Assembly (NCBI RefSeq): GCF_040529045.1
Contig: NZ_CP131914.1
Span: forward strand, 1,038,501-1,102,500
Origin: Xanthomonas indica
GTDB lineage: Bacteria > Pseudomonadota > Gammaproteobacteria > Xanthomonadales > Xanthomonadaceae
Reading direction: 5' to 3'
Length of the DNA stretch: 64,000 nucleotides
The position numbers and the translations under genes were made by a program. Below are positions 1 through 64,000 of the stretch, piece by piece. The notes below the pieces were generated by a model. The model was given only the letters and a program-made list of their open reading frames with translations. It searched no databases and had not been told where the DNA came from. The stretch's first letter is position 1. Every line of letters begins with the position of its first letter.

Positions 1-158
1 CCGAGCGGGCGGTGCAGGTCCAGCAGCCAGGGCCGCTGCGATACCGAGGCGACCATGCCCACGCCGACGAACAGCATGGTCAGGATCATCGCCGCCATCA
101 GCCAGTGCAGTACGCGCGCGAGCAGGTTGAAGTGCGCGGCGCGGTCGTCGCGGTTCAT
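1..158 (-). CDS. Cytochrome b561 family protein (N-terminal part, cut by window edge)
   Basis: Only the first ~52 codons lie inside the window. The start reads MNRDDRAAHFNLLARVLHW, followed by a hydrophobic helix and an H near residue 49 (LDLHRPLG). His residues in helix 1 and at the head of the next helix are typical haem b ligands of bacterial cytochrome b561. The family passes electrons from quinol at the inner membrane. The ATG overlaps the TGA of the catalase-like gene in an ATGA, so the two are translationally coupled. Pairing of a catalase-family peroxidase with b561 is recurrent in proteobacteria. The C-terminal part is not visible, so membership rests on the first helix and the context. 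Confidence 0.75.
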   Translation of the reverse strand, partial: MNRDDRAAHFNLLARVLHWLMAAMILTMLFVGVGMVASVSQRPWLLDLHRPL

Positions 159-1252
159 TGCGCACCTCCGTGCGGCGTGCCGGTGGCGTCGGGCGCCTGG
201 CCACGGGCGATCTCGCGCTCGCGGCGGTTGAAGGACTGCGAATACACCGCCGAGCGCGCGGCCAGGATCGGGTCGCCGGAGCCGGCGATGCCGCGCGGCA
301 GGATCAGCGGATCGTAGTTGAGGTCGCGGCACGGCCCGGTGGCCTGCGGCTCGGCATGGTCCAGCACCAGGGTGCCGGCGACCACCTGTTGGCGGTCCTG
401 CGGCCAGGGCTGCGAGGGGTCGTCGACCGGATCGCCGGGTGCGGCCACGGTCAGCACCAGGTCCCAGCGCAGCGGGCCGCGCGCCAGCCGCGCCTGCAGG
501 TCTTCGCTGAGGAAATCGGCATCGGCCTTGGCACGTTGCTCGGCCGACAGCGGTGCGAACGGGGTCTGCGGGCGCATCGACCAGCGCACCGCGTGCGTGC
601 TGCCGTCGGCGGCGGTGAAGCGGAACGCGTTGACGCCGTTGTACTGGGTGTTGGCCCAGCTATTCGACCATGGCGCGGTCTTGGCCCATTCCTGGAACTT
701 CTTCGCTTCCGGGTAGCGCTGCAGGAACGCCGCCATCTTCGCCGGGTCCGGCTTGCCGGTGGCCGGGTCCGGGCGCGCGGCCACGGTCTGCGCCATGAAG
801 CCCTCGGGGCTGGCGACCACGAAGAACGGGAAGCTGTTCATCGCCGTGCGCCACTCCTGGCCGTCGTCGCTGCGCAACTGCAGCGCCATGCTGCGCACGC
901 GGGCGGCGCCGTCGGCGCCATGCGGGTCGCCACCGCCGATCGACAGGCGGCCCAGCACCGGCACCGAGGCCTGTGCGAACACCCGCGCCGAGGACAGCGC
1001 GCTGCCCTGGCCGTTGCCCTCGAAATAGCCGCTGACGCACACGCCCTTGCTGTGCGCGCGGCGGAAGCCCGGATGCGGCGGGCCGCCGGCTTCGATGGCG
1101 TCGGTCATGCGCTGCGCGGTCAGCCGCTGCGGGCCGCCCAGCCAGCCGGCGCTCCAGGCGAAGGCGGCGGCGAGCACCGCGGCGATCGCGGCGATGGCGG
1201 CCAGCGCCGGCCAGGGCCGCCGGCGCGGCGGCGTGGAATCGGGACGGGACAT
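155..1252 (-). CDS. Catalase-family peroxidase (SrpA-like)
   Basis: A 365-residue haem peroxidase of the small catalase-related family. After a basic N-terminus and one membrane or signal segment (about residues 12-32) come a distal-pocket region with FRRAHSKGVCVSGYFEG (essential-type His) and a C-terminal RSAVYSQSFN in which the R-x3-Y spacing fits the proximal Tyr haem ligand. It is shorter than a clade catalase (~480 residues), as expected for SrpA-type proteins, which act more as periplasmic organic-peroxide peroxidases. The start at 1252 was chosen because AGGAG lies a normal distance upstream; longer in-frame starts run into unlikely low-complexity sequence. It is coupled by ATGA to the b561 gene, its probable electron donor. 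Confidence 0.82.
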   Translation of the reverse strand: MSRPDSTPPRRRPWPALAAIAAIAAVLAAAFAWSAGWLGGPQRLTAQRMTDAIEAGGPPHPGFRRAHSKGVCVSGYFEGNGQGSALSSARVFAQASVPVLGRLSIGGGDPHGADGAARVRSMALQLRSDDGQEWRTAMNSFPFFVVASPEGFMAQTVAARPDPATGKPDPAKMAAFLQRYPEAKKFQEWAKTAPWSNSWANTQYNGVNAFRFTAADGSTHAVRWSMRPQTPFAPLSAEQRAKADADFLSEDLQARLARGPLRWDLVLTVAAPGDPVDDPSQPWPQDRQQVVAGTLVLDHAEPQATGPCRDLNYDPLILPRGIAGSGDPILAARSAVYSQSFNRREREIARGQAPDATGTPHGGAQ

Positions 1253-1460
1253 GGGGCGGCTCCTGTGGCGGCGGCGAGGGAGGGCGCGGGCGGGCGCGGC
1301 GCAGGCGCTAGCAGACACGGTCGGGCATGAACGCCGTGCAGTGGTGGCGGCCTGCACGCGACCGGCCGCGGCAGCGTGCCATGACCGGCCGGGCACGACC
1401 ACGGCGGCGTCATCGGCGCTGCGCATAGAATCGCCGCATCTTGCGGGCAGGGAGTCGGCG

Positions 1461-2411
1461 ATGGCCGGTGCGATCGGGTGGGTGCTGGTGGGGCTGGCGT
1501 TCCTCGCGCTGGGCGGGGATTCGATCGTGAAGGCCGCCTCCGGCCTGGCGCAGCGCTGCGGCGCCTCGCCGTTCGTGGCCGGGTTGCTGCTGGTGGCCTT
1601 CGGCACCTCGTTACCGGAACTGGCGGTCAATGCGAGCGCCTACGCAGCCGGCGCGCAGGACCTGGCGCTGGGCAACGCGGTCGGCAGCAATCTGGCCAAT
1701 CTCGGCCTGACCCTGGGCCTGGCCGCGCTGGCGGCGCCGCTGCTGCTGCGCACGCGCCTGCTGCCGCCGCTGCTGGTGCTGCTGACCCTGGCGACGCTGG
1801 CGCTGATCGGCTTCGGTCTGGATGGCGCGATCTCGCGCGCCGAAGGCGTGGCGCTGCTGCTGGCCTTCGTCGGCGTGGTCGTCTTCCTGCTGCTGCGCGC
1901 GCGCCACGAGCCGGCCGCGCGCCAGCTCGGCGTGTCCGGCTACGCGGTGACCCGGACCGGACTGGTGCTGAACCTGCTACGCCTGCTGATCGCCCTGGTG
2001 CTGTTGAACGCCGGCGCCAATCTGGTGGTGGAGCACGCGCCGCGGCTGGGCGCGGCCTGGGGCCTGTCGCCGTTGCTGGTCGGCCTGCTGCCGGTGGCCA
2101 TCGGCACCGCGCTGCCGGAAGCGGCCGCCGCGGTGGCCGCCGCGCGCCGTGGCCAGGGCGACATGGTGGTCGGCCACGTGCTGGGCTCGAGCCTGTTCAA
2201 TCTGCTGGTGGTGATCGGCGGCATGGCGGCGCTGCGGCCGCTGCCGTTGCCGGCCTCGTTCGTGCGGCTGGAACTGCCGGCGGCGATCGCGCTGGCGGTG
2301 GTGCTGTACCCGATGCTGCGCGGCGACATGCGCCTGAGCCGCGGCGAGGGTGCAGTGCTGCTGGTGGCGTTCCTGGCGTGGGTGGGGCTGGAGCTGGCGT
2401 TGGTGGCGTGA
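1461..2411 (+). CDS. Calcium/sodium antiporter (CaCA family, YrbG-like)
   Basis: A 316-residue inner-membrane protein with two homologous halves. Each half carries an alpha repeat: GTSLPELAVNASA plus GNAVGSNLANLG in the first, and GTALPEAAAAVAAARRG plus GHVLGSSLFNLLV in the second. The Glu in each GT-LPE motif is the ion-binding acid of Na+/Ca2+ exchangers. About ten hydrophobic helices are visible. Length and repeat layout match YrbG-type exchangers. The ATG at 1461 is used because the upstream in-frame extension has no membrane-protein character. It faces the Mrp antiporter operon convergently, so two cation exchange systems are adjacent, but they are on opposite strands and not co-transcribed. 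Confidence 0.88.
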   Translation: MAGAIGWVLVGLAFLALGGDSIVKAASGLAQRCGASPFVAGLLLVAFGTSLPELAVNASAYAAGAQDLALGNAVGSNLANLGLTLGLAALAAPLLLRTRLLPPLLVLLTLATLALIGFGLDGAISRAEGVALLLAFVGVVVFLLLRARHEPAARQLGVSGYAVTRTGLVLNLLRLLIALVLLNAGANLVVEHAPRLGAAWGLSPLLVGLLPVAIGTALPEAAAAVAAARRGQGDMVVGHVLGSSLFNLLVVIGGMAALRPLPLPASFVRLELPAAIALAVVLYPMLRGDMRLSRGEGAVLLVAFLAWVGLELALVA

Positions 2412-2422
2412 GTGCCGAGAGT

Positions 2423-2461
2423 GGGGAATCGAGAATCGGGAATCGGAAAAGCTGCTCCTAC
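2423..2461. repeat. GGAATC-type direct repeats ending in a REP-like GCTCCTAC remnant
   Basis: Between the convergent antiporter genes the octamer-like units ggggaatc, gagaatcg and ggaatcgg follow one another and end in gctgctcctac, which resembles the right end of the REP palindromes found elsewhere in the window. A mirrored combination, gccgctcctgcgaatcccc, lies near 24610-24635. It is probably a decayed repeat rather than a functional terminator. Confidence 0.45.
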
Positions 2462-2475
2462 GCAGACCCGCACGC

Positions 2476-2847
2476 TCAGCGCCCGTCCGGCTGCTCCGGC
2501 GGCGGCAGCCCTTCCTGCTCGGCATGGTCGCTGCCCGGCACCTGCGGGCGTTGCTCCAGCATCAGCGACAGCGCCGCCTTGGCCATCATGTGCGCGCTGA
2601 TCGGCGCGGTGATGAACAGGAACGCGGTGATCAGCAGCTCGCGCGGCTGCGGGTCCTGGCCCAGGAACAGGTGGTAGCCGACCGAGGCCAGCAGCACGCA
2701 GCCCACGCCCAACGTACTGGCCTTGGTCGGCGCGTGCAGGCGCTTGAAGAAGTCCGACAGCTTCACCAGCCCCAGCGCGCCGATCAGGATGAAGAAGCAG
2801 CCGACGATCAGCAGCAGCGACAGCCCCACCTGCAACACGCCGATCAT
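2476..2847 (-). CDS. mnhG: Mrp/Mnh Na+/H+ antiporter subunit G
   Basis: A 123-residue small membrane subunit and the last gene of the Mrp operon. Three hydrophobic segments are visible, with the family pattern GALGLVKLSDFFKRLHAPTK between helices 1 and 2, as in MnhG/PhaG. The C-terminal ~30 residues are hydrophilic and variable. Its ATG overlaps the stop of mnhF (ATGA). MrpG has no known catalytic residue but is required for assembly or function of the full complex in other bacteria. Confidence 0.9.
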   Translation of the reverse strand: MIGVLQVGLSLLLIVGCFFILIGALGLVKLSDFFKRLHAPTKASTLGVGCVLLASVGYHLFLGQDPQPRELLITAFLFITAPISAHMMAKAALSLMLEQRPQVPGSDHAEQEGLPPPEQPDGR

Positions 2848-3128
2848 TCGACGATGTCCCGGCGCAGCACGTACTTGCTCAGCACCACGGTGCTGCCGAA
2901 GCCGAGCATGGCGATGATCAGCGCGGCCTCGAAGTACACCGGCGAATCCAGGTACATGCCGAACAGCATCAGCTCGGCGATCGCGGTCACCGACAGCGTG
3001 TCCAGCGCCAGGATGCGGTCGGGCACGGTCGGCCCGCGCAGCAGCCGCCACAGCGCCAGCAGCATCGCCAGCGCCACCACGTGCATGCACACCACGATCG
3101 TGGTCTCGATGAACATGTGGCTGTTCAT
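2844..3128 (-). CDS. mnhF: Mrp/Mnh Na+/H+ antiporter subunit F
   Basis: A 94-residue protein with three transmembrane helices. It carries the subunit F signature RLLRGPTVPDRILALDTLS between the first two helices; the Asp in this PDRxxALD motif is the conserved acidic residue of the family. The start at 3128 overlaps the mnhE stop in an ATGA, which fixes the start over longer in-frame possibilities. It works within the Mrp complex, which exports Na+ (or K+) in exchange for protons. Confidence 0.9.
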   Translation of the reverse strand: MNSHMFIETTIVVCMHVVALAMLLALWRLLRGPTVPDRILALDTLSVTAIAELMLFGMYLDSPVYFEAALIIAMLGFGSTVVLSKYVLRRDIVE

Positions 3129-3628
3129 GGGAAGATCTCCATCAATGGCGCCTCGTAGCGCGTCTTGATCTGCCGGATCACGGTCTCGGCATCGTCCAGG
3201 TGCAGCACGTGCACCAGCAGGTACTTGCGGTCGTCCGACAGCGCCGCCGACACCGTGCCCGGGGTCAGGGTGATCATGCTGGTCAGCGCGGCGATGCCGT
3301 GGATGTTGGCGATGTCCAGCGGCACCCAGATGAAGCCGGGGTGGATGCGCTTCTCCGGGCCGAGCACCTGCAGCGCCACCACCACGTTGGAGCGCACGAT
3401 GTCCCACGCCGCCACGCACAGCATCTTCGGTACCGAGCGCAGCGAGCCGATGCGGGCGAACTCGCGGTCCAGGCGCGCGGCGAACAGCGGCACCGCCACG
3501 CCCAGCACCGCCCCCAGCAGCAGCTGGCCGAGGCTGAAGCTGTCGCTCATCAGCAGCCAGAACGCGATGATGGTCAGGCTCAGCGGCCAGGACGGGAACA
3601 GGCGGCGCGACCAGGGACGGGCGGACAT
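3125..3628 (-). CDS. mnhE: Mrp/Mnh Na+/H+ antiporter subunit E
   Basis: A 167-residue subunit with two to three N-terminal hydrophobic helices and a cytoplasmic C-terminal part. The stretch TLTPGTVSAALSDDRKYLLV and the following HVLHLDD match the conserved TPGT...LHxLD core of MnhE/PhaE. It starts one base after the mnhD stop and overlaps mnhF by four bases, so it is firmly inside the operon. Confidence 0.9.
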   Translation of the reverse strand: MSARPWSRRLFPSWPLSLTIIAFWLLMSDSFSLGQLLLGAVLGVAVPLFAARLDREFARIGSLRSVPKMLCVAAWDIVRSNVVVALQVLGPEKRIHPGFIWVPLDIANIHGIAALTSMITLTPGTVSAALSDDRKYLLVHVLHLDDAETVIRQIKTRYEAPLMEIFP

Positions 3629-3629
3629 G

Positions 3630-5192
3630 TCAGGGCTCCCGCAGGATCGGCGCGGTGGCGCGCAGCTGGGTGGTGTAGTCGGCCGGGCGCAGCAGTTGCG
3701 CGGCGGCGGCTTCGCTGTAGCGCAGCAGCGGCCCGGCGGCCACGGTCATCGCCACGCCGTAGCCGAGCAGCAGCACGGTGGCGGCGGTTTCCAGCGGCCG
3801 CGCCGGCGCCTTGCGCGGCGCCGGGCGCGGCAGCTCGACGGTGCCGTCCTCGGCTGCCTCCTGGTCGCCGGGCACGCGCCAGAACAGGCGCACGCCGCCG
3901 CGGGTCAGGCCCATGATCACCATCAGGCTGCTGAGCAGCACCGCGGCCCACACCGGCGCGTTCAGCCCGCCCGGGGTCGCGCTGAGGATCGCCACCTTGG
4001 CCAGGAAGCCGGACAGCGGCGGCAGCCCGGCCACCGAGATCGCCGCGATCAGGAACAGCACGCCGGGCACGGTCTTGCCCGGCAGCGGCGCGATGATCTC
4101 CTTGCGGTCGCTGGCGCCGCCGCGGCGACGCCGGATCAGGTCGGCGATCATGAACAGCGCCGCGGCGACGAAGCTGCTGTGCGCCAGGTAGTACAGCCCG
4201 GCGCCGAGCGTGCCCGGCGCGTCCAGGGCGAAGGCCACGAACAGCGTCGCCGCCGACACGATCACTAGGTAGCCGATCAGCACCCGCAGGCGCACCGCCG
4301 CCAGCACCCCCAGCGCGGCCAGCAGCAACGTCGCCAGGCCCAGCCACAGCAGCCAGTTGCGGCCGTAGCCGTCCAGCGCCTGCGCCTGGCTGCCCAGGAT
4401 CAGCGTGCTCACCCGCAGCACCGCATACAGGCCGACCTTGGTCATGATCACGAACAGCGCCGCCACTGGCGCCGGCGCGCGCGCATAGGTCTCCGGCAGC
4501 CACAGGTACAGCGGCAGCAGCGCGGCCTTGGCGCAGAACACCAGCAGCAACAGGCCGAACGCGGCCTTGATCAGCGCCACGTTCTGCGGTGGCGCCTGCG
4601 CCACGCGCTGCGACAGCTCGGCCATGTTCAGCGAGCCGAGCAGCGCGTACAGCAGGCCCAGCGCGATCAGGAACACGGTGGAGGAGGTGACGTTGAACAC
4701 CACGTAGTGGAAGCCCACGCGCAGGCGCAGGCTGCGCCCGCCGCTGAGCAGCAGGCCGTAGGAGGCGATCAGCATCACCTCGAAGAACACGAACAGGTTG
4801 AACACGTCGCCGGTCAGGAACGCGCCGTTGAGGCCGGCCAGCTGGAACTGGAACAGCGCATGGAAATGCGGCGCGCGGCGGTCCCAGCCGGCGCAGGCGT
4901 GCAGCAGGCAGGCGCCGGCGAGCAGGGTGGTGGTCGCCAGCATCCACGCCGACAGGCGATCGGCCATCAGCACGATGCCCAGCCGCGAGGGCCAGTCGCC
5001 GAGCAGGTAGGCGTGGACCTGGCCATCGCTCACCTGCACGCACAGCGCCAGCACCGCCGCGGCCAGCGCCGCCATCGCGGTCCAGGCGACCACGCGGCGC
5101 ACTTTGCGGCCGTAGCGGCGGTGCTCCACGAACAGCGACAGCGCCGCGCCGAGCAAGGGGATCAGGATCGGCAGGATCAGCAGATGGGTCAC
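3630..5192 (-). CDS. mnhD: Mrp/Mnh Na+/H+ antiporter subunit D
   Basis: A 520-residue polytopic protein of the proton-translocating NADH-quinone oxidoreductase (NuoL/M/N-like) family. About 14 helices are visible. Family acidic and basic channel residues appear in context, for example FVFFEVMLIASYG (helix 5 Glu) and AALLPLYLWLPETYARAP (helix 7 Lys and downstream region). It is one of the two large antiporter-like modules of the complex, with MnhA. The ATG overlaps the mnhC stop (ATGA). The C-terminal ~60 residues are more hydrophilic. Confidence 0.92.
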   Translation of the reverse strand: MTHLLILPILIPLLGAALSLFVEHRRYGRKVRRVVAWTAMAALAAAVLALCVQVSDGQVHAYLLGDWPSRLGIVLMADRLSAWMLATTTLLAGACLLHACAGWDRRAPHFHALFQFQLAGLNGAFLTGDVFNLFVFFEVMLIASYGLLLSGGRSLRLRVGFHYVVFNVTSSTVFLIALGLLYALLGSLNMAELSQRVAQAPPQNVALIKAAFGLLLLVFCAKAALLPLYLWLPETYARAPAPVAALFVIMTKVGLYAVLRVSTLILGSQAQALDGYGRNWLLWLGLATLLLAALGVLAAVRLRVLIGYLVIVSAATLFVAFALDAPGTLGAGLYYLAHSSFVAAALFMIADLIRRRRGGASDRKEIIAPLPGKTVPGVLFLIAAISVAGLPPLSGFLAKVAILSATPGGLNAPVWAAVLLSSLMVIMGLTRGGVRLFWRVPGDQEAAEDGTVELPRPAPRKAPARPLETAATVLLLGYGVAMTVAAGPLLRYSEAAAAQLLRPADYTTQLRATAPILREP

Positions 5193-5554
5193 GGCGCCTC
5201 CCCGTCGGCAGGATCGGGGTCCGGGCGCGCATCGACGTGGTCGCTGTGGTTGTCGCCGCGGCTGCGCATCGCCAGCACGATGCTGACCGCGGTCATCGCG
5301 AAGGCGATCACGATCGCGGTCAGCACCAGCGCCTGCGGCAGCGGATCGGCGTGCTCGGCCAGGGTCGGGGCGATGCCGTCGCGCAGTACCGGCGCCTTGC
5401 CCTGCACCAGCCGGCCGCCGGCGAAGATCAGCAGGTTGGTGGCATAGGACAGCACGGTCATGCCCAGGATCACGTCGAAGCTGCGCGCGCGCAGCAGCAA
5501 GTACACGCCGACCGCCGTCAGCACCCCGATCGCGCTCGCCAGTGCCAGTTCCAT
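5189..5554 (-). CDS. mnhC: Mrp/Mnh Na+/H+ antiporter subunit C
   Basis: A 121-residue homologue of NuoK with three transmembrane helices. The pattern DVILGMTVLSYATNLLIF followed by DPLPQALVLTAIVIAFAM is the family core (GLxxLSxAxNL and DPLPQALVLTAIVI). The ATG shares one base with the TGA of the fused A/B subunit, and the stop overlaps the start of mnhD, giving close translational coupling. Confidence 0.92.
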   Translation of the reverse strand: MELALASAIGVLTAVGVYLLLRARSFDVILGMTVLSYATNLLIFAGGRLVQGKAPVLRDGIAPTLAEHADPLPQALVLTAIVIAFAMTAVSIVLAMRSRGDNHSDHVDARPDPDPADGEAP

Positions 5555-8385
5555 CAGGGCATCTCCCCGGTGATGGCCGACCGCCGCGTCGGATCGATCT
5601 GCCCGCGCTGCGAATCGCGGGTGCGCGAAGGCTTGATCGTGCCCATCATCGACAGGGTCAGCATGGTGCCGCCGAACACCACCAGGTACACGCCGGTATC
5701 GAAGATCAGCGCGCTGGCCAGCGGCACGCTGCCGATCAGCGGCACGTCCAGGTCCAGATGGCCGCTGGTCAGGAACGGCACGCCGAACAGCATCGAGACC
5801 ATGCCGCCGAGCGTGGCCAGCAGCAGGCCCAGGCCGATGCAGCGGATGTAGTCGAAGCCGAAGCGCGACTCCACCGAGGCCGCGCCCTGGATCACGTACT
5901 GCATCAGCAGCGGCACCGCCAGCACCAGCCCGGCGATGAAGCCGCCGCCGGGCGCGTTGTGGCCGCGCAGGAACAGGAAGATCGACACGGTCATGGTCAG
6001 CGGGAACATCAGCTGCGCCAGGTCGGCCGGTACCGGCAGCTTGATCGGCGGCCCCGGCATGACCTTCTCCGGTGCCATCCGCGCGCGCCGCAGCAGCGCG
6101 TGCACTACCAGCGCGGCGATGCCGAACACGGTGATCTCGCCGAAGGTATCGAAGCCGCGGAAGTCCACCAGGATCACGTTGACCACGTTGCGGCCATAGG
6201 CCTCCGGCAGCGCGCGCTGCAGCAGTTCGCCGGCCATGGTCGTTGCCGGCCGGGTCATCACCGAATACGCCAGCAGCGCCATGCCGCCACCGGCGGCGAT
6301 CGCCAGGGCCGCATCGCGCCAACGCCGCCAGCGCCGCGGCTCCGGTGGCGAGGCCTTGGGCAGGTAGTTCATGCCCAGCAGCATCAGCACCAGGGTGACC
6401 ATCTCCACCAGCAACTGGGTCAGCGCCAGGTCCGGCGCCGACAGGAACACGAACACCAGGCTCACGCCCAGCCCGCTGCCACCCAGCACCAGCACCGCCA
6501 GCAGCCGTTGCCGATACAGGAACAGCGTGGACAGCGCGCAACTGAGGATCAGCAGCCACAGGCCCCAGCCCAGCAGCGGCATCCCCTGCGGCGCCGGCCA
6601 CTGCTGCCACAGCGGCGCCGCGCGTAGCAGCGGCGCGGCGGCCACCACCACCGCGGCCAGCACCAGCCAGCGCAGGCTGCGCTGCAGGCTGCCGTTGGCG
6701 AGCACGCGGGTGAAGCGCGCGGCCAGGCCGAACAGGGTCTGCACGTGCCAGTGGAACACGCGCTTGCCCAGCGAGCGGCGCACTTCGGTATACAGCGCGG
6801 TCAGCCGGCGTAGGCCGAAATACAGCGCCACGCCGCCGACCACGCCGGCGATGCTCATCGCCAGCGGCGCGTTCCAGCCGTGCCACACCGCCAGGCTGTA
6901 GTCGGGCAGGGCATCGCCGAGGATCGCGCCGGCGGCAGCGCGCAGCACCGGCGCCACGGTCAGCGCCGGCACGATGCCGACCGCCACGCACACCAGCACC
7001 AGGATCTCCACCGGAATCTTCATCCAGCGCGGTGGCTCGTGCGGCATCGTGTCCAGGTCGCGCGGGCCGCGGCCGAAGAAGGTCTCGTAGACGAAGCGCA
7101 GGCTGTAGGCCACGCCGAACACGCCGGCCAGCAGCGCCGAAGTCGCGGTGAACACGCGCATCGCCGCCGGGCCGTCGGCGCCCAGCGCCTCGGCGAAGAA
7201 CATTTCCTTGGACAGGAAGCCGTTGAGCAGCGGGATGCCGGCCATCGACAGCGAGGCGGTGATCGCCAGCGCGCTGGTGATCGGCATCCAGCGGCGCAGG
7301 TTGCCGAGCCGGCGCATGTCGCGGGTGTGGGTCTCGTGGTCGATGATGCCGGCGGCCATGAACAGCGAGGCCTTGAACACCGCGTGGTTGAGGATGTGGA
7401 ACACGCCGGCCACCACCGCCATCGGTGTGGACAGCCCGAACAGCATGGTGATCAGGCCCAGGTGCGAGATCGTCGAATACGCCAGCAGGCCCTTGAGATC
7501 GTGCTGGAAGATCGCGAACCAGGCGCCGGTGAGCAGGGTGATCGCGCCGATGCCGCTGACCGTGTAGAAGAACAGGTCGCTGCCGGCCAGCGCCGGATGC
7601 AGCCGCGCCAGCAGGAACACGCCGGCCTTCACCATCGTCGCCGAGTGCAGGTACGCCGACACCGGAGTGGGCGCGGCCATCGCGTGCGGCAACCAGAAGT
7701 GGAACGGGAACTGCGCGCTCTTGGTGAAGATGCCGAGCAGGATCAGCCCCAGCGCCCACGGATACAGCGCACTGGCGCGGATCACGTCGCCGGCGGCGAG
7801 CACCGCGTCGAGCTGGTAGCTGCCGACGATGCGCCCGAGCAGCAGCACGCCGCCCAGCAACGCCAGGCCGCCGCCGCCGGTGATCACCAGCGCCATGCGC
7901 GCGCCGTCGCGCGCGTCCTGGCGGTGCGACCAGAAGCCGATCAGCAGGAACGAACTGATGCTGGTGAGTTCCCAGAACACCATCAGCAGCAACAGATTGC
8001 CGGCGATCACCATGCCCAGCATCGCGCCCATGAACAGCAGCAGGCAGCCATAGAAGCGCGCCGCGTTCTCGCGCGCGCTCAGGTAGTAGTGCGCGTACAT
8101 CACCACCAGCGCACCGATCGCCAGGACCAGGCCGGCGAACATCCAGGCCAGCCCGTCCAGGCGCAGCGAGAACTGCAGGCCGATCTGCGGCAACCAGGCG
8201 TGGTCGGCGCGAACGATGCCGCCTTCGAGCACCGTGGGCGTCAGCGCGCCGAGCACCGCCAGTCCCGCCAACGGCGCCAGCGCCGCGGCCCAGGCCAGGG
8301 TGGCGCGCGAGCGGTGGCGCAGGGCAACCACGGCCACTGCCATCAGAAATGGCAAGGCCAGCAGGATGTCGAGGGCTGGGATCAT
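5554..8385 (-). CDS. mnhA: Mrp/Mnh Na+/H+ antiporter fused subunits A+B
   Basis: A 943-residue membrane protein and first gene of the operon. Residues ~1-780 form the NuoL-like MnhA part with the helix 5 and helix 7/8 signatures (LLMVFWELTSISSFLLIGFW; FPFHFWLPHAMAAPTPVSAY). Residues ~800-925 match MnhB (FLFLRGHNAPGGGFIAGLV; DTGVYLVVFGGTMLTLS). Fusion of A and B is typical of the proteobacterial group 2 (Pha-type) Mrp systems, which have six genes instead of seven. The promoter should lie in the 404-base gap upstream. The complex supports Na+/alkali tolerance and pH homeostasis in characterised relatives. Confidence 0.93.
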   Translation of the reverse strand: MIPALDILLALPFLMAVAVVALRHRSRATLAWAAALAPLAGLAVLGALTPTVLEGGIVRADHAWLPQIGLQFSLRLDGLAWMFAGLVLAIGALVVMYAHYYLSARENAARFYGCLLLFMGAMLGMVIAGNLLLLMVFWELTSISSFLLIGFWSHRQDARDGARMALVITGGGGLALLGGVLLLGRIVGSYQLDAVLAAGDVIRASALYPWALGLILLGIFTKSAQFPFHFWLPHAMAAPTPVSAYLHSATMVKAGVFLLARLHPALAGSDLFFYTVSGIGAITLLTGAWFAIFQHDLKGLLAYSTISHLGLITMLFGLSTPMAVVAGVFHILNHAVFKASLFMAAGIIDHETHTRDMRRLGNLRRWMPITSALAITASLSMAGIPLLNGFLSKEMFFAEALGADGPAAMRVFTATSALLAGVFGVAYSLRFVYETFFGRGPRDLDTMPHEPPRWMKIPVEILVLVCVAVGIVPALTVAPVLRAAAGAILGDALPDYSLAVWHGWNAPLAMSIAGVVGGVALYFGLRRLTALYTEVRRSLGKRVFHWHVQTLFGLAARFTRVLANGSLQRSLRWLVLAAVVVAAAPLLRAAPLWQQWPAPQGMPLLGWGLWLLILSCALSTLFLYRQRLLAVLVLGGSGLGVSLVFVFLSAPDLALTQLLVEMVTLVLMLLGMNYLPKASPPEPRRWRRWRDAALAIAAGGGMALLAYSVMTRPATTMAGELLQRALPEAYGRNVVNVILVDFRGFDTFGEITVFGIAALVVHALLRRARMAPEKVMPGPPIKLPVPADLAQLMFPLTMTVSIFLFLRGHNAPGGGFIAGLVLAVPLLMQYVIQGAASVESRFGFDYIRCIGLGLLLATLGGMVSMLFGVPFLTSGHLDLDVPLIGSVPLASALIFDTGVYLVVFGGTMLTLSMMGTIKPSRTRDSQRGQIDPTRRSAITGEMP

Positions 8386-8789
8386 GCAGGGAATACGAGA
8401 TTCGCGAGCAGGAGCCCGAGTGTAACAGGCGCATCACGGCGGTGGCCGGCGCGGGAACGGAAGGCGTGCACGGGCATGCCGACAGCGTAGCTGCGGGCAA
8501 GTGACGCGCTTGCGAGCGCGCGTGCGTGGGTAATGTCGCAGGTCGGCGCTGCACGCGTGCGCCTGCCATGTTGCGCGTGCGTTCCAGGTTGGGGTGCGTT
8601 CTGCAGCACAGCGGCGTCGCCTTCGATGCGCGCGGCGCTGCGCGCGGCGCGGGCCAGGTCGGCGGTGAGCATCGCGATCGTCGGCGGCTGCGCATGCCTG
8701 CGCCGCGCCTTGCCGTCGCCACCGGCCGTAGCGTGCCGATCGGTGCGCGGTCCGGACGCAAATGGCGGGACACGCACTATCCTGTGTCG
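8386..8789. other. Divergent intergenic region between the Mrp operon and a reductase gene
   Basis: About 400 bases with no convincing gene. Open frames here are low-complexity Arg/Ala-rich shadows of high GC. It must hold the Mrp promoter on one strand and the promoter of the gene at 8790 on the other. A TATCCT sits at 8779-8784 but is too close to the start to be used with confidence. No repeat or strong hairpin was recognised. Confidence 0.5.
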
Positions 8790-9725
8790 ATGACCGATTC
8801 GCCTGCCGCCGCATCCGCTTCCTCTTCGTTCCTTGCGTCGCCGCGCATTGCGCTGGTGTTCGGCGGCAGCGGCCAGATCGGCGAGCGTCTGCTGCATCGC
8901 CTGCTGGCCGCCGGCTGGGAGGTGCATGCCTATTCCCGCCAGGCGCGCGCGGCGCAGCCGGGCCTGCACTGGCATGCCGGCGAACTCAGCGCGCTGCAGG
9001 CGCCGCCGGTGGCCGCCGAGGTGGTGTTCAGTTGCGGGCCGCTGGACGCCTTCGCCGACTGGTACCGGCGCGCGCCGGTCGCGGCCGCGCGCGTGGTCGC
9101 CTTCGGCTCCACCAGCCTGGAGGTCAAGCGCGACTCGCTGGATGCGGCCGAGCGCGACGTCGCCCGGCGCCTGCGCGAGGCCGAAGCCATCGTGTTCGCG
9201 GTCGCCGCCGAGCGCGGTGCGGCGGCGACCGTGCTGCGGCCGACCCTGGTCTATGGCGCCGGCCGCGACCGCACCCTCAGCGCGATCGCGGCGCTGGCGC
9301 GGCGCACGGGTTGGTTCGTGCTGCCACGCAGCGCGAGCGGCCTGCGCCAGCCGGTGCACGTGCAGGACCTGGCCGACGCGGCGCTGGCGGTGCTGGCGCA
9401 TCCGGCCACGCACGGGCGCAGCTATGCCCTTGGTGGCGGCGAGACGCTCAGCTATCGCGAGATGGTGCGGCGGGTCCTGGCCGTCCTAAGGCCACCGGCG
9501 CGGCTGCTGTCGCTGCCGCACGCGCTGTTCGCACTGGCGCTGACGCTGGCCCACGCCTGCGGCCGCCTGCAGGGCATGAACCGCGCCGCGCTGCAGCGCA
9601 TGCGCGAGGACCTGGCGTTCGATCTGCAACCGGCGCGGCAGGATTTCGGCTACGCGCCGCGCGCCTTCGCGCCGGATGCGGCGATGCTGGGTCTGGAGAC
9701 CGGGGACACGGCGAAGCAGGGTTGA
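8790..9725 (+). CDS. NAD(P)-dependent epimerase/reductase, SDR-like
   Basis: A 311-residue Rossmann-fold protein of the extended/atypical SDR type. The dinucleotide-binding loop ALVFGGSGQIGERLLHRLL begins near residue 22, and the family motif RPTLVYGAGRDRT follows the central strands. The usual YxxxK catalytic pair is not evident, so it may be an atypical SDR (NAD(P)H-binding, epimerase-like) with unknown substrate. The ATG at 8790 leaves a short Ser/Ala-rich N-terminus before the first strand. It stands alone, divergent from the Mrp operon. Confidence 0.75.
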   Translation: MTDSPAAASASSSFLASPRIALVFGGSGQIGERLLHRLLAAGWEVHAYSRQARAAQPGLHWHAGELSALQAPPVAAEVVFSCGPLDAFADWYRRAPVAAARVVAFGSTSLEVKRDSLDAAERDVARRLREAEAIVFAVAAERGAAATVLRPTLVYGAGRDRTLSAIAALARRTGWFVLPRSASGLRQPVHVQDLADAALAVLAHPATHGRSYALGGGETLSYREMVRRVLAVLRPPARLLSLPHALFALALTLAHACGRLQGMNRAALQRMREDLAFDLQPARQDFGYAPRAFAPDAAMLGLETGDTAKQG

Positions 9726-9844
9726 TTCGATGTCGCACCGCGGCAGTCGCCAGCTCGATGCGGATGAGGGCTGCAATCGAGTGGACGAGGGAAACCCGGC
9801 GTCCCCGCTCATTTGGCGATGCCCGGCAGCGTTCTCGGCCGCGT

Positions 9845-10327
9845 TCAGTAGCGCCAGTGCATGCGCCGGTACAGCTTGGCCAGCACCCAGGCCGGGCCGA
9901 TCAGCAGGTAGGTCAGGTCGGTAAGGAAGCTGGGACGATGGCCTTCCAGCGCATGGCCGATGAACTGCGCGATCCAGGCCACCACGAACACGCCGATCGC
10001 CAGCCACAACAGCCCCTGCAGCCCCAGGTGCGCTTCCAGCAGCCGACACAGGCAGCCGCAGAAGAAGAACGCCGCCAGCATGCCGTAGCCCAACGGGCGC
10101 GACAGGCGGTTGTAGTACATCCACGCCGCGAACATGCCCAGCGCCGCCCACAGCCCGCTCTGGAACCAGGTGCCGCCCACCGGGATGCACCACAGCAGCG
10201 CCACCACCGACCACAGGATCGCCGGCACCGCGACCACGTGGATGCGCTGGTTGGCGACATTGCGGTGATCGTCGGAATAACTGGCGAAATAACGGTCGAT
10301 CGGGCGCGCGTAGGCGGTGGTATCCAT
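9845..10327 (-). CDS. Mpo1-like / DUF962 membrane protein
   Basis: A 160-residue protein with four hydrophobic helices. The N-terminal signature YSDDHRNVANQRIHVVAVP, with its HxxxxNxxxH arrangement, and the second conserved His in IAQFIGHALEGHRP match the DUF962/YGL010w family. The yeast member Mpo1 is an Fe(II)-dependent 2-hydroxy fatty acid dioxygenase that shortens fatty acids by one carbon. Activity of the bacterial proteins is inferred. The ATG at 10327 is supported by GGGAGG about seven bases upstream. It is a single gene, convergent with the reductase gene. Confidence 0.8.
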   Translation of the reverse strand: MDTTAYARPIDRYFASYSDDHRNVANQRIHVVAVPAILWSVVALLWCIPVGGTWFQSGLWAALGMFAAWMYYNRLSRPLGYGMLAAFFFCGCLCRLLEAHLGLQGLLWLAIGVFVVAWIAQFIGHALEGHRPSFLTDLTYLLIGPAWVLAKLYRRMHWRY

Positions 10328-10841
10328 CTTCCCTCCCAGGAACCGGCCCAGCATAGCGCCATCGCTGGCGCGATGCGGAGACACCGGGCCGCGGGAGGCG
10401 AGGACCGCGGCGAGGGGATCGTCCGCGGTGATCCGGCGGAGCGGACAGCCTTTGCCCGCTGCACGGACGCCCTTCCCGTTTACCGGTTGGACCCGACTCC
10501 GCAACGTTCCCCGCCCGCGCAGCCCGCATGCAGGCTGCCCGGCCAGCGGAGCGACCTTTCGAGGGGCTCTAGAATCTCTGGGACGTGTCCCGTAGGAGCG
10601 GCTTCAGCCGCGACGGGTTTGAGCGGGAACGTGCCCGTCGCGGCTGAAGCCGCGCCTACAGGGGGACCTTGCAGGCGGCTCGATCGTGCCCGATGCAGGT
10701 ATGAGGCGTGCTTTTCCGTTTCGACGAACGAGGTCCGAGATGCGTCGGACGCCGCCTGGCCGGTCATCGCAGGCAAGCGGTGGCGTCGCCGATCAGGGGC
10801 GATCGCGCTGTCGGCACGATCGCCCCACACCGTTTGGCGGC
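10328..10841. other. Gene-poor spacer carrying one REP palindrome
   Basis: About 510 bases without a supported gene, lying between the start of the Mpo1-like gene and the end of the small effector-tail gene, both on the minus strand. The only recognisable structure is the REP pair listed separately at 10592-10659. Other open frames are compositional shadows. Confidence 0.5.
10592..10659. repeat. GTAG-ended REP inverted pair
   Basis: The left arm, beginning GTAGGAGCGGCTTCAGCC, is answered 22 bases later by its reverse complement with one mismatch near the end (GCGCCTAC). Each arm is itself a small hairpin (GCGGCTTCAGCCGC), so the pair can fold as two small hairpins or one long stem. GTAG-ended REPs are the substrates of RAYT transposases in other gammaproteobacteria; no RAYT gene lies in the window. 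Confidence 0.85.
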
Positions 10842-11159
10842 TCAGGCGCGCGCCATGCTCCTGTTGGCTTCCTGCTGCTGCTCGCGCTGCACCGACTCCT
10901 GCTGCTGCGCGGACTGGCGGGCCAACTGCGCGCTGGTCTGCTCCAGCGGCGGTGCCGGCTGCTGCAGGTCCACCGCCGCACGGAAGCCCGGCGTGGTCCC
11001 GGCGACGAAGGCCTTGTCGTTCGCCACGCTGACCTCCTTCAGCTTGTCGGGGCTGAAGCCGAGGCAGCGCATTGCCGCGGGGGCCACATCGTCCAACGCC
11101 GGGGTTGCAGTCGCCCGCTCAACCACTATCGAGCACCCCCGCGCGTGGCGACGGATCAC
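10842..11159 (-). CDS. Small protein with XVIPCD-like C-terminal tail (probable T4SS effector remnant)
   Basis: A 105-residue reading frame starting with GTG at 11159, which overlaps the TGA of the upstream lipoprotein gene as GTGA. Residues ~40-85 (LKEVSVANDKAFVAG, then FRAAVDLQQPAPPLEQTSAQ) resemble the end of the Xanthomonas VirD4-interacting conserved domain: a strand, a xAFV/xAFAVQG strand, a V-D segment, then P-x-EQS followed by a Gln-rich tail. In X-T4SS effectors this domain is a C-terminal secretion signal of ~120 residues behind a toxin domain. Here no toxin domain is present and the first half of the XVIPCD is missing. The gene therefore looks like the leftover of an effector after internal deletion. 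Assignment rests on motif recall. Confidence 0.55.
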   Translation of the reverse strand: MIRRHARGCSIVVERATATPALDDVAPAAMRCLGFSPDKLKEVSVANDKAFVAGTTPGFRAAVDLQQPAPPLEQTSAQLARQSAQQQESVQREQQQEANRSMARA

Positions 11160-11818
11160 AGTCCGTTCGCGAAGAAATCCAGCTTCTGCGGTTCGATCCA
11201 TCCCTGCGCACAGTCGCCTTCAGGACGCGCATTGGCTGGGATGGTGCACGGTCGACCCCGCTTGCGCTGCGTCACGAAGTCGACCGGACGCTCGCCATAC
11301 TGTTTGCAGATTGCCTTGCCCTGGCATGCGCTGACGCTCGCAGGCGGGAGGGCGACCACGTAGTAGTAGGTGGCCTGTTGACCCGCATGCGCGGTCGCGA
11401 GGATGCAGACGAATTGCCCATCGGACAGCTTGGCGGCGACCTGTGCCTTGCTGCCGGTTACCGGCAAGGCGTCCAGAAGTGTGGTGTCGTGGTCGGCTAC
11501 GCCTGCGAAGTTTCCGTCTGTGCCACAGCGTGGGGATATGTCGACATCGTAGAAATCGCCGGCGTCCATGTTGCCCGAAACGCAGCCGCTTCCCTTGGCC
11601 GCATTTTCACAACGCAGGTGCAAGGACTCGGCGAGCGCTGCAATGCCGTCATCCTGGCGCGCTGTCTGCGATCGGGTGGATGCGTCAGCGACGGGGTTTG
11701 CGGTCGGTGCGGCGTCGGCCTGCCGAGGGTTGCAGGCGGCCAGTGCCATGGAAAGTGCGAACGCGGCAAAAAGTCGAGGCGAGCTGGCCAACGCATCCTT
11801 CTGGGGGCAGGCAATCAT
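11156..11818 (-). CDS. Lipoprotein, candidate immunity protein of a T4SS effector
   Basis: A 220-residue protein with a type II signal peptide ending in the lipobox LAAC (lipid Cys29). The mature part contains at least six further Cys residues, for example LRCENAAKGSGCVSG and SACQGKAICKQYG, suggesting disulfide-stabilised periplasmic folding. Composition is less GC-rich than that of the neighbours. In Xanthomonas, genes for X-Tfi immunity lipoproteins typically precede and overlap their effector gene; this gene overlaps the XVIPCD-tail gene in exactly that way. No specific fold was recognised. An alternative start is the TTG at codon 10 (LASSPRLF). The immunity role is inferred from order and lipidation only. 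Confidence 0.6.
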   Translation of the reverse strand: MIACPQKDALASSPRLFAAFALSMALAACNPRQADAAPTANPVADASTRSQTARQDDGIAALAESLHLRCENAAKGSGCVSGNMDAGDFYDVDISPRCGTDGNFAGVADHDTTLLDALPVTGSKAQVAAKLSDGQFVCILATAHAGQQATYYYVVALPPASVSACQGKAICKQYGERPVDFVTQRKRGRPCTIPANARPEGDCAQGWIEPQKLDFFANGL

Positions 11819-11917
11819 CCGTGCGGGTGCCCGAGCCTGGTCGGGCACAGCCATCGGATCATGAGCAGCCCGATCGCGTCCAGGAACCGCATGGTGACGC
11901 CTCGTGCAATCAGCCCA

Positions 11918-11939
11918 ATGCGCCGGCCACCCGGCGCAT
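11918..11939 (-). terminator. Perfect hairpin downstream of purC
   Basis: A nine-base stem (ATGCGCCGG / CCGGCGCAT) with a four-base loop lies 11 bases past the purC stop. There is no T-run after it, so it may act as an RNA 3'-end stabiliser or a weak terminator. Confidence 0.35.
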
Positions 11940-11949
11940 GGCCCCCCAC

Positions 11950-12876
11950 TCAGTCGATCGAAATCCCCGCCAGCCGCTGCAGCGCCTCGGCATACTTGGC
12001 GCGGGTGCGGTCGATCACGTCCTGCGGCAGGCGCGGGCCGGGCGCGGTCTTGCCCCAGTCCAGCGTCTCCAGGTAGTCGCGCACGAATTGCTTGTCGTAG
12101 CTCGGCGGGCTGGTTCCGACCTCGTATTGGTCGGCCGGCCAGTAGCGCGAGGAGTCCGGGGTCAGCATCTCGTCCATGATGTACAGGCGGCCGTCGGCGT
12201 CGGTGCCGAACTCGAACTTGGTGTCGGCCAGCAGGATGCCGCGCTCGGCGGCGAAGTCGGCGGCGAAGCGGTAGATGCGCAGGGTCGCGTCGCGCACGCG
12301 CTCGGCCAGTTCGGCGCCCACGGTCTTGACCATGGCGTCGAAGTCGATGTTCTCGTCGTGGTCGCCGACGGCGGCCTTGGTCGACGGGGTGAAGATCGGT
12401 TCGGCCAGCTTCTCGGCCTGGCGCAGGCCATCGGGCAGTTCGATGCCGCTGACCTTGCCGGTGCGCTGGTAGTCCTTCCAGCCGCTGCCGATCAGGTAGC
12501 CGCGGGCGATGGCTTCCACCGGCACCGGCTTGAGCTTGCGGGTCACCACTGCGCGCTTGGCATACAGCGCGGTGTCCACGCCCTCGGGCAGCACTGCGGC
12601 CACGTCGATGCCGGTGAGGTGGTTGGGCATGAGGTGTTCGGTCTTCTTGAACCAGAAGTTGGAGACCTGGCACAGCATCTCGCCCTTGCCGGGGATCGGG
12701 TCCGGCAGCACCACGTCGAAGGCGGAGAGGCGGTCGGTGGCCACCATCAGCAGGTAGTCGCCGGGCGGCGCGTCGGCCGGGAGGCGCTCGCGGGGGAGAT
12801 CGAACACGTCGCGGACTTTGCCGCGGTGGCGCAAGGGCAGGCCGGGCAGATCGGATTGCAACAGCGTGGTGGACAC
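11950..12876 (-). CDS. purC: Phosphoribosylaminoimidazole-succinocarboxamide synthase (SAICAR synthetase)
   Basis: A 308-residue enzyme of de novo purine synthesis that ligates aspartate to CAIR using ATP. Typical segments are GKVRDVFDL (nucleotide-binding strand), [31 protein letters not shown] and ADTKFEFG near the active site. The ~300-residue length is that of the longer PurC type found in Xanthomonas and in yeast Ade1. The start is GTG at 12876 because AGGAG lies five bases upstream; a second GTG two codons earlier is less well placed. Other pur genes in the window are purD and purH near 53-57 kb. Confidence 0.95.
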
Positions 12877-12979
12877 AGGCACTCCTACGGACTTCGCAAT
12901 GGCGACCGTCCCGGGACCCGGCGGGCCCGCGGCGGACGGCGGGCCGCGTAGTGTACGGCCGGAATGCCCCGCTGTGCCG

Positions 12980-12985
12980 TAAAAT
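12980..12985 (+). promoter_or_regulatory. Possible -10 box for the dnaJ-like/rpe genes
   Basis: TAAAAT in the context gccgtaaaatgg, 33 bases before the start of the small DnaJ gene. No good -35 box is seen at normal spacing, so this is weak. Confidence 0.3.
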
Positions 12986-13018
12986 GGACGGCCCTGACGC
13001 CGCGCCCGCCCTTGCCCC

Positions 13019-13351
13019 ATGCCCTGGTACGGAAAACTGCTCGGCGCCATCGCCGGGGCCCTGCTGCTGCGGCCCACGCCGGTGCTGGGCGCGCTGATCG
13101 GGCTGCTGATCGGGCATGCCTTCGACGCTGACTGGTTCAAGCTGTCCCAGCGCGAGGATCCGTACCGGGAGCTGGGCCTGACCCGCGACGCCACCGACGC
13201 CGAGATCGAACTGGCCTACCGCCGGCTGATGTCCCAGTACCACCCCGACAAGGTCGCCAGCGCCAGCCCCGAGTTGCGTGCCCGCGCCGAGAAGAAGGCC
13301 AGCCAGCTCAACACCGCCTACGACCGTATCCGCACCCTGCGCAAGCGCTGA
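13019..13351 (+). CDS. Small membrane-anchored DnaJ-domain protein
   Basis: A 110-residue protein. Residues ~5-32 form one hydrophobic segment ([20 protein letters not shown]), followed directly by a J domain at ~47-108 with the obligatory HPD at 75-77 (YHPDK). The N-terminal anchor followed by a J domain recalls DjlA, but the TerB-like middle domain of DjlA is absent. It should stimulate a DnaK-type ATPase at the membrane. It sits nine bases upstream of rpe in the same direction. Confidence 0.85.
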
Positions 13352-13360
13352 GACCCCGCC

Positions 13361-14029
13361 ATGTCCGACTGCATCATCTCCCCGTCCATCCTGTCCGCCG
13401 ATTTCGCCCGCCTCGGCGAGGAAGTGGATACCGTGCTGCGCGCCGGCGCCGACTGGATCCATTTCGACGTGATGGACAACCATTACGTGCCGAACCTGAC
13501 CATCGGCCCGATGGTCTGCCATGCGTTGCGCAAGCACGGCGTCACCGCGCCGATCGACGTGCACCTGATGGTGGAACCGGTGGACCGGCTGATCCCGGAT
13601 TTCGCCGAGGCCGGCGCCAGCATCATCAGCTTCCACCCCGAGGCCAGCCGCCACGTGCACCGCAGCATCCAGCTGATCAAGTCGCACGGCTGCAAGGCCG
13701 GACTGGTACTCAACCCGGCCACCCCGGTGGACATCCTCGACTGGGTGCTGGACGACCTGGATCTGGTGCTGGTGATGTCGGTCAACCCGGGCTTCGGCGG
13801 CCAGGCCTTCATTCCCTCGGCGCTGGACAAGCTGCGCGCGATCCGCGCCCGCATCGACGCCAGCGGCAAGCCGATCCGGCTGGAGATCGATGGCGGCGTC
13901 AAGCCGGACAACATCGCCGCGATCGCCGCCGCCGGCGCCGACACCTTCGTCGCCGGCTCGGCCATCTTCAACGCACCGGACTACGCCGAGGTGATCAAGC
14001 AGATGCGCGCCGCGGTGGCGGGGCGCTGA
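13361..14029 (+). CDS. rpe: Ribulose-phosphate 3-epimerase
   Basis: A 222-residue TIM-barrel enzyme that interconverts D-ribulose 5-phosphate and D-xylulose 5-phosphate. The metal-binding and catalytic positions are visible: [15 protein letters not shown] at the start, [12 protein letters not shown] (His34, Asp36), [19 protein letters not shown], and [10 protein letters not shown] with the second catalytic Asp. Length matches the family. The ATG follows the dnaJ-like gene by nine bases, and the acetyltransferase gene begins one base after the stop, so the three genes are probably one transcript. Confidence 0.96.
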
Positions 14030-14030
14030 G

Positions 14031-14513
14031 ATGGCGGTGCTGCACATCCGCCCGGCGGTGGCCGACGATGCGGCGCTGATCCTGCGCCTGATCCGCGACC
14101 TGGCGCGCTACGAGCGCGCCGAGGACGCGGTGCAGACCGACGAGGCCGGCCTGCGCGCCAGCCTGTTCGGCGCCGACGCCCGCGCGCAGGCACTGATCTG
14201 CGAGGCCGACGGCCAGCCGATCGGCTACGCCGTGTATTTCTACAACTACTCCACCTGGCTGGGCCGCAACGGCCTGTACCTGGAAGACCTGTACGTGGAC
14301 CCGGCGCACCGCGGCGTCGGCGCCGGCAAGGCGCTGCTGCAGCATCTGGCGCGGCAGGCGGTGGCCGAGGGCTGCGGCCGCTTCGAATGGTCGGTGCTGG
14401 ACTGGAACCAGCCGGCGATCGATTTCTACGAAGCGGTCGGCGCCCGCGCGCAGGACGAGTGGACCGTCTACCGGCTGCAGGGCGAGGCGCTGGCCAGGTT
14501 CGCCGCCGGCTGA
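14031..14513 (+). CDS. GNAT N-acetyltransferase
   Basis: A 160-residue GNAT-fold protein resembling diamine (spermidine/spermine-type) acetyltransferases. Motifs include LYLEDLYVDPAHRGVGAGKA (strand 4 and the acetyl-CoA pyrophosphate loop R-GVGAGKA) and the C-terminal WSVLDWNQPAIDFYEAVGA. The N-terminal IRPAVADDAALILRLIRDLA is also typical. The substrate cannot be told from sequence. It begins one base after the rpe stop. Confidence 0.85.
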   Translation: MAVLHIRPAVADDAALILRLIRDLARYERAEDAVQTDEAGLRASLFGADARAQALICEADGQPIGYAVYFYNYSTWLGRNGLYLEDLYVDPAHRGVGAGKALLQHLARQAVAEGCGRFEWSVLDWNQPAIDFYEAVGARAQDEWTVYRLQGEALARFAAG

Positions 14514-14541
14514 GCGGCGCCGGGCGGCCAAAAGAAAAGAA

Positions 14542-14560
14542 CCGCACCGTCGCCGGTGCG
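14542..14560 (+). terminator. GC-rich hairpin after the acetyltransferase gene
   Basis: CCGCACC pairs with GGTGCGG around a short loop about 30 bases past the stop. No T-run follows, so termination here is only a possibility. Confidence 0.35.
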
Positions 14561-14730
14561 GCCCCTGGGAGATAAATCGGAGGCTGATCCTGCCTCCATC
14601 CGTCTTCCTTGCTATGGCCTTCCATGTTCCGGACGCACGGTGACGTGCGTATGACAACGGCCGCGCCGGGATTCACGCATCGCCCATGCCGCGCCCGTTA
14701 GCGTGGGCGCCTCACCCCGGGATGGTTGGC

Positions 14731-15669
14731 ATGGCTGCAGCGCACTGGCGTTTGATCCTCAACGGCAAGTCGGCCGGCGACGAGACGCTGCGCGAGGCGG
14801 TCATGGACATGCGTGCACGCGGCGTGCCGCTGCAGGTGCGGGTCACCTGGGAGCAGGGCGATGCCGAGCGCTACGTGGCCGAGGCGGTGGCCGATGGCGC
14901 CGCCTGCATCGTCGCCGCCGGTGGCGACGGCACCCTGAGCGAGGTTGCCAGCGCGCTGGCGCATCGCCAGGAGGCGGCCGCGGCATTGCCGGTGCTGGGC
15001 CTGGTGGCCCTGGGCACGGCCAACGATTTCGCCACGGCCACCGGCATCCCGTTGCCGCCGCTGGAGGCGCTGGAACTGATCGCCCGCACCACGGCGCAGC
15101 CGATCGACCTGCTGCGCATCGAGGCCGAGCACGGCCCGCACTGGTGCGCCAATGTCGCCAGTGGCGGCTTCGGTACCCAGGTCACGGTGGAGACCGACGA
15201 AGGCCTGAAGAAGATGCTGGGCGGGCTGGCCTACCTGGTCACCGGCATGAGCCGGCTGGGCCGGATCGATCCGATCCGGGCCCGTTTCGAGGGGCCGGAG
15301 TTTTCCTGGGAAGGCGATTTCATCGCGCTCGGCCTGGGCAACGGCCGCCAGGCCGGTGGCGGCCAGGTGCTGTGCCCGGACGCGCTGCTCGACGATGGCC
15401 TGCTCGACCTGACCCTGGTGCCGGAACTGACCGGCGAAGTCGCCGCGACCCTGGGCACCCTGGTCACGTCCGGCAAACAGGCCGCGCTGGAGCGAGTGGC
15501 GGTGCGCGCGCGCCTGCCGTGGCTGCGGATCGAAGCGGCGCAGCCGCTGACCCTGAACCTGGATGGCGAACCGGAAACCTCGCGCCATTTCCGCATCGAC
15601 TGCGTGCCCGGCCGCCTGCGCATGCACCTGCCGCCGGCCTCGCCGCTGCTGCAGGCACGCGGGCGCTAG
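14731..15669 (+). CDS. yegS: YegS-like lipid kinase (diacylglycerol kinase catalytic domain)
   Basis: A 312-residue lipid kinase of the DAGK_cat family. The nucleotide-binding motif [17 protein letters not shown] and [20 protein letters not shown] are the two core motifs; [12 protein letters not shown] and DLTLVPEL follow in the C-terminal domain. E. coli YegS phosphorylates lipids such as phosphatidylglycerol in vitro, and its physiological substrate is unclear. The start at 14731 gives [18 protein letters not shown], aligned with the start of YegS; ATG 14722 and 14686 are alternatives. It is transcribed alone. Confidence 0.88.
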
Positions 15670-15725
15670 CGAACCCCGCAGCGCACGCCTTCCATCTGCG
15701 ATCGTGTCGCTCGCGTGTTGCTCTC

Positions 15726-15791
15726 GTAGGAGCGGCTTCAGCCGCGACCGGCATCCCCGGTAACGCCCGTCGCGGCTGAGGCCGCTCCTAC
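15726..15791. repeat. GTAG-ended REP inverted pair
   Basis: Left arm at 15726-15748 and right arm at 15769-15791, with one G/A difference in the right arm and 20 bases between. It lies between yegS and the trpE control region. Confidence 0.85.
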
Positions 15792-15818
15792 GGAGATGTA
15801 CCCAGGCAATGGATCCCT

Positions 15819-15842
15819 GTGGGAGGGACTTCAGTCCCGACG
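15819..15842. repeat. Variant REP hairpin (GTGGGAGGGACTTCAGTC type)
   Basis: A single hairpin, GGGACTTCAGTCCC, preceded by GTGGGAG. It is a sequence variant of the GTAG REP core in which the GCGGC/GCCGC stem is replaced by GGGAC/GTCCC. A second copy lies at 52964-52987. Confidence 0.75.
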
Positions 15843-15897
15843 CGACATCCTCACCGACCACCTCCGCGCCGCGATCGATTGGTGGCGTCTGCAACCG

Positions 15898-15925
15898 TTG
15901 CCAGTCGCCGCAGTTGCGGTAAAGT
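15898..15925 (+). promoter_or_regulatory. Putative sigma-70 promoter of trpE
   Basis: TTGCCA (15898-15903) and TAAAGT (15920-15925) are separated by 16 bases. The predicted start of transcription falls about one base before the GTG of the Trp-rich leader frame, which would then be nearly leaderless. Confidence 0.4.
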
Positions 15926-15932
15926 AGCCGCC

Positions 15933-16079
15933 GTGTCCAGCCTGACGACCCCGCGTTCCTTCACTTCCGCTCGCCGTGCGTGGCGATGGTGGCCTGCAGC
16001 CGTCGTCCGCCCTGTCACCGAGTCCCGGAAGGAAAGCCGTCTTGATTACCCGCGAGCAGTTCCAGCGCTACGCCGCTGA
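15933..16079 (+). promoter_or_regulatory. Candidate trp leader reading frame with W-R-W-W
   Basis: From GTG 15933 an open frame reads VSSLTTPRSFTSARRAWRWW, with Trp codons at 15981, 15987 and 15990 (three in four codons). The frame stays open past the trpE start and stops at 16079. Consecutive Trp codons just ahead of trpE are the hallmark of ribosome-mediated attenuation leaders. However, no strong terminator hairpin with a T-run is visible in the ~50 bases before trpE, so any control would more likely act on trpE translation. Confidence 0.35.
15986..16045 (+). CDS. Possible 19-residue upstream ORF overlapping the trpE start
   Basis: ATG 15986 opens a 20-codon frame (MVACSRRPPCHRVPEGKPS) whose TGA overlaps the TTG start of trpE as TTGA. 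It lies in a different frame from the Trp-rich leader. Such an overlap would permit translational coupling. It has no recognisable domain and may be chance. Confidence 0.25.
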   Translation: MVACSRRPPCHRVPEGKPS

Positions 16080-17517
16080 AGGTCACACCCGCATCCCCGT
16101 CGTCCGCGAAGTGCTGTCCGACCTGGACACGCCGCTGTCGGTCTATCTCAAGCTCGCCGACGCCCCGCACACCTATCTGTTCGAATCGGTCGAAGGCGGC
16201 GAACGCTTCGGTCGCTACTCGATCATCGGCCTGCCGGTGCGCCGCGTGTACACCTTCCGCGGCCATACCCTGGACGTGCGCGACCATGGCGAGCTGATCG
16301 AGCGCCGCGAGGTCGCCGATCCCTTTGCCGAAGTGGAGGCGCTGCGCGCGCAGCATGTCGTGCCCAAGCTCGCAGGCGTGCCCGGCTTCACCGGCGGCCT
16401 GGTCGGCTGGTTCGGCTTCGAATGCATCGGCTATATCGAGCCGCGGTTGGCCGGTGGTGTCGCACGCGACGAGCTGGACACCCCTGACATCCTGCTGATG
16501 CTGTCCGAGGAAGTGGCGGTCTTCGACAACCTCAAGGGCCGCCTGTACCTGATCGTGCATGCCGACCCGGCCGAGGCCGACGCCTGGGAGCGCGCGCAGG
16601 CGCGCCTCGATGCGCTCACCACCACGCTGCGCCAGCCCGGCGCCGGCTACCCCGCGCCGCTGGCGCGCGACGTGCTGGACGAGAGCGACTTCGTCTCCGG
16701 CTTCACCCGCGAGGGCTTCATCGCCGCGGTGGAAAAATCCAAGGACTACATCCGCGCCGGCGACATCTTCCAGGTGGTGCTGAGCCAGCGCCTGAGCGTG
16801 CCGTTCACTGCGCGCCCGGTGGACGTGTACCGCGCGCTGCGTGCGCTGAATCCGTCGCCGTACATGTATTTCCTCGACGTCGGCGACACCCAGGTGGTCG
16901 GCTCCTCGCCGGAGATCCTGGTGCGGCTGGAGAACGGCCAGGTCACCGTGCGCCCGATCGCCGGCACCCGGCCGCGCGGCAAGACCCCGGAAGAGGACCA
17001 GGCGCTGGAGGCGGAGCTGCTCGCCGATCCGAAGGAGCGCGCCGAACACCTGATGCTGATCGACCTGGGCCGCAACGATGCCGGCCGGGTCTCGCAGGCC
17101 GGCAGCGTCGCCGTCGGCGAGCGCTTCGTGATCGAGCGCTACAGCCACGTCATGCACATCGTCAGCGAGGTCACCGGGACCCTGCTGCCCGGGCTCAGCT
17201 ACGCCGACGTGCTGCGCGCCACCTTCCCCGCCGGCACCGTCAGCGGCGCGCCGAAGATCCGCGCGCTGGAAGTCATCCGCGAGCTGGAGCCGATCAAGCG
17301 CAACGTCTACGCCGGCAGCATCGGCTACCTCGGCTGGCACGGCGACGCCGATACCGCCATCGCCATCCGCACCGCGGTGATCAAGCACGGCCGCCTGCAT
17401 GTGCAGGCCGGCGCCGGCATCGTCTACGACTCCGACCCGCAGACCGAATGGGACGAGACGATGAACAAGGGCCGCGCGCTGTTCCGCGCGGTCGCCGAAG
17501 CGGCGAAGGGGCTGTGA
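16042..17517 (+). CDS. trpE: Anthranilate synthase component I
   Basis: A 491-residue chorismate-utilising enzyme that makes anthranilate with ammonia delivered by TrpG. The N-terminal part (to ~residue 180) holds the Trp-feedback region, including SVYLKLAD with FESVEGGERFGRYSIIG. The C-terminal catalytic part shows the usual PSPYMYFLD, GSSPEILVRL, RPIAGTRPRGKTPEED, ERAEHLMLIDLGRND, and AGSIGYLGW. The start is the TTG at 16042, preceded by AAGGAAAG; this gives MITREQFQRYAAEGHTRIP, as in Xanthomonas homologues. The stop overlaps the GTG of the next gene (GTGA). Confidence 0.95.
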   Translation: MITREQFQRYAAEGHTRIPVVREVLSDLDTPLSVYLKLADAPHTYLFESVEGGERFGRYSIIGLPVRRVYTFRGHTLDVRDHGELIERREVADPFAEVEALRAQHVVPKLAGVPGFTGGLVGWFGFECIGYIEPRLAGGVARDELDTPDILLMLSEEVAVFDNLKGRLYLIVHADPAEADAWERAQARLDALTTTLRQPGAGYPAPLARDVLDESDFVSGFTREGFIAAVEKSKDYIRAGDIFQVVLSQRLSVPFTARPVDVYRALRALNPSPYMYFLDVGDTQVVGSSPEILVRLENGQVTVRPIAGTRPRGKTPEEDQALEAELLADPKERAEHLMLIDLGRNDAGRVSQAGSVAVGERFVIERYSHVMHIVSEVTGTLLPGLSYADVLRATFPAGTVSGAPKIRALEVIRELEPIKRNVYAGSIGYLGWHGDADTAIAIRTAVIKHGRLHVQAGAGIVYDSDPQTEWDETMNKGRALFRAVAEAAKGL

Positions 17518-18584
17518 GCGCCGCCGCGCCGCGGATCGGCTTCCGCAACGACTACAGCGAAGGCGCGCATCCGCGCCTGCTCGCCGCCCTGGCTGCGGCC
17601 AGCGCCGAGCAGAATGCCGGCTATGGGTTGGACCGGCACAGCGCGCGCGCCGCCGAGCTGATCCGTGCCGAGATCGGCTGCGCCGACGCCGACGTGCACC
17701 TGCTGGTCGGCGGCACCCAGACCAACCTCACCGCGATCGCCGCGTTCCTGCGTCCGCACCAGGCGGTGATCGCTGCGGCCTGCGGCCATATCGCCACCCA
17801 CGAGACCGGCGCGATCGAGGCCACCGGGCACAAGGTGCTCACCGTGGACGCGGCCGACGGCCGGCTCACGCCGGAGCGGATCGCGCCGCTGCTGGCCGAG
17901 CACGGCAACGAGCACCTGGTGCAGCCGCGGCTGGTCTACGTGTCCAACACCACCGAGGTCGGCACGCTGTACCGCAAGCACGAACTGCAGGCGCTGCGCG
18001 CGTTCTGCGACGCGCACGGCCTGCTGTTGTTCCTGGACGGCGCGCGCATCGGCAGCGCGCTCACCGCCGAGGGCAACGACCTGCGCATGGCCGACGTCGC
18101 CGCGCTGACCGATGCGTTCTACATCGGCGGCACCAAGAACGGTGCCTTGCTCGGTGAGGCGCTGGTGATCCTCGACCCGGCCTTGAAAGCGGATTTCCGC
18201 TACCTGCTCAAGCAGCGCGGCGCGCTGCTGGCCAAGGGCATGGTGCTGGGCACCCAGTTCGCCGCGCTGTTCGAGGACGGCCTGTTCTACGAACTGGCCA
18301 CGCACGCCAACCGCATGGCCGCACGGCTGCGCGACGGGCTCGCCGCGGCCGGCGCGCAGTTCGCCTCGGACTCGCCGACCAATCAGCTGTTCGTGATCCT
18401 GCCGGCCGCCGCGGTCGACCTGCTGGCGCAGCGCTACGACTTCGAGCGCTGGCAACGGCTGGGCGACGGTCGCTGGGTGATCCGCTTCGTGACCTCGTGG
18501 GCCACGCAGGACGCGGCGGTCGATACGTTGATCGCGGATTTCGCTGCGCTGACCCGGTCCGGCACGCAGCGTGCGGCCGGCTGA
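17514..18584 (+). CDS. Low-specificity threonine aldolase-like PLP enzyme
   Basis: A 356-residue fold-type I PLP enzyme of the beta-eliminating lyase/threonine aldolase family. The Schiff-base Lys lies in FYIGGTKNGALLGEA, with LFLDGARIGSAL (Asp that binds the pyridine nitrogen) about 40 residues earlier and LLVGGTQTNLTAI near the N-terminus. It would cleave L-threonine or allo-threonine to glycine and acetaldehyde. It starts with GTG overlapping the trpE stop by four bases, so it is coupled to trpE despite having no role in Trp synthesis. Confidence 0.88.
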   Translation: MSAAAPRIGFRNDYSEGAHPRLLAALAAASAEQNAGYGLDRHSARAAELIRAEIGCADADVHLLVGGTQTNLTAIAAFLRPHQAVIAAACGHIATHETGAIEATGHKVLTVDAADGRLTPERIAPLLAEHGNEHLVQPRLVYVSNTTEVGTLYRKHELQALRAFCDAHGLLLFLDGARIGSALTAEGNDLRMADVAALTDAFYIGGTKNGALLGEALVILDPALKADFRYLLKQRGALLAKGMVLGTQFAALFEDGLFYELATHANRMAARLRDGLAAAGAQFASDSPTNQLFVILPAAAVDLLAQRYDFERWQRLGDGRWVIRFVTSWATQDAAVDTLIADFAALTRSGTQRAAG

Positions 18585-18605
18585 CATTCCGCCAGGGAGA
18601 GGAAG

Positions 18606-19385
18606 ATGAACATTCGCACGTTTGGTGCCTGGGCCCTTGCCGCGGTGCTGGCCTTGCCGGCCGTCGCCAGCGCGCAGGTCAACAGCCTGCCGTCGCAGCC
18701 GCACTTGTTGGTGAAGGGTGAGGCCGAGCGCGAGGTGATTCCTGATCGGTTCAACATCAAATTGACGTTGGAAGCCGTCGATGTCGCGCCAGAAGCGGCG
18801 CGTGCGCGGGTACAGGAGGATGCGACCAGTGTCCTAGCCGCCTTCAAGCAACACCATGCCCTGAGCAACAGCGTACAGGCGTCCACCTTGTCGATCGCGC
18901 CGGAACGGCGCTACGAGAACGACCGCCAGGTGTTCAAGGGAACCAAGGTGCAACGCACCTTGTCCGCCGACTTTTCCACACTCGACGATGTGCGCCAGTT
19001 CCTGGCCGGGTTGAAGACCAGCCAGTCTCTGCAGGTCTCTGCGATCACTCCCGCCTACAGCAAGGAAGCGGAGGTGCGCGCCGAACTCAAGCGCCAGGCA
19101 GTTGAGCAGACGCGCGTCTCGGCGCAAGAACTGGCACGCGCTTACGGGGTAGCGCTGGGTGGGCTGTACACGATTTCCACGGTCGCCCCCAACTTCGCCT
19201 ATGGAATTCAGGCAGGCACCTGGCAAGGAGGCCGAAGCCAGGTTGGTGACGGCTACGGATACAGCTTGGACGCCATCCAGGTGACGGGCAACCGCGCGGC
19301 CGCGGCGCCGTTGGCCGAATCCCTCGAAGCCGGCACCCTCACCCTTTCCGAAAACGTCTATGCGGTCTTCCTGATCGCGCAATGA
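18606..19385 (+). CDS. SIMPL-domain (DUF541) periplasmic protein
   Basis: A 259-residue protein with a Sec signal peptide (cleavage after ASA, about residue 23). The mature domain begins [20 protein letters not shown], matching the SIMPL/DUF541 start in which a G-x-A/G-x-V-P-D pattern precedes a beta-rich core. The end, [13 protein letters not shown], is also typical (LxVsVsvvFel-like). Function in bacteria is poorly defined; relatives such as E. coli YggE and BP26 form channel-like oligomers and are linked to oxidative stress. Codon use is clearly less GC-rich than the trp genes on either side, suggesting later insertion between trpE and trpG. Confidence 0.82.
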
Positions 19386-19395
19386 GTCCTTCGCC

Positions 19396-19974
19396 ATGCT
19401 GCTGATGCTGGATAACTACGACAGCTTTACCTACAACCTCGTGCAGTACCTGCAGGCGCTCGGTGCCGAGGTCAAGGTGGTGCGCAACGACGCGCTCAGC
19501 GTGGACGAGATCGAGCGCCTGGCGCCCGAGCGCATCGTCATCTCGCCGGGGCCGTGCACGCCGAACGAGGCGGGGGTGTCGCTGCAGCTGATCGAGCGGC
19601 TGGGGCAGCGCACGCCGATCCTGGGTGTGTGCCTGGGCCACCAGAGCATCGGCCAGGTCTACGGCGGGCAGGTGGTGCGTGCCGGCACCATCATGCACGG
19701 CAAGACCTCGCGCATCCGCCACGAAGGCCGCGGCGTGTTCGCCGGCCTGCCGGACCGCTACGAGGCCACCCGCTACCACTCGCTGGTAGTGGAGAAGACC
19801 ACGCTGCCCGACTGCCTGGAAGTGACGGCCTGGACCGAACACGACGACGGCACGGTGGAGGAGATCATGGGCCTGCGCCATCGCCAGTTCCCGGTCGAGG
19901 GCGTGCAGTTCCATCCCGAGTCCATCCTCACCGAGCACGGCCACGCCTTGCTGAAGAACTTCCTGGAGCGCTGA
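19396..19974 (+). CDS. trpG: Anthranilate synthase component II (glutamine amidotransferase)
   Basis: A 192-residue class I amidotransferase that supplies ammonia to TrpE. The nucleophile is Cys79 in [17 protein letters not shown], and the His/Glu of the triad lie in [14 protein letters not shown]. The N-terminal [17 protein letters not shown] and [11 protein letters not shown] (oxyanion region) are diagnostic. It is 11 bases past the SIMPL gene, separated from trpE by about 1.9 kb. It might also serve p-aminobenzoate synthase, as in some bacteria with a single shared subunit. Confidence 0.95.
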
Positions 19975-20023
19975 GCGCGCCGCGACGGCGCCACCCGCCT
20001 TCCGTCACTGCCGGAGCCTGCCG

Positions 20024-20662
20024 ATGCACGATCGCACCGACGCCTTCCACTTCTACGAACCGGCCCACGGCCACGGCTTGCCGCACGACCCGTTCAACGC
20101 CATCGTCGGGCCGCGGCCGATCGGCTGGATCGGCTCGCGCAGCGCCGACGGCGTCGCCAACCTGGCGCCCTACAGCTTCTTCAACGCCTTCAACTACGTC
20201 CCACCGATCGTCGGCTTCGCCAGCATCGGCTGGAAGGACAGCGTGCGCAACATCGAGGCCACGGGCGAGTTCACCTGGAACCTGGCCACGCGGCCGCTGG
20301 CCGAGGCGATGAACGCCAGTTCCGCCGCGGTGGCGCCGGAGGTCGACGAGTTCGCCCTGGCTGGCCTGACCGCCGCGCCGTCGCGCCTGATCGGCGCGCC
20401 GCGGGTGGCGGCCAGCCCGGTGAGCTTCGAGTGCCGGCTCAGCCAGCTGCTGCCGCTGCAGAGCGCGCGCGGCGAGCCGATCCAGACCTGGCTGGTGCTC
20501 GGCGAGGTGGTCGGCGTGCACATCGCCGAGCACGCCCTGCAGGACGGCATCTACGACCCGGCCGCGGTCGCCACCCTGCTGCGCGCCGGCGGCCCGGCCG
20601 ACTACTTCGAGGTGCTGGCGCAAGGGCGCCTGCGCATGCCGCGGCCGACGCAGGCGCGCTGA
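20024..20662 (+). CDS. Flavin reductase-like FMN-binding split-barrel protein
   Basis: A 212-residue protein of the flavin reductase-like family. [20 protein letters not shown] followed by [18 protein letters not shown] is the signature of the branch typically annotated as flavin reductase family protein, conserved in proteobacteria. It probably binds FMN and uses NAD(P)H or forms part of a two-component oxygenase. No partner is visible. It lies between trpG and trpD in the same orientation. Confidence 0.85.
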
Positions 20663-20707
20663 CCCGCGCTGCCTCCTTCCTTACACGCCTAACCGACCGT
20701 CTTCGCC

Positions 20708-21745
20708 ATGACCATCACCCCCCAGCAAGCCCTGCAGCGCACCATCGAGCACCGCGAGATCTTCCACGACGAGATGGTCGGGCTGATGCGGCAGATCATG
20801 CGCGGGGAGGTGTCGCCGATGATGACCGCGGCCATCCTCACCGGCTTGCGGGTCAAGAAGGAGACGGTCGGCGAGATCGCCGGCGCGGCGGTGGTGATGC
20901 GCGAGTTCTCGCGCACCGTGCCGGTCGCCGACCGTACCCACATGGTCGACATCGTCGGCACCGGCGGCGACGGCTCGCATACCTTCAACATCTCCACCTG
21001 CGCGATGTTCGTGGCCGCGGCCGCCGGCGCCAAGGTGGCCAAGCACGGCAACCGCAGCGTCTCCTCCAAGTCCGGCAGCGCCGACGCGCTGGAGGCGCTG
21101 GGCGCGGCGATCGAGCTGCAGCCCGAACAGGTGGCGCAGGCGCTGGCGGCCACCGGCATCGGCTTCATGTTCGCGCCCGTGCACCATCCGGCGATGAAGG
21201 TGGTGGCGCCGGTGCGGCGCGAGATGGGCGTGCGCACCATCTTCAACATCCTCGGCCCGCTGACCAACCCGGCCGGCGCGCCGAACATCCTGATGGGCGT
21301 GTTCCACCCCGACCTGGTCGGCATCCAGGCGCGCGTGCTGCAGGAACTGGGCGCCGAGCGCGCGCTGGTGGTGTGGGGCCGCGACGACATGGACGAGCTC
21401 TCGCTCGGCGCCGGCACCCTGGTCGGCGAGCTGCGCGACGGCCAGGTCCGCGAGTACGAGGTGCATCCGGAGGATTTCGGCATCGCCATGTCGGCCAGCC
21501 GCAACCTCAAGGTCGCCGACGCCGCCGAATCGATGGCGATGCTGCGCGCCGTGCTCGACAACGTGCCGGGCCCGGCCCTGGACATCGTCGCCTTCAATGC
21601 CGGCGCGGCGCTGTACGTGGCCGGCCTGGCCGACGACATCGGCGCCGGCATCGCCCTGGCGCGCGCAGCCATCGCCGATGGGCGTGCGCGGGCCAAGCTG
21701 GAGGCGTACGTGGCCTGCACGCGCGGCCTCGCCGGGCTGGACTGA
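20708..21745 (+). CDS. trpD: Anthranilate phosphoribosyltransferase
   Basis: A 345-residue enzyme that transfers phosphoribose from PRPP to anthranilate. [20 protein letters not shown] is the PRPP-binding loop, [15 protein letters not shown] the following conserved loop, and [19 protein letters not shown] the family signature. Length is standard. The ATG at 20708 is the only one consistent with the N-terminal helix ([19 protein letters not shown]). It is transcribed with trpC downstream. Confidence 0.97.
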
Positions 21746-21831
21746 GCGCCTGCGCCAGCGCCCGATCCCGGTTCTCACCCCCGACACCCCGCATCGCCGA
21801 TAATCCGGCCATCCCCCAGGATCCCCACCGC

Positions 21832-22629
21832 ATGAGCAGCGACATTCTCCGCACCATCCTCGCGCGCAAGGCCGACGAGATCGCCGCGCGCCGCGCGCGC
21901 GTGCCGCTGGCCGAGCTGGTCGCCCGCGCCGAGGCCATGCCGCCCACCCGCGGGTTCGCCCGCGCGCTGCAGGCCGCCATCGCCAACGGCGACCCGGCGG
22001 TGATCGCCGAGGTCAAGAAGGCCAGCCCATCCAAGGGCGTGATCCGGCCGGACTTCCATCCGGCCGACATCGCGGTCAGCTACGAATTCGGCGGCGCCGC
22101 CTGCCTGTCGGTGCTGACCGACGAGGACTTCTTCCAGGGCCACGACCGCTATCTGCAGCAGGCGCGCGACGCCTGCACGCTGCCGGTGCTGCGCAAGGAC
22201 TTCACCATCGATCCGTACCAGGTGTACGAGGCGCGCACGCTCGGCGCCGACTGCATCCTGCTGATCGTGGCGGCGCTGGACGACCTGCAACTGGCCGAGC
22301 TGTCGTCGCTGGCGCTGCAACTGGGCATGGACGTGCTGGTGGAAGTGCACGACATCGACGAACTGGAGCGCGCGCTGCAGGTGCCGGCGCCGCTGATCGG
22401 CATCAACAACCGCAACCTGCGCACCTTCGAGGTGTCGCTGCAGACCACCTTGTCGATGCAGGACGCAGTGCCGCGCGACCGCCTGCTGGTCACCGAAAGC
22501 GGCATCCTCGGCCCGGACGACGTGGCGCTGATGCGCGGCGCCGGCGTGCACGCGTTCCTGGTCGGCGAGGCATTCATGCGCGCCGAGGAGCCGGGCGAGG
22601 CGCTGCGGCAGCTGTTCTTCGCGGCATGA
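21832..22629 (+). CDS. trpC: Indole-3-glycerol phosphate synthase
   Basis: A 265-residue TIM-barrel enzyme that closes the indole ring. [20 protein letters not shown] carries the catalytic Lys near the N-terminus; [26 protein letters not shown] and [12 protein letters not shown] hold the other catalytic positions. The start at 21832 gives [20 protein letters not shown]. The stop overlaps the ATG of the HAD phosphatase gene (ATGA). The trpF, trpB and trpA genes are not in the window. Confidence 0.96.
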
Positions 22630-23360
22630 GCGGGCAGGCGCCGAGTCCGTACCCGTTGCCGCGCGCCGATGCGCCGCTGGTGGTGTTCGATTTCGACCAC
22701 ACCCTGTACGACGGCGACTCCGGCAGCCACCTGTTCGCCTGGCTGATCAAGCGCAATCCGCTGCGCCTGGCCGCCGCGGTGCTGGCCACGCCGTTGCTGG
22801 GACCGCTGGTGGCGATGCTGCCGACCCGGCGCACCGGCATCTCCGGCTACGTCTGGATCGCCAGTTTCGGCCTGCGCCGCGCCCGCGAGTTCAATCGCAT
22901 CATCGACCAGTACGTGCTGCAGCATCAGGCGCAGATCCGCCAGCGGCTACTGCCGCAGGCGCTGGAGGTGTTCGCCCGGCACCGCGCCGCCGGCGATCGG
23001 GTGGTGGTCGCCACCGGCGCGCCGCCGGAACTCGCCCGCGCCATCCTCGGCTTCGTCGCGCACCAGGACGTGCCGGTGGTCGGCAGCCTGATCGGCCCGC
23101 GCCTGGGCGCGGTCACCGCCACGCGCCACTGCCACAACGAGGAAAAGATGCGCATGCTGCGCGAGCTGGGCTACGGCGAGATCGCCATGGCCTATTCCGA
23201 CAGCACCGCCGATCTGCCGCTGCTGCAGGCCGCGGCCACGCCGGTGGTGGTCAATCCCAAGCACAGTGCGGTGGCGGTGTTCCGCCGGCTGCTGCCGTCC
23301 GGCACGCCGATCCTCAACTGGGGTTGCCGCGACCGCGGTGGCGAGGGCGCCGGCCGCTGA
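22626..23360 (+). CDS. HAD-superfamily phosphatase (HAD-IB, SerB/YfhB-like)
   Basis: A 244-residue HAD hydrolase. Motif I is [18 protein letters not shown] (nucleophile and general-acid Asp pair), motif II is the VVATGAPPE Thr, motif III is the Lys in HNEEKMRML, and motif IV is [13 protein letters not shown] hydrophobic cap lies between motifs I and II. Related proteins include YfhB (phosphatidylglycerophosphatase C) and phosphoserine phosphatase-like enzymes. The substrate is not predictable. It is coupled to trpC by a four-base overlap. Confidence 0.82.
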
Positions 23361-23447
23361 CCGCGGCTGCCGTCGGGCGCCGCGACCGCGCAGCGCTCGT
23401 CACGGCCAACGTCGTCCGCATGGCCCTGCGTGCACTCGCTGCGGCGA

Positions 23448-24461
23448 TCAGCCGCCGGACCTGGCGTAAGCGCTGTCGCTGCCCACCAAGGCATGGTGCA
23501 GCGGCGCGACCCACTGGCCACGGTCGATGTCGTAGGCGCCGAAGCTGCCTTCGAACTCCCAGTAGGCCCAGGCGAAATGGCGCTTCTCCGCAGCGTTGAC
23601 CACCGCCACCGTCCAGGCCAGGCGATCGGCCGGCGGCGCCTGCTCGTAGGCGCCGAACTCGCCCAGCAGTACCTGCCGATGGTGCGCCGTGGCCCAGGCC
23701 GCGATGCGGTCGAACTCGCCGTACAGCTTGGTCCGGTCGGCCGCGCTGCCCCAGGCCACGCCGGTGTGGTCGCGGATGTCCGCAGGCGCCCACGGCGCAC
23801 CCTGGTGGGTGAAGCGGAACGGGTTGTAGTAGTGCACGGTGACCAGCAGGTGCGCATCGTCGTCGGGCAGGCGCAGGCTGTCGAGCGCGGTGAAGGAATT
23901 GCTGCTGGCCGGGCCCACCACCACCGTGCGGGTCGGGTTGTCGCGGCGGATGACCTGCAGCGCATCGCGCAGCAGGTCGTTCCACGCCGCGCTGGTCATC
24001 TGGCCGTTGGGCTCGTTGAGGATCTCGAACAGCACCGACGCCGGTGCGTGGCGGTAGCGCGGGGCGACCTGGCTCCAGAACGCCAGCAGCTTGGTCCGGC
24101 ACACCGCCGCATCGGCGGCGCAGGGGTGGAAGTCGTGTTCGTCCAGGATCACGTTCAGGCCCGCGGCGGTGGCCTGGTCGACCACCGTGTCCAGTGTCTT
24201 CAGCCAGGTCGGGTCGAGCCGGTTGGCGGCGTCCATGTGCGCGAAGGCCTGCAGGTTGACCCGGACCGTGCGGAAGCCGCCGTCGCGGATCGTGCGGTAC
24301 AGCGGCGGACGGAAGCGCGCCTTCGCCGGGTCGTTCCACAGCGGGTCGTAGCCGAGGATGTTGACCCCGCGCCCGAGCCGGGCGAAGGCGTCGTCGGCCT
24401 GCGCGCGCGGCGCCGGCAGCGCCAGACACAACAGGGCCAGGAGCAACGGGATGGCACGCAT
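23448..24461 (-). CDS. Secreted glycoside hydrolase family 5 (cellulase-type)
   Basis: A 337-residue protein with a Sec signal peptide (MRAIPLLLALLCLALP, cleavage near AQA-D at residue 22). The GH5 fold begins with RLGRGVNILGYD. The acid/base Glu150 lies in LFEILNEPNGQ, His and Tyr in VTVHYYNPFRFTHQG, and the nucleophile Glu268 in VLLGEFGAYE. These are the conserved GH5 active-site residues, so it should hydrolyse a beta-1,4-linked glucan or mannan in the periplasm or outside. There is no carbohydrate-binding module. The start at 24461 gives a clean signal peptide; a longer frame adds 23 residues. Plant cell wall degradation would suit a plant-associated host. Confidence 0.88.
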   Translation of the reverse strand: MRAIPLLLALLCLALPAPRAQADDAFARLGRGVNILGYDPLWNDPAKARFRPPLYRTIRDGGFRTVRVNLQAFAHMDAANRLDPTWLKTLDTVVDQATAAGLNVILDEHDFHPCAADAAVCRTKLLAFWSQVAPRYRHAPASVLFEILNEPNGQMTSAAWNDLLRDALQVIRRDNPTRTVVVGPASSNSFTALDSLRLPDDDAHLLVTVHYYNPFRFTHQGAPWAPADIRDHTGVAWGSAADRTKLYGEFDRIAAWATAHHRQVLLGEFGAYEQAPPADRLAWTVAVVNAAEKRHFAWAYWEFEGSFGAYDIDRGQWVAPLHHALVGSDSAYARSGG

Positions 24462-24645
24462 GGCGGTCTCGCGGGGCAGGGGAGTGGTGAGACGCACAGC
24501 CATCGGCGGCGGCATCCCGGCCGCGATCATCGCGCGGCCCGCCCAGGGAAAAGCGAACGCGGCCTGACCGCCTGATGCGTGGCCAGCGCCGCGTCAGGTG
24601 CCGCCGACGCCGCTCCTGCGAATCCCCAATCCCGACTCCCGGGCG

Positions 24646-25404
24646 TCAGCCCAGCCAGCGATACAGCGCCCCGCCCACCTGATACAGGCTGATGCCCAGC
24701 ACCAGCAGGCCGACCGCCACCAGCACCCAGCGCTCGCGCACGCGCTTGACCAACAGCGCCGCCAGCGGCGCGGCGAGCATGCCGCCGACCAGCAGGCCGA
24801 GCACGATGTCCAGGTGCTGCAGGCCCATCGTCAGCAGGAAGGTCAGCGAGATCGATAGCGTCACCAGGAACTCGGCGGCGTTGACCGTGCCGATGGTGGT
24901 GCGGGCCTGGCCGCCGCGGGCGAGCAGGGTCGATGTCGCCACCGGTCCCCAGCCGCCGCCGCCGCTGGCGTCCAGCAGGCCGGCGACGAAGCCCAGCAGC
25001 GGCACCCGCTGCACCTCGCGGCGCGGCAGCGCACGGCCGGCCGCGCGCAGCAGGATCAGCACCGCCAGGGCGAGCAGGTACAGATAGACGAAGGGGCGGA
25101 TCAACTCGCCCGGCAGCTGCGTCAGCACATAGGCGCCGGCGATGCCGCCGACCATGCCCGGCAGGGCCAGGCGCAGGAACAGGCGCTTGTCGACGTTGCC
25201 CAGGGCCAGATGCGACAGCCCGGAGGCGCCAGTGGTGAAGACCTCGGCGCTGTGCACGCTGGCGCTGACCACCGCCGGCGGCAGGCCCAGGCTCAGCAGC
25301 ACCGAGGAGGAGACTAGGCCGAAGGCCATGCCCAGCGCGCCGTCCACCAGTTGCGCGGCCAGGCCGACCAGCACGAACCAGTAGAAGGTCTCGCTCAGCA
25401 GCAT
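24646..25404 (-). CDS. TauE/SafE-family sulfite exporter-like membrane protein
   Basis: A 252-residue protein with about eight helices. The first repeat begins VLVGLAAQLVDGALGMAFGL, and the second contains VAGLLDASGGGGWGPVATST. The G-x-G-G-GWGP pattern in the second half is typical of TauE/SafE proteins, which are proposed to move sulfite, sulfoacetate or other organic anions. Substrate is unknown. It lies 27 bases downstream of clp on the same strand and may be co-transcribed. Confidence 0.85.
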   Translation of the reverse strand: MLLSETFYWFVLVGLAAQLVDGALGMAFGLVSSSVLLSLGLPPAVVSASVHSAEVFTTGASGLSHLALGNVDKRLFLRLALPGMVGGIAGAYVLTQLPGELIRPFVYLYLLALAVLILLRAAGRALPRREVQRVPLLGFVAGLLDASGGGGWGPVATSTLLARGGQARTTIGTVNAAEFLVTLSISLTFLLTMGLQHLDIVLGLLVGGMLAAPLAALLVKRVRERWVLVAVGLLVLGISLYQVGGALYRWLG

Positions 25405-25431
25405 CGCGCCGGGCCTAGCGACCCATGGCGG

Positions 25432-26121
25432 TCAGCGCGCGCCGTACAGCACCACGGTCTTGCCGCGGGCATGCAGGATGCCGTCGACCTGCAGCTTCTT
25501 CAGCACCCGGCCGGCCATCTCGCGCGAGCAGCCGACCAGCCGCGCCAGCTCCTGCCGCGACACGCGCAACTGCATGCCCTGTGGGTGGCTCATCGCCTCC
25601 GGCTCCTGGGCCAGGTCGTGCAGGGTGCGCACGATGCGGTCGGTCACGTCCAGGAACGCCAGGCGGCTGGCCTTGCGCGAGGTGTCCAGCAGGCGCTTGG
25701 ACAGCTGCACGCCGATCGCGTACAGCACCCGCGGCGCATCGGACGACAGCGAGCCCAGGAACAGCTGGTGCAGGCGCTCGTAGCTGATCTCGGCCAGTTC
25801 GCAGGGCGTTCGGGTGCGCAGGATCACCTCGCGCTGGTCGGATTCGATGAACAGGCCCATCTCGCCGACGAACTCGCCGCTGCCGAAGTAGCCCAGCACC
25901 AACTCGCGGTCGTCATCTTCCTCGGCGATGATGCTGACCGAGCCGCTGACGACGTAGTAGAGGGTGCCGGCCGGATCGCCTGGCCTGAACACGTCCGTCC
26001 GCGCCGGATAGCGGCGACGGTGGCTGTGGGCCAGGAAGCGGTCGATGGTGGCGGTGTCCAACGTCAGAGGACTTGGAGCGATGCGCACAGGTGCTGCAGT
26101 CGATGTGTTTCCGGGGCTCAT
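25432..26121 (-). CDS. clp: Clp, CRP-like global regulator
   Basis: A 229-residue CRP/FNR-family regulator, almost certainly Clp of Xanthomonas (230 residues). The cyclic-nucleotide fold spans ~20-140 (FRPGDPAGTLYYVVSGSVSI; GYFGSGEFVGEMGLFIES), and the winged helix recognition segment is SRQELARLVGCSREMAGRVL. In X. campestris Clp, c-di-GMP prevents promoter binding and Glu99 matters for this; the matching residue here is Glu98 in REVILRTR. It controls pathogenicity, extracellular enzyme and motility genes downstream of the DSF/RpfG pathway. The start at 26121 gives MSPGNTSTAAP. It is divergent from speD, with 142 bases between the starts. Confidence 0.95.
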   Translation of the reverse strand: MSPGNTSTAAPVRIAPSPLTLDTATIDRFLAHSHRRRYPARTDVFRPGDPAGTLYYVVSGSVSIIAEEDDDRELVLGYFGSGEFVGEMGLFIESDQREVILRTRTPCELAEISYERLHQLFLGSLSSDAPRVLYAIGVQLSKRLLDTSRKASRLAFLDVTDRIVRTLHDLAQEPEAMSHPQGMQLRVSRQELARLVGCSREMAGRVLKKLQVDGILHARGKTVVLYGAR

Positions 26122-26220
26122 GGCGGCTTCGCTACTGCGTAATTCCTGAAGCTTAACGGGACGCGTTCGCGGCGGCAAACAAGAGACGGACGCCACGTTT
26201 CGCAGCCGGGCCATTTGGCT

Positions 26221-26226
26221 CATAAT
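26221..26226 (+). promoter_or_regulatory. Possible -10 box of the speD promoter
   Basis: CATAAT in the context ggctcataattgag lies 38 bases before the speD GTG. The hexamer 17 bases upstream (TTTCGC) is a poor -35. The divergent clp promoter must share this 142-base spacer. Confidence 0.3.
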
Positions 26227-26263
26227 TGAGTGTCTTTCCCCCCACTTCCAGAGGATCCACGCC

Positions 26264-27058
26264 GTGGTCAAGCCGTTGCCTCGCCTGAGGCTGCAAGGTT
26301 TCAACAACCTCACCAAGGCGTTGAGCTTCAACATCTACGACGTCTGCTACGCGATTTCCGAAGAGGAGCGCCAGCGCTACATCGAGTACATCGACGAGCA
26401 GTACGACGCCGATCGCCTGACCCAGATCCTCACCGATGTGGCCGAGATCATCGGCGCCAACATCCTCAACATCGCGCGCCAGGACTACGATCCGCAGGGC
26501 GCCTCGGTGACGATCCTGATCTCCGAGGAGCCGGTCATCGACAAGAAGGCGGCGGGCAAGGAGATCATTTCCGACGCCGTGGTCGCGCACATGGACAAGA
26601 GCCACATCACCGTCCATACCTACCCGGAAACCCATCCGCAGCACGGTATCGCCACGTTCCGCGCCGACATCGACGTCGCCACCTGCGGCGTGATTTCGCC
26701 GCTGAAGGCCCTCAATTACCTGATCGAGAGCCTGGAATCGGACATCGTGATCATGGACTACCGCGTGCGCGGCTTCACCCGCGACGTGAAGGGCAAGAAG
26801 CACTACATCGACCACAAGATCAACTCGATCCAGAACTTCCTGGCCAAGAACGTCAAGTCGCGCTACGAGATGTTCGACGTCAACGTCTACCAGGAGAACA
26901 TCTTCCATACCAAGATGCACCTGAAGGACTTCGACCTGGACCAGTACCTGTTCGAGGAGAAGGCCAAGAACCTCTCGTTCAAGGAGCGCATGCGCATCGA
27001 GGCGCTGCTCAAGCGCGAGATCGAGGAACTGTTCCACGGGCGCAACCTGTCCGAGTAA
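26264..27058 (+). CDS. speD: S-adenosylmethionine decarboxylase proenzyme
   Basis: A 264-residue pyruvoyl enzyme of the E. coli SpeD type that decarboxylates SAM to supply aminopropyl groups for spermidine. The self-cleavage site is in [15 protein letters not shown], between Lys112 and Ser113, with Ser113 becoming the pyruvoyl group. The remaining segments ([40 protein letters not shown]) are typical of the long proteobacterial class. It starts with GTG at 26264. No spermidine synthase gene adjoins it. A strong terminator follows the stop. Confidence 0.95.
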
Positions 27059-27116
27059 GCAGCCTCCACACGGCGGGACGACCCGCCCGCAGCCTGCGCT
27101 GCGACCCCTGCGACGG

Positions 27117-27150
27117 CGGCCCGATGTGCAGACATCGGGCCGTTTTCGTT
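27117..27150 (+). terminator. Rho-independent terminator after speD
   Basis: A perfect 11-base stem (CGGCCCGATGT / ACATCGGGCCG) with a GCAG loop is followed by a T-rich run (ttttcgtttt). Confidence 0.9.
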
Positions 27151-27173
27151 TTATTTGTCTACGGAGAAAGACA

Positions 27174-27491
27174 ATGCCCTGGATCTACCTGTTGCTGGCC
27201 GGCCTGTTCGAGATCGGCTTCGCCCTCGGCCTCAAGTACAGCGAAGGCTTTACCCGGCCCTGGCCGACCGTGGCCACCCTGGCTGGTGCCGGCCTCAGCC
27301 TGTGGCTGCTGACCCAGGCGCTCAAGCACATCCCGCTGGGCACCGCCTATGCGATCTGGACCGGGATCGGCGCGCTGGGCACGGCCGTGCTCGGCGTCGT
27401 CCTGTTCGGCGACAGCGCCTCGCCGGCGCGGCTGGCCTGCATCGGCCTGATCGTGGTCGGGGTGATCGGCCTGAAGCTGGTCGGCCACTGA
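27174..27491 (+). CDS. SMR-family transporter, Gdx/SugE-type
   Basis: A 105-residue four-helix small multidrug resistance protein. The essential Glu13 lies in LLLAGLFEIGFALGLKYSEG, and the loop GFTRPWPT and helix TAYAIWTGIGALGTAVLG are typical of the SugE/Gdx branch, whose characterised members export guanidinium in exchange for protons. A guanidine riboswitch often precedes gdx, but only about 30 bases separate the speD terminator from the start here, which leaves no room for one. AGGAG-like acggagaaag precedes the ATG. Confidence 0.87.
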   Translation: MPWIYLLLAGLFEIGFALGLKYSEGFTRPWPTVATLAGAGLSLWLLTQALKHIPLGTAYAIWTGIGALGTAVLGVVLFGDSASPARLACIGLIVVGVIGLKLVGH

Positions 27492-27513
27492 GCGCGGCGC
27501 GCGAGCGCGGGAC

Positions 27514-28020
27514 TCAGGCGGCGATGCGGCGCCGGGTCAGGACCCGGCCGATCAGCATCCGGTGCGCGACCACCGCCAGCAGCGCGGCGATCGACAGCGC
27601 GATCATCGCGCGGGTGAACACGCTGCCGAGATTGCCGGCGTGCTGCAGCTGGTCCAGGCGCCCGAAGCGCGAGGGATCGGCATTGGCGTAGGCGATCTCG
27701 ACGGTGGCGCCGTCCAGCAGCAGCGGCGCGGCTTCGGCGCCGCTGGCTTCGAAGGCGCCGCTGTGCAGGCGGCCCTTGCTCTCGAACACGTAATGGAAGC
27801 GGTAGCGCACCAGCGGCTGGGTCTGCATGCCGAAGGCGCCGTCGGCGATCACCGGCACGGTGGCCACCGAGTGGTCGCGCAGGATCGCGCTGGCCTGGCG
27901 ATAGTCGCCGAGCAGGTGATGCAGCAGGGCGCCGCCGCCGAGCGCGAACAGGGTCGCGAACAGCAGGCGCGACAACCAGCGGGTGCGGGGCGACGGTAGA
28001 TGGAGCGAAGATGCAGGCAT
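27514..28020 (-). CDS. DUF3592-like membrane protein
   Basis: A 168-residue protein with one N-terminal helix (LLFATLFALGGGALLHHLLG) and one near the C-terminus (AMIALSIAALLAVVAHRML). The central extracytoplasmic part has VRYRFHYVFESKGRLHSG and TVEIAYANADPSRFG, which resembles DUF3592 domains (strand pairs ending in a V-x-YxPxxP-like motif). Function is unknown. The start is uncertain: ATG 28020 is chosen; a GTG at 28086 would add 22 residues, and neither has a clear ribosome-binding site. Confidence 0.6.
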   Translation of the reverse strand: MPASSLHLPSPRTRWLSRLLFATLFALGGGALLHHLLGDYRQASAILRDHSVATVPVIADGAFGMQTQPLVRYRFHYVFESKGRLHSGAFEASGAEAAPLLLDGATVEIAYANADPSRFGRLDQLQHAGNLGSVFTRAMIALSIAALLAVVAHRMLIGRVLTRRRIAA

Positions 28021-28206
28021 GGCGATCGGCAGGCAGAGCGCACGCGGGCGTGACTCGGCGCGGGTACTTCGGAGAGCGGATGGCACGAGGGACGTACCAC
28101 GGCTCGAACGGCGTGCGCCGACGTGGAATCAGTCAGCGTTCGTTCACTTTAACGCGATCGGGCGGGTAATGCCAGCCGGGGTGGCGCCAGCCCGACCGGC
28201 GGGCGG

Positions 28207-28851
28207 CTACAGCCGATAGGCGACGGCCTTCATCAGCCGCGAGGCGGCGGCCATCACCGTGGGGATCGGCGGCGGCAGGCGCCGTGCGCCGGCCTGTTCG
28301 GCATGCTCGGCGTGGCGGGCCTCGTCGGCCTTCATCACGTTCAGTACGTCGCGGCTGCGCAGGTCGGCCGGCGGCAGGGTCTGCAGGTGTTCGTCCAGGT
28401 GTGCCTCGACCTGGCGCTCGGTCTCGACCACGAAGCCCAGGTTCCAGCCATCGCCGCGTAGCCCGGCCAGGGTGCCGATCGCGTAGCTGCCGGCGTACCA
28501 CAGCGGATTGAACAGGCTGGGGCGGCTGTCGAGCTCGCGCAGCCGCGCCGCGCACCAGGCCAGGTGGTCGGTCTCCTCCTGCGCCGCCTCCAGCAGGTGC
28601 GCGCGGGTGGCCGGATCGCGCGCGACCGCGGCCTGGCCGAAGTACAGGCCCTGCGCGCAGACCTCGCCGACGTGGTTGATGCGCATCAGGCCGGCGGCGT
28701 GGCGGCGCTCGTCCGGCGCCAGCACCACGTCGGCGGTGGCCGCGGCGGGGTAGGGACGCTGCGCCGGCGGGTCGCCGAACACGGTCTCCAGCGCGCGCTG
28801 GGCCTCGACCAGGGCGCGATCGAGCGGGGAATGCTGGCGATTGGCGATCAT
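28207..28851 (-). CDS. coq7: 3-demethoxyubiquinol 3-hydroxylase (Coq7/CAT5 family)
   Basis: A 214-residue di-iron monooxygenase that performs the late C6-hydroxylation of the ubiquinone ring. The ferritin-like di-iron ligands are visible as [17 protein letters not shown] (Glu), [12 protein letters not shown] (Glu, His), [10 protein letters not shown] (Glu) and [14 protein letters not shown] (Glu, His). Bacteria with Coq7 lack UbiF. The start at 28851 gives [20 protein letters not shown]. It is divergent from rplM across a region with a tandem repeat. Confidence 0.92.
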
Positions 28852-28920
28852 GGGGAAAGCCCGGAAGCGGTGGGGGCCTCGATTTTCGCCCCCGACCGGC
28901 GCACTGCCAAGCGCGCTGCC

Positions 28921-28964
28921 GGCCCCGTGGCGGCCCCGTGGCGGCCCCGTGGCGGCCCCGTGGG
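28921..28964. repeat. Four tandem copies of an 11-mer
   Basis: GGCCCCGTGGC is repeated four times head to tail, the last copy ending in G instead of C. It lies between the coq7 start and the rplM promoter. An 11-base period would place each copy on nearly the same face of the helix. Confidence 0.9.
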
Positions 28965-28981
28965 GCCAGCCATGGGTGGAC

Positions 28982-29010
28982 TTGCGCGCCGCGGCCGGGC
29001 CACGTAGAAT
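28982..29010 (+). promoter_or_regulatory. Probable sigma-70 promoter of rplM-rpsI
   Basis: TTGCGC (28982-28987) and TAGAAT (29005-29010) are 17 bases apart, about 90 bases before the rplM start. Confidence 0.5.
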
Positions 29011-29098
29011 TTCGCCTCTTGCGTTTTTGCAATTCACAACGCGTGGCAAAGTTCCGGCCGTTCGCTGCAGGAATCCGCCCGACCAACCGAGTCTTATA

Positions 29099-29527
29099 AT
29101 GAGCACCTTCACTGCTAAGTCCGAGACCGTCCAGCGCGACTGGTATCTCGTCGACGCCGCCGGCAAAACGCTGGGCCGGCTTTCCACCGAACTGGCCCGC
29201 CGCCTGCGCGGCAAGCACAAGCCGGTCTACACCCCGCACGTCGATACCGGCGATTACCTGGTGGTGATCAATGCCGAGAAGATCGTCGTCACCGGCAACA
29301 AGCTCAAGGACAAGAAGTACCACCGCTTCACCGGCTACATCGGCAACCTGAAGACCGAGAGCCTGGAGCAGGCGCTGGAGCGCCACCCGGAGCGCGTGAT
29401 CGAAATCGCGGTCAAGGGCATGCTGCCCAAGGGCCCGCTGGGCCGCGCGATGTACCGCAAGCTCAAGGTCTATTCCGGTGCGGAGCATCCGCACGCCGCT
29501 CAGCAGCCGCAGGTTCTGGATATCTAA
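29099..29527 (+). CDS. rplM: 50S ribosomal protein L13
   Basis: A 142-residue L13, the standard bacterial length. Signature segments are [20 protein letters not shown] at the start and the central [18 protein letters not shown], with [20 protein letters not shown] near the end. It binds 23S rRNA early in 50S assembly. The ATG at 29099 overlaps the tail of a TATAATG string, but that TATAAT is too close to serve as the promoter. rpsI follows after two bases. Confidence 0.98.
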
Positions 29528-29529
29528 TC

Positions 29530-29922
29530 ATGGCGATTTCGCAAAACTACGGCACTGGCCGCCGCAAGTCCTCCACTGCCCGCGTGTTCCTGCGCAAGGG
29601 CACCGGCAACATCTCCGTCAACGGCCGTCCGCTGGACGAGTTCTTTGGCCGCGAGACCGCGCGCATGATCGTGCGCCAGCCGCTGGAGCTGACCAAGAAC
29701 ACCGAGAGCTTCGACATCGTCGTCACCGCCACCGGCGGCGGCACCACCGGCCAGGCCGGTGCGATCCGTCTGGGCATCGCCCGTGCGCTGGTCGAGTACG
29801 ACGAAACCCTGAAGAGCGAGCTGCGCAAGGCCGGCTTCATGACCCGCGACGCCCGCGAAGTCGAGCGTAAGAAGGTCGGTCTGCACAAGGCCCGTCGCGC
29901 CACCCAGTTCTCCAAGCGCTGA
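29530..29922 (+). CDS. rpsI: 30S ribosomal protein S9
   Basis: A 130-residue S9. The N-terminal [18 protein letters not shown] and the C-terminal [17 protein letters not shown] are diagnostic; the terminal SKR tail contacts P-site tRNA in the ribosome. It is co-transcribed with rplM, as in most bacteria, and a strong terminator lies 48 bases past the stop. Confidence 0.98.
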
Positions 29923-29970
29923 TCCATCGCGCCTGGCGTGGGCTCCTTCGGGAGCCCGCTGGGACCAAGC

Positions 29971-29996
29971 AAAAGCCCGGCTTTGGCCGGGCTTTT
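29971..29996 (+). terminator. Rho-independent terminator after rpsI
   Basis: AAAAGCCCGGC and GCCGGGCTTTT form a perfect 11-base stem around TTTG, giving a T-run on either strand; it can work in both directions. Confidence 0.92.
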
Positions 29997-30250
29997 GTCG
30001 TTCTGGGTCCGCGGGCTTGGGCTGGAAGCACGTGTGTGCCGTCGCCGGTTTGGCGCGCTGGATTTGCGCATGGCATTCGGGTGATTGCCCGTCTGGCCCG
30101 AAGACCCGGTGTCGCCGCAAGAGGCTCATGCCTGCGGAGTCGCATGTCTGCAGGGTCAGGGGCGCGGGCGTCCCGTCGACATGGGTCGAATGAGTTCGTT
30201 CTCTCGTCAGCGCCCGCTTCGGTGGATCGAATTCCATCTGGTGGAGTAGC

Positions 30251-30360
30251 CCCCTTGGCGTCCAAGGGGCGCGCCGGCAGGCGCGGGGATGTGGAGGCGG
30301 AAGGCCAGGGCCCGCACCTTGCGCAGCAAGGTGTGGGGCGCAGGCGCTGCGCGCCTGCGC
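30251..30360. repeat. Three consecutive perfect hairpins
   Basis: CCCCTTGG/CCAAGGGG (30251-30269), CACCTTGC/GCAAGGTG (30315-30333) and GCGCAGGCGC/GCGCCTGCGC (30338-30360), each with a three-base loop. They could be part of a structured RNA trailing tRNA-Gln on the minus strand, or decayed repeats. Confidence 0.55.
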
Positions 30361-30366
30361 AAACCC

Positions 30367-30426
30367 GCAGCCAAACACACAAAAAAGGCCGATCTTACGA
30401 TCGGCCTTTTTTGTGTGTTTGGCTGC
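30367..30426 (-). terminator. 28-bp perfect inverted repeat serving as tRNA terminator
   Basis: The arms at 30367-30394 and 30399-30426 are exact reverse complements around a four-base loop. The inner stem is GGCCGATC with A6/T6 runs outside, the form of a bidirectional terminator. The outer seven bases of the right arm are the 3' end of tRNA-Gln (including CCA), so the left arm holds a mirror copy of the tRNA end. Confidence 0.85.
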
Positions 30427-30494
30427 CCCGGATGGATTCGAACCACCGAATGCCTGAGTCAGAGTCAGGTGCCTTACCGCTTGGCGACGGGGCA
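30420..30494 (-). tRNA. tRNA-Gln (anticodon CTG)
   Basis: A 75-nt tRNA with encoded CCA. Acceptor stem TGCCCC/GGGGCA, D arm CGCCAAGCGGTAAGGC as in bacterial tRNA-Gln, anticodon stem CCTGA/TCAGG with loop CTCTGAC, and T loop GGTTCGAATCC. The anticodon CTG reads CAG. Confidence 0.95.
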
Positions 30495-30535
30495 ATGTGG
30501 ACTGCAAGTATCGCACGCCTTGGGCGTACACACCA

Positions 30536-30612
30536 TGGTGGCTATGGGTGGACTCGAACCACCGACCCCAGCATTATGAGTGCTGTGCTCTAACCGGCTG
30601 AGCTACATAGCC
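30536..30612 (-). tRNA. tRNA-Met (elongator, anticodon CAT)
   Basis: A 77-nt tRNA with encoded CCA. Acceptor stem GGCTATG/CATAGCC, anticodon stem CAGCA/TGCTG with loop CTCATAA, and T arm GGTTCGAGTCC. The first acceptor pair is a normal G-C, unlike the mismatched initiator tRNA; the D arm AGCTCAGCCGGTTAGAGC also matches the elongator. A CAT tRNA modified to lysidine (Ile) is less likely given similarity to E. coli metT. Confidence 0.92.
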
Positions 30613-30732
30613 CTGGTGAACCGACAATTCTTATGGAGAAGCGGGCGGCTGTCAACGGGTTTCTGCGCTGCTTGTGGCCCGGCCGCAGCCATGGCAGAGT
30701 CGGAGCCAGTAGATTTTTCAGGAGTCCGCATC

Positions 30733-31344
30733 GTGATCGATCCGGACGGCTATCGACCGAACGTAGGCATCGTGCTGATGCGGCCGGATGGTCAGGTGTT
30801 CTGGGCACGCCGTGTGCGCCGGGATGGCTGGCAGTTCCCGCAGGGCGGCATGAACACCGACGAGACCCCGGTGGAGGCCATGTACCGCGAGTTGCGCGAA
30901 GAAACCGGGCTGTTGCCCGAGCATGTGGAAGTGCTCGGCGCCACCCCCGGTTGGCTGCGCTATCGCCTGCCCAGCCGGGCCATCCGCCGCAACGAGCGCC
31001 AAGTCTGCATCGGCCAGAAGCAGGTGTGGTTCCTGCTGCGGATGCAGTGCGACGAGAGCCAGCTGAACCTGGAACTGACCGAGACGCCGGAGTTCGACCA
31101 CTGGCGCTGGGTCGATTTCTGGTACCCGGTGGAGCACGTGGTGCTGTTCAAGCGCGGCGTCTACGCGCGGGCGCTGCGCCACCTGGCGCCGTTGGCGCAG
31201 ACCATCGCCGGCGCCGGCATCCGCGCCATGCCGACCCTGGCCCAGGAGGCCTGGCTACCGGGCAATACCGCGGGCCACGAGCGCCCGCGCAAGCGTCCGC
31301 GCAAGCGTGGCGGGCCCTGGGCGGCCCGTATTAATAACGATTAA
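30733..31344 (+). CDS. rppH: RNA pyrophosphohydrolase (Nudix)
   Basis: A 203-residue Nudix hydrolase that removes pyrophosphate from the 5' end of mRNAs and so triggers decay. The Nudix box runs [20 protein letters not shown] followed by TGL (GX5EX7REUXEEXGU). The start [20 protein letters not shown] and [17 protein letters not shown] are RppH-specific. The C-terminus is a basic tail ([11 protein letters not shown]) seen in Xanthomonas homologues. The start is taken as GTG 30733, giving the usual [10 protein letters not shown]; a longer frame reaches back into the tRNA region. Confidence 0.93.
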
Positions 31345-31353
31345 CGGGCGGAA

Positions 31354-31382
31354 TTGACAACCATTCTCACTTTGGTTTGAAT
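31354..31382 (+). promoter_or_regulatory. Promoter of bfd with overlapping Fur box
   Basis: TTGACA (31354-31359) and TTGAAT (31377-31382) are 17 bases apart. The sequence TGACAACCATTCTCA (31355-31369) fits the 7-1-7 Fur consensus TGATAAT-n-ATTATCA in most positions and covers the -35 box, so iron-Fur repression of bfd is likely. Confidence 0.65.
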
Positions 31383-31423
31383 GGCGGCAGGCGCAGTCCG
31401 CGCCGTCCGCCGCCAAGCCTGCC

Positions 31424-31633
31424 GTGTACGTCTGCATCTGCAATGGGGTCACCGATCGCCAGATCCGCGAAGCCGCCGAAGCCGGCTGCCGCAGCGTGTC
31501 CGAACTGACCATGCGCACGGGCTGCGGTGCCACCTGCGGCTCCTGCCTGGACATGGCCGGCGAGGTGCTGGAGCGCGCGCTGAGCCGCGAGCTGCCGTTG
31601 CCGGTGCTGGGCGGCCTGGCCCGCGCCGCCTGA
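31424..31633 (+). CDS. bfd: Bacterioferritin-associated ferredoxin
   Basis: A 69-residue [2Fe-2S] protein. The four Cys ligands are in YVCICNGVTD (C4 and C6) and MRTGCGATCGSCLDMA (the C-x4-C-type pair near residue 40), the BFD-like arrangement. Bfd reduces the iron core of bacterioferritin to release iron when cells are starved. It starts with GTG at 31424. bfr lies 105 bases downstream in the same direction. Confidence 0.93.
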   Translation: MYVCICNGVTDRQIREAAEAGCRSVSELTMRTGCGATCGSCLDMAGEVLERALSRELPLPVLGGLARAA

Positions 31634-31738
31634 GTCCGTCCGCCGCGCTGCGGCGCGGGATGATCACGATTCGCGTTCCTTCACGTCGCGGCGCGATTCG
31701 CTAGAGTCTGCGCTTTCCGGATTTACGCGAGCGACATC

Positions 31739-32209
31739 ATGAAGGGCGACAGCAAAGTCATCGAGTTCCTCAACAAGGTCCTCTACAACGAGCTGACCGC
31801 GATCAACCAGTACTTCCTGCACGCCAAGATGCTGAAGAACTGGGGCCTGAAGGAACTGGCCGAGCACGAGTACAAGGAGTCCATCGACGAGATGAAGCAC
31901 GCCGACAAGCTGGCGGACCGCATCCTGTTCCTCGAGGGGCTCCCCAACTTCCAGGCGCTGGGCAAGCTGCGCATCGGCGAGAACCCCAGGGAAATCCTCG
32001 AGTGCGACCTGGCGCTGGAGCGCGAAGGCACCGTCACCCTGCGCGATGGCATCGCCTACGCCGAGTCGATCCAGGACTACGTCAGCCGCCAGCTGCTGGC
32101 CGACATCCTGGAGTCGGAAGAAGAGCACATCGACTGGCTGGAAACCCAGCTCGACCTGATCGAGCGCATCGGCGAGCCGAACTACCTGCTGACCAAGCTC
32201 GACGATTGA
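31739..32209 (+). CDS. bfr: Bacterioferritin
   Basis: A 156-residue haem-containing ferritin. The di-iron ferroxidase ligands Glu18, Glu51 and His54, and the haem ligand Met52 ([15 protein letters not shown]), are in place, with the later ligands in [11 protein letters not shown] and [17 protein letters not shown]. Twenty-four subunits store iron as ferric mineral. It is preceded by bfd, its release partner. Confidence 0.96.
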
Positions 32210-32318
32210 ATCGTCGGCGCATGACGCCGCGGCGCCGGCCTGCGTCCGCGCCGCGTTGGAGAGTGTCCGGGCGCTGCACTCCGGCACGTGGATCGGCTCA
32301 GCCACGCACGTGCAGCAG

Positions 32319-32700
32319 CGGCTTCAGCCGCGACGCGTGGTTGGCGGGAGGTTGGCGCTGATCCCGAGCAGCGACACATGCCGCTCCTGCCCGAATCCAT
32401 GGTGACGGCATCGCATCCGCATCGTGTGGCGTGGCCCTTTGTTGGAACGGCTTCCGCCGGCGCGTCGCGGGCCGAAAGTCGCCGCTGATCCCGAACAGCG
32501 GCACACGCCGTTCCTGCGCGCATCCATGTGGACGACATGGCATCGGCAACGCACGACCTCCGCGTTCTGTGGGAGCGGCTTCAGCCGCGACGCCTTGGTG
32601 GTGATCGGTTGCAGCGGAACCTGCTCCTGCACGCACCGAGCCGGCGGCGACTGCGACTGCGGCCGCACCGCGCGCGGCGAGAGTTTCCTGTGCGGATCAA
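32319..32700. repeat. Three diverged ~129-base tandem units, each beginning with a REP core
   Basis: Units start at 32319, 32448 and 32576 with cggcttcagccgcgac or a decayed version of it. Behind the core come related segments such as gctgatcccgagcagcgaca (unit 1) and gctgatcccgaacagcggca (unit 2), then a cgctcctgc/cgttcctgc/gctcctgca block. Spacing is 129 and 128 bases. Unit 3 is the most diverged and its end is not sharp. Confidence 0.65.
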
Positions 32701-32821
32701 CCGCAACACTGCGCATCTGACGCTCGCGACATCCTCTGCGTGATCGCAGGCGGAGCATGCGACACGGCGAAGGTCATGGCGGTGCATCGCGACGCCCATG
32801 CACGCACCGCGCCCTCTTACT

Positions 32822-32887
32822 GTAGGAGCGGCTTCAGCCGCGACGGGCGTTACCGGCAACGCCTGTCGCGGCTGAAGCCGCTCCTAC
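32822..32887. repeat. GTAG-ended REP inverted pair
   Basis: Two 23-base arms in perfect inverted orientation (32822-32844 and 32865-32887) with 20 bases between. This is the cleanest copy in the window, together with 52874-52941. Confidence 0.9.
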
Positions 32888-32997
32888 GAGAAAAACAGCA
32901 GGCGGTGCGTCTGCGCCTTCGATGCTCGGTGGCAGATCTGGCAGGCGATCGCGCCGCCTGCAGGCGCGGGGCGACGCCACATCCGCGCGATGCCGCG

Positions 32998-35655
<2,658 letters not shown>

Positions 35656-35657
35656 GG

Positions 35658-37574
35658 CTACAGCACCGCGTTCTGGAAGTCGAAGTTGAGCTGGTCGCCG
35701 ACCGACTGCACCAGGTTGCCCTGGATGAAGTCGACCCCGCCCATCCACATCGCCGCCGCCGCCTGCGCCTGCTCGATCTGCTGGCCGATGATCAGCAGGC
35801 CGGCGCGGTGCGCCAGGTCGATGGTGGCGCGCAGCTGGTCGCGCAGATCCGGATCGGCATGCGCACCGGCGAAGCGCGCCGACAGGCGCAGATAGCCCAG
35901 CGGCAGGTGCGCGAGCAGGGCTTCGGCTTCGGCGCCCGGCTCGAACTGGCTGATGCAGAACTGCACGCCCAGCGGCATCAGCCGCGCGCAGAACTGCTGC
36001 AGCGTGGCGGTATGGACCAGCGCATCGTCCAGGCGCAGGTCGATCACCAGCGAGGTGCCGGTGACGCCGCGGCGGCCGATGGTGTCGATCAGCCATTCGG
36101 CGAAGGCGGTGCGCGCCAGCGTGCGCGAGGATTGCGACACGAACAGGCGCAGCGGCGGGGTGGCGTGCTGGTACAGATGCAGCAGGCCCAGCGCGTGGTC
36201 CAGCACCTGCTGGTCGAGGTCGGCGATGCGGCCGCCGGCTTCGGCGGCCGGCAGCACCTGGCCGGCCGAGAGCAGGCTGCCGTCGCGCTGGCGCAGGCGC
36301 AGCAGCACCTGGTACTGGGCAATGTCGCCGCCGGCGACGGCGACGATCGGCTGGTAGGCCGGTTCCAGTTGCCCTTCCAGCATGGCGATGCGTTGCAGGT
36401 CCTCGTCCGCGCGCGGCGGCACGTAGGCGGCGATGCCCTGCGGCTGCAGCCGTGCCTGCAGGGCGGTGCGTTCCACCGCCTCCAGCGCGCTGCCGGCGTC
36501 CTCGAAGCCATGGCCGAAGTCGGCATAGCCGATCGCGCAGCGCAGGTGCAGCGCCTCGTCCTCGCGCAGCGGGAAGGCGTGGCCGGACAAGGTGTCGCGC
36601 AGGCCGTGCGCGCGCTGCCGCTGCGCGTCGGCATCGGCGTCCTCGCTCAGCAGCAGGAAACTGTTGTCGTTGAGCCGCGCCAGCGGCTGCGGCGCGGTGA
36701 CGCCGGCCAGACGGCGCCCGGCCTGCGCCATCAGCCGCTCGAATGCGGCGTAGCCGTAGCGTTCGCGCAGGCCGAGCGCGCTGGCGATCTCGATGAAGTA
36801 CAGGCTGCCGGGGCGGCGCGCGCGCAGCGTCGTGTCCAGCAGCTGCAGCAGATGCGCGCGGGTCGGCAGGCCGGTCTCCGGATTGTTCAGCGGCACCGCC
36901 TCGGCGTGGTCCTGCTGCGCCTGCTGGCGCGCGCGGCGGATGCGGTTGGAGACCGCGGCGATCAGGTGTCGCGGCCGGATCGGCTTGGTCAGGAAGTCGT
37001 CGGCGCCGCTGTCGAGCACTTCGTACTCCAGCTCCGGATCCGCATCGCCGGACAGGAACACGATCGGCAGCAGCTGGTGCTGCGGCTGCTGGCGGATCAG
37101 CGCGGTCAGGCGCATGCCGTCCAGGCCCGGCATGTGCAGGTCCATCAGGATCAGGTCGGGGCGGTAGTCGACGATGGCCTGCTGCACGTCTTCGGCCTGC
37201 ATCTGCACCTGCGCATGCATGCCGGCACCGTGCAGCACGCTCTGCGCGAACAGCGCCTGCGCGCGGTCGTCCTCGACGATCAGCACGCGGTAGGGTGCGG
37301 CCGCATCCTGTGCGGCGGAATCGGAGGCGGTGTCGGCGACGACGAAGGCGGCCGCGCTGGCGTCGGCCGGGCCATCGTCATGCTCGCTGCTGGCCAGCGG
37401 CATGGCGGCCGCCGCGGAGTCGGCGGCGCGATCATCGGCGGCGAGGTCGGCGGGCGCCGTGGTCTGCGCGTCGCCGACCCAGCGGCGCCAGTAGTGCGGC
37501 GGCGGGGTCTCGGCGCGGACATGGCGCGCGCGGTCCTCGCGATGGGAAAGCGGAGCGGCGTCGTTGGCGGGCAT
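35658..37574 (-). CDS. Response regulator with degenerate GGDEF and EAL domains (FimX-like)
   Basis: A 638-residue protein: a disordered Ala-rich N-terminus, a receiver domain at ~95-215 with Asp145 (LILMDLHMPGLDGM), a GGDEF-like domain at ~240-375 that lacks the GG(D/E)EF loop (LARLNDNSFLLLS instead), and an EAL-like domain from ~395. The EAL motif is replaced by QVL (AQYQVLLRLR), and the other metal ligands are also not obvious, so neither synthesis nor hydrolysis of c-di-GMP is expected. It could bind c-di-GMP or a partner, as FimX does in type IV pilus control. FimX has a PAS domain that is missing here. The start is ATG 37574; an upstream TTG adds nine residues. Confidence 0.88.
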   Translation of the reverse strand: MPANDAAPLSHREDRARHVRAETPPPHYWRRWVGDAQTTAPADLAADDRAADSAAAAMPLASSEHDDGPADASAAAFVVADTASDSAAQDAAAPYRVLIVEDDRAQALFAQSVLHGAGMHAQVQMQAEDVQQAIVDYRPDLILMDLHMPGLDGMRLTALIRQQPQHQLLPIVFLSGDADPELEYEVLDSGADDFLTKPIRPRHLIAAVSNRIRRARQQAQQDHAEAVPLNNPETGLPTRAHLLQLLDTTLRARRPGSLYFIEIASALGLRERYGYAAFERLMAQAGRRLAGVTAPQPLARLNDNSFLLLSEDADADAQRQRAHGLRDTLSGHAFPLREDEALHLRCAIGYADFGHGFEDAGSALEAVERTALQARLQPQGIAAYVPPRADEDLQRIAMLEGQLEPAYQPIVAVAGGDIAQYQVLLRLRQRDGSLLSAGQVLPAAEAGGRIADLDQQVLDHALGLLHLYQHATPPLRLFVSQSSRTLARTAFAEWLIDTIGRRGVTGTSLVIDLRLDDALVHTATLQQFCARLMPLGVQFCISQFEPGAEAEALLAHLPLGYLRLSARFAGAHADPDLRDQLRATIDLAHRAGLLIIGQQIEQAQAAAAMWMGGVDFIQGNLVQSVGDQLNFDFQNAVL

Positions 37575-37609
37575 CGCGTCTGGTTCCTGGTGCGCGTCCA
37601 ATTATGCGA

Positions 37610-38236
37610 TCAAGTTCGCGAAGGCTGCGTGCCTTGCGGCGCGGCAGACGGCGCCGCCGGCGCCAGCAGGCGGCGCATGCCCCGCCACAGCAGGCGCCAC
37701 GTCCACCACACCAGCAGCGCGCCGAGCACGCTTGCCGCCAGCACCACGGCCAACGCCAGCCACGGGTGCGCCAGAGCCAGGGCCAGGGCGGCGATCACCA
37801 CCGAATCCTCGGCCAGCGAGGCGATCCAGTTGCTGGCCGGCTCCGGCGAGGTGTTGAGCAGGGCACGGGTGCCGGCCTTGAGCGCGTGGCTGGTCAGGGC
37901 CACGCCGGCGCCGGTGGCCAGCGCGCCGGCGCCGAGCTGGCCGTCGGGCGAGAGCGTGGCCGCGGCGAGGAAGGCGCCGGCCGGAATCCGGGTCAGGGTC
38001 TGCAGCAGGTCCCACACCGAATCCACGCCGGGGATCTTGTCGGCGAAGAACTCGGCCAGCGCCAGCGCGCCGGAGGTACCCAGCACCCACCACGACTGGG
38101 TCGCCTGCAGCGCCGGCGGCAGGTCCAGCCAGCCGAGCAGGCCGGCCAGGCCGACACCGAACACGGTCAGGTAGACGCGGATCCCCGCCAGCCAGGCCAG
38201 CAGGATGCCGATTACGAAAAGATGGGCGTCGGTCAT
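37610..38236 (-). CDS. DUF4126 family membrane protein
   Basis: A 208-residue protein with about five hydrophobic helices. The segment FFADKIPGVDSVWDLLQTL followed by RIPAGAFLAAA and HALKAGTRALLNTSPEP is the DUF4126 signature; SNWIASLAEDSVV follows. Function is not established. The gene ends 36 bases before the REC-EAL gene starts (same strand), so co-transcription is possible. The start at 38236 gives MTDAHLFVIGILLAWLAGIR. Confidence 0.82.
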   Translation of the reverse strand: MTDAHLFVIGILLAWLAGIRVYLTVFGVGLAGLLGWLDLPPALQATQSWWVLGTSGALALAEFFADKIPGVDSVWDLLQTLTRIPAGAFLAAATLSPDGQLGAGALATGAGVALTSHALKAGTRALLNTSPEPASNWIASLAEDSVVIAALALALAHPWLALAVVLAASVLGALLVWWTWRLLWRGMRRLLAPAAPSAAPQGTQPSRT

Positions 38237-38422
38237 GGCAGGCGCTCCTGCAACTGCACGGATGCCGGCCACTATCGGCCAAGCCCGCCACGAAGGCCAG
38301 CCCGCGGCGCCGGCCGGCCGCGCAGTCCGGCGCCGCTCAGGAGGGTGGCTTACACTAGGTGGCCCAGCAGGCCGACCCGCGAGGATCGACGCCGGCGCCG
38401 CCTCGGTGGCGCGGCAGCGCGC

Positions 38423-39157
38423 ATGAACCGACCCGTTCCCCGTTTCCAGATCGTGCCCAACGGCGCCGCGCCCCGCCGCGGCCGCGGGCTGTGGCTGCTG
38501 CTGGCCGGACTGTGGCTGCTGTCGCTGGCGCTGACCTGGTGGCTGGCGAGCCGCCAGGCCGCACCGCGGCTGAGTGCGGTCAGCGCGCAGTTGCGCGAGG
38601 CCGAGCGCAACCTGCAGGCGCAGCAGCGGCAGATCGAGACGCTCAACCAGCGCCAGGCCACCCTGGCCCGCTCCGACCAGATCAGCCGCGCCGCCAACAA
38701 CGAGGTGCAGAGTTCGCTGGCCGAGCGCGACGAGGAGATCGCCGGGCTGCGTGCCGACGTGGCCTTCTACGAGCGCCTGGTCGGCGCTACCAGCCAGCGC
38801 AAGGGCCTGAGCGTGCATTCGGTGGAATTTTCCGCCGAGGCCGGCGGCACCTGGCGCTACAACGTGGTGCTGACCCAGAACCTCAACCGCGGCGCGATCA
38901 GCCAGGGCCAGCTGCGCCTGACTGTGGAAGGCGTGCGCGGCGGCAAGCTGACCAGCGTGGGCTGGGACGAATTGCACCAGAAGACCGGTGTGCCCGGGCA
39001 GGACTACTCGTTCCGCTACTTCCAGCAACTGGATGGCAGCGTGATCCTGCCCAAGGGCTTCACTCCGCAACGGGTGCGGGTGGTATTGAGCGGCGGCGGG
39101 GCGCCGGTCAGCCAGACCTTCGATTGGACATTGGCCGGTAACGGCAAAGGGGAATAA
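38423..39157 (+). CDS. DUF6776-like membrane-anchored coiled-coil protein
   Basis: A 244-residue protein with one helix (LWLLLAGLWLLSLALTWWLA, residues ~23-42), a coiled coil of ~70 residues rich in Glu/Gln/Arg, and a C-terminal beta-rich domain with WRYNVVLTQNLNRG, LRLTVEGVRGGK and YFQQLDGSVILPKGFTPQRV. This matches the DUF6776 type found in gammaproteobacteria, often beside a bactofilin gene as here (seven bases to the next gene). It may act with the bactofilin at the envelope; that role is inferred from order. Confidence 0.7.
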   Translation: MNRPVPRFQIVPNGAAPRRGRGLWLLLAGLWLLSLALTWWLASRQAAPRLSAVSAQLREAERNLQAQQRQIETLNQRQATLARSDQISRAANNEVQSSLAERDEEIAGLRADVAFYERLVGATSQRKGLSVHSVEFSAEAGGTWRYNVVLTQNLNRGAISQGQLRLTVEGVRGGKLTSVGWDELHQKTGVPGQDYSFRYFQQLDGSVILPKGFTPQRVRVVLSGGGAPVSQTFDWTLAGNGKGE

Positions 39158-39164
39158 TCAGCCT

Positions 39165-39614
39165 ATGTTTGGGAACAAGAACAGCCGCAGCAGCGGCCAG
39201 ACCGTGGTCGATACGCTGATCGGGGCGCAGGTGGTGATCCGCGGCGACCTGGTGTTCAGCGGCGGGCTTTATGTGGAAGGGCGCATCCTCGGCAAGGTCG
39301 TGGCCGAGGACGGCGCACCGGCCACGCTGACCCTGTCCGAGCACGGCAGCATCGAGGGCGAGGTGCGCGCGCCGGTGGTGATCATCAACGGCCAGCTGAT
39401 CGGCGACGTGCACGCTGCCGAGCGCGTGGAACTGGCGTCGAAGGCGCGCGTACAGGGCAACGTGCACTACCAGGTGGTGGAGATGAACGCCGGCGCGCAG
39501 CTGACCGGGCGCCTGATCCACGCTGGCAGCCTCGCCGCGCTGGCGCCGCCGGAAGCGCATCGCGAGGCCGCCGGCGACGCCGAGCCGCCGCGCGCGCTGA
39601 CCGCCGAGGCTTGA
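39165..39614 (+). CDS. Bactofilin (polymer-forming cytoskeletal protein)
   Basis: A 149-residue DUF583/CcmA protein. The right-handed beta-helix core has regularly spaced turns: [72 protein letters not shown] and [20 protein letters not shown]. The tail of ~25 residues is Ala/Glu-rich. Bactofilins polymerise without nucleotide and localise morphogenetic or cell-wall enzymes. It is probably co-transcribed with the coiled-coil gene and erpA. Confidence 0.92.
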
Positions 39615-39645
39615 TTCGGGCGGCGGCCGTCCCCATCCTGGCGCC

Positions 39646-40032
39646 ATGAGCACTCTCGTTTCCCTGCCGGGCGCCGCGCCCACGCCCGACTACCAGTCGC
39701 TGGATCGGCCGTTGAACTTCACCGCGGCCGCCGCGGCCAAGGTGCGCGAGCTGATCCGCGAGGAAGGCAACGACGCGCTGGCGCTGCGTGTGTACATCCA
39801 GGGCGGTGGCTGTTCCGGCTTCCAGTACGGCTTCGAGTTCGACGAGAACCGCGCCGAGGACGACCTGGCGGTGCAGACCGACCAGGTCACCCTGCTGGTC
39901 GACCCGCTCAGCCTGCAGTACCTGATGGGCGCGGAAGTGGACTACAGCGAGGGCCTGCACGGGGCGCAGTTCGTGATCCGCAATCCCAACGCCAAGACCA
40001 CCTGCGGGTGCGGCAGCAGCTTCAGCGTGTAG
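39646..40032 (+). CDS. erpA: Iron-sulfur cluster insertion protein ErpA
   Basis: A 128-residue A-type Fe-S carrier. The three ligand Cys are in [18 protein letters not shown] and TTCGCGSSF near the C-terminus. [15 protein letters not shown] at the start and [20 protein letters not shown] are typical of ErpA rather than IscA/SufA. It hands [4Fe-4S] clusters to client proteins. Confidence 0.93.
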
Positions 40033-40080
40033 ACACGCTGCGGCTTGCGGGACGCGCGGTTTGCCTGCACCCTGCGGCGC

Positions 40081-41007
40081 ATGTCCGATCCGACTGACTC
40101 CTTCGCCTTCGCCGGTCCCGCGATCGACCGTGCCGATACCGTGCGCAACGATCCGGCCGCGCTGCGCCAGGCCTGGGAGCAGGCACGGGTGCTGCTGCTG
40201 GACGCCGATGGCCATGCGCATGCCGAGACCGACGGACGCCCGCTGATCGCCAGCGCCGCTGCGCTGGGCGCGCCGGCGGAGCAGGCGCTCTTCCTCGGCC
40301 TGGACCACGGCCAGGCCTGGTTCGCGCTGGCCGCCGAGGCGGTGCCGCAGCGGGCGCCGCCGCCGCAGCGCATCGACCTGCGTCGCGCCGCCGCCGAGTG
40401 GCCGGCGCTGGAGGCTGGCCTGTTCGCCTACGCCCGCGCGATGCTGCACTGGCAGGCGCGCACCCGCTTCTGCGGCGTGTGCGGCGGTGCCATCGCGCTG
40501 CAGCGCGGCGGCTTCCTCGGCGTCTGCACGCAGTGCGCCAGCGAACACTACCCCCGGGTGGATCCGGCGGTGATCGTGGCGGTCAGCGATGGCCGGCGCC
40601 TGCTGCTGGGGCGCCAGGCGAGCTGGCCGGCGCGGCGCTACTCGGTGATCGCCGGCTTCGTCGAGCCGGGCGAATCGCTGGAGCAGACGGTGGTGCGCGA
40701 GGTGGCCGAGGAGACCCAGGTGCGGGTGCGGCCCGGCAGTTGCCGCTACTACGGTGCGCAGCCGTGGCCGTTTCCGGGCGCGCTGATGCTCGGCTTCACC
40801 GCGCAGGCGGAGGCGGACACGCCGCAGGTGGACGGCGAGCTGGAAGACGCGCGCTGGTTCGAGCGCGAAGAGGTCGGCGCCGCGCTGGCGCGCCTGGCGG
40901 CGCAAGGCGACAGCGCCGACGACGGCCACGGCCTGCGCCTGCCGCCGCGCATTTCCATCGCCCGTGCGCTGATCGAGGACTGGTACCGGCACGGCGCGCC
41001 GGCCTGA
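40081..41007 (+). CDS. nudC: NAD+ diphosphatase / NADH pyrophosphatase (Nudix)
   Basis: A 308-residue enzyme with an N-terminal NUDIX-like domain, a zinc ribbon (FCGVCGG...CTQCASEHYPR) and a Nudix domain with box GFVEPGESLEQTVVREVAEE. The trailing AQPWPFPGALMLGFTA is the NADH-specific SQPWPFPxS-type motif. It hydrolyses NAD(H) and removes NAD caps from RNA in E. coli. The start at 40081 is chosen over an upstream frame that lacks a binding site. Confidence 0.93.
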   Translation: MSDPTDSFAFAGPAIDRADTVRNDPAALRQAWEQARVLLLDADGHAHAETDGRPLIASAAALGAPAEQALFLGLDHGQAWFALAAEAVPQRAPPPQRIDLRRAAAEWPALEAGLFAYARAMLHWQARTRFCGVCGGAIALQRGGFLGVCTQCASEHYPRVDPAVIVAVSDGRRLLLGRQASWPARRYSVIAGFVEPGESLEQTVVREVAEETQVRVRPGSCRYYGAQPWPFPGALMLGFTAQAEADTPQVDGELEDARWFEREEVGAALARLAAQGDSADDGHGLRLPPRISIARALIEDWYRHGAPA

Positions 41008-41059
41008 CCACGCCGGCGCGCTGCGCGCATCCGTTTCAGAACGGTCCCGGAGGACCTGC

Positions 41060-41956
41060 ATGTTCACGACCCTCGTCGCTGTGATCGTCGCCCTGGTGCT
41101 GGGCCATGTCGCGCCCGGCATGGTGGCCTCGTTGCGCCGCTTCGACGCCTTCGGCGACTGGCTGAGCTGGCTGGACACGCATGCCGGCGAGGGCAGCACC
41201 TGGCGCGGCCGCTATGGCATCGCGCTGGCATTGCTGCCGCCGCTGCTGCTGGTCGGCCTGCTGCAGTGGCTGCTGGCGGCGCCGCATCTGGGCCTGCTGA
41301 CGCTGTTGTTCGGGATCGCGGTCCTGGCCTTCAGTTGGGGGCCGCGCGACCTGGATACCGACGTGGAAGCGATCATCGACGCCGACGATGCCGCGGCGCG
41401 GCAGCTGGCGGTGGCGCAGTTGCAGGTCGATGGCGGGCCGCTGCGCGCCGATCCGGCCGGGCTGGTCGAGGCGGTGGCGGTCAGCGCGCTGCGGCGCTGG
41501 TTCGCGGTGTTGTTCTGGTTCCTGCTGCTGGGGCCGTTCGGCGCGCTGGGCTACCGGTTGTTGGCGCTGGCCGCGGTCGGCCCGTATGCGTCACGGCTGC
41601 CGCCGGCCACCGCCGCCGGCGCGCGGGCGCTGCTGACGGCGCTGGAATGGCCGGTGGCGCACCTGATGACGTTTTCGCTGGCCCTGGTCGGCAATTTCGA
41701 GGCGGTGTTCGGTGCCTGGCGCGCCGCCGGCAGCAAGCGCTGGCAGCTGGACACCGGCTTTCTCGGGCCGGTGGCCTGCGCCAGCGTGCGCGGCGAACTC
41801 GATGCCGAGGCGCACGACTACAGCGACGCGGGCATGGTGGTGCCGGCGCTGCGGCGCCTGCCCGAACTGCGCGATGCGATGAGCCAGGTCTGGCGGGTGC
41901 TGCTGCTGTGGCTGGTGCTGCTGGCGCTGCTGGTGATCGCCGGCTGGGTCAGCTGA
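41060..41956 (+). CDS. ampE: AmpE-like regulatory inner-membrane protein
   Basis: A 298-residue membrane protein of the CobD/AmpE family with about five helices. GPRDLDTDVEAIIDADD after helix 3 corresponds to the cytoplasmic loop of AmpE (SWGPxDL-type), and ALRRWFAVLFWFLLLGPFGALGYRL is typical. E. coli AmpE is encoded with AmpD and has an undefined role in beta-lactamase signalling; ampD is not adjacent here. GGAGG stands just before the ATG. Confidence 0.8.
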   Translation: MFTTLVAVIVALVLGHVAPGMVASLRRFDAFGDWLSWLDTHAGEGSTWRGRYGIALALLPPLLLVGLLQWLLAAPHLGLLTLLFGIAVLAFSWGPRDLDTDVEAIIDADDAAARQLAVAQLQVDGGPLRADPAGLVEAVAVSALRRWFAVLFWFLLLGPFGALGYRLLALAAVGPYASRLPPATAAGARALLTALEWPVAHLMTFSLALVGNFEAVFGAWRAAGSKRWQLDTGFLGPVACASVRGELDAEAHDYSDAGMVVPALRRLPELRDAMSQVWRVLLLWLVLLALLVIAGWVS

Positions 41957-42017
41957 GGCCGCTCCCGACATCAGGGCACCTCCAACAACCGGCTTCTGCC
42001 ACGCATGACGGTGTCGC

Positions 42018-42066
42018 GTAGGAGCGGCTTCAGCCACGACGGAGTTGTCGGGAATGCCCGTCGCGG
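42018..42066. repeat. Decayed REP pair
   Basis: A left arm (GTAGGAGCGGCTTCAGCCACGAC, one change from the standard core) is followed by a truncated right arm, gtcgcgg, ending at 42066. Confidence 0.7.
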
Positions 42067-42132
42067 TACGGGACGCGTGCCGAGGTGATGAGGGGTGCCC
42101 ATCAACCGGGCTGGCAGGTGCGAGTCTGTTAC

Positions 42133-42212
42133 CCGAGCCGAGCCGACCCGACTCGACCCGAGCCGACCCGAGCCGACCCGACCCGACCCGAGCCGACCCG
42201 ACCCGACCCGAC
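42133..42212. repeat. Sixteen-unit CCGAC/CCGAG pentanucleotide array
   Basis: Sixteen consecutive 5-base units: eleven CCGAC, four CCGAG and one TCGAC. It begins 22 bases beyond the stop of the DUF2752 gene on the minus strand. A 5-base period is prone to slippage and cannot be tolerated inside a gene. Length variation between strains is likely. Confidence 0.92.
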
Positions 42213-42233
42213 GAGGCGGATACGGCAGGCCGG

Positions 42234-42641
42234 CTAGTGCGGCGCCAGCAGGGTGAAGGGGAACCACGGCAGGTTGCGTGCGATCCAGTAGCCGGGCAGC
42301 GCGACCAGCCAGAAGTTCGGGCGCGAGACCACGTTGATCACTGGCGCGAACCAGGCCGCACGCCAGCCGGCCTTCCAGGCGATCAGGCCGGGCAGCAGCG
42401 CCAGGCCGAGCATCGCGCCGGGATTCATCGCAAACGCCCCGACCGGGTCCAGGTGCACCAGCGCATGCAGGGCGCGGGTCATGCCGCAGCCCGGGCAGTA
42501 GTAGCCGGTGAGCGCATGGAACATGCACGGCGCGAACGGGTTGTTCGCGGCATTGGGGTCGAAGCGGTACAACAACGTGGCGCCGCCGGCCGCGAGTGCG
42601 GCGGCGGCGCCCAGGCACGCCCGTTGTTGCCAGGCGCGCAT
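42234..42641 (-). CDS. DUF2752 membrane protein (copy 1)
   Basis: A 135-residue protein with three to four helices. The family motif GYYCPGCGMTRALHALVHLD gives two Cys (CPGC) and a downstream His, and the protein ends ARNLPWFPFTLLAPH. The arrangement suggests metal or redox binding at the membrane but no function is known. It starts six bases after the CD225-like gene stops. Copy 2 at 43076 shares the CPGCG-TR motif and nearly the same C-terminus, so the two are paralogues. Confidence 0.85.
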   Translation of the reverse strand: MRAWQQRACLGAAAALAAGGATLLYRFDPNAANNPFAPCMFHALTGYYCPGCGMTRALHALVHLDPVGAFAMNPGAMLGLALLPGLIAWKAGWRAAWFAPVINVVSRPNFWLVALPGYWIARNLPWFPFTLLAPH

Positions 42642-42646
42642 GCCGA

Positions 42647-42997
42647 TCAGCTCGCGTGCTGGATCTGCTGCATGTAGTCCATGTAGCTCTGCATGCCGCC
42701 GGTGGCGAGCATGACCACGTTGATCAGCAGGCCGATGATGGCCAGCGCGGTGGTCACCCAGCACCAGGTCTTGGCAGTGTTGGAGGCGCGGCGCGCGCCC
42801 TCCAGGTCGCCCTGGTTGAGCAGGCCGTTGACCTTGCTGGAGAACACGATGGCGACGATGCCGGTGATCAGCGCCGGGCAGCACAGGCAGAAACCGAGCA
42901 CCGTCGAGATGATCGCCCAGGCCAGGTGATTGGGGACCGGACCGGGGACGCCGGAGGCGGGAGGCGGCGGGGGCGCGACGGGGCTGACGGTACTCAT
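42647..42997 (-). CDS. CD225/dispanin family membrane protein (copy 1)
   Basis: A 116-residue protein with a Pro-rich N-terminus and two helices. NHLAWAIISTVLGFCLCCPALITGIVAIVF and VNGLLNQGDLEGARRASNTA follow the CD225 plan: a first amphipathic or in-membrane segment with Cys pair, a conserved SxxVNxxLxxGDxxGA-like loop, then a transmembrane helix. Eukaryotic relatives (IFITM) restrict virus fusion; the bacterial role is unknown. Partner genes here are DUF2752 proteins. Confidence 0.85.
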   Translation of the reverse strand: MSTVSPVAPPPPPASGVPGPVPNHLAWAIISTVLGFCLCCPALITGIVAIVFSSKVNGLLNQGDLEGARRASNTAKTWCWVTTALAIIGLLINVVMLATGGMQSYMDYMQQIQHAS

Positions 42998-43075
42998 GTG
43001 GATCTCCTTGATGGGTGGTGCACGGCAGTTGCTGAGTCTAGACGAGTCGCTGCGGTGTGCGGGTGTGGCAGGCCG

Positions 43076-43498
43076 TCAGTGCGGCGCGAGCAGGGTGAAG
43101 GGAGACCAGGGCAGGTTGCGCAGCAGCGCGTAGCCGAGCAGCACCCACAGCCACAGCCGCGGGTCGGCGAGGATCTTCAGCAGCGGCGCCAGCGGGCGCA
43201 GGCGCAGGCCGGCGGCGTTGAGCGCCATGATCGCCAGCAGCGGCAGTGCCACCACCAGCAGGGGATTGCTGGTCCAGGCGTGAGCCAGGTCCAGATGCAC
43301 CAGCGCGTGCAGGCAGCGGGTGCTGCCGCAGCCGGGGCAATACAGGCCGGTGAGGGCGCGGAACGGGCAGCCCGGCAGCGGATTGCCGGGGACGTTGGGA
43401 TCGACCCGACGCAACACCACGGTGGCGACCACCGCGGCGCCGCTCAATGCGGCCAGCGGCAGCCAGCGGGGCAGGGACTGCAGGCGCGGCAGGGACAT
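43076..43498 (-). CDS. DUF2752 membrane protein (copy 2)
   Basis: A 140-residue paralogue of the protein at 42234-42641. The motif is GLYCPGCGSTRCLHALVHLD and the C-terminus is RNLPWSPFTLLAPH. It has an N-terminal helix and two or three more. It follows a CD225-like gene, repeating the gene order of the other half of the cluster. Confidence 0.85.
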   Translation of the reverse strand: MSLPRLQSLPRWLPLAALSGAAVVATVVLRRVDPNVPGNPLPGCPFRALTGLYCPGCGSTRCLHALVHLDLAHAWTSNPLLVVALPLLAIMALNAAGLRLRPLAPLLKILADPRLWLWVLLGYALLRNLPWSPFTLLAPH

Positions 43499-43556
43499 GG
43501 CAGGAAGGCGCTCGCGTGTGGCCGGCCGCCGTCGCAGGCGACGGCGGCCGCGGTGC

Positions 43557-43838
43557 TCAGGACGCCGAGGCCTGCTGCATCATGCCCAGGCCGCCGAGGG
43601 CGAAGATGAAGATCATGTACAGCACGATCAGCACCACCGAGGTGATCGCCGAGTAGATCGCCCACTTCTTGGCCTTGTCCGCCGACTCGCGCGCGCCGGT
43701 CACGTCGCCCGCGGCGAGCTTGGTGTTGACCTGCGAGGCGTAGACGATGGACACGATGCCCAGCGGCAGGCAGCAGAACAGCGTGGTCAGGATCGCCCAG
43801 ACGAGGTTGTTGGACACTTGCGGTGCGGTGGTATTCAT
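43557..43838 (-). CDS. CD225/dispanin family membrane protein (copy 2)
   Basis: A 93-residue protein: NNLVWAILTTLFCCLPLGIV, then SIVYASQVNTKLAAGDVTGA, RESADKAKKW and a final helix. The FCCLPLGI...YASQV pattern is the classic CD225 motif. It is closely related to copy 3 (43885-44184), less so to copy 1. It lies 58 bases upstream of DUF2752 copy 2. Confidence 0.88.
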   Translation of the reverse strand: MNTTAPQVSNNLVWAILTTLFCCLPLGIVSIVYASQVNTKLAAGDVTGARESADKAKKWAIYSAITSVVLIVLYMIFIFALGGLGMMQQASAS

Positions 43839-43884
43839 CCGTGTTGCTCCGGTGGTTGGGTGGTGAAACGGGAAACGCCCAGGG

Positions 43885-44184
43885 TCAGTGGCTGGTCAGG
43901 CTGCCGAGGAAGGCCAGGCCGCCGAACAGCAGGAACCACAACGCCATCAGGATCGGCAGCGCGAACGCGGACCACATCGCCCACAGGCCGGCCTTGCGCG
44001 AGGCCTCGCGTGCGCCGGCGATGTCGCCAGCGGCGCGGCGGCCATCCACCTGCGAGGCGTAGACGATGGAGACGATGCCCAGCGGCAGGCAGCAAAACAG
44101 CGTGGAGAGGATGGCCCAGACGAGATTGTTGGGCACATAGACGCCCGTCGCGTTGGGCGCTGGTGGTGGTACGACCTGATTCAC
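43885..44184 (-). CDS. CD225/dispanin family membrane protein (copy 3)
   Basis: A 99-residue protein with NNLVWAILSTLFCCLPLGIV, SIVYASQVDGRRAAGDIAGA and a C-terminal helix. It is the first gene of the minus-strand cluster. High similarity to copy 2 over the first helix and loop points to recent tandem duplication. Topology is predicted as two membrane segments with the loop inside. Confidence 0.88.
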   Translation of the reverse strand: MNQVVPPPAPNATGVYVPNNLVWAILSTLFCCLPLGIVSIVYASQVDGRRAAGDIAGAREASRKAGLWAMWSAFALPILMALWFLLFGGLAFLGSLTSH

Positions 44185-44278
44185 TGTCCTCGGTCCTTCG
44201 CAATGGACGCCGCTGCTTGTGGCGTCTCCCCTCCGGGTAATTTACCCGAAGCGCGCGCCCGCGGCACCTGCGCCGCGC

Positions 44279-46201
44279 TCAGGCGGCGTCGCCGCGCAGC
44301 CGCCGCACGTGGGCTTCCAGGGTCTCGGCGGTGGCCTGCGCGCCGGCCACCGGCGCATCGGCGATCACCTCGACATGCGCGCGGAAGCGCCGCGGCACGC
44401 GCATGCGCCGCAACCGCGAATCGCGCTTGCTCCACATGCTGGTCCACATGTTGCGCAACGCCATCGGCACCACCGGCACCGCGCGGCGCGCCAGGATCTT
44501 CTCCACGCCGGACTTGAACGCGGCGATCTCGCCGTCCTTGGTCAGCGCGCCCTCGGGGAAGATGCACACCAGTTCGCCTTCGGCCAGCGCGGCGTCGATG
44601 GCGTCGAACGCGCGCTGCATCAGCTCGGGATCTTCGCGCGCGCCGGCGATCGGGATCGCCTTGGCGGTGCGGAAGATCCAGCGCATCACCGGAATGTTGA
44701 AGATGCGGTAGTACATGACGAAGCGCACCGGCCGCGGGATCGCCGCCGCCAGCACCAGTGCGTCCATGTAGCTGACGTGGTTGCACACGATCAGCGCGGC
44801 CCCTTCCTCGGGCACGTGACGTTCGACACCGTGCAGGCGCAGCCGGTACAGCGTGCGCACCATCACCCAGCTGAGGAAGCGCATCAGGAATTCGGGGACG
44901 ATGCTGAAGATCCAGATCGCCACCATCGCGTTGGCGATGGCCAGCGCCAGGAACACCTGCGGGATGCTCAGCCCGGGCATCGGGATGCGCGTGCCGAACA
45001 GCTGCAGCTGCTGCATCTGCAGGGCGATGCCGATCATCGCCGCCAGCACGATGAACAGCGAGTTCTGGATGTTGAGCCCGCCGATGACGCGCGACAGCTC
45101 CGCCTTCGGCGTGCGGCTCTGGATCAGCGCGAACAGCGGCACCACGAACAGGCCGGTGCACAGGCCGATGCCGACCAGGTCGAGCATGATCCGCCAGCTG
45201 CCGGCCTGGTGCACGAACTGGCCGATGCCCAGGCCGGTCTGCAGCGCGGCGCCGGGCCGGGCGAAATACAGGTCGAGCATGAAGGCGCTGATGCCGAACG
45301 CGCCCAGCGGCACCAGGCCGATTTCCACGGTGCGCCCGGACAGCTTCTCGCACAGCAGCGAGCCGGTGCCGGTGCCGATCGAGAACAGCGCCAGGGCGAA
45401 GATGTACAGGTCCTGCGCGCCGCCCAGGTTGAGTTCGGCGTAGGTCGGCAACTGCGCGGTGAGCACGGTGCCGACGAACCAGAACCAGGACACGCCGAGC
45501 ACGGCGTTGCGCACCGCCAGCTGGCGCCGGGTCAGGCGCATGATCGCCAGCGATTCCGGCAGCGGGTTCCAGTTGATCTTCAGCTCGGGCGCGCCGGCGT
45601 CGACCCTGGGGATGCAGCGCGCCACCAGATTGCCGGTGACCGCCAGCGCCACCACCGCGGTGGCCGCGGCCACCGGCCCGTGGTCGCCGGCGATCTGGAA
45701 GATCAGCCCGCCCAGGATCATGCCGCACAGGATCGAGATCGAGGTGCCCATCTCGACCAGGCCGTTGCCGCCGGTCAGTTCCTCCGGCTTGAGCACCGAC
45801 GGCAGGATCGAATACTTCACCGGCCCGAACAGGGTCGATTGCAGGCCGGTGCAGAACAGCGCCACCAGCAGCACCGCCATGTTCTCGGTCAGGAAGCCGA
45901 CCGCGGCCAGCGACATGATGCCGATCTCCATCGTGGTGGTGATGACCACCAGCCGCGATTTCTCCAGCTTCTCGGCGATCTGCCCGGCCAGCGAGGAGAA
46001 CAGGAAGTACGGCAGGATGAACAGCGCCGGTGCCAGGTTGGTGTACAGCGTGCGCTGCTCCGGCGTCACGCCCAGATAGAACAGCAGGCCGATGATCGCC
46101 TGCCGGTACACGTTGTCGTTGAAGGCGCCCAGCGCCTGGACCACGAAGAACGGCAGAAAGCGGCGTTGCCGCAGCAGGGCGAACTGGCTGTGGGCGGACA
46201 T
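44279..46201 (-). CDS. MFS transporter fused to 1-acylglycerol-3-phosphate acyltransferase (LplT-Aas-like)
   Basis: A 640-residue fusion. Residues 1-~430 are a 12-helix MFS domain of the LplT type (FVVQALGAFNDNVYRQAIIG at the start). Residues ~450-640 are a PlsC domain with NHVSYMD (His475, Asp480) and FPEGALTKDG (Glu550). The acyl-ACP synthetase domain found in the longer LplT-Aas fusions is absent. It is expected to flip lysophospholipid inward and re-acylate it, though the acyl donor is unknown. It is transcribed in the same direction as the LysR gene upstream. Confidence 0.9.
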   Translation of the reverse strand: MSAHSQFALLRQRRFLPFFVVQALGAFNDNVYRQAIIGLLFYLGVTPEQRTLYTNLAPALFILPYFLFSSLAGQIAEKLEKSRLVVITTTMEIGIMSLAAVGFLTENMAVLLVALFCTGLQSTLFGPVKYSILPSVLKPEELTGGNGLVEMGTSISILCGMILGGLIFQIAGDHGPVAAATAVVALAVTGNLVARCIPRVDAGAPELKINWNPLPESLAIMRLTRRQLAVRNAVLGVSWFWFVGTVLTAQLPTYAELNLGGAQDLYIFALALFSIGTGTGSLLCEKLSGRTVEIGLVPLGAFGISAFMLDLYFARPGAALQTGLGIGQFVHQAGSWRIMLDLVGIGLCTGLFVVPLFALIQSRTPKAELSRVIGGLNIQNSLFIVLAAMIGIALQMQQLQLFGTRIPMPGLSIPQVFLALAIANAMVAIWIFSIVPEFLMRFLSWVMVRTLYRLRLHGVERHVPEEGAALIVCNHVSYMDALVLAAAIPRPVRFVMYYRIFNIPVMRWIFRTAKAIPIAGAREDPELMQRAFDAIDAALAEGELVCIFPEGALTKDGEIAAFKSGVEKILARRAVPVVPMALRNMWTSMWSKRDSRLRRMRVPRRFRAHVEVIADAPVAGAQATAETLEAHVRRLRGDAA

Positions 46202-46228
46202 GCAGGCTCCTTTGCGAACGCGCGCAGC

Positions 46229-47173
46229 CTAGCAGGTTCGCCGCGCGCGCAGGCGTGGCGCGCGACGGCCCGCTCCGGGGTTGTCCGGCGCGGCCTGCAG
46301 GGCGTCGCGTCGCGCGCGCAGCAGGGCGATGAAGGCGCGCGCGGCCGGGGTCGGGTCCGGCCGCCACACGGCGTAGGTGAGGAAGCGGAAGCGCTCGCGC
46401 AGCGCCACCGTGGCCACGCCGTGCATGCCGGTGGCCATGGTCTGCGGCACCACCGCCAGGCCCAGGTCCTCGGCCACCAGTTGCCGCTGCAGGTCGGCGT
46501 GGGTGACCTCGTACTGCAGGCGCTGGCGCAGGCCGGCGGCGGCGAAGGCGCGGTCGATGATGCCGCGCACGCCGGCACCGGGGATCAGCCCGGCCATCGG
46601 CGCGTCCTCCAGTTCGCGCAGCGAGACCTCGCGCCGCGTGGCGAAGCGGTTGCCCGGCGCGGCGATCAACGCCAGCGGCTCCTCGTGCAGCAGCAGGTGC
46701 TGCGGCGGCAGCGCCACGTGCGGGCCGACCCCGACCAGGGCCACGTCGAGCCGGCCTTCGCCCAGGTCCAGCAGCAGCGCATCGCTCATGCCGGTGCGCA
46801 GGTGCACGTCCACCGCGCTGTGCGCCTCGCGGAACTGGCGCAGCGCCGCCGGCACCTGCACTGCGTTCAACGAGGAGATCTGGCCGATCTGCAGGCGGCC
46901 GCGCACCGTGCCCAGGGTCTGCGCCATTTCCTCGTGCAGGCGCTCGGCCGCGCGCAGGGTGGCGCGCGCGTTGTGCAGGAATACCTCGCCGGCGGCGGTG
47001 GCGCGCACCTGCCGCGCGCCGCGCTCGAACAGCCGCGCGCCCAGCGCCTGCTCGATCTTGGCGATCTGGTGACTCAGCGCCGACTGCACGGTGTGGCAGC
47101 GGCGCGCGGCGGCGGTGAAGCTGCCTTCTTCGGCGACGGCGACGGCGAATTCGAGCTGGCGCAGGGTCAGCAT
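46229..47173 (-). CDS. LysR-family transcriptional regulator
   Basis: A 314-residue LTTR. The winged helix at 1-60 reads LRQLEFAVAVAEEGSFTAAA, then ALSHQIAKIEQALGARLFER; the effector domain (~90-300) has GRLQIGQISSLNAVQVPAAL and GLIPGAGVRGIIDRAF. The Arg-rich tail (~15 residues) is unusual. The effector is unknown. It ends 27 bases before the MFS-acyltransferase gene on the same strand, so it may be co-transcribed with it. Confidence 0.9.
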   Translation of the reverse strand: MLTLRQLEFAVAVAEEGSFTAAARRCHTVQSALSHQIAKIEQALGARLFERGARQVRATAAGEVFLHNARATLRAAERLHEEMAQTLGTVRGRLQIGQISSLNAVQVPAALRQFREAHSAVDVHLRTGMSDALLLDLGEGRLDVALVGVGPHVALPPQHLLLHEEPLALIAAPGNRFATRREVSLRELEDAPMAGLIPGAGVRGIIDRAFAAAGLRQRLQYEVTHADLQRQLVAEDLGLAVVPQTMATGMHGVATVALRERFRFLTYAVWRPDPTPAARAFIALLRARRDALQAAPDNPGAGRRAPRLRARRTC

Positions 47174-47276
47174 GGCGTGGCCCGGCGCGCGTCGCGGTGG
47201 CGGCGCTGCCGATTCGCGGTGCTGCCGCGTGTGTGCCGTGCCGTCCGTTGCAGCGCGGTCTGTTGCAAGGCCAGGC

Positions 47277-48203
47277 TCATGCCGGCCGCCCGAGTCGCTT
47301 GCGCCATTGCTGGCGCAGCCACAGGCGGATGTTGTAGCGGCGCTTGCGGCTCATGAACGGGTAGCGCAGGGTAATGCCGAGCAGGCCGCGCAGCGTGTCC
47401 AGCCGCGGCGCATGCACGGGCAGGGCGTCGCAGCGCACCGAGATGCGGTCGCAGCCGGCGTCGTGGGTGCGGTGGATGACGTCGGCACGCATGATCAGCA
47501 GGTCGCCGACCGCAAGTTGCGGCACCACCTTGTGCGCTTCCAGGTCGAAGCCGATCTTCCAGCCGGGGCTGGCGTCGTGCAGGTCCTCGATCGCATACCA
47601 GTCGCCGATGGCGATGGCCTCGCCGGGAAAACGCAGCCGGAACCAGTCCAGCGTGTCGGCCTCCACGCAGCGGAAGCGCAGCGCGCCGCGGCCCTGGATG
47701 CGCTCATGCAACCGCGGGTCCAGGCGCGCGACCACGTCGTCGGCGACGATCGCCACGTTGGCCAGGCCGGCGTCGGGCTTGAGCACCGGCATGTAGCAGA
47801 TCAGGTAGTTGCGGTGGTCGCCATGCAGGAAATAGCTGAAGTGGTCCAGGTGCCAGTTGAGCGCGCCGCCCGGCGCGGTTTTCGGATCGCGGTGCTGGTC
47901 GAACGGCAGGCGCAGGCTCGGCGCGGCATGGCTCTCGCGGATGCGGATGGCGCAGTAGCCGAAGCGGTCGGCGGCGATCGCCAGGCCCATGGCCGCGGCC
48001 ACCGGCGGCACGGTCGCGGCAATGCGCGCCTGGATCCGCTGCATGTCCGCTGCCGGCAGCTCGCCGATCACGCCATCGTGGAACTTCTCGGCGCCTTCCA
48101 GGAAGCGCAGCAGGCCGCCCGGAATGTCGCCCTCGCCCAGGAAGCCGCGGATCACCGCGTAGCCGTGCTGGTGCAGCGCCTCGGCGATGTCGGTGCTGGG
48201 CAT
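47277..48203 (-). CDS. Fe(II)/2-oxoglutarate dioxygenase of phytanoyl-CoA dioxygenase type
   Basis: A 308-residue protein resembling PhyH-family oxygenases. It begins with the typical ALHQHGYAVIRGFLGEGDI. The iron triad is probably His118-x-Asp120 (NWHLDHFSYF) with a distal His at 244 or 247 (VIHRTHDAG), and Arg253 (DRISVR) may bind 2-oxoglutarate. The substrate is unknown. The start at 48203 is preceded by AAGGA at good spacing; longer frames exist. It stands between the LysR gene and a divergent MFS gene, so either may be functionally tied to it. Confidence 0.72.
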   Translation of the reverse strand: MPSTDIAEALHQHGYAVIRGFLGEGDIPGGLLRFLEGAEKFHDGVIGELPAADMQRIQARIAATVPPVAAAMGLAIAADRFGYCAIRIRESHAAPSLRLPFDQHRDPKTAPGGALNWHLDHFSYFLHGDHRNYLICYMPVLKPDAGLANVAIVADDVVARLDPRLHERIQGRGALRFRCVEADTLDWFRLRFPGEAIAIGDWYAIEDLHDASPGWKIGFDLEAHKVVPQLAVGDLLIMRADVIHRTHDAGCDRISVRCDALPVHAPRLDTLRGLLGITLRYPFMSRKRRYNIRLWLRQQWRKRLGRPA

Positions 48204-48417
48204 GGAGCGCATTCCTTCAAGGCGATGGTGGTCGGGGTGGCAGCGTCCGAGTCCGGACATGGCGTGCGTCCGGAGCGCCGATCCGCCGACGCGGCCGGGC
48301 TGTCGGCAGCCACGCTCACGCTATCTCAAAAGCAGATGGCAGTGGTGAAAAAAATGCGTTTGAAAGATCGATCCTGCCGCCACAGACTGCGCCCTCTCTT
48401 CGATCCGGTTCCCGTCC

Positions 48418-49629
48418 ATGGACACGACCTCACATCCGCCGATACGCCGCGGCTTGGTGCTGCTGATGGCCATCGCCACCGGCCTGGCGGTGGCCAGCAA
48501 CTACTACGCACAGCCGCTGCTGGAAGTGCTGGCGCAGACCTTCGCCATCGACGTGCGCCGCGCCGGCATGGTGGTCACCACCGCGCAGCTGGCCTATGCC
48601 GCCGGCCTGCTGTTCCTGGTGCCGCTGGGCGACCGCTTCGAGCGCCGCAGCCTGATCGTCGGTCTGTATGCGCTCAGCGCGGTCGGCCTGCTGGTCAGCG
48701 CGATGGCGCACAGCTTCGCGCTGCTGCTGCTCGGCACGCTGATCACCGGGCTGAGCTCGGTGGCGGCGCAGATCCTGGTGCCGTTCGCCGCCACCCTGGC
48801 CGCGCCGCACGAGCGCGGCCGGGTCATCGGCACGGTGATGAGCGGGCTGCTGCTGGGCATCCTGCTGGCGCGCACGGTGTCCGGCCTGCTGGCCGGGATC
48901 GGCGGCTGGCACACCGTGTATTGGGTGGCCGCGGCGCTGATCCTGCTGGTGTCGGGGCTGCTGTGGCGCGGCCTGCCGCGGCACCCGGGCAACCCACGCC
49001 TGTCCTATCCGCACCTGATCGGCTCGGTACTGGCGCTGCTGCGCGACGAGCCGGTGCTGCGCGCGCGGGCGGTGCTGGGCGGGCTGATCTTCGCCGGCTT
49101 CAGCATGTTCTGGACCACACTGGCGTTCCTGCTGTCCGGCCCGGACTACCGCTACGGCACCGCGACCATCGGCCTGTTCGGGCTGATCGGCGCGGCCGGC
49201 GCGTTCGCCGCCAACCTGTCCGGCAAGCTCTCCGACCGCGGCGCCGGCCACTGGGTCGGCTGGGGCGGCCTGGTCATGCTGCTGCTGTCGTGGCTGTTGC
49301 TGCTCGGCGCGCCGCACTCGCTGTGGCTGCTGCTGGCCGGGGTGGTGCTGCTGGACGTGGCGGTGCAGGGCGTGCACATCGGCAACCAGAGCGTGATCTA
49401 CCAACTGGATCCGGCCGCGCGCAACCGCATCACCTCGGCCTACGTCACCTGCTACTTCATCGGCGGTGCGATCGGATCCAGCCTCGGCACCGCGGCCTAC
49501 GCCTACGCCGGCTGGCGCGGGGTAGCGATCGGCGGTGCGGCGCTGGCGGTGGCGGCGTTGCTGTGGATGGGCATCAGCGTGCGGCCGGCGCAGCCAGCGT
49601 CGGCGCCGGCGGCACCGGCGCGGCGCTGA
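48418..49629 (+). CDS. MFS transporter (YgaY-like, DHA1 group)
   Basis: A 403-residue, 12-helix transporter. The start RRGLVLLMAIATGLAVASNY followed by YAQPLLEVLAQTF is typical of this MFS branch; the motif A region is FLVPLGDRFERRSLI between helices 2 and 3, and NLSGKLSDRGAGHW in the second half. Substrate is unknown. The last 56 bases overlap the end of the convergent YccS-like gene. Confidence 0.87.
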   Translation: MDTTSHPPIRRGLVLLMAIATGLAVASNYYAQPLLEVLAQTFAIDVRRAGMVVTTAQLAYAAGLLFLVPLGDRFERRSLIVGLYALSAVGLLVSAMAHSFALLLLGTLITGLSSVAAQILVPFAATLAAPHERGRVIGTVMSGLLLGILLARTVSGLLAGIGGWHTVYWVAAALILLVSGLLWRGLPRHPGNPRLSYPHLIGSVLALLRDEPVLRARAVLGGLIFAGFSMFWTTLAFLLSGPDYRYGTATIGLFGLIGAAGAFAANLSGKLSDRGAGHWVGWGGLVMLLLSWLLLLGAPHSLWLLLAGVVLLDVAVQGVHIGNQSVIYQLDPAARNRITSAYVTCYFIGGAIGSSLGTAAYAYAGWRGVAIGGAALAVAALLWMGISVRPAQPASAPAAPARR

Positions 49630-51814
49630 CGGCCTGCGCGGCGGCGCGCAGCTTGGGCAGCAGGCGCAGGGTCAGGGCGAGCTGGTTGCGCACCAGCCGG
49701 CGCTTGGCCTCGTCGATGCCCTCCTCGCGCTCCAGCGCCTCGGCCAGCGCGATCTCGGCGGATTCGTCGGCAGCCGGCAGCGCGCGTCGCTCGCTCAGTG
49801 CGTCGGCCAACGCGCCCAGCGCCTGCGGCAGGTAGTCGCCGGCGCGGGCGATGTCCGGATCGGTCTCGCCGGCCAGCGCGGCGCGGTGCGCGCCCAGCGC
49901 CGACAGATAGCCGAGCAAGGTGTTGGACAGGGCCAGGAAGCGGAAGCCGGCGTCCAGGTTGCGGCGGTAGCGCCCGGGCTCGCGCAACATGTTCGACAGC
50001 GCCACCGACAGCGCGGCGTCGGCGTTGTGCATGTCGCGGCGGGCGATGCGGTAGGGCAGGTCGTCGCGCATGCCGCTGCGGTATTGCTCCAGCACCTGCG
50101 CCAGGTAGCGCGCGCTGCTGGACAGCACCGTCGCCAGCACCTGGTTGAGGCGCCGACCCTGCCAGTCCGGCAGGATCAGGAACGAGGCGGCGGCGGCGAT
50201 CGCGCAGCCGATCAGGGTGTCGAGCAGGCGCGGCCAGATCAGCATGAAGCCGTCGCCGATCAGGTTGAAGCAGAACAGCGCCATCACCGTGATCGCCGCC
50301 GTGGCGAGCATGTAGCGGTCGGTGCGGGTGACGAAGAACACCAGGGTGCCGAGCAATGCGAACAGCAACTGCAGCTCGGTGCCGGGGAACAGCTGCATCA
50401 GCGCCCAGGCCGCGCCCAGGCCGATCAGGGTGCCGGCGATGCGCTGGGCCAGGCGCAGGCGGGTGGCGCCGTAGTTGGGCCGGCACACGAAGGCGGTGGT
50501 CAGCAGGATCCAGTAGCCGTTGCTGGCGTGGATCGACTGCATGATGGCGTAGCCCACCACCAGCGCGATGGCCATGCGCAGGCCATGCCGGAACAGCACC
50601 GAGCCGGGCGTGAGCTGCTGGCCGAGGCGCCGCAGCATCTCGCGCAGGGTGTGCGGCGAGGAGTCGCGCAGGCGGGTGTCGAGAGTGTCGCTGGTGGTGT
50701 CCGATTGCGCGGCCTCGGCCAGGCGCCGCTCGATGCTGTGCAGGTTGGTGACCAGCAGTTCCAGCGAACCGAGCAGCCGCGCCTGCCGTGGATCGGCGCG
50801 CGCGTGCAGGAAATCCAGCGACTGCCGCAGGTCGGTGGTGGCCTGCTGGGTCTGCTCGCCGTAGTCGAACGGCTGGCGCAGCCGGATCGCCTCGCCCAGC
50901 GCCGCGCAGGCCTTGCCCTGCAGGGCCAGCAGGCGCTGGCAGCGGTACAGCACGTCGCTGTGGAAGAACGCGTCGGTCAGCGCCTCGTACGGGTAGTGCG
51001 AGGAACTGGCGCGCTCGTGGAAATCCTGCGCCATGTAGTACAGGCGGAAGTACAGGCCCGACTGCACGCCGGGCCGGCCGGAGCGGCCGAAGCGGCTGAT
51101 GATCGCGGTCTTGGCCGCGTTCAGCGCCGCCACCACCCGCGCGTTCTGCTCGGCCAGCGCCAGCCGCCGCGTATGCAGGTCGCTCTGCCGCACCGGCTCG
51201 AACAGGGCCGCCTTGAGCCGCAGGTAGCGGCCCAGCTCCAGGTACAGCCGCGACAGCCGTTCGCGCACCGGCCGGTTGGCGAACAGCACCGTCCACAGCA
51301 CCGACAGCACGCCATACCAGCTGGCGCCGAGCAGCAACAAGGCCACGCCGTGCCAGGCGTTGCCGCCGACATGGCCGTTCTGGTTGCCGTGGTCCAGGCC
51401 GATCATCGCGTAGATCGCCAGCGCCACCGTGGCCTGGGCGATCGAGGCGTAGCGTTCGCCGAGCGCGCCGAGCAGGGTCAGGGCGAAGGTGGACAGCGCC
51501 AGGCCGGCCGCGAACGGCCACGGATACGGGAACAGCAGCACCACCGCGGCCGCGGCGGCGGCAAAGCACAGCAGCGACAGCAGCACCGACTTGATCCGGC
51601 CCAGCCAGTTGTCGTCGGTCTCGGCGATGGCACTGGCGATGGTGCCCAGGAAGATCGCCGGCACCGCCTCCAGTTGCTGTTGATGCCAGCACACGCCCAT
51701 CGCCACCGCCAGCGCGATGAACACGCGCAGCCCGTAGCTGGCCTTTTCATGGGCCCACAGGCGGCTCAGGCGGGTTTCGATCGAGGGGCTCGGCACCGCG
51801 ACACGATAGCGCAC
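49574..51814 (-). CDS. YccS/FUSC-family membrane protein
   Basis: A 746-residue protein with two membrane blocks of about five helices (residues ~25-180 and ~400-540), each followed by a soluble domain, as in YccS/YhfK (FUSC) proteins. The second block carries NGYWILLTTAFVCRPNYGAT, a family signature. Members resemble aromatic acid efflux components (AaeB) but their function is unproven. The C-terminal Ala/Pro-rich tail overlaps the MFS gene convergently by 56 bases. The ATG at 51814 is not strongly supported by a binding site. Confidence 0.85.
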   Translation of the reverse strand: MRYRVAVPSPSIETRLSRLWAHEKASYGLRVFIALAVAMGVCWHQQQLEAVPAIFLGTIASAIAETDDNWLGRIKSVLLSLLCFAAAAAAVVLLFPYPWPFAAGLALSTFALTLLGALGERYASIAQATVALAIYAMIGLDHGNQNGHVGGNAWHGVALLLLGASWYGVLSVLWTVLFANRPVRERLSRLYLELGRYLRLKAALFEPVRQSDLHTRRLALAEQNARVVAALNAAKTAIISRFGRSGRPGVQSGLYFRLYYMAQDFHERASSSHYPYEALTDAFFHSDVLYRCQRLLALQGKACAALGEAIRLRQPFDYGEQTQQATTDLRQSLDFLHARADPRQARLLGSLELLVTNLHSIERRLAEAAQSDTTSDTLDTRLRDSSPHTLREMLRRLGQQLTPGSVLFRHGLRMAIALVVGYAIMQSIHASNGYWILLTTAFVCRPNYGATRLRLAQRIAGTLIGLGAAWALMQLFPGTELQLLFALLGTLVFFVTRTDRYMLATAAITVMALFCFNLIGDGFMLIWPRLLDTLIGCAIAAAASFLILPDWQGRRLNQVLATVLSSSARYLAQVLEQYRSGMRDDLPYRIARRDMHNADAALSVALSNMLREPGRYRRNLDAGFRFLALSNTLLGYLSALGAHRAALAGETDPDIARAGDYLPQALGALADALSERRALPAADESAEIALAEALEREEGIDEAKRRLVRNQLALTLRLLPKLRAAAQAVSAAPVPPAPTLAAPAAR

Positions 51815-51863
51815 CGTCGCTGTATGCGATCCCCCTCGAGCGGGCCCGTCTACGCGAGTGCGC

Positions 51864-52807
51864 TCAGACGTCCAGTTGTCGCAGGCGGGCGTCCAGCAGC
51901 GCCGGGAAGCGCTTGTACCAAGCCTGGTTGAGCGGCGAGGGATGCGGCAGCGGGTACAGCGTCACGCGACGGGTGCGGCGGCCGTCCTCGCTGCGCAGCT
52001 CCACCTCGGTCTGCGCCTGGAAGCGATCCTCGCGTGCCCAGAACGCGTCCAGCGCCGCGCGCACCTCGCGCGGCTGGTCGATGCCGAACCACAGGAAGGC
52101 CTCGCGGCTAGGGCGTGTCGTCCATTCCCGAGGATGCCGCGTTGGGTCTGGCAGGCGCGCGGCCGGCGTTGCGTGGCGCAGCGCCTGACTGGCCGTCAGG
52201 TCAAGCCGCGCGGCGCCGGCCGCGCGCCTGCCAGGCCCAACCCGAAGGGCCGTGATTGCGCGCGCCCGTGACCGCGTCATCGCTCGGGCGTGGACGGACG
52301 TCCACTTCCTCCCTTTTCCTTGCCACAGGCACGCGCAATCACGGCGCGGCATGCTCGGGAACGGATGACGCGCCCTAGGGTGAGGATGGCGTCGCCGCGC
52401 CACTGCTCGAGCAGCAGGCGCCGCATCAGCGGATGGAAGCGCCGCTTCACCGGCATGGACCAGGCCTTGTTGCCCACCGGCTTGTACGGCACGGTGTTGA
52501 GCCAGAACGCGACGCGGCCGGCCTCGAGCCCGGCGGCGAAATCCGGCATCTCCGCCCCCTCGTGCAGGTGCCGGTACAGCGCCTTGCGCACCAGCTGGCC
52601 GCCGCTGCCGACGAAGGGCTCGCCGTGCTCCACCTCGCTGCGGCCCGGGTCGCGGCCGAGGATGCAGAGGCGTGCATCGCGGCGGCCGAGGCCGATGATG
52701 GGATCGAGCGGATCCTTGCCGCAGGCGGCGTAGACCGCGGTGTCGATGCCGTCGGTCTGCGCGGCGAGCGCGCGGAAGCGGCTGCGGAGGGTCGGGGAGA
52801 GGGGCAT
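51864..52807 (-). pseudogene. Uracil-DNA glycosylase family gene split by a 265-bp mobile element
   Basis: The N-terminal part (52807 down to 52376) encodes ~144 residues with the family motif ARLCILGRDPGRSEVEHGEP, then FVGSGGQLVRKALYRHL and FWLNTVPYKPVGNKAWS, up to RGDAILTL. The C-terminal part (52110 down to 51864) continues with REAFLWFGIDQPREVRAALD and the final LYPLPHPSPLNQAWYKRFPA, in a different frame. The inserted element supplies a 33-codon nonsense extension that ends the first frame at 52277. Removing the element and one TA copy leaves the frame one base short, so there is either an additional indel or a shifted ancestral frame. Loss of function is likely; truncated glycosylase activity cannot be excluded. 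Confidence 0.85.
52111..52375. mobile_element. 265-bp non-autonomous palindromic element (MITE-like) in the glycosylase gene
   Basis: The ends are 31-base inverted repeats, GGGCGTGTCGTCCATTCCCG... against the other end, with 27 of 31 positions matching. They are flanked by TA on both sides (52109-52110 and 52376-52377; CTAG if the outer G/C is included), consistent with target duplication. Inside are two more inverted repeats: 52141-52168 with 52214-52241 (27 of 28) and 52249-52262 with 52332-52345 (perfect), and a small palindrome GTGGACGGACGTCCAC at 52290-52305. No transposase is encoded. TA duplication would fit an IS630-like or IS5-group donor elsewhere in the genome. Confidence 0.82.
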
Positions 52808-52873
52808 GGGGTTTGCGCGAACCGGGAGGTTTCAGGCTAGCGCAAGGGCGATGGTGGCCGCGTGCGGACCTCC

Positions 52874-52941
52874 GTAGGAGCGGCTTCAGCCGCGACCGGC
52901 GTTCCCGGTCATGCACGTGTCGCGGCTGAAGCCGCTCCTAC
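52874..52941. repeat. GTAG-ended REP inverted pair
   Basis: Two 23-base arms in perfect inverted orientation, 52874-52896 and 52919-52941, in the gap between purD and the broken glycosylase gene. Confidence 0.9.
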
Positions 52942-52963
52942 AGATGCACGGTCCGGCTCTGTT

Positions 52964-53044
52964 GTGGGAGGGACTTCAGTCCCGACGAGCGAAGTTGTCA
53001 GCTGTGCTTTGGGCTTCGCTCGTCGCGGCTGAAGCCGCTCCTCC
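52964..53044. repeat. Composite REP: variant hairpin plus GTAG-type right arm
   Basis: The variant hairpin GGGACTTCAGTCCC (from 52964) is joined through cgacgagcgaag / cttcgctcgtcg, an inner 12-base inverted repeat, to a right arm GTCGCGGCTGAAGCCGCTCC at 53022-53044. The whole could form one imperfect long stem just past the purD stop. Confidence 0.8.
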
Positions 53045-53057
53045 ACGTGGCGACGTG

Positions 53058-54347
53058 CTACGCCCCCTGCTCGCGCGCGATCGCGCGCCAGCCGATGTCA
53101 TGGCGGTGGAATTCGCTGGCCCAATGAATCTGCTCCACGCCGGCGTACGCATGCCGCTGCGCCTCCGCCACGCTGTCGCCCAGCGCCGCCACGCACAGCA
53201 CGCGGCCGCCGGCGCTGAGCACGCGGCCCTGCGCGTCCAGCGTGGTGCCGGCATGGAACACCTTGGCGTTGGCCGGCACCGCGTCCAGGCCGGTGATCGC
53301 TTCACCAGTGACAGGCGTCTCCGGATACGGCGCCGCCGCCAGCACCACGCCCAGCGACGGGCGCGGATCCCATTGCGCCTCGGTCGCGTGCAGGCGTTCG
53401 TCGAGCGCGGCCTCGAGCAGGTCGAGCAGGTCCGACTGCAGGCGCAGCATCACCGGCTGCGTTTCCGGGTCGCCGAAGCGCACGTTGAACTCGATCACCT
53501 TGGGCGCGCCGCTGGCGTCGATCATCAGTCCGGCGTAGAGGAAGCCGGTGAACGGCACGCCGTCGTCGCGCATGCCGCGCACGGTCGGCTCGACCACCTC
53601 GCGCATCACCCGCGCGTGCACCTCGGGCGTCACCACCGGTGCGGGCGAGTACGCGCCCATGCCGCCGGTGTTGGGGCCGGTGTCGCCATCGCCGACGCGC
53701 TTGTGGTCCTGGCTGGTGGCCATCGGCAACGCGGTGTGGCCGTCGACCATGGAGATGAAGCTGGCTTCCTCGCCGTCGAGGAATTCCTCGATCACCACGC
53801 GCGCGCCGGCGTCGCCGAAGGCGTTGCCGGAGAGCATGTCGCGCACCGCGGCCTCGGCCTCTGCCAGCGACATCGCCACGATCACGCCCTTGCCGGCGGC
53901 CAGGCCGTCGGCCTTGATCACGATCGGCGCGCCCTTGTCGCGGACATAGGCCAGCGCGGCCTCGACCTCGGTGTGCACGGCGTAGAACGCGGTGGGAATG
54001 CCGTGGCGCTGCAGGAAGTCCTTGGCGTAGGCCTTGCTGCCTTCCAACTGCGCGGCGGCGGCGGTGGGGCCGAAGATGCGCAGCCCGGCGGCGCGGAAGC
54101 GGTCGACCACGCCCAGCACCAGCGGCACTTCCGGGCCGACCACGGTCAGCGCCACGCCTTCGTCCTGGGCCAGCGCGAGCAGGCCGTCGAGGTCGTTCAC
54201 CTTGACCGGCACGTTGCGGCACTTGGCCTCGCTGGCGGTGCCGGCATTGCCGGGCGCCACCAGCACTTCATCGACACGGGGGGACTGGGCCAGCTTCCAG
54301 GCCAGGGCGTGTTCGCGGCCGCCGGAGCCGATGACGAGCAGTTTCAT
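53058..54347 (-). CDS. purD: Phosphoribosylamine-glycine ligase (GAR synthetase)
   Basis: A 429-residue ATP-grasp enzyme that joins glycine to phosphoribosylamine. LVIGSGGREHALAWKLAQSP at the start, KADGLAAGKGVIVAMSLAEA in the ATP-grasp domain, and EFNVRFGDPETQPVM near the end are all diagnostic. Length is standard. It is the third gene of a purH-lipoprotein-purD cluster on the minus strand. REP elements follow its stop. Confidence 0.97.
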   Translation of the reverse strand: MKLLVIGSGGREHALAWKLAQSPRVDEVLVAPGNAGTASEAKCRNVPVKVNDLDGLLALAQDEGVALTVVGPEVPLVLGVVDRFRAAGLRIFGPTAAAAQLEGSKAYAKDFLQRHGIPTAFYAVHTEVEAALAYVRDKGAPIVIKADGLAAGKGVIVAMSLAEAEAAVRDMLSGNAFGDAGARVVIEEFLDGEEASFISMVDGHTALPMATSQDHKRVGDGDTGPNTGGMGAYSPAPVVTPEVHARVMREVVEPTVRGMRDDGVPFTGFLYAGLMIDASGAPKVIEFNVRFGDPETQPVMLRLQSDLLDLLEAALDERLHATEAQWDPRPSLGVVLAAAPYPETPVTGEAITGLDAVPANAKVFHAGTTLDAQGRVLSAGGRVLCVAALGDSVAEAQRHAYAGVEQIHWASEFHRHDIGWRAIAREQGA

Positions 54348-54402
54348 CGCGGAATTCCAGATTGCAGGGGAAAGGGGAGCGGCTGCACCGGGTGCGCGTG
54401 CC

Positions 54403-55254
54403 TCATGCGCAGCCTTCGCGCTGCAGCGCTTCGGGGAAATGGTAGGTCCAGGTCTTGGTGTCCAGCACGAAGCGGTGTTCGCGCTGGACCTGACGCTGGC
54501 CGCAATCCACGCCGGTTTCCTCGATCAGCAGCGGCCACACGCGGGCGGCGTGGTCGCGGTCGTCGAAGCGCAGGGCGAAGTCGAGGTCGAACTGGCCGGC
54601 CTTGCAGTCCGCTGCCGCATCGGCGGCGTCGCAGTCGGCGGCGGCGCCGTTGTCGATGTGGCTGCGCAGGCTGCCGGCATCGACCAGGCCCTTGGGGCCG
54701 GGCAGGATCAGCGTTTGCGATTGCAGCGCGTAGCCCTGGCCGAACCAGCCGTCCTCCACGCGGAACCCGTAGAAGTCGCTGCCGGCGCGGACGATGCCGA
54801 CCTCGCCCGGCTGGCCGTTGCTGCCGTAGGTGCCGCCGGTGCGCTCGGCGGCGACGGCGAAGCCCTGGCCCTCGGGGCGCAGCACGTAGAAGTCGATGGT
54901 GCCCGGCTCCGGATGGCCGGCATCGCGCAGCGTGCCGCACACCGCCAGCAACTGCTGCCAGCCGTCGCCGATGACCACCGGCTGTTCGGCGCAGACCTGC
55001 CAATCCACCGCATGGCTCGCGCCATCCTGGGTCCACTGCCCCGGCCAGTGCCCGGCGAGCATGGCAGCGCTGCCGTAGCGTTGCTGCAGGAACGCCTGCA
55101 GCCGCGCGGTGCGGCTGACGTGGGCCGGCGCTGCGGCGCTGGCGGACGCAGGTGCCGCGCTGGGTGCGGGCGTCGCGGCCGGCGTGCAGCCGCCGAGCAC
55201 GAGCACGCCGGCCAGGGCCAGCACGGCGAGCGGACGGGGCGCGACAGCCGACAT
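54403..55254 (-). CDS. Lipoprotein of unknown function between purH and purD
   Basis: A 283-residue protein with a lipobox LVLGGC (lipid Cys23) and an Ala/Pro/Ser-rich linker to ~residue 47. The mature part has four further Cys and repeated Trp (GHWPGQWTQDG, EDGWFGQGYALQ). No known fold was recognised. It starts 17 bases after purH stops, so it must be co-transcribed with purH. A link to purine synthesis is unlikely; the position may be incidental. Confidence 0.72.
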   Translation of the reverse strand: MSAVAPRPLAVLALAGVLVLGGCTPAATPAPSAAPASASAAAPAHVSRTARLQAFLQQRYGSAAMLAGHWPGQWTQDGASHAVDWQVCAEQPVVIGDGWQQLLAVCGTLRDAGHPEPGTIDFYVLRPEGQGFAVAAERTGGTYGSNGQPGEVGIVRAGSDFYGFRVEDGWFGQGYALQSQTLILPGPKGLVDAGSLRSHIDNGAAADCDAADAAADCKAGQFDLDFALRFDDRDHAARVWPLLIEETGVDCGQRQVQREHRFVLDTKTWTYHFPEALQREGCA

Positions 55255-55271
55255 GCGCAGCGCTCCGGGAC

Positions 55272-56855
55272 TCAGTGACGGAAGTGGCGCACGCCGGTGA
55301 ACACCATGGCGATGCCGTGCTCGTCGGCCGCGGCGATGACCTCGGCGTCGCGCATCGAACCGCCGGGCTGGATCACCGCCTTGATGCCGGCCGCGGCGGC
55401 GGCGTCGATGCCGTCGCGGAACGGGAAGAACGCATCGGAGGCCATCACCGAGCCTTCCACGGCCAGGCCGGCATCGGTGGCCTTGATCCCGGCGATGCGC
55501 GCCGAATACACCCGGCTCATCTGCCCGGCGCCCACGCCGATGGTGCGGTGGTCCTTGGCGTAGACGATGGCGTTGGACTTGACGTACTTGGCCACCTTCC
55601 ACGCGAACAGCAAGTCGGCGAACTGCGCCTCGGTCGGCGCCAGGCGGGTCACCACCTTCAGCGCATCGCGCGGGACCACGTGGGCGTCGCTGGTCTGCAG
55701 CAGGATGCCGGAGCCGACGCGCTTGCTGTCGATGCCGTAGGCGCCGTCGCCGGCGGGGATGCGCAGCACGCGCACGTTGGCCTTCTTCTTGGCGTACTCC
55801 AGCGCGGCGTCATCGTAGTCGGGGGCGATCAGCACCTCCACGAACTGGCGGTCCAGGATGACCTTGGCGGTGGCCGCATCCAGCGTGCGGTTGAAGGCGA
55901 TGATGCCGCCGAAGGCGCTGGTCGGGTCGGTGGCGTAGGCCAGTTCGTAGGCGTCGCCGCAGCCGGCGCCGACCGCCACGCCGCACGGGTTGGCGTGCTT
56001 GACGATGACGCAGGCCGGCGCGTCGAACTGGCGCACGCACTCCCAGGCCGCATCGCTGTCGGCGATGTTGTTGTAGGACAGCTCCTTGCCCTGCAACTGG
56101 GTGAAGGTGGCCAGGGTGCCCGGGGTGGGGAAGAGGTCGCGGTAGAACGCGGCCTGCTGGTGCGGGTTCTCGCCGTAGCGCAGTTCCATCACCTTGACGA
56201 AGCTGGAGTTCATCTGCGCCGGGAACGGGCTGCGCACCGGCACCGCGGCGTCGCTGGCGGTGACCGCGGACAGGTAGTTGCTGATCGCCGCGTCGTACTG
56301 GGCGACGCGGTTGAACGCGGCCACGGCCAGGGCGAAGCGCTTGCCCGCCGACAGCCGGCCGTCGTTGGCCTCCAGCTCGGCCAGCAGCTCGGCGTACTGC
56401 GCCGGATCGGTGGCCACCGCCACGCGCGCGAAGTTCTTGGCCGCCGAGCGCAGCATCGCCGGGCCGCCGATGTCGATGTTCTCGACCGCCACGTCAAGCG
56501 TGCAGTTGGCATCGGCGGTGACCCGCTCGAACGGATACAGGTTGAGCACCAGCAGGTCGATCGCGGCGATGCCGTGCTCGGCCATCACCGCATCATCGGT
56601 GCCGGCGCGGCCGAGCAGGCCGCCGTGCACCAGCGGGTGCAGGGTCTTGACCCGGCCGTCCATCATCTCCGGGAAGCCGGTCAGCTCGGACACGTCCTTC
56701 ACCGCCAGCCCGGCCTCGCGCAGCGCCTTGGCGGTGCCGCCGGTGGACAGCAGCTCGACGTTGCGCGCGGCCAGCGCGCGGGCCAGGTCGATCAGGCCGG
56801 TCTTGTCGGAAACGGACAGCAGCGCCCGGCGCACGGGCAGGAAATCGGAGGACAT
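55272..56855 (-). CDS. purH: Bifunctional AICAR transformylase / IMP cyclohydrolase
   Basis: A 527-residue enzyme that carries out the last two steps of IMP synthesis. The N-terminal MGS-like cyclohydrolase domain (~1-200) has [35 protein letters not shown] and [20 protein letters not shown]. The transformylase part has [29 protein letters not shown] and [14 protein letters not shown] near the C-terminus, with the Lys-His pair in KHANPC. The start at 56855 is supported by GGAG close upstream on the coding strand (gggcagg context is weaker). Confidence 0.97.
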
Positions 56856-57192
56856 GGGGCAGGGCGGGGGCAGCGGAACGGGCCGCCATTGTAGGCGCTG
56901 AGGCCCGCCGACGCCCGGCCGGGGCGCGCGCCCGGCCCGCCGATCGTGCCTGCGGCAGCGCGCTCCAGGCGATCGCGCCGGGATGCGGTGGTCGTGCGCA
57001 TGTGCCGATCCGCAGCGCGGGCCGTGCTGCGCGGCACCCTGCCGCGTGTCGATGCGGCGCACGGGGTGGGCCGTCGCTGGCGACGCCCGTGTGGGTCAGC
57101 GGGTTGCCGGGCTGCACGCGCGCCATCGCGCGCGCTGCCGCGGCGATGCATTAGGCTGTCGCCGCCCCGCCCTCGCCGTCAGGACCACGCGC
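56856..57192. other. Divergent spacer between purH and the ynb-like operon
   Basis: About 340 bases, very GC-rich, without a supported gene. It should hold the purH promoter and the promoter of the lipid operon. GCATTAGGCT near 57146 might contain a -10 but no clear -35 was found. A purine-repressor type palindrome was not recognised. Confidence 0.45.
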
Positions 57193-57807
57193 GTGTCGAT
57201 CTATGCCCTCAAAGGACGTTTCCAGGATCTGCTGCGGCCGGGCGTGCGCGTGTTGTACCGGCGCGGCGTCACCGCCAACCAGGTGACCGTGGCCGCGGCG
57301 CTGCTGTCGTTGCTGGTCGCCGCGGTGGTCTACGCGCAAGGCGCCACGCAGCCGCTGTGGTACGCGTTGCTGCCGCTGTGGATGCTGCTGCGGATGGCCT
57401 TGAACGCGGTGGACGGCATGCTGGCGCGCGAGTTCGGCCAGCAGTCGCGGCTGGGCGCCTACCTCAACGAACTGAGCGACGTGGTCGCCGATGCGGCACT
57501 GTACCTGAGCCTGCTCGGCGTGCCCGGCGTTGGCGCCGGCTGGCTGTGGCTGATGGCGCTGACTGCCGCGATGACCGAATATGCCGGCGTGCTCGGGCTG
57601 ATGGTCGGCGCCAGTCGCCGCTACGATGGGCCGATGGGCAAGAGCGATCGTGCCTTCGTCGTCGGCCTGCTGGGGCTGCTGCTGGCCGGCGGCTGGATCG
57701 GGGCGGCGACGGTGACTGGGGTCGCCATGGCCACGGCGCTATTGTGCTTGGCGACCGTGGTGCGTCGGGTCGCCGCCGGATTGCGCGAGGCGGCCACGCG
57801 CGCGTGA
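57193..57807 (+). CDS. CDP-alcohol phosphatidyltransferase-like protein 1 (YnbA/YnjF-like)
   Basis: A 204-residue membrane protein with six helices and first gene of the operon. The family motif appears as N71-A-V-D74-G-M-L-A-R, then G88 and N92-E-L-S-D96. The canonical pattern is D-x2-D-G-x2-A-R-x8-G-x3-D-x3-D, so two of the four catalytic/metal Asp are Asn here. E. coli YnbA and YnjF are the nearest recalled relatives. It starts with GTG at 57193 (MSIYALKGRFQDLLRP). Product lipid is unknown. Confidence 0.85.
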   Translation: MSIYALKGRFQDLLRPGVRVLYRRGVTANQVTVAAALLSLLVAAVVYAQGATQPLWYALLPLWMLLRMALNAVDGMLAREFGQQSRLGAYLNELSDVVADAALYLSLLGVPGVGAGWLWLMALTAAMTEYAGVLGLMVGASRRYDGPMGKSDRAFVVGLLGLLLAGGWIGAATVTGVAMATALLCLATVVRRVAAGLREAATRA

Positions 57808-57871
57808 GTGGGGGGCGGCCGGCGCGGCTGCAGGGCACAGGGATTCACGGCAGACAGGACATCGGCAACGG

Positions 57872-59626
57872 ATGCGGCAGGTCAACGAAAGCGAATTCGC
57901 CAGTTTCGACGGCACACGGCTGTTCTACCGGCACTGGCCGGCCACCGCGCCGGCGGCGCCGCCGCGGGCGGTGCTGCTGCTGCACCGCGGCCACGAACAT
58001 TCCGGGCGGGTCATGCACCTGGCCGAGGAACTGGGCCTGGACGACTGCGCGCTGTTCGCGTGGGATGCGCGCGGCAATGGTCGCTCGCCCGGTGCGCGCG
58101 GCGACGCGCCCGGCTTCCCGGCGCTGGTGCGCGACCTGGACCGCTTCGTCGCGCACATCGGCGAGGTCCACGGCATCGCCGTGCAGGACATTGTGGTGGT
58201 GGCGCAGAGCGTGGGCGCGGTGATCGCCAGCGCCTGGGTGCACGACTACGCGCCGCCGCTGCGCGCGCTGGTGCTGGCCTCGCCGGCGTTCAAGGTCAAG
58301 CTGTACGTGCCGTTCGCACGGCACGGGCTGGCCTTGCTGCGGAAGCTGCGCGGCAACTTTTTCGTCAACAGCTACGTCAAGCCGCAGTGGCTGACCCACG
58401 ACCCGGCGCGGGTCGAGAGTTACCGCACCGATCCGCTGATCACCCGGCCGATCTCGGTGCGGGTGTTGCTGGGCCTGTATGCGGCGGCGGACCGCGTGGT
58501 CGACGATGCGCAGGCGATTACCGTACCGGTGCAACTGCTGGTGTCCGGCAGCGATTTCGTGGTGCACCGCGGGCCGCAGGATCGCTTCTACGAGCGTTTG
58601 TCCTCGCCGGTGAAGGAGCGTCACCTGCTGCCCGGCTTCTTCCACGACACCCTGGGCGAGCGCGACCGCGCGCCGGCGCTGGCGCAGATCCGCCGCTTCG
58701 TGCGCGCGCGCTTCGCCGAGGCGCCGGCGCTGCCCAGCCTGCGTCAGGCGCACCGGCGCGGGCCGACCTTCGAGGAAGCCGAGCGCCTGGCCTGGCCGCC
58801 GCAGCGCTACAGCCTGCAGGACCTGCGCTGGCGCGGCGTGCGCGCCGGGCTGCGCCTGGGCGGGCGGCTGTCCGAGGGCATCGCCCTGGGCCTGCAGACC
58901 GGCTTCGATTCCGGCAGCACGCTGGACTACATCTACCGCGACCAGGCCGCCGGGCGCGGCCCGCTGGGGCGGATGATCGACCGCAACTACCTGGATGCGA
59001 TCGGCTGGCGCGGCATCCGCGTGCGCCGCCAACATCTGCACGAACTACTGGGCCTGGCGATGCAGCGGCTGCGCGCCGCCGGCCTGCCGGTGCGCGCGCT
59101 GGACATCGCCGCCGGCCACGGCCGCTACGTGCTGGAAGCGCTGGCCGGCGGCAGCCAGCGCGCCGACGCGATCCTGTTGCGCGATTTCAGCCCGTTGAAC
59201 GTGGAGCAGGGCCGCGCGCTGATTGCCGCGCTCGGCGCCGCCGACATCGCCCGCTTCGAGCAGGGCGACGCCTTCGACCGCGACGCGTTGGCGGCGTTGC
59301 AGCCGCGGCCGACGCTGGCGGTGGTGTCGGGCCTGTACGAGCTGTTCCCGGACAACGACCAGGTGCTGCGATCGCTGCACGGCGTGGCCGCGGCGGTGGC
59401 GCCGGGCGGTTACCTGGCCTACACCGGCCAGCCCTGGCATCCGCAGTTGGAGTTCATCGCCCGCGCGCTGACCAGCCACCGCGGCGGCGCGGCCTGGGTG
59501 ATGCGCCGGCGCACCCAGCAGGAGATGGACGAACTGGTGCGGGTGGCCGGCTTCCGCAAGCTGGAGCAGCGCATCGACGACTGGGGCATCTTCACCGTGT
59601 CGCTGGCGCAGCGGATCGCGCCATGA
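57872..59626 (+). CDS. Bifunctional alpha/beta hydrolase - SAM methyltransferase (YnbC-like)
   Basis: A 584-residue fusion. Residues ~1-285 are an alpha/beta hydrolase (LLLHRGHEHSGRVMHLAEEL; nucleophile Ser in VVVAQSVGAVIAS; catalytic His probably in LPGFFHDTLGERD). Residues ~300-584 form a class I methyltransferase with motif I ALDIAAGHGRYVLEALAGG and a following RDFSPLNVEQG. The same fusion is found in E. coli ynbC. It would hydrolyse and methylate a lipid-linked substrate or fatty ester. The stop overlaps the next start (ATGA). Confidence 0.9.
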   Translation: MRQVNESEFASFDGTRLFYRHWPATAPAAPPRAVLLLHRGHEHSGRVMHLAEELGLDDCALFAWDARGNGRSPGARGDAPGFPALVRDLDRFVAHIGEVHGIAVQDIVVVAQSVGAVIASAWVHDYAPPLRALVLASPAFKVKLYVPFARHGLALLRKLRGNFFVNSYVKPQWLTHDPARVESYRTDPLITRPISVRVLLGLYAAADRVVDDAQAITVPVQLLVSGSDFVVHRGPQDRFYERLSSPVKERHLLPGFFHDTLGERDRAPALAQIRRFVRARFAEAPALPSLRQAHRRGPTFEEAERLAWPPQRYSLQDLRWRGVRAGLRLGGRLSEGIALGLQTGFDSGSTLDYIYRDQAAGRGPLGRMIDRNYLDAIGWRGIRVRRQHLHELLGLAMQRLRAAGLPVRALDIAAGHGRYVLEALAGGSQRADAILLRDFSPLNVEQGRALIAALGAADIARFEQGDAFDRDALAALQPRPTLAVVSGLYELFPDNDQVLRSLHGVAAAVAPGGYLAYTGQPWHPQLEFIARALTSHRGGAAWVMRRRTQQEMDELVRVAGFRKLEQRIDDWGIFTVSLAQRIAP

Positions 59627-60960
59627 GCGTTGCGGCCACGCGGCCGTGGCGGCGTGCGCTGGCCTGGCTGGCGCTGCTGGGGCCGTTCTTCTTCCTCAGC
59701 TACGGCCTGGCCAACACCCTGGCCGCGCGCCGCGCCGACGTGCCGGCGCTGCCGTTCGCCTGGGAAACCCACATCCCGTTCTGGCCGTGGAGCATCGTCC
59801 CGTACTGGTCGATCGACCTGTTCTACGCGGCCTCGTTCTTCGTCTGCCGCACGCGCGCCGAACTGGACACGCATGCACGGCGCCTGCTCACCGCGCAGCT
59901 GCTGGCGGTGGCCTGCTTCCTGCTGTGGCCGCTGCGCTTCAGCTTCGAGCGGCCGCCGACCGAGGGCGTGTTCGGCTGGCTGTTCGCAGTGCTGCTCGGC
60001 TTCGACAAGCCGTTCAACCAGGCGCCGTCGCTGCACATCGTGCTGCTGGTGGTGCTGTGGGTGCGCTACGCGCAACACCTGCACGGGCTGGCGCGGTGGG
60101 TCCTGCACGGCTGGTTCGCGCTGATCGGGCTGTCGGTGCTGACCACCTACCAGCACCATTTCCTCGACGTGCCCACCGGCCTGGCCGCCGGCTGGCTGTG
60201 CGTGTGGCTGTGGCCGGAGCGCATCGCCGCGCCGTGGCGGGCCGCGGCGCCGGCGCGCGATCCGCGGCGCTGGCGCCTGGCCGCGCTGTACCTGCTCGGC
60301 AGCGCGGCCTGCGCGGCCGCCGCACGCGCGCTCGGGGGCGCCGGCTGGTGGCTGCTGTGGCCGGCGCTATCGTTGCTGCTGGTCGCGCTCAGCTATGCAC
60401 TGCTCGGCCCGCTCGGCCTGCAGAAGCGCGCCGACGGCCAGCTGAGCCTGGCCGCGCGCTGGCTGTACGCGCCGTACCTGGCCGCTGCCTGGCTCAACTC
60501 GCGCGCCTGGACCTGGCGCGATCCGGCGCCGCGCGCGATCGCCGACGGCGTCTGGCTCGGGCGCCTACCCGGCCGTGGCGAGCGCGCACGCTTCGCCGTG
60601 GTGGTCGATGTCAGTGCGGAACTGTCGTTGCGCGAGGCGCAGGCGCACGACCGCGTGGTGCCGATGCTGGACCTGGTGGCGCCGCCGGCCGCAGCCTTGC
60701 GCATGGCCGCCGACGCGATCGAAGCGGCGCGCGCGCACGGCCAGGTACTGGCCTGCTGCGCGCTGGGCTATTCGCGCAGCGCGGCCGCGGTCGCCACCTG
60801 GCTGCTGCGCAGCGGCCGTGCCGCCAACGTGGACGACGCGCTGGCGCTGCTCCGTGCGCGCGCGCCGCGGATCGTGCTGGGACCGGCGCAGCGTGCCGCC
60901 ATCGCCGCCGCCTGCACCGCGCCGCCGGCGTCGCTGCAGGCGCAGGAACTGCCGGCATGA
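59623..60960 (+). CDS. PAP2 - dual-specificity phosphatase fusion (YnbD-like)
   Basis: A 445-residue membrane protein. The first ~300 residues hold a PAP2-type domain with several helices, FNQAPSLHIVLLVVLW and TTYQHHFLDVPTGLAAGW (the His and His-Asp signatures). The C-terminal ~130 residues form a dual-specificity phosphatase-type domain with Cys379 and Arg385 in CCALGYSRSAA (C-x5-R). YnbD of E. coli has the same composition. It should remove phosphate from a lipid phosphate such as PGP-like or prenyl-phosphate intermediates. Confidence 0.9.
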   Translation: MSVAATRPWRRALAWLALLGPFFFLSYGLANTLAARRADVPALPFAWETHIPFWPWSIVPYWSIDLFYAASFFVCRTRAELDTHARRLLTAQLLAVACFLLWPLRFSFERPPTEGVFGWLFAVLLGFDKPFNQAPSLHIVLLVVLWVRYAQHLHGLARWVLHGWFALIGLSVLTTYQHHFLDVPTGLAAGWLCVWLWPERIAAPWRAAAPARDPRRWRLAALYLLGSAACAAAARALGGAGWWLLWPALSLLLVALSYALLGPLGLQKRADGQLSLAARWLYAPYLAAAWLNSRAWTWRDPAPRAIADGVWLGRLPGRGERARFAVVVDVSAELSLREAQAHDRVVPMLDLVAPPAAALRMAADAIEAARAHGQVLACCALGYSRSAAAVATWLLRSGRAANVDDALALLRARAPRIVLGPAQRAAIAAACTAPPASLQAQELPA

Positions 60961-61406
60961 GCACGCCGCTGGAATTGCGCACGATGGCGGCGGTGCTGCG
61001 CCAGGGCGCGCCGCTGGATCGGCTGTCGCGGGTGTTGCTGGCGACGGCCCTGCTGCTGGGCGCCTGGTATGCCGGCACCGGCGCCATGCTCGCCGCGGCG
61101 TTGTGCGGAGGCTCGGTGTTGGCCGGCCTGCTGCAGCGCTACTGGGCGGCACGGGTCGGGTTGGATGCGGATCTGCTCGAGGCGGTGCTGGCCGAGGCCG
61201 ACCCAGCGCGCGCCGGTGCCGACCTGGACGCGGCGCTGCAGCGGTTGGGCCTGCTGCGCACGCTGCCGCCGCCGCGCGACTGGCTGGCGCGCTGGCAGGG
61301 CATGCGCCGCCTGTTGCGGCGGCAGGTGCTGTGCTTCGCCTTGCAGGCGCTCGCCTTGGTGTTGGCGCTGTGCATGGCGCCGGCCGGCTGGGGGGCGATG
61401 CGATGA
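60957..61406 (+). CDS. Small membrane protein of the ynb-like operon, function unknown
   Basis: A 149-residue protein with three hydrophobic segments (SRVLLATALLLGAWYAGTG, AALCGGSVLAGLLQ and the C-terminal LCFALQALALVLALCMAP). No family was recognised. Between the second and third segments lies an Asp/Ala/Arg-rich cytoplasmic loop. It overlaps its neighbours by four bases at both ends (ATGA), so it is an integral part of the operon even though E. coli ynb lacks it. Confidence 0.7.
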   Translation: MSTPLELRTMAAVLRQGAPLDRLSRVLLATALLLGAWYAGTGAMLAAALCGGSVLAGLLQRYWAARVGLDADLLEAVLAEADPARAGADLDAALQRLGLLRTLPPPRDWLARWQGMRRLLRRQVLCFALQALALVLALCMAPAGWGAMR

Positions 61407-62878
61407 CGCGAACGCCCACGCCGCTGCGGCCGGCCGCGGTCGATCCCGATCACGCGGCGCTGTGGCAGCGTCTGCAGGCCGATGGTTTCGGCGAGGGCGA
61501 GACGGCGTTGCCGGCGTTCGAGCGCCGCGTCGCCGAGGAGGCCGGCGTGTCGCTGGCGCTGGCCGCGCACCTGGTCGAGGAGTACCGGCGCTTCTGCTTC
61601 CTGGCCTGCGTCGCCGGCGAGGAGATCACGCCAAGTCCGCTGGTCGACCAGGCCTGGCATGCCCATCTCACCGATACCCGCGAGTACTGGCAGCGGTTCT
61701 GTCCACAGGTCCTGCGCCGTACGCTGCACCACCATCCCGGGCGCGGCGACCCGGCCGACGCCGCGCGCTTCCAGGCCCAGTACGCGGCCACCCTGTCGCA
61801 CTACCGGCACTACTTCGGCGAACCGCCGGCGGCGTGCTGGCCGGCACCGGCCGGCGCGCCGCCGCTCGCGCCGGCAATGCGCCAGGCAAGCACGCGCGAC
61901 ACCGCGACCGCGCGCGGCGGCATCGCCCTGTGGGGCTGGATGCTGGGCGTGGCGCTGTTGTTCGCGGTGCTATGGCAGCGCCACGGCCCGCTTTCGCCGC
62001 TGCACTGGCCGGGACCGCCGTTCCTGCTGCTGTTCCTGGCCGGCATCGGCCTGGCCTGGAGTCTGGGCGCGCGTCTGCGCCTGGCGGTGCGCGCACTGCC
62101 AGGCGCGGCGCTCGATACGCCACTGGACGCCACCGAACTGGCCTACCTGGCCGGTGGCAGCGAGCGCGTCGCCGATCAACAACTGGCCTTGCTGCTGGCG
62201 GCCGGTGCGGTGCGCCTGCAGGCCGAACCGCATGTGCGCCGCCACGCGCGGCTGCGGCTCACCGGTGTCGCGGCAACACCATCGTTGCAGCGCGCGCTGG
62301 CGATCGTGCACGCGCATCCGTACCTGCAGCCGGCACTGGCCGCGTTGCAGCGCGACGCCGCGCCGCTGCGCCGGGCGCTGGTCGACAAGGGGCTGTGGCT
62401 TGGCCAGGGGCAGGCGTTGTGCGCGCGCCTGTTCGGCGCCGCACCGTTGCTGGCGCTGTGGACGATGGGCCTGCTGAAGCTGCGTATCGGCCTGCAACTG
62501 CAGCGCCCGATCGGCTTCCTGGTGGCAGCGATGGTGGTGGTCGCGGTCGTTGCGCTCGGCTTCCTGCTCACGCCGCCGCGGCGCAGCGTCGCCGGTGACG
62601 CCCTGTTGGCCAACCGCGATGCGGCCTGGCGCGACGGCGTCGCCGCGCCCTCGCTGGCGCCCGGTTCGCACCTGGCGTTGCCGCTGGCCCTGGCCGGCAC
62701 CAGCGTGCTGATGACCACGCCCTGGGCCGACTACCACGCCTTGCGCGCACCGGGGGCCAACGGCCGTGGCGGCCGTTGTTCAACGACGAGCTGCAGTAGC
62801 TGTGGCGCTGGCAGCAGCGATGGGGGCGGCAGCAGTTGCGGCGGCGGTGGCTGCGGCGGGTGTGGAGGCGGCGACTGA
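61403..62878 (+). CDS. TIGR04222-type membrane protein with Cys/Gly-rich tail
   Basis: A 491-residue protein. Residues ~20-150 contain WHAHLTDTREYWQRFC and related His-rich patches, resembling the glycine-rich-domain-containing (GRPD) fold. The middle and C-terminal parts have four helices (WMLGVALLFAVLWQ; PPFLLLFLAGIGLAW; LLALWTMGLLKLRI; FLVAAMVVVAVVALG) with LDATELAYLAGGSERVADQQ between, as in TIGR04222 proteins. The last ~45 residues are Ser/Cys/Gly-rich with about seven Cys (SSCGGGGCGGCGGGD). Function is unknown; the tail might be secreted or bind metal. Confidence 0.72.
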   Translation: MTRTPTPLRPAAVDPDHAALWQRLQADGFGEGETALPAFERRVAEEAGVSLALAAHLVEEYRRFCFLACVAGEEITPSPLVDQAWHAHLTDTREYWQRFCPQVLRRTLHHHPGRGDPADAARFQAQYAATLSHYRHYFGEPPAACWPAPAGAPPLAPAMRQASTRDTATARGGIALWGWMLGVALLFAVLWQRHGPLSPLHWPGPPFLLLFLAGIGLAWSLGARLRLAVRALPGAALDTPLDATELAYLAGGSERVADQQLALLLAAGAVRLQAEPHVRRHARLRLTGVAATPSLQRALAIVHAHPYLQPALAALQRDAAPLRRALVDKGLWLGQGQALCARLFGAAPLLALWTMGLLKLRIGLQLQRPIGFLVAAMVVVAVVALGFLLTPPRRSVAGDALLANRDAAWRDGVAAPSLAPGSHLALPLALAGTSVLMTTPWADYHALRAPGANGRGGRCSTTSCSSCGAGSSDGGGSSCGGGGCGGCGGGD

Positions 62879-63531
62879 TGGCCGGTTCGAGCTGGCAGGT
62901 GCGGCGCGCGCAGTGGCGAACGCGGCTGGCGCTGGCGTTGCACGCGCGCGGGGCCACGCCCAACGGTGTGTCCTGGAGCGGGCTGGCGTGCGCGGTGCTG
63001 GCTGCGCTGATGTTCGCCCTGGCCTGGCGCGAGCCGCCGGCCAACGCCGCCGCGCTGCTGGTGCTGGCGGCGCTGGCGCTGCAGGCGCGGCTGCTGTGCA
63101 ACCGCCTGGACGGGTTGCTGGCGCAGCAGGCGCAGATGATCGGCCGTGCCGGTGTGGTGTACAACGAGGCGCCGGACCGCTTGTCGGACGTGGCGGTGTG
63201 CCTGGGCGTGGGCTACGGCCTGCAGCCGGTGCTGGGCATCGGCGCGGAACTGGGCTGGGCCGCCGCCTTGCTGTGCGTGGGCACTGCCTACGTACGCATG
63301 CTCGGCCTGGCCTGCGCGGTGCGCGAACCGCTGCAGGGGCCGATGGCGCGCGTGCAGCGCATGCATTGGCTGTCGTTGGCCGCGCTGTTGGCGGCCGCGT
63401 CGTTGCTGCTGCAGCACGCCACGCTGGCCCGCATGCTCCTTGCCGTGGCGCTGGCGCTGCTGATCGCCGCTGCCGCCCTCACCATCGTGATCCGCGTGCG
63501 CGCCATCGTGCGCGAACTGGAGTGGAAATGA
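62878..63531 (+). CDS. CDP-alcohol phosphatidyltransferase-like protein 2
   Basis: A 217-residue, six-helix protein. The motif reads N75-R-L-D78-G-L-L-A-Q, then G92 and N96-E-A-P-D100, again with Asn at the first and third Asp positions of the classical motif, plus Gln in place of the motif Arg. It is therefore a divergent paralogue of the protein at 57193. The start shares one base with the preceding stop (TGATG). The substrate is unknown. Confidence 0.82.
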   Translation: MAGSSWQVRRAQWRTRLALALHARGATPNGVSWSGLACAVLAALMFALAWREPPANAAALLVLAALALQARLLCNRLDGLLAQQAQMIGRAGVVYNEAPDRLSDVAVCLGVGYGLQPVLGIGAELGWAAALLCVGTAYVRMLGLACAVREPLQGPMARVQRMHWLSLAALLAAASLLLQHATLARMLLAVALALLIAAAALTIVIRVRAIVRELEWK

Positions 63532-64000
63532 TCGCCCGCCTGATCGCCCGCGGCTGCAGCGCCGCGATCCGCCTGCTCACCGGCGCACGTGCGCTGTGGC
63601 GCGGCTGCATGCCGTCCAGCGAACGCCGCGTGTACTACGGCAACCATGCCAGCCACGGCGATTTCGTGCTGATCTGGTCGTCGCTGCCAGCGCCGCTGCG
63701 GCGCGAGGTGCGGCCGGTGGCGGCGGCCGACTATTGGCAGCGCGACGCGCTGCGCCGCTACCTGATCCACGCCGTATTCAACGGCGTGCTGATCGAGCGC
63801 GAGGCCGCGCAGCGCACGCGCGATCCGATCGACTGCCTGTGCGAGGCGGTGGACGCCGGCGGCTCGCTGATCCTGTTCCCGGAAGGCACGCGCAACACCG
63901 AGGACGGCCTGCTGCCGTTCAAGAGTGGGCTCTATCACCTGGCGCGGCAGCGTCCGGAACTGGAGTTCGTGCCGGTGTGGATCGACAACCTCAAGCGGGT
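63528..64000 (+). CDS. Lysophospholipid acyltransferase (PlsC-like), cut by window edge
   Basis: The first 157 codons are present. NHASHGD (His40, Asp45) is the HX4D catalytic motif, and LILFPEGTRNTEDGLLPFKS the second substrate-binding motif. It overlaps the preceding stop (ATGA). In E. coli-type and other ynb-like clusters a PlsC-like protein and a CdsA-like protein (YnbB) are often next; the latter would lie past the window end. Confidence 0.88.
   Translation, partial: MIARLIARGCSAAIRLLTGARALWRGCMPSSERRVYYGNHASHGDFVLIWSSLPAPLRREVRPVAAADYWQRDALRRYLIHAVFNGVLIEREAAQRTRDPIDCLCEAVDAGGSLILFPEGTRNTEDGLLPFKSGLYHLARQRPELEFVPVWIDNLKR

Follow-up and report, generated by a model that had tools for sequence, protein, structure and literature searches.

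Close to the end of the window (the whole stretch of 64,000 nucleotides that was analysed) begins a tightly packed operon of eight genes, all on the + strand, which was found to extend past the end of the window when the contig was read on beyond 64000. Gene 1 (57193..57807; 204 aa) is ynbA/arc1A-like and belongs to the CDP-alcohol phosphatidyltransferase family, with a CDP-OH_P_transf (PF01066) score of 39.1 bits that passes the curated cut-off of 22. Gene 2 (57872..59626; 584 aa) encodes a ynbC/arc1B-like fusion of a monoacylglycerol-lipase-like hydrolase (Hydrolase_4) and a Methyltransf_20 domain; gene 3 (59623..60960; 445 aa), a ynbD/arc1C-like fusion of a PAP2-like membrane phosphatase, visible as motifs only and without a Pfam match, and a dual-specificity phosphatase (C-x5-R; DSPc match); gene 4 (60957..61406; 149 aa), an arc1D-like helical membrane protein for which domain family searches gave no family. 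Gene 5, here g491 (61403..62878), codes for a TIGR04222 membrane protein of 491 aa, and gene 6, here cdp2 (62878..63531), for a second CDP-alcohol-transferase-like protein of 217 aa; together they form the cassette described below. They are followed by a plsC/arc1E-like acyltransferase gene with an H-x4-D motif and a PF01553 match (gene 7, 63528..64160, running past the window end at 64000; 210 aa) and by a ynbB/arc1F-like gene of the CTP_transf_1 (CdsA/YnbB) family (gene 8, 64157-65131 in extended window coordinates; L005:8658-9632). Genes 1 and 2 are separated by 64 bases, the successive junctions from gene 2 to gene 7 overlap by 4, 4, 4, 1, and 4 bases, and genes 7 and 8 overlap by 4 bases. 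The presumed catalytic residues of YnbC are present in 14/14 aligned copies, and those of YnbD and PlsC in nearly all copies. The sequence-only reading, which had listed seven open reading frames overlapping by one or four bases at every junction but the first, is confirmed on all these points, and the domain types it had assigned agree with the domain searches (for the PAP2 part, by motif only). It had also proposed a ynb-type lipid operon and suggested looking for a CdsA/YnbB-like gene beyond 64000; gene 8 is that gene, which supports the proposal, homologs of YnbA, YnbB, YnbC, and YnbD being all together in this operon.

Six of these genes form an operon that is conserved in Lysobacteraceae and in Pseudomonas. 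We compared 80 named loci, the best 80 of 585 ranked by closeness to the window's YnbC, and therefore leaning to close relatives; the core order ynbA-ynbC-ynbD-149aa-plsC-ynbB occurs in 64 of them, and the core with the g491-cdp2 cassette in a further nine. The 53 Pseudomonas loci among these best 80 have genes of the YnbA, YnbC, YnbD, 149-aa, PlsC, and YnbB types, arranged in this sequence with few exceptions. For this family and for Pseudomonas, there is strong support for the earlier assumption that the 149-aa protein belongs to the pathway: its gene is present in 78/80 of the same named loci (best 80 of 585) and, in a draw of 119 genomes from one family, in all 21 genomes with ynbC and in none of the remaining 98. 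It is absent from E. coli and from five other gammaproteobacterial operons examined. In this draw, 22 of the 119 genomes match PF12147, and one (G179, 22 bits) was dropped to give the 21 ynbC genomes; the operon count also excludes the second copy of G215 (L084; 371 bits) and a weak one in G225. In the 369-genome search, 16 genomes match, only the 10 over 280 bits being counted. Because the A1 and A2 models derive from operon copies, only their absence elsewhere, and not the recovery of those copies, counts as a test. The relatives behind all counts are not independent of each other, so that Fisher values calculated from them are overstated, and seven contigs are present twice under two locus names, which makes distinct counts lower than copy counts (YnbC, 110 of 117; YnbD, 102 of 109; PlsC, 96 of 106).

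The standard motif of CDP-alcohol phosphotransferases contains four Asp residues, DxxDGxxAR(x8)GxxxDxxxD (PMC8633023). Despite its PF01066 score, gene 1 does not have this four-Asp motif: the window YnbA reads N-x2-DG-x2-AR-x8-G-x3-N-x3-D, with Asn at positions 1 and 3. The same Asn for Asp replacement at these two of the four metal-binding positions was found in 114/114 YnbA copies (107 distinct), chosen without motif preselection. The cdp2 motif in the window is N-x2-DG-x2-AQ-x8-G-x3-N-x3-D, and 19/19 cdp2 copies (17 distinct) likewise have no Asp at two of the four positions. That this loss extends to all YnbA and cdp2 copies examined is a new observation. Changes of motif Asp to Asn or Ser reduce or abolish the activity of MjPSS, where D62N is not rescuable (PMC8633023); hence YnbA may not even function as an ordinary transferase, and the phosphatidyltransferase role of YnbA and cdp2, which both depart from the standard catalytic motif, is only putative. 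The best NCBIfam score of cdp2 is 40 bits against a cut-off of 180, which makes it CDP-transferase-like but under every NCBIfam cut-off, and cdp2 has no Pfam match up to an E-value of 0.1, the PF01066 cut-off not being reached. Matches to NF040950, NF045883 and, for cdp2, NF052561 are all below cut-off as well. The sequence-only reading had taken cdp2 for a duplicated phosphatidyltransferase; in our trees, it does not look like a recent duplicate that arose from gene 1 within this lineage (these trees include only five of the named YnbA and exclude the near-identical L067, L073, L076, L085, L086, L088, L144, L149, L154, and later L117).

The motif bears directly on a simple explanation, that the operon just duplicates ordinary phosphatidylglycerol (PG) synthesis (PlsC, CdsA, PgsA, PGP phosphatase) and makes no product of its own. 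The gene types fit the PG route, as the authors describing the Pseudomonas aeruginosa cluster arc1 also remark (PMC8926400), and among solved structures YnbA is closest to phosphatidylinositol-phosphate (PIP) synthases and other CDP-alcohol phosphotransferases. However, the Asn variant is invariant in the 114 YnbA copies, while the three other CDP-transferases found in the same genome retain all four Asp, and PG synthesis has no step for a fusion of hydrolase and methyltransferase. We thus regard a plain duplicate of the PG route as unlikely.

The two genes inserted in the core constitute a two-gene cassette, not described before, which is present or absent as a pair. In the 119-genome draw, 10/21 ynbC operons have both cdp2 and an in-operon g491, and 11/21 have neither (22/119 genomes match g491, only the 16 over the cut-off being used). 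The g491 protein comprises an N-terminal His/Cys/Trp-rich domain, a TIGR04222 domain (near_uncomplex; about 210-436) that scores 87.4 bits and passes the curated cut-off of 43, and a Cys/Gly tail ending in GCGGCGGGD. GCGGCG is found in the tail of 26/26 g491 copies (23 distinct), a set that excludes three split or divergent genes of locus L113. Seven g491 relatives stand alone, outside ynbC operons. The claim that the 491-aa protein belongs to the pathway is supported, but g491 is an optional add-on tied to cdp2 in 10/21 ynbC operons; g491 and cdp2 may act together in this pathway.

The cassette might instead be an insertion that is neutral or self-sufficient, sharing the expression of the operon but working separately. 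Consistent with this, it occupies fewer than half of the ynbC operons, needs six changes of state on the YnbC tree (61 rows, quick search), and is missing from Xanthomonas cannabis, which has neither gene in an otherwise identical gene order. On the other hand, it overlaps its neighbors by 1 and 4 bases, cdp2 shares an enzyme family with ynbA, and TIGR04222 genes adjoin ynbC in an unrelated family too (G551; 14 of 369 genomes match in this search, the six over the cut-off being used). We therefore find an independent insertion rather improbable. The tail of g491 raises a further possibility, namely that g491 is a precursor in which an MNIO (DUF692) enzyme modifies this Cys-rich stretch, a metal-binding, RiPP-like protein that happens to be located in the lipid operon. 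TIGR04222 proteins are indeed candidate MNIO substrates with tails predicted to be periplasmic, according to the passages of PMC12452194 that deal with them; GCGGCG is invariant in the g491 tails, and the genome of the window has an MNIO gene elsewhere (C1:3693093, the operon being at C1:1095693). Yet none of the 10 cassette operons has an MNIO match in its vicinity, the nearest on a shared contig being at about 171 kb (G244), and three of the 10 cassette genomes (G220, G201, and G251) have no MNIO match at all, with intact tails; in addition, the pairing of g491 with cdp2 is complete in the 119-genome draw. Such a precursor is in our opinion quite unlikely, and we retain a role of the pair in the lipid pathway as the preferred reading.

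In P. aeruginosa, PA2541-PA2536 have been named arc1A-F, for antagonism resistance cluster 1 (PMC8926400, PMC12663445). The eLife 2022 paper describes PA2536-41 as six genes, five of them of phospholipid metabolism and four resembling PG-synthesis enzymes, under Gac/Rsm control; loss of arc1 lowers survival under Burkholderia thailandensis T6SS attack, and arc1 mutants are not detergent-sensitive (PMC8926400). In the named loci, an RsmA-like ANGGA lies upstream of ynbA in 65/74 cases, where it is indistinguishable from Shine-Dalgarno sequences. The Nat Commun 2025 paper reports that arc1A is needed for full resistance to the lipases TseL and Tle1 and seems auxiliary to arc3A (PMC12663445). In the eLife study, the arc1 defect persisted when effectors of the attacker, among them the Tle1 and Tle3 lipases, were mutated one at a time, so that a lipase-specific role is unsupported there (PMC8926400). 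PA2541 probably corresponds to YnbA, on the basis of the description in that paper (PMC8926400), partial primer fits, and annotation. Of eight primer-derived probes (eLife oligo table), two fit as expected in Pseudomonas loci: the PA2536-start probe at the plsC/ynbB junction in 5/11 loci (no fit at the expected place in 6/11), and the one from downstream of PA2541 within ynbC in 4/11 (no fit there in 7/11). The other six had no consistent place in the 11 Pseudomonas loci, and the exact PA2541 start was found in 0/119 genomes of a Pseudomonas genus. Neither arc1 paper uses the term "ynb" in its main text (PMC8926400, PMC12663445), and a literature text search found no paper containing any two of ynbABCD, ynbA, and arc1A. 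The earlier statement that the ynb product is uncharacterized still holds, but the operon is not an uncharacterized one, its six-gene form probably corresponding to P. aeruginosa arc1A-F (PMC8926400, PMC12663445).

Taken together, these data lead us to favor, with some confidence, a scenario in which the operon is the Xanthomonas form of arc1, E. coli ynbABCD being a shorter relative, and makes a special PG-like phospholipid for defense. The enzymes would form a phospholipid pathway of their own that is used on demand: PlsC would acylate lysophosphatidate, YnbB would synthesize CDP-diacylglycerol, YnbA, as an Asn-variant transferase, would transfer the phosphatidyl group to an alcohol phosphate, YnbD would remove the phosphate from the YnbA product, and YnbC would trim or transfer an acyl chain and methylate the product. 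The outcome would be a modified, PG-like phospholipid that maintains envelope function under toxin damage to the normal lipids. In Xanthomonas and Lysobacter, cdp2 with its TIGR04222 partner may make a second headgroup variant or deliver the product to the periplasmic side, the expected location of the Cys-rich tail of g491. More speculatively, and with less chance of being right than not, YnbA/Arc1A and cdp2 could represent a catalytic class of their own within the CDP-alcohol phosphotransferase fold, with two of the four metal-binding Asp obligatorily replaced (by Asn in YnbA), that makes an undescribed phospholipid armor against membrane-attacking toxins, the TIGR04222 proteins with GCGGCGG tails being dedicated partners of one branch and their Cys-rich periplasmic tail a carrier or acceptor of lipid or headgroup.

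YnbB also suggests another product, an MPIase-like glycolipid: YnbB would make CDP-diacylglycerol and then GlcNAc-PP-diacylglycerol, and the other genes would process the latter for membrane protein insertion. In PMC6362211, overproduced E. coli YnbB increased MPIase to about the same extent as CdsA and was no substitute for CdsA in bulk phospholipid, but an E. coli ynbB knockout showed no significant change in MPIase nor any noticeable change in growth. Moreover, none of the eight proteins matches a glycosyltransferase family in Pfam and NCBIfam domain searches, and the defense phenotype of the Pseudomonas operon would be left unexplained, which makes the glycolipid scenario very improbable. 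Returning to the arc1 reading, the Asn motif provides a testable biochemical handle on arc1, as the conserved double change is expected from the MjPSS mutants to impair the standard reaction and the Pseudomonas counterpart of Asn-motif YnbA is needed for defense, and the existence of natural Xanthomonas with and without the cassette (e.g., X. cannabis) allows a direct test of the added pair.

Compared with known systems, the operon is like E. coli K-12 ynbABCD, whose YnbC and YnbA are 55% and 42% identical to those of the window and whose YnbA has the same Asn motif; the E. coli operon differs in its order, with ynbB second, and has no plsC, 149-aa, TIGR04222, or cdp2 gene. Among CDP-alcohol phosphotransferases (PIPS, MjPSS, AF2299), the YnbA profile matches solved PIPS and AF2299, and the motif shares DG, A-R/K, G, and the last D, whereas Asp 1 and 3 are replaced by Asn in YnbA and by Asn, Ser, or His in cdp2. 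The Bacteroides-type inositol-lipid module consists of a PIP synthase, a PAP2 protein, and a PIP phosphatase. Our operon resembles it in having a PIP-synthase-related CDP-transferase beside a PAP2 and a protein-phosphatase-like phosphatase, a likeness seen in the above matches to NF040950, NF045883, and NF052561 under the cut-off, although no inositol-phosphate synthase was recognized by eye among the open reading frames in or adjoining the operon. Like other TIGR04222 membrane proteins, some of which are MNIO-linked, g491 has a Cys/Gly-rich C-terminal tail; unlike the MNIO-linked ones, it has no MNIO nearby, and its constant partner is a CDP-transferase encoded in a phospholipid operon; the passages on TIGR04222 in PMC12452194 do not mention such a setting. 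Finally, all six arc1-type genes (YnbA, YnbC, YnbD, small membrane protein, PlsC, and YnbB) are present in this operon, which, like arc1A-F, contains a six-gene lipid set, five of the six being lipid-related in the published description (PMC8926400), but differs from arc1A-F by two added genes between the 149-aa gene and plsC. Three threads that are separate in the literature we found, E. coli ynbABCD, the P. aeruginosa arc1 defense cluster, and the unexplained TIGR04222 proteins, are thus joined at this locus.

The seven open reading frames that the sequence-only reading described in the window (C1:1038501–1102500, within a 4.8-Mb genome) are confirmed, all on the forward strand and packed as stated there, with a 64-base gap separating gene 1 from gene 2 and then overlaps of 4, 4, 4, 1, and 4 bases. 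That reading had proposed looking for a CdsA/YnbB-like gene past position 64000, and one is present: plsC (gene 7, + strand) ends at 64160 in the sequence read past the window end, overlapping by 4 bases an eighth gene, ynbB (64157–65131, + strand), which matches CTP_transf_1 (CdsA/YnbB) with 236 bits. Just upstream, a purH-like gene recognized by eye (55272–57062, minus strand) points away from the operon; because the two diverge, ynbA probably has its own promoter, and a consensus scan of the upstream sequence gave none.

Gene 1 (ynbA) matches PF01066 with 39 bits against a cut-off of 22. Gene 2 (ynbC), whose product is 92% identical to that of X. bonasiae, its nearest named match among the best 80 of 585 loci, fuses a Hydrolase_4 domain (225 bits) to a Methyltransf_20 domain (505 bits); monoacylglycerol lipases are the closest solved relatives of the hydrolase part, and its presumed triad, Ser113/Asp228/His258, is invariant in all 14 aligned copies. 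Gene 3 (ynbD) encodes a DSPc phosphatase domain (40 bits). All 109 copies have PSxH; 107 of them have C-x5-R, and 101 retain its stricter form, CALGxSR. Domain searches assigned no family to the 149-aa product of gene 4; AlphaFold models it with confidence (mean pLDDT 93.5) as an all-helical protein, for which comparison with the PDB gave no telling match. Gene 5 (g491) matches TIGR04222 (87 bits, cut-off 43), gene 6 (cdp2) resembles archaetidylinositol- and phosphatidylinositol-phosphate synthases with scores far under cut-off, and gene 7 encodes a PlsC-type acyltransferase whose H-x4-D is kept in 105 of 106 copies. The N-terminal 150 residues of the g491 protein (gene at 61403) carry a strict WHxH...Y..FC...L..LHH pattern that is suggestive of a metal or cofactor site and resembles glycine-rich-domain proteins of plants and bacteria.

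Scanning named genomes with a YnbC alignment kept the best 80 of 585 loci, 53 of them from Pseudomonas. On the HMM map, the order ynbA-ynbC-ynbD-149aa-plsC-ynbB was found in 64 of these 80 (63 rows plus locus L151) and, with two extra genes, in nine; two Shinella loci (L184 and L209, alphaproteobacteria) have ynbA on the strand opposite to the rest of the operon, and five have incomplete or different gene sets (L165, L178, and L214, short contigs or contig ends, and L204 and L213). L178, from an Acetobacteraceae MAG, has the order ynbB-plsC-ynbA/C-ynbD, and a single open frame (L178:1350–4397) holds both YnbA-like and YnbC-like stretches, which is either a true fusion or an artefact of sequencing. 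The 149-aa gene belongs to the core set in the family of the window (Lysobacteraceae) and in Pseudomonas: in a draw of 119 family genomes it occurs in the same 21 that have a real ynbC, alongside it each time, and it is present in 78 of the 80 named loci (best 80 of 585). Two further gammaproteobacterial families (L111, L113) also have it next to ynbD; it was not found in E. coli, in five other gammaproteobacterial operons (L112, L114–L117), or in one family genome outside the draw (G081, L088:9327–9638). The ynbD of this last locus is seemingly truncated to ~100 aa, with the remaining operon present.

The core of six genes probably corresponds to a known defence operon, arc1, its identity in P. 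aeruginosa resting on the published description and on partial probe fits. According to the original report, arc1A–F (PA2541–PA2536) is a Gac/Rsm-induced cluster that the cells require to survive type VI attack by B. thailandensis; of its six genes, five are lipid-related and four resemble PG-synthesis enzymes, and the mutants show no sensitivity to general stresses (PMC8926400). In the same study, no single attacker effector, including the lipases Tle1 and Tle3, accounted for the defect, which argues against a purely lipase-directed role (PMC8926400). A CRISPRi screen recovered arc1A again, and the same study reports that it contributes, in a part auxiliary to that of arc3A, to resisting two lipases, TseL and Tle1 (PMC12663445); PA2541 is listed elsewhere as an RsmA target with a single known site (PMC4066749). 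As an independent check, eight probes derived from primers in PMC8926400 were mapped to a subset of 11 among the 53 Pseudomonas loci. The PA2536-start probe fell on the plsC/ynbB junction in five of the 11 (4–5 mismatches of 20) and the probe from the primer downstream of PA2541 within ynbC in four (3–5 mismatches of 18), while in the other loci the best fit of each probe lay elsewhere; the remaining six probes had no consistent position on these 11 loci, and the exact PA2541 start was found in none of 119 genomes of a Pseudomonas genus.

The most interesting result of the analysis concerns the common motif of CDP-alcohol phosphotransferases, DxxDGxxAR(nx)GxxxDxxxD. In MjPSS, the four Asp hold two metals, Ser or Asn substitution cuts or abolishes activity, and no rescue was possible for D62N, at the third Asp (PMC8633023). 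YnbA has Asn at positions 1 and 3 in 114 of 114 copies (107 distinct sequences), selected without the motif; the window, E. coli, and unnamed loci, 37 together, supply 34 of these (three have no YnbA), and the 80 named loci (best 80 of 585) supply 80, including 53 of 53 from Pseudomonas. In all 19 second transferases, position 1 is Asn or Ser and position 3 is Asn, Ser, or His; the 11 mini-operon transferases discussed below all have Asn at both. Three further PF01066 proteins found in the genome of the window keep all four Asp. Since arc1A has a phenotype in Pseudomonas, mere decay is an unlikely explanation for the conserved Asn form of YnbA; the motif may reflect a different use of metal or a different substrate.

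The TIGR04222 protein is optional in Lysobacteraceae operons. It exceeds the cut-off in 16 of the 119 family genomes, in 10 of which the gene occupies the same site, between the 149-aa gene and plsC and ~3.1–3.4 kb from ynbC, and exactly these 10 of the 119 searched have cdp2 at >300 bits. Both genes of this cassette, g491 and cdp2, are found in 10 of the 21 ynbC operons of the draw and neither in 11; among the named loci (best 80 of 585), nine carry the pair and no locus carries a single member of it. X. cannabis lacks g491 and cdp2, though it lies inside a Xanthomonas group having the pair; in pv. cannabis a gap of ~230 bases (L145:13526–13759) takes their place, the final three dozen or so bases of this gap, next to plsC, look like the end of cdp2, and the two genes were probably lost together. 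The cdp2 of X. prunicola (L138:15022–15660) has a more degraded motif, with AP for AR and His at position 3, and is perhaps decaying. Seven stand-alone TIGR04222 genes of the family (L089–L095) have varied neighbors within 4 kb, with no lipid operon seen beside them, and their products share the g491-type N-terminal domain and the GCGGCG tail. In a class survey of 369 genomes, TIGR04222 exceeded the cut-off in six and ynbC was found in 10; two genomes, G000 and G551, have both, and in each they lie next to one another. G551, from another family, has two TIGR04222 genes and a separate N-terminal-domain gene directly before ynbC-ynbD-149aa, so that the link between TIGR04222 and ynb genes is seen twice. 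At L113:6875–9923, in an unrelated gammaproteobacterium, the two domains are separate genes adjoining ynbC-ynbD-149aa; the 18-kb contig gave no ynbA, ynbB, or plsC match.

Mini-operons were found in family genomes without ynbC, nine with the order cdp-plsC-ynbB (L125–L133) and two with ynbA-plsC-ynbB (L134, L135); all lack ynbC, ynbD, and the 149-aa gene, and their transferases are cdp2-like in nine and of YnbA type in two, which suggests that a CDP-transferase, PlsC, and YnbB form a minimal core module. In a tree of moderate support with long branches, cdp2 branches together with the transferases of the nine cdp-plsC-ynbB mini-operons (94/97), apart from YnbA (87/92), giving moderate support to the view that it did not arise as a duplicate of YnbA. 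Compared with 20 named Lysobacteraceae-group ynb operons, the window PlsC shows 70–91% identity and the window YnbB 83–95%; compared with the mini-operons, the values are 48–56% and 30–62%. The cdp2 gene therefore seems to have joined the operon without the mini-operon PlsC and YnbB.

Taken as a whole, the operon is best explained, in a reading that we favor by a modest degree, as a Xanthomonas form of arc1 that makes a modified phospholipid for defence. Gene content, order, conservation, presumed catalytic residues, Asn changes, and cassette pairing are the observed parts of this mechanism. The defence role was shown in P. aeruginosa (PMC8926400; PMC12663445), and Xanthomonas would use its operon in the same way. 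The product would be a PG-like methylated lipid, reached through a putative order of reactions in which the g491–cdp2 cassette may play a part. Compared with the sequence-only reading, the role of the operon has become less mysterious and its chemistry more so. The operon is real and well conserved, a variant of the arc1/ynb kind; that of E. coli K-12 consists of ynbA-ynbB-ynbC-ynbD only.
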